A DNA stretch of 10,224 nucleotides from an uncultured Gammaproteobacteria bacterium. GTDB lineage: Bacteria > Pseudomonadota > Gammaproteobacteria > UBA9214. Location of the stretch: contig CAJQPV010000265.1 in NCBI GenBank assembly GCA_905480305.1, positions 1-10,224 of the forward strand, given 5' to 3'. Each line of letters begins with the position of its first letter. Positions within the stretch are counted from its first letter, which is position 1. Shown here piece by piece: positions 1-10,224 of the stretch. Position numbers and translations under genes: made by a program. Below the pieces are notes generated by a model that was not told the DNA's origin, ran no database searches, and saw only the letters and a program-made list of their open reading frames with translations.

Positions 1-1
1 C

Positions 2-1369
2 TTCGCTCCCGATATCTATCTGGAAGTTGTCACTATCACTGGCACACTGGCATGTCCGCAAATCGGGGGTGATGGACAGGCGCTTGAATATGCGGTGCGC
101 ATGCGACAGTTTCCTGACAATGGCTTGCTCAGCCAGCTGGCTACTCGCCAGGCACTGGAGACCGGGCATATTGATCAGTTAATTGAAACCGTCAGCGATT
201 TTCACCGGCATACGAACAAGGCAGACGATGATGATGATTTCGGAAACCCCGGGAAAATCCATCACTGGGTACGGGAAAACTTCCAGCATATACAACCCCT
301 GCTGACATCCATGAATGAAAAGGCAGATATCGAACAACTGCAGCACTGGTCAGAAAAAGAGTACACGCGGCTGATCACTGTATTGCAGCAACGCAAGCAG
401 ACAGGGGCTGTGCGCGAATGCCATGGCGACCTGCATCTTGGTAACATCACCCTGATCGATGGACGCGTCACCCCGTTTGACTGTATTGAGTTCAATCCTG
501 AATTGCGCTGGATCGATGTCGTTAGCGAAATAGCCTTTGTGCTGATGGATCTTGACGAGCGCGGCCTGCCCCGTTATTCCCACCGCTTTCTGAACGGTTA
601 CCTGCAGCAAACAGGCGATTATGCCGGACTGGCGGTATTACCGTATTACCTGGTATACCGTGCCATGGTGCGCGCCAAGGTAGCCAAACTGCGCTGTCAG
701 CAAACACAAACGGGAGCCACTGAGCATACGCAGGCAGAGGCTGAGTATCGGCAATACCTGCAACTGGCGCTGCGTTACACGGCACGACCCCGGGCCGTCA
801 TGGTGATTATGCGCGGCCTGTCCGGTTCCGGAAAATCCACTGTCGCCCGTAATCTCTGCGAACAGACAGGCATGATACAACTGCGCTCGGATGTCGAACG
901 CAAACGTCAGGCAGGACTGGCTGCCACTGATACCAGCCATTCCGGGATCGACAACGGTCTCTACAGCAGCGACAAAACAACAGAGACCTATCGGCAACTG
1001 GGCACATTGGCAAAATCCGTACTGGAAGCGGGCTATAGCGCACTGATTGATGCCACCTTCCTGAAGCGTCAGCACCGCGACCATTTCAGGGCGCAGGCAG
1101 CTGCGTCCGGGACCCCTTTCCTGATTATTGAATGTTTCGCACCAGACAACGAGCTTGAGCGCAGAATACTGACTCGTCAGGCCAGCCAGCGGGATGCTTC
1201 AGAGGCAACGCTTGAAGTACTGCACGCACAACAGGCAATCGATGAACCGCTCGGCGACGCAGAACAGCCGTATTTACTGCGCGCAGATACCCTGCAGACG
1301 GGTGATAAAAGCACCCCCGGCGCGTTCCTGCACTGGTTCACGAACCAGACCGGTGACCCTGTGGTCTGA
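2..1369 (+). CDS. Bifunctional APH-like kinase / P-loop ATPase protein (5' end missing)
   Basis: The reading frame is open to the left edge, and the residues before the first ATG (position 95) read like conserved family sequence (APDIYLEVV...EYAVRMRQF). That ATG is therefore internal and the true start lies outside the window. Numbering from the ATG at 95, residues 110-118 are HGDLHLGNI, the catalytic-loop motif of aminoglycoside-phosphotransferase/choline-kinase-like folds, followed by FDCIEFN where the metal-binding acidic motif is expected. A second domain begins near residue 235 with a Walker A motif, GLSGSGKST (241-249), and resembles small kinases of the AAA_33 or gluconate-kinase type. 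This two-domain arrangement is a known family often annotated 'bifunctional aminoglycoside phosphotransferase/ATP-binding protein'. The substrate is unknown, and the name should not be read as antibiotic resistance. It probably acts in the cytosol: no signal peptide or membrane segment is visible in the part seen. The stop is TGA at 1367-1369; no clear terminator follows. Confidence 0.85.
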   Translation, partial: FAPDIYLEVVTITGTLACPQIGGDGQALEYAVRMRQFPDNGLLSQLATRQALETGHIDQLIETVSDFHRHTNKADDDDDFGNPGKIHHWVRENFQHIQPLLTSMNEKADIEQLQHWSEKEYTRLITVLQQRKQTGAVRECHGDLHLGNITLIDGRVTPFDCIEFNPELRWIDVVSEIAFVLMDLDERGLPRYSHRFLNGYLQQTGDYAGLAVLPYYLVYRAMVRAKVAKLRCQQTQTGATEHTQAEAEYRQYLQLALRYTARPRAVMVIMRGLSGSGKSTVARNLCEQTGMIQLRSDVERKRQAGLAATDTSHSGIDNGLYSSDKTTETYRQLGTLAKSVLEAGYSALIDATFLKRQHRDHFRAQAAASGTPFLIIECFAPDNELERRILTRQASQRDASEATLEVLHAQQAIDEPLGDAEQPYLLRADTLQTGDKSTPGAFLHWFTNQTGDPVV

Positions 1370-1424
1370 TCGCGCACGGGACTAAATTCAGCACACAGAT
1401 ATAATCAATGTATCAGAGCCTTTA

Positions 1425-1438
1425 TTGACCGAAGTCAA
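1425..1438. promoter_or_regulatory. FNR/CRP-family-type palindrome (TTGAC-N4-GTCAA)
   Basis: The sequence is a perfect palindrome, TTGACCGAAGTCAA, and its arms extend one more base pair on each side (1424-1439). It keeps the TTG(A)...(T)CAA core of FNR/Anr/Dnr/FixK sites (E. coli FNR consensus TTGAT-N4-ATCAA), with C/G at the inner position of each half. Its centre is 1431.5, and a -10-like TATCCT lies at 1461-1466. That spacing puts the box at -41.5 of a start site at 1473, a class II activator position. It could instead fold as a 6-bp RNA hairpin with a CGAA loop, but no U tract follows, so a terminator is unlikely. Confidence 0.45.
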
Positions 1439-1460
1439 TTTACTGCGGTGACTGGCATTT

Positions 1461-1466
1461 TATCCT
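1461..1466 (+). promoter_or_regulatory. Candidate -10 element for the yceI-like/RND operon
   Basis: TATCCT matches four of six bases of TATAAT, including the TA and final T. Its first base lies 22 bases after the end of the FNR-type palindrome at 1425-1438, the usual spacing of class II FNR-dependent promoters, which need no good -35. Transcription would start at or close to the ATG at 1473, giving a leaderless or nearly leaderless message. This fits the lack of a Shine-Dalgarno sequence before that ATG. Prediction only. Confidence 0.3.
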
Positions 1467-1472
1467 CAAAGC

Positions 1473-2177
1473 ATGTGCGCCACGCCTGTTCACGGTCATC
1501 AGCTATTCCGCATACCGCTGCGAGGCTGTCTGCGTGCCTGGCTGTCTGCGCTGCTGTTGCTGACTGCCCTCGGCTCCATAGCCAGCGAACCATGCAAACC
1601 GTTTGAAGGCGGTCGCGTCGATGCCCGCCTGCTTGAGGTAATGCGCCGTGCCGCTACAGAGGGACGCCTGTATCGCGTCGACCCGGCAGCATCGAAAGTC
1701 GGATTCTGCGTCAGGCATTTCCCGCAAAAGGAATTCCGCGGCGAATTTACCAACATCGTCGGCGGACTGGTACTGCCCTCCAGTATTGACCAGTATGGCC
1801 AGGCCTTATTGCTGATCCATACCTCTTCAATGGAAGCCAGCAACGAGAGCCTCGCACCGCTGGTAAAAGGTCATGAGTTCATGGATATCAAACGCTACCC
1901 TGAAATCCTGTTCACGGGGCGTGCCTTTGAATGGCTGGGTCCGTTACAGGGTTATATCTATGGCGACCTCACCCTGAGGGGCATCACACAAGCGGTGGTA
2001 TTCAGCGTCAGCCTGGAAATACTCGAAGAAGGGCTGAGCAGTCTGCCGGAACGTATCCGGCTGCAGGGAAATGGACAGGTAAACAGGTACCAGTTCAATA
2101 TGCATAGTCACCGCATCATGATCAGCAGCACCGTGGAACTGTGTCTGGACGTGGAACTGGTTCCATGGGGCCCCTGA
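1473..2177 (+). CDS. YceI-like lipid-binding protein, secreted
   Basis: The 234-residue product has an N-terminal export signal: basic residues (R13, R17, R21), then a hydrophobic core (about 22-37) and a likely cleavage near IAS-EP (38/39). The mature part matches the YceI family: a YRVDP-type opening (about residues 67-72), then SKVGFCVRHF, FRGEFTNIVGGL, KGHEFMDIKRYPEILFTG, the YGDLTLRGIT motif, and a final beta strand ending in VELCLDVEL. YceI proteins are lipocalin-like beta barrels that bind polyisoprenoid or other lipids in the periplasm; the ligand here is not known. The ATG at 1473 is the only plausible start before the signal peptide, but no Shine-Dalgarno sequence precedes it. The TGA stop abuts the ATG of the RND exporter gene (TGAATG), so the two are almost surely co-transcribed and may work on the same lipid. 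Several extra cysteines (41, about 73 and one near the C-terminus) could form a disulfide. Confidence 0.85.
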   Translation: MCATPVHGHQLFRIPLRGCLRAWLSALLLLTALGSIASEPCKPFEGGRVDARLLEVMRRAATEGRLYRVDPAASKVGFCVRHFPQKEFRGEFTNIVGGLVLPSSIDQYGQALLLIHTSSMEASNESLAPLVKGHEFMDIKRYPEILFTGRAFEWLGPLQGYIYGDLTLRGITQAVVFSVSLEILEEGLSSLPERIRLQGNGQVNRYQFNMHSHRIMISSTVELCLDVELVPWGP

Positions 2178-4700
2178 ATGCCAGCAAGGCTTGAAAATTT
2201 TTATGACGCCGTTGTTCTAAAACGGCCCGGCCTCACCCTGCTGGTGGTTGTACTGATCAGCGTATTTTTTTCGTTACACATTCCGGACTTCAAGCTCGAC
2301 GCCTCTGCTGACTCGCTGGTACTGGAAAACGACGAGGCACTGAAGTACTACCGCTCGGTGCGCGCCCGTTATGGTTCGGACGACAATCTGATTGTCACCT
2401 ATACCCCCGACAGGGAGCTATTCAGCGAGGAGGTGCTGGCAGATATAACTTTGCTGAGAAACAGCCTGACAGATCTGCAGCGAGTCGAATCGGTAATCAG
2501 CCTGCTTGATGTGCCGTTGATTAACAGCCCACCCGTCACTCTCAGCGAGATGGCCCGGAAAACACGCACACTGGAAACGCCGGGAACAGACAAGGCACTG
2601 GCCAGAGAAGAATTCACAAGTAGCCCGCTGTACCTCAACCTGCTGATCAGCGCTGATGCTGCCACCACAGCACTGCAGGTTAATTTCATACGCGATGACA
2701 CCTATCACGCGCTTCTTGAACGGCGCGATCTGTTACGCGAAAAACGTCTCATTAGCAGCCTCACAGCGGAAGCTGAATCAGAACTGGCCGTTGTTTCGCG
2801 GCAGTTCGATGAGTACAGTGCCGGCCTGCTTGAACAACAGAGTGAGGATATTCTGGCGGTCCGCAATATCCTGGACAGACACCGCGAGCATGCAGTACTG
2901 CATCTTGGCGGCGTTCCCATGATAGTCGCGGATTCCATCGAGTTCATCCGTCATGACCTGGCTACTTTTGGTGTCGGAGTGCTGTGCTTTCTCATTATTA
3001 TTCTCGCCATGGCCTTTCGAAAACCACGCTGGGTACTGTTACCCATGATGACCTGTGTTGTTACCGGACTCATCATGGTTGGCTACCTGGGCCTGGTTCA
3101 CTGGCCTGTGACCGTGGTCTCCTCCAATTTCATTTCACTGCTACTGATCATCACCCTGTCGCTGACTATCCACCTGATTGTTCGCTATCGTGAACTGCAT
3201 GCAGACAGCCCTTCTGCCAGCCAGTATGAGCTGGTTCGCGAAACGATCAGGACCAAGGTATCGTCCTGCTTTTACACCGCCATCACCACAATCGTCGCCT
3301 TTGGTTCGCTGCTGTTCAGCGGCATACGCCCGGTGATTGATTTCGGCTGGATGATGGCTTTCGGTATCGCACTGGCATTTGTGCTGGCATTCACCCTGTT
3401 CCCTGCCTCGCTGATGTTCCTGAAACCCGGCCAGCCTTCGCCAACACGGGATATCACAGCCGCCATCACCCATTTTTTTGCGCGTCTGATCAGACACTAC
3501 AGCCGCACAACATTACTGGTATTCATTATCATTGTTGCAGTCAGCATCGCCGGCATTACCCGGCTGGGAGTCGAAAACAGCTTCATTGACTACTTCAAGG
3601 AATCAACAGAAATCTACCAGGGCATGGCGCTAATCGATCGCACACTCGGTGGTACAACCCCCCTTGACGTCATCATTGATGCACCGCCCGAACCTGCTGT
3701 CAGTGAGGAGGAATATGCAGACGACCCCTTCATGGACGACCTTTTCCCGATGACAGACGAAGACGCAGGCATTACCGGTACCAGCTTCTGGTTCAACGCA
3801 TACGGACTGAAAGATGCCAGCGCAATTCATGATTATCTTGACAGCCTTCCCGAGACCGGCAAGGTGCTGTCTGTGGTAACAACGATACGGATGCTTGAGA
3901 GCCTCAATGAAGGCAAACACATTGACGATTTTTTCCTGTCCATCCTCTACAAGAAGCTGCCAAACGACACAAAGGCATCATTGATTGCGCCGTACATGTC
4001 TGAAGACGGCAACCAGCTGCGCTTTGGAATACGTGTATTCGAATCAGATCCGTCCCTGCAACGTGAACAACTTATCCGCAAGATCCGCCACTACCTGGTC
4101 GAGGAAACAGGACTCGCTGCGGAACAGGTACATATTTCCGGCATGCTGGTGCTCTATAACAACATGCTGCAGAGCCTGTTTCACTCGCAGATACTGACCC
4201 TCGGAGTCGTGTTTATTGCAATCATGCTGATGTTCGTGATCTCGTTTCGCAGCCTCGGCATGGCCTTTATAGCCATCATCCCCAATATCGTTGCCGCGGC
4301 CCAGGTACTGGGGCTGATGGGCTGGCTGGGGATTTCACTGGACATCATGACCATCACCATTGCCGCGATCGTGATCGGCATCGCAGTAGATAACACCATC
4401 CATTACATACACAGGTTTACCCGGGAATTCAGCAAGGACCGTGACTACTGGGCCACCGTGGAACGCTGCCACAACAGTATTGGTCGCGCCATGTACTACA
4501 CTGCCATTACCATCATGCTTGGCTTTACCATCCTGTCGCTTTCCAGCTTTGTACCGACCATCTATTTTGGTTTATTAACAGGATTTTCCATGCTGGTCGC
4601 CCTGCTCGCCGACCTGACCTTGCTGCCGGTGCTGCTTGTAACACTCAAGCCACTGGGTCCCGAACACAAGGCAGACATCGAGACACGGGCTGCATTCTGA
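2178..4700 (+). CDS. RND/MMPL-family exporter (COG1033 type)
   Basis: The 840-residue inner-membrane protein has two repeats of one transmembrane helix, a large periplasmic loop and five more helices. Helix 1 spans about 17-35 and loop 1 about 36-262. Helices 2-6 fall within about 263-413 and helix 7 at about 442-462. Loop 2 runs to about 665, and helices 8-12 lie within about 674-825. The motif IAVDNTIHYIHRF (735-747) and the weaker equivalent SLTIHLIVRY in the first half are typical of this proton-driven RND branch, which includes MMPL lipid exporters and hopanoid transporter HpnN. It is shorter than AcrB-type pumps (about 1,030 residues), and no membrane-fusion protein or outer-membrane channel gene is next to it. 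The ATG follows the yceI-like stop with no gap; GGGG at 2167-2170 may serve as ribosome-binding site. Loop 2 carries an unusually acidic stretch (about 510-531). The substrate is unknown; the YceI partner makes a lipid or isoprenoid likely, by inference. Confidence 0.88.
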   Translation: MPARLENFYDAVVLKRPGLTLLVVVLISVFFSLHIPDFKLDASADSLVLENDEALKYYRSVRARYGSDDNLIVTYTPDRELFSEEVLADITLLRNSLTDLQRVESVISLLDVPLINSPPVTLSEMARKTRTLETPGTDKALAREEFTSSPLYLNLLISADAATTALQVNFIRDDTYHALLERRDLLREKRLISSLTAEAESELAVVSRQFDEYSAGLLEQQSEDILAVRNILDRHREHAVLHLGGVPMIVADSIEFIRHDLATFGVGVLCFLIIILAMAFRKPRWVLLPMMTCVVTGLIMVGYLGLVHWPVTVVSSNFISLLLIITLSLTIHLIVRYRELHADSPSASQYELVRETIRTKVSSCFYTAITTIVAFGSLLFSGIRPVIDFGWMMAFGIALAFVLAFTLFPASLMFLKPGQPSPTRDITAAITHFFARLIRHYSRTTLLVFIIIVAVSIAGITRLGVENSFIDYFKESTEIYQGMALIDRTLGGTTPLDVIIDAPPEPAVSEEEYADDPFMDDLFPMTDEDAGITGTSFWFNAYGLKDASAIHDYLDSLPETGKVLSVVTTIRMLESLNEGKHIDDFFLSILYKKLPNDTKASLIAPYMSEDGNQLRFGIRVFESDPSLQREQLIRKIRHYLVEETGLAAEQVHISGMLVLYNNMLQSLFHSQILTLGVVFIAIMLMFVISFRSLGMAFIAIIPNIVAAAQVLGLMGWLGISLDIMTITIAAIVIGIAVDNTIHYIHRFTREFSKDRDYWATVERCHNSIGRAMYYTAITIMLGFTILSLSSFVPTIYFGLLTGFSMLVALLADLTLLPVLLVTLKPLGPEHKADIETRAAF

Positions 4701-4806
4701 TACAAGTTATCCAGCCAGGCATCGATACTCCGCTTGCTCCGATAATATTTTCTGCTATTAGCGCAGGCCTGGCGCACGGCATGCACCCGGTTGATCAAAG
4801 TATGTA

Positions 4807-5208
4807 TCAGTTATCGAGCAGGCCATCCAGCAGCATCTCCGCATAACCGATCATGCCCTGCAATTCGCCAGAACAAGTAACCGGCGCATAGGAAAACCCC
4901 AGCCGGCGAAAGAGGCGCGCACAATAACGAATATCCATTTCCGAATCGACACTCACTACCGGCTTGCTCATGATTTCATAAATATTGACCCGCTGCGGCG
5001 AACGGTCAACCGCCAGTACTTCCCGTGCAATATCGGAGAGCAGCACGATACCGTATTCATCATGCGCATGACGCTTGTCTACTATCAGCACAACAGAACC
5101 CGAGGACTTCATTATAGACAGCGCCTCGTTAACCATCATCAACCCGTCCACCAACTGGTAGTTGTTCGTCATAACATCCTTGACACGCACGGGTTCGATT
5201 GCACTCAC
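4807..5208 (-). CDS. Two-CBS-domain protein
   Basis: The 133-residue soluble protein is made of two CBS repeats and little else. CBS1 covers about residues 9-66 (VKDVMTNNYQLVDG...YGIVLLSDIAREV) and CBS2 about 75-131 (IYEIMSKPVVSVDSEMDI...APVTCSGELQGMIGYAEML). CBS pairs (Bateman modules) commonly bind adenine nucleotides such as AMP, ATP or c-di-AMP and gate attached or neighbouring transporters and enzymes. The start is GTG at 5208, overlapping the TGA of the P-II-like gene by four bases (GTGA), with GGAAGA (5215-5220) six bases upstream. The overlap implies translational coupling. As last gene of the DUF1538 operon it is a plausible energy-charge sensor for the membrane proteins, but no interaction is shown by the sequence. 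The gene ends convergent with the RND exporter, with 106 bases between them and no clear terminator hairpin. Confidence 0.85.
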   Translation of the reverse strand: MSAIEPVRVKDVMTNNYQLVDGLMMVNEALSIMKSSGSVVLIVDKRHAHDEYGIVLLSDIAREVLAVDRSPQRVNIYEIMSKPVVSVDSEMDIRYCARLFRRLGFSYAPVTCSGELQGMIGYAEMLLDGLLDN

Positions 5209-5555
5209 AGCTTGTCTTCCACCGCATCTTGCAATTTGCTGATTTGCCGATTGACACCGACTATATCTTCAACATCCAGCTGGAAGGCAATGCCGGCCCC
5301 CGGGGAATCCTCGAACTTCCCGACTTCAGCGATGTGTTCGATAACTTTCCGACTCAGATGCTCCTCGACAAGAAACATCAGCATATCCCGCGCCGTTTCC
5401 AGCTCAAGACCAAAAAAAGTCTTGACGGTTTCAATACCCTCTCCGCGCACCTGGTTAACCACCGTCGCTCCGGTTGCGCCGGCACTACGCGCCGCCTGCA
5501 TCAGCTTGTCTGTCTTTTCATCCTCTACCAGCGCAATAATAAGTTTGAAGTGCAT
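5205..5555 (-). CDS. Divergent P-II-like regulatory protein
   Basis: The 116-residue product has the size and layout of GlnB/GlnK-type proteins. Strand 1 is FKLIIALV (3-10) and helix 1 is EDEKTDKLMQAARSAGATGATVV (11-33), where the ATGATVV part matches the conserved GITGMTV region. VRGEG (36-40) starts the T-loop, a further strand is MLMFLV (58-63), and VGKFEDSPGAGIAFQLDV (78-95) stands where the B-loop lies. The T-loop is short and lacks the tyrosine of the YRG(A/S)EY uridylylation motif, and the TGKIGDGKIF signature is altered, so classical GlnD control is unlikely. P-II-like trimers bind nucleotides and small effectors and often gate membrane transporters encoded beside them. I chose the ATG at 5555, nine bases after GAGAGG (5565-5570); a TTG at 5561 would leave only three bases. 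The gene overlaps the CBS gene by four bases and follows the second DUF1538 gene after about 100 bases. Confidence 0.8.
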   Translation of the reverse strand: MHFKLIIALVEDEKTDKLMQAARSAGATGATVVNQVRGEGIETVKTFFGLELETARDMLMFLVEEHLSRKVIEHIAEVGKFEDSPGAGIAFQLDVEDIVGVNRQISKLQDAVEDKL

Positions 5556-5564
5556 AATCAATTA

Positions 5565-5570
5565 CCTCTC
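5565..5570 (-). promoter_or_regulatory. Ribosome-binding site that decides the P-II-like start
   Basis: On the - strand this reads GAGAGG. It lies nine bases before ATG 5555 and only three before the in-frame TTG at 5561, which favours the ATG and a 116-residue protein. Confidence 0.6.
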
Positions 5571-5657
5571 TGAAAAAACTCAACGGTGCCGGGATTTTTC
5601 CTTGCTAAACGCCGTATATTTAATCGTGCAAACAGCACGTCCTGCTGCCTCTTTAGC

Positions 5658-6473
5658 CTAATAATCATCGTTGTCCCTGGCTGCTTTCAGCCGCCGCTTT
5701 CTGTGCAAATTCCTGCGCACACGCCATTCACCCAGCTGCGCATAGCCCATCACTGCCATAATAGGAAATAAACTGGCGAATGCGATCAGGCCAAAACCAT
5801 CAATCAACGCACTGCGCCCCGGAATATTACTGGCAAGCCCGAGACCAAGCGCGGTAACCAGTGGCACGGTAACGGTAGAGGTAGTCACACCACCTGAATC
5901 ATAGGCCAGCGCGACAATCATACGCGGCGCATACAGGGTTTGAATAATGACGACAACATAGCCGGAGATAATATAGTAATGCAGCGGTGTACCCGTGACG
6001 ATTCGAAAAGCACCCAGGGCAATACCGACAGCCACGCCAACGGCCACAGCCACGCGCAGCCCCCATACTGTGACAGCGCCGCCTGATACCTGCTGTGCCT
6101 TGATGGCAACTGCAATCAGTGCCGGCTCGGCCACCGTTGTAGAAAAACCTATCGCTGCAGCAAACAGGTAAACCCAGGCATAGTCATCCCATTGCAAACT
6201 ACCTGAAACCACCCCGGCTGCCTGCTTGATAAAACCCGGATCAGTCAGCTGCTGTGCCATCAGCTTTCCAATTGGAAACAATGCCACCTCCAGCCCCACC
6301 AGGAACAGCGTCAATCCAATCAGCACGTAGAGAAACCCGAATAGCACCCGTTTCAGCTTGTTAATTCTCTGTCGCAGCACCAGCAGCTGAAAGCCAAAAA
6401 TAATAAGCACGATCGGCAACACATCAGTGATCGTCGACAAGCCGGTTTCCAGGATTTTTTGCAGCAATGCCAT
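5658..6473 (-). CDS. DUF1538 integral membrane protein, second copy
   Basis: The 271-residue hydrophobic protein has about six or seven membrane segments (for example 18-33, 43-60, 100-116, 138-156, 166-182 and 226-243). It carries the DUF1538 hallmark motifs: GFSTTVAEPAL (109-119), [20 protein letters not shown] (191-210) and [11 protein letters not shown] (225-235). The function of DUF1538 is not established to my knowledge; the conserved Gly/Thr/Pro/acid motifs inside the membrane look like a transporter's substrate or ion path. It is a paralogue of the gene just upstream and shares 21 consecutive identical residues with it (190-210 here). It differs by a strongly basic tail (about 251-266, RVRRNLHRKRRLKAAR), which could be a docking site for a soluble partner. 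The ATG overlaps the upstream gene's stop by one base (TGATG), so translation is likely coupled. About 100 bases separate it from the P-II-like gene. Confidence 0.87.
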   Translation of the reverse strand: MALLQKILETGLSTITDVLPIVLIIFGFQLLVLRQRINKLKRVLFGFLYVLIGLTLFLVGLEVALFPIGKLMAQQLTDPGFIKQAAGVVSGSLQWDDYAWVYLFAAAIGFSTTVAEPALIAVAIKAQQVSGGAVTVWGLRVAVAVGVAVGIALGAFRIVTGTPLHYYIISGYVVVIIQTLYAPRMIVALAYDSGGVTTSTVTVPLVTALGLGLASNIPGRSALIDGFGLIAFASLFPIMAVMGYAQLGEWRVRRNLHRKRRLKAARDNDDY

Positions 6474-7204
6474 CAGATAATCATGCCGTAGCCCAGCACA
6501 AATATAATCGGCGTTAACGAAGCAAAGGCAATCAGCCCAAAACCGTCAATCATCGGGTTGCGTCCCTTGATACTGCTCGCCAGGCCTACACCCAGCGCTG
6601 TAACCAGCGGCACTGTCACCGTCGACGTGGTCACGCCACCCGAATCATAGGCAATGCCGATAATCTCCGGCGGGGCAAAAAACGTCATTATCACTACGCC
6701 GGCATAACCGCCCATGATCAAATACTGGATTGGCCAGCCACGGATAATACGGAACACACCGACTACGATAGCCACGCCCACCGAAAAAGCCACAGTCAAC
6801 CTGAGTCCAAGCGCATAGTTCGCCATCACTGCCTTGTCGTCCGCAATTGCCCCCTCACGTGCGGCAATAATAGCGGCCTTTGCTGTAACTGCCGTCAGCG
6901 CAGGTTCGGCAATGGTAGTACCAAACCCCAGCGCAAAGGCAAACAGCAGCAACCAGAACACATTACCCTTGCGAGCAAAGGCATTGGCAATGGATTCACC
7001 TATTGGGAACAGTGCCTGCTCCAGACCACGAATAAAAAAGGTAAGCCCGAAAATGACCAGCATAAAACCTGTCAGAATTCTGCCGAAGTCAGGCACCGGC
7101 TGCCTGATTACAAATATCTGGAAAAACGCTACCACCAGAATAATTGGCAGCAAGTCACGAAAGCTTGATAACAAAGAACCGGCAAATACTCGTAGTTGTT
7201 CCAA
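6473..7204 (-). CDS. DUF1538 integral membrane protein, first copy
   Basis: The 243-residue protein is the first gene of the operon. Hydrophobic segments lie at about 18-33, 43-60, 83-98, 130-150, 160-178 and 224-243. The DUF1538 motifs are [11 protein letters not shown] (93-103), [20 protein letters not shown] (186-205) and [11 protein letters not shown] (220-230). It pairs with the downstream paralogue, and a heterodimer or a split version of a two-domain protein is likely. The substrate is unknown. The best start is TTG at 7204: CGGAG lies five bases upstream and no in-frame ATG exists before the first membrane helix. A TTG start may hold down the level of this subunit. The stop overlaps the next ATG by one base. 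Control may come from the FNR-type box at 7402-7415. Confidence 0.87.
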
Positions 7205-7209
7205 CGCTA

Positions 7210-7214
7210 CTCCG
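7210..7214 (-). promoter_or_regulatory. Ribosome-binding site supporting a TTG start
   Basis: CGGAG on the - strand lies five bases before the TTG at 7204. No competing ATG or GTG is near, so this site is the main support for the non-AUG start of the first DUF1538 gene. Confidence 0.6.
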
Positions 7215-7245
7215 TTTTACTAATATCAGCGCCCGCCAACCTTCC

Positions 7246-7264
7246 GTAACCCGGACCGGGGAAC
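7246..7264. promoter_or_regulatory. GC-rich near-palindrome in the DUF1538 leader
   Basis: GTAACCCGGACCGGGGAAC is a 19-base near-palindrome with core CCCGG-A-CCGGG (7250-7260) and matching GT/AC ends; the two base pairs between core and ends do not match. It lies 42-60 bases upstream of the TTG at 7204. It could be an operator for a dimeric repressor or fold as a hairpin in the leader RNA. No regulator family is recognised. Confidence 0.25.
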
Positions 7265-7373
7265 TACAAGTCAGATGCTTCTGAAAAGACTGTTTTGGAA
7301 TGCGTACTAAATCACATGTCACTTCAGCAGGCAAAGAATATCGATCTTCTGACAGCTGCTATACAGCACTCTA

Positions 7374-7379
7374 TTTGTA
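7374..7379 (-). promoter_or_regulatory. Candidate -10 element of the DUF1538 operon
   Basis: On the - strand this reads TACAAA (four of six with TATAAT). It starts 22 bases after the FNR-type box at 7402-7415, which would place transcription start at 7367 and the box centre at exactly -41.5. The leader would be about 160 bases long. Prediction only; other -10-like hexamers exist in this AT-rich stretch. Confidence 0.3.
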
Positions 7380-7401
7380 GCTGACTCCATAGTGCAAACT
7401 C

Positions 7402-7415
7402 TTGACGATAATCAA
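7402..7415. promoter_or_regulatory. FNR/Anr-type box between DUF1538 operon and APC permease
   Basis: TTGAC-GATA-ATCAA differs from the E. coli FNR consensus TTGAT-N4-ATCAA at one of ten defined bases; CTTGA/TCAAG arms extend it to 7401-7416. It lies in the divergent region. On the - strand a -10-like TACAAA is at the right distance for class II activation (-41.5). On the + strand the corresponding place (about 7438-7443) has no -10-like sequence, so the DUF1538 operon is the more likely target. It is not CRP-like (no TGTGA). Confidence 0.5.
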
Positions 7416-7470
7416 GTAACCAGCTGTTTTTTTCATCAGCCGCCCTCTCCCTGCGTGTAATAATACAGGC

Positions 7471-8718
7471 ATGGCGCCCAGCGATCACAGCACTGAAAAA
7501 CAACCGGCCACCCTGAAGCGCGCCCTGTCGCTGCCACTGGTTACCTTCTACGGGCTGGGTAATATCCTGGGTGCGGGAATATATGTGCTGGTCGGCAAGG
7601 TGGTGGGGCATGCCGGGATGTATGCGCCGCTGTCATTCCTGGTTGCAGCGCTGCTGGCCAGCCTGTCAGCCTTTGCCTATGCCGAGCTCTCGGCACGGTT
7701 CCCGTTAAGCGCCGGTGAAGCTGTTTATGTACAGGAAGGCATCGGCATAGAATCGATCTCACGACTGGTCGGGCTGCTGATCGTGCTGGCCGGGGTGGTA
7801 TCAGCAGCCACTATACTGCGGGGATTCACCGGCTATCTGCAGGTGTTTTTTCCTGTCCATGACGCCGCAGCTCTACTGGTATTGTCGCTGCTGCTGGGCG
7901 CAATTGCCGCCTGGGGCATCAGTGAATCCGTACTGATCGCGGCTGTAATCACCGTGATTGAAGTTGCCGGTTTGCTGATTATCATCGGTGTCGCCTCTCC
8001 CGAGCTGATACAGCTGCAAGCAGTGGCCGCTGATTTTTCAGCGTTGGCAGAATTCGGCGTCTGGCAGGGTATATTTATCGGTGGATTTCTGGCCTTTTAT
8101 GCCTTCATTGGCTTTGAGGATATGGTGAACGTAGCAGAAGAAGTTCAACACCCGCGCCGCAACCTGCCACGGGCAATCCTGATCGCGCTGGCGCTTTCAT
8201 CTGTACTGTACTTTCTGGTGGCACTGGCGGCAGTCACCAGTGTATCCGGTACACAACTGGCAACTTCGGATGCCCCGCTGGCTTTTCTGTATCAGCAGAT
8301 AACCGGCAAGGAACCGGTTTTAATCACCCTGATCAGCATGCTGGCCGTGATCAACGGCGCCCTGATCCAGATCATCATGGCCTCACGCGTCTGTTACGGC
8401 ATGGGAAAGAAACACTGGCTGCCAGCTGTATTTGCACAAGTACATGCAACGACACGCACACCCGTATTCGCAACAGGGGTTGTAGCGTTACTGGTACTGA
8501 TCATGGCACTGTGGCTACCGCTTGAGACGCTGGCAAAAGCGACCAGCTATTTCCTGCTGGTGGTTTTCTCACTGATTAATCTATCGCTATGGCGCCTTAA
8601 GAAACGCCAACCGCACCCTGCCGGCATCATTCGTGTGCCGACCTGGGTGCCGGTTAGCGGGTTCTTCGCTTCAACGTTATTCGCGGCTATTCAGCTGATA
8701 CAGGACTTGATCACCTGA
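7471..8718 (+). CDS. APC-superfamily amino acid permease
   Basis: The 415-residue inner-membrane protein has about 11-12 helices and belongs to the amino acid-polyamine-organocation superfamily. It opens with LKRALSLPLVTFYGLGNILGAGIYVLVG (residues 15-42), which includes the unwound helix 1 motif GAGI (34-37) that holds the substrate's carboxyl group in this fold. Helix 6 carries FIGFEDMVNVAEEVQHPRRNLPRAI (212-236), a typical APC signature. The ends lack an extra domain. The substrate cannot be told from the sequence. ATG 7471 is the first in-frame start after an upstream stop at 7417; no Shine-Dalgarno sequence is seen (only AGG two bases away), while AT-rich GTAATAATAC immediately upstream could be a -10, so the message may be leaderless. 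It is transcribed divergently from the DUF1538 operon and may share regulatory DNA with it. Confidence 0.88.
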   Translation: MAPSDHSTEKQPATLKRALSLPLVTFYGLGNILGAGIYVLVGKVVGHAGMYAPLSFLVAALLASLSAFAYAELSARFPLSAGEAVYVQEGIGIESISRLVGLLIVLAGVVSAATILRGFTGYLQVFFPVHDAAALLVLSLLLGAIAAWGISESVLIAAVITVIEVAGLLIIIGVASPELIQLQAVAADFSALAEFGVWQGIFIGGFLAFYAFIGFEDMVNVAEEVQHPRRNLPRAILIALALSSVLYFLVALAAVTSVSGTQLATSDAPLAFLYQQITGKEPVLITLISMLAVINGALIQIIMASRVCYGMGKKHWLPAVFAQVHATTRTPVFATGVVALLVLIMALWLPLETLAKATSYFLLVVFSLINLSLWRLKKRQPHPAGIIRVPTWVPVSGFFASTLFAAIQLIQDLIT

Positions 8719-8780
8719 AATTGCTTGCCTGAATAATCGGCATAAAAGCTTGCGCATTGTCAGCGCCATTAAAAACGTGA

Positions 8781-8966
8781 CTAATGCGCCGTCGTCTTCA
8801 GCTTACCGCAGCGTTCGCAACAGTAACTGGTCACCAGCCTGCCCTGCTGCGAATCGAAACGTTTATCCTTTACAATGACCCACTTGTGAAATCCCCGCTT
8901 GCAGAGGGTCTTGCCGCTGGCTTTTTCGGACGCCGTTGGCTTCCTGAACGGGATAATGTCAGCCAC
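8781..8966 (-). CDS. Small zinc-ribbon-like protein, 61 residues
   Basis: The product is short, basic and soluble. C22 and H27 (LCKRGFHKW) and the C50-x2-C53 knuckle (CCERCGK) could bind one zinc ion; C49 is a further candidate. The middle (FDSQQGRLVTSYCCERCG) has the hairpin look of rubredoxin-like or zinc-ribbon proteins. I believe similar small proteins occur in other gammaproteobacteria but know no function. The start is GTG at 8966 with AGGG (8973-8976) six bases upstream. Only 18 bases separate it from the stop of the PEPCK-like gene on the same strand, so it is probably the second gene of that transcript. It may assist the neighbouring enzyme or bind nucleic acid; neither is shown. Cysteine spacing, a good ribosome-binding site and operon position support it as a real gene. 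Confidence 0.7.
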   Translation of the reverse strand: MADIIPFRKPTASEKASGKTLCKRGFHKWVIVKDKRFDSQQGRLVTSYCCERCGKLKTTAH

Positions 8967-8972
8967 GTGACA

Positions 8973-8976
8973 CCCT
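8973..8976 (-). promoter_or_regulatory. Ribosome-binding site of the small zinc-ribbon gene
   Basis: AGGG on the - strand lies six bases before GTG 8966. It directly follows TCAAAC (8977-8982), which can pair with part of the hairpin upstream, so access to this site could depend on RNA folding. Confidence 0.5.
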
Positions 8977-8984
8977 GTTTGATC

Positions 8985-10223
8985 CTAGTTCAAACGTATT
9001 CGTTTGAACCTGGATTTCACTCGCTGGATAAATGACTGGTTTTTATAGGCGCGCATGGAAGCAGCCTCCATGACCTTGCCATCATCATCCATTTTCGAGA
9101 GTTTCGCCTTGTTCCAGGTGATGACGTTTTCCCCGGTAGCGGCACGTACCGGCCGCAGTGGATCTGCCCCCAGCGTACCGACCAGTTCATTCAGATAATC
9201 CGGGTTTGAGACCATTGCCAGCTTCTGTACCGCCACGTCCAGGCGGGCAGAAATACCGAGACGCCGGGCTTCATCGGCATAATCAGCATCATCAAGGAAT
9301 TGATTCAGGGTATCCACGTGACGAGTCCACATGGCAATATCGCGTTGTTGTTTGATCTCGAGACGTTCCTTGTACCAGTCTGATGCCAGCAGATTATCGC
9401 GTGTAAACAACGCGCGGAACTCGGCATGATGCACATCCATCCCCAGGTACTTGCCTGTCGCCATGATGATCAGCAGGGCCTGTAACGGCGGACAGGCATC
9501 TTCAATACTGCCATCTTCAAGATATTGCAGCGCGACACGCTGCTGCGCCTCAACAATGTTATGAATGCCATCAACATAGGATTCCATATCCTGTGTCTCC
9601 GGCTTCAAAATAGCCTCTGTGAAAACGGCGCCTGGATTGTCAAATATCTTGCCGAAGAATCCATGCACAAAATGCTCGGTAATACGAAAACCCAGACGAC
9701 TCGCCATCACCGGCTTGCCGTTGTGCTCAAAGTCTTCAAGTCGTTCGAGATAACCATGTTCCCTAAGGTATTCCGGAGTACGCTCCTCAACGGACAGCCG
9801 CGCCCATATTTCCGGCACCAGCAGGCTGATGTCATGATCAACCCGCACTTCCGGGCCAACATAACCGGCCGAGCTGGAGAATCCTGCATGGCCGGTCAGG
9901 ATATATGAAACCAGTGCATTGTTGAGATCCGCCGTGGTCCGCAGTGCGTTAAACGGACCCTTGGTCAGCGCACCCTCGCTACCGGCACCCGTGGTTGACG
10001 GTGACTTGCCAGTGAGACTGCAAATGAAGTCCATAAACAGTTCCGGCAGTTGCTGATAGTGAATCGGGTTATACACTGCCAGCGAACGAATACCCGGCTC
10101 CGGAGGATTGTTGCGCCGCCCGGTCAGCACCGCATCAACCGGATGACAAACAGTCGCATCAACTGCCAGCTTGCGATGAAAACGTGTACTCATTTCAGCA
10201 ATGTACTTGCGAGAAGGCTTCAC
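8985..10223 (-). CDS. PPi-type phosphoenolpyruvate carboxykinase-like protein, C-terminal part
   Basis: About 412 residues are visible, and the frame is still open at the right edge, so the start is outside; the GTG at 10223 should not be taken as the start. Residues 70-94 of the visible part (LTGKSPSTTG then AGSEGALTKGPFNAL) and RTTADLNNALVSYILTGHAGFSSSAGYVGP, followed by VDHDISLLVPEIW (about 128-140), resemble the large pyrophosphate-dependent PEP carboxykinases (about 1,100 residues, known from Propionibacterium and Entamoeba). Those interconvert PEP, CO2 and phosphate with oxaloacetate and pyrophosphate. The assignment rests on my recollection of family motifs; the alternative is an uncharacterised paralogue that lost activity. 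The protein is cytosolic, with no membrane segment. It ends in a basic tail (VKSRFKRIRLN). A perfect 9-bp inverted repeat overlaps the last codons, and the small zinc-ribbon gene follows after 18 bases. Confidence 0.65.
   Translation of the reverse strand: MKPSRKYIAEMSTRFHRKLAVDATVCHPVDAVLTGRRNNPPEPGIRSLAVYNPIHYQQLPELFMDFICSLTGKSPSTTGAGSEGALTKGPFNALRTTADLNNALVSYILTGHAGFSSSAGYVGPEVRVDHDISLLVPEIWARLSVEERTPEYLREHGYLERLEDFEHNGKPVMASRLGFRITEHFVHGFFGKIFDNPGAVFTEAILKPETQDMESYVDGIHNIVEAQQRVALQYLEDGSIEDACPPLQALLIIMATGKYLGMDVHHAEFRALFTRDNLLASDWYKERLEIKQQRDIAMWTRHVDTLNQFLDDADYADEARRLGISARLDVAVQKLAMVSNPDYLNELVGTLGADPLRPVRAATGENVITWNKAKLSKMDDDGKVMEAASMRAYKNQSFIQRVKSRFKRIRLN
8988..9009 (-). repeat. Perfect 9-bp inverted repeat at the 3' end of the PEPCK-like gene
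   Basis: GTTCAAACG (8988-8996) and CGTTTGAAC (9001-9009) flank a four-base loop; the repeat covers the last seven sense codons and touches the stop codon. No run of T follows on the - strand, so it is not a standard intrinsic terminator. The distal arm can alternatively pair with TCAAAC (- strand, 8982-8977) beside the next gene's ribosome-binding site. It may be an RNA stability, processing or coupling element between the two genes, or a protein-binding palindrome. Confidence 0.55.
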
Positions 10224-10224
10224 C

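Follow-up and report, generated by a model that had tools for sequence, protein, structure and literature searches.

UmpAB-like DUF1538 membrane proteins are encoded with a distinct branch of PII-like proteins and a CBS pair, candidate regulators of a probable cation/proton antiporter

The window analysed here is a stretch of 10,224 nucleotides from contig C265 (CAJQPV010000265.1) of an uncultured gammaproteobacterium, whose genome assembly is incomplete (76.78% complete). Between positions 7204 and 4807 it carries four minus-strand genes in the operon order umpA-umpB-PII-CBS (Table 1), and all four encoded proteins exceed the gathering scores of their Pfam families (e.g. 22.6 bits for PF07556 and 25 bits for PF00543). 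The tight gene order of the original prediction was found exactly as described, including the single base shared by umpA and umpB (TGATG) and the 4-base overlap of the PII stop with the CBS start (GTGA); only the PII start was amended. The ORF table lists the PII frame as 5561-5205, with a TTG at 5561 that adds two residues to the frame starting with the ATG at 5555. The latter start (MHFKL...) is more likely, because the resulting length of 116 aa is that of 120 closest relatives among the matches listed, and it leaves a gap of 102 bases downstream of umpB. Since the identical order recurs in other genomes, the four-gene arrangement is not due to chance. Elsewhere in the window, an APH-like kinase region joined to an AAA_33 P-loop kinase domain is encoded at 2-1369 (plus strand), and a 412-aa minus-strand frame (8985-10223), open at the window end, had no Pfam match at E 0.1 and just one NCBIfam row, far under its cut-off.

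Table 1. The four genes of the DUF1538 operon in the window.
Feature	Coordinates	Strand	Properties
umpA-like DUF1538 membrane subunit	6473..7204	-	243 aa, TTG start; PF07556 231.0 bits
umpB-like DUF1538 membrane subunit	5658..6473	-	271 aa, basic C-terminal tail; PF07556 226.1 bits
PII-like protein, DUF1538-linked branch	5205..5555	-	116 aa, ATG at 5555; PF00543 51.6 bits
Stand-alone CBS pair	4807..5208	-	133 aa, GTG start; PF00571 53.9 bits, two stretches

DUF1538 had been taken to be without an established function, which is no longer tenable: UmpA and UmpB of Halomonas zhaodongensis reportedly form a hetero-dimer that acts as a Na+(Li+,K+)/H+ antiporter (PMC5484666). The Halomonas genes were found via a 4.2-kb clone in E. 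coli KNabc, for which the account of the clone lists no ORF after umpB, and E. coli co-expressing umpA and umpB gained antiport (PMC5484666). That co-expressed umpAB gave antiport fits a regulatory, not an essential, role of PII and CBS. UmpAB homologues are cited as salt adaptation in papers on cable bacteria (PMC10030654, PMC12093952), and a table of pH-adaptation Pfam families has DUF1538 beside parts of Mrp, Trk and Kdp (PMC13255231). The window proteins clearly match the NCBIfam models of both subunits, with 355.3 bits for UmpA (NF041627, equivalog cut-off 490) and 341.3 bits for UmpB (NF041628, cut-off 500). As both scores lie below the equivalog cut-offs, we refer to the pair as UmpAB-like rather than UmpAB. 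UmpA of 10 related loci likewise fell under the NF041627 cut-off, and in a class-wide search with the UmpA model 123 of 377 genomes matched, none of which reached it. Named relatives of the window UmpA are mostly gammaproteobacterial, and its predicted structure has a mean pLDDT of 92.4. The window pair presumably moves the same ions as Halomonas UmpAB.

Gene neighbourhoods were compared in 80 named loci, the best 80 of 587 confirmed; these contain the closest UmpA proteins and are therefore biased to close relatives. They include Vibrio, Photobacterium, Colwellia, Shewanella, Methylophaga, Sedimenticola, Thiobacillus, Gallionellaceae and a cable bacterium. Within these best 80 of 587, PII adjoins DUF1538 at 77 loci (the other three lie at a contig edge), and CBS is present at 74; five loci end at a contig edge, and a single one, in a Pseudodesulfovibrio MAG (L145), truly lacks CBS despite having room for it. 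The 4-base PII/CBS overlap is kept in 61 of the 80. Further loci were chosen by hand, some for their odd looks: 31 from relatives, 40 from the phylum (with 43 DUF1538 clusters), 20 from the class, five from plasmids and two from the window's own genome, the window itself being left out. With the named loci included, PII is adjacent in 168 of 181 DUF1538 clusters; seven of the others are at contig edges, and six (L063, L200, L202, L207, L238 and L243) have room yet no adjacent PII. CBS is missing from many loci of other classes. The outer neighbours vary, the largest family accounting for 17 of 632 flanking ORFs at 178 loci. The recurrence of PII and CBS beside DUF1538 in distant genomes, on which the original prediction had been staked, was thus observed and supports its reading as an ion transporter of two subunits whose PII and CBS neighbours are conserved; PII proved a near-constant partner of DUF1538, while the same constancy did not hold for CBS, which is missing in some lineages. 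One genome (G396) has a lone umpA-like gene (L243 4084-4818), with umpB-like, PII and CBS genes on another contig (L244 3481-5005).

The components are combined in several architectures. In the window's own class, every split locus with PII and sufficient room, a single one excepted, combines the split DUF1538 pair with both PII and CBS; the combination also occurs at some loci of other classes. The split pair with PII and without CBS occurs in 11 phylum clusters, in L145 and on two alphaproteobacterial plasmids. A fused DUF1538 pair of about 500 aa with PII and CBS also occurs, and two loci (L235 3302-5575 and L236 3823-6083) have the permuted order PII-CBS-fused DUF1538, whereas the transporter usually comes first. 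Fused pairs of about 600 aa are accompanied by at least two PII genes in 13 clusters, one of them in the window's own genome. Three clostridial plasmids carry a fused pair with one tandem PII, in which two Pfam P-II stretches were recognized in the two tested. DUF1538 and PII thus stay linked where the transporter genes are fused, where PII is in tandem, where the order is permuted and where CBS is lacking, and two soluble modules are supplied in many arrangements, though not in all. The second system of the window's own genome (L007 22-2518, contig C160) has a fused DUF1538 pair of 594 aa and, after it, two divergent PII-like genes, both of which share 4 bases with the gene before them; another UmpB-like gene lies near a contig end in the same genome (L006 132-908, contig C274), its downstream partners being out of view. 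DUF1538 is also encoded by six unannotated phage-named records (four from gut samples, two from Listeria), which may be bacterial DNA.

To place these loci in an unselected sample, we sampled 299 genomes evenly across the phylum and scored PII as linked-type when it matched alignment A6 at E <= 1e-14 (8 of the 24 A6 rows come from sampled genomes). DUF1538 was found in 82 and linked PII in 85 of the 299 genomes (37 and 38 of 181 in genus tallies). All 82 DUF1538 genomes had linked PII, as compared with three (G077, G159 and G163) of the 217 genomes without DUF1538, an association with a Fisher P of 1e-70, which is inflated because the genomes are related. Among the 79 DUF1538 loci listed, from 73 of the 82 genomes, 75 had linked PII within 2.2 kb, and one of the remaining four lies at a contig edge. 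Conversely, 75 of the 111 linked-type PII matches adjoin a listed DUF1538 and 26 do not; the other 10 belong to genomes whose DUF1538 positions fall outside the matches listed. We inspected 19 of the 26 non-adjacent genes: five adjoin a fused DUF1538 outside the matches listed, two sit with CBS only, and 12 lack both DUF1538 and CBS as immediate neighbours, although in one of the 12 (G170) DUF1538 is about 3.5 kb away. In G138 and G169, the PII-CBS pair lies together on a different contig from umpAB. Next to some of the solitary genes are an amino acid kinase, GCS2, or Dus together with histidine kinase and sigma-54 activator genes (by Pfam, in representatives), which suggests that the branch was recruited elsewhere in a few families. 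The stretches L280-L283 and L288-L295 hold linked-type PII with no DUF1538 in the fetched sequence, some of them with the neighbours just named and L292 beside MutS; they possibly represent a different use of the branch.

For phylogenetic analysis of the PII proteins, we used 71 rows: 48 linked proteins (the window PII and 47 representatives of 185 domains), 20 GlnB/GlnK and three others. We dropped the comparator L272, because the frame extracted from it was not that of PII, and comparators L259, L264 and L270 were unused. All 48 linked proteins fall on one side of a branch with support of 99/98, recovered in 98% of bootstrap trees. The inner order of the tree is unsure owing to the few columns, and unsampled PII proteins could fall inside the linked branch, as the profile used to gather the linked rows had been built up from the window PII. 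At Q39, Y51, D88, K90, R101 and R103, which we take to be ligand-binding or modification residues of GlnB/GlnK, the window PII has E, T, A, I, G and N. These residues are kept in 5, 2, 2, 0, 0 and 4 of the 48 linked proteins respectively, as against all six in 20 of 20 GlnB/GlnK comparators. The original prediction of two adenylate sensors must be viewed with caution: most linked PII proteins no longer have the canonical residues for nucleotides and 2-oxoglutarate, so that the PII ligand may not be an adenylate. The T-loop of the linked proteins is shorter; in the window's clade, a KTFFGL-like hydrophobic motif replaces the GlnB/GlnK T-loop, and a loose form of this pattern occurs in 23 of the 48, most of them from the split and 500-aa groups. 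The window's genome encodes two further proteins with strong PF00543 matches, and each of ten other genomes has at least one, so that the DUF1538-linked PII need not be the nitrogen sensor of the cell.

The window CBS protein consists of two CBS repeats (PF00571), and its closest solved chain is CBS-CP12 (5nmu, E 2.1e-32). In repeat 1, the Asp of the G-h-x-T/S-x-x-D motif (D59) is invariant in 13 CBS sequences; at the corresponding position of repeat 2, the window protein has Glu. Ligand binding by the pair is plausible.

The observed gene content, linkage, separate branch and lost residues strengthen the central idea of a largely transporter-dedicated PII branch. We consider it probable that an UmpAB-type antiporter is gated by this PII, with CBS taking part in many lineages; the docking, gating, ligands and substrate are what we infer. 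In such a scheme, the operon would encode a cation/proton antiporter of two homologous membrane halves, from a little-studied family, together with its dedicated regulators. PII, presumably a trimer like other PII proteins, would dock on the cytoplasmic face of UmpAB via its shortened T-loop, and the small molecule bound to it would decide whether the antiporter opens or closes, with the CBS pair adding a second, probably nucleotide-dependent input. A broader version is somewhat short of an even bet: DUF1538 antiporters in general may be gated by two soluble modules (PII and CBS, two PII, or tandem PII) or by PII alone, through a near-obligate and widespread PII branch that the papers searched do not describe, with a ligand other than the classical pair of ATP and 2-oxoglutarate, which would tie ion exchange to cell energy or another metabolite.

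Several other explanations were weighed. The DUF1538 pair could carry another substrate, such as bicarbonate or a dicarboxylate, with PII and CBS still acting as gates and the Halomonas antiport being specialized or a side activity. This would agree with the scores below the UmpAB equivalog cut-offs in the window and throughout the matching genomes of the class, with the regulation of a bicarbonate transporter by SbtB (PMC8352866, PMC10710835), and with a Foldseek search of the fused model, in which VcINDY divalent anion symporters came out on top (best E 0.0048, TM 0.2) and EAAT rows appeared too. However, no Foldseek match reached E <= 0.001, cation/proton antiport is the only biochemistry seen for the family (PMC5484666), and DUF1538 keeps company with Mrp, Trk and Kdp parts in the pH-adaptation table (PMC13255231); we regard another substrate as unlikely.

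We give a little less credence still to PII and CBS not being gates, and instead informing other targets of how active the transporter is or of the ion and energy state, with the operon serving co-regulation. The linked-type PII genes at other loci and the PII-CBS pairs away from umpAB in G138 and G169 would suit such a role, but the near-perfect co-occurrence with DUF1538 in both directions and the retention of the partners in permuted gene order argue against it. Finally, PII and CBS might sense cyclic di-AMP, like some Gram-positive transporters and PstA/DarA. CBS pairs and PII-like proteins are described elsewhere as binding this nucleotide, and the tandem-PII form is found in Clostridia; against this, the diadenylate cyclase family PF02457 was absent from 19 of 20 non-clostridial genomes that carry DUF1538 systems, among them the incomplete genome of the window (the exception is G110); we regard cyclic di-AMP sensing as highly improbable.

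Textbooks present PII proteins as sensors of nitrogen and carbon. If the linked PII does gate the transporter, ion and pH balance would be coupled to a metabolic signal through a dedicated PII branch that controls cation/proton antiport, and many genes named only 'P-II family nitrogen regulator' or 'DUF1538' would gain a function and a physical partner. The data also caution against reading DUF1538-linked PII genes as nitrogen regulators, and the recurrent partners in many bacteria make control of the DUF1538 exchanger testable.

Within the literature searched (open-licence PMC papers only), we did not find a link between DUF1538 and PII among the matches listed, which for two queries were 20 of 504 and 12 of 31. 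The text of the Halomonas UmpAB paper contains neither 'PII', 'P-II' nor 'CBS' (PMC5484666); PII words are likewise absent from the DUF1538-mentioning papers PMC5996927 and PMC6055358 and from the cable-bacteria papers PMC10030654 and PMC12093952, and 'P-II' is absent from PMC13255231. A PII word match in PMC7221264 was part of a peptide motif, not the protein. In the rows shown of a 2023 review on transporter control, the PII targets are AmtB, Amt1, Nrt, Urt and SbtA, and the same excerpts mention neither UmpA, UmpB nor DUF1538 (PMC10710835).

PII proteins that plug transporters are known from GlnK-AmtB and SbtB-SbtA (PMC8352866, PMC10710835). As in the window, GlnK is a PII family protein encoded beside a transporter; in contrast, the window PII lacks the GlnK T-loop, differs at all six ligand residues and lies on a separate branch. 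SbtB is also PII-like, encoded beside its transporter and docked by its T-loop, but SbtA belongs to another transporter family and the descriptions at hand mention no CBS partner; this comparison is by description, not by SbtB sequence. In a PDB chain profile search with the window PII, none of the 32 chains at E <= 0.01 was named SbtB. CBS-CP12 shares the CBS pair and is its best solved match, whereas the window protein (133 aa as against 208 aa) is without the CP12 part and is encoded with PII and the DUF1538 pair. Halomonas UmpAB, as described, consists of two homologous membrane subunits in the order A-B whose genes share one base, as in the window, but the window proteins stay under both equivalog cut-offs. 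A PII beside the transporter that it may gate is of a known kind; new as a set, within the literature searched, is the combination of this transporter family with this PII branch and a CBS partner.
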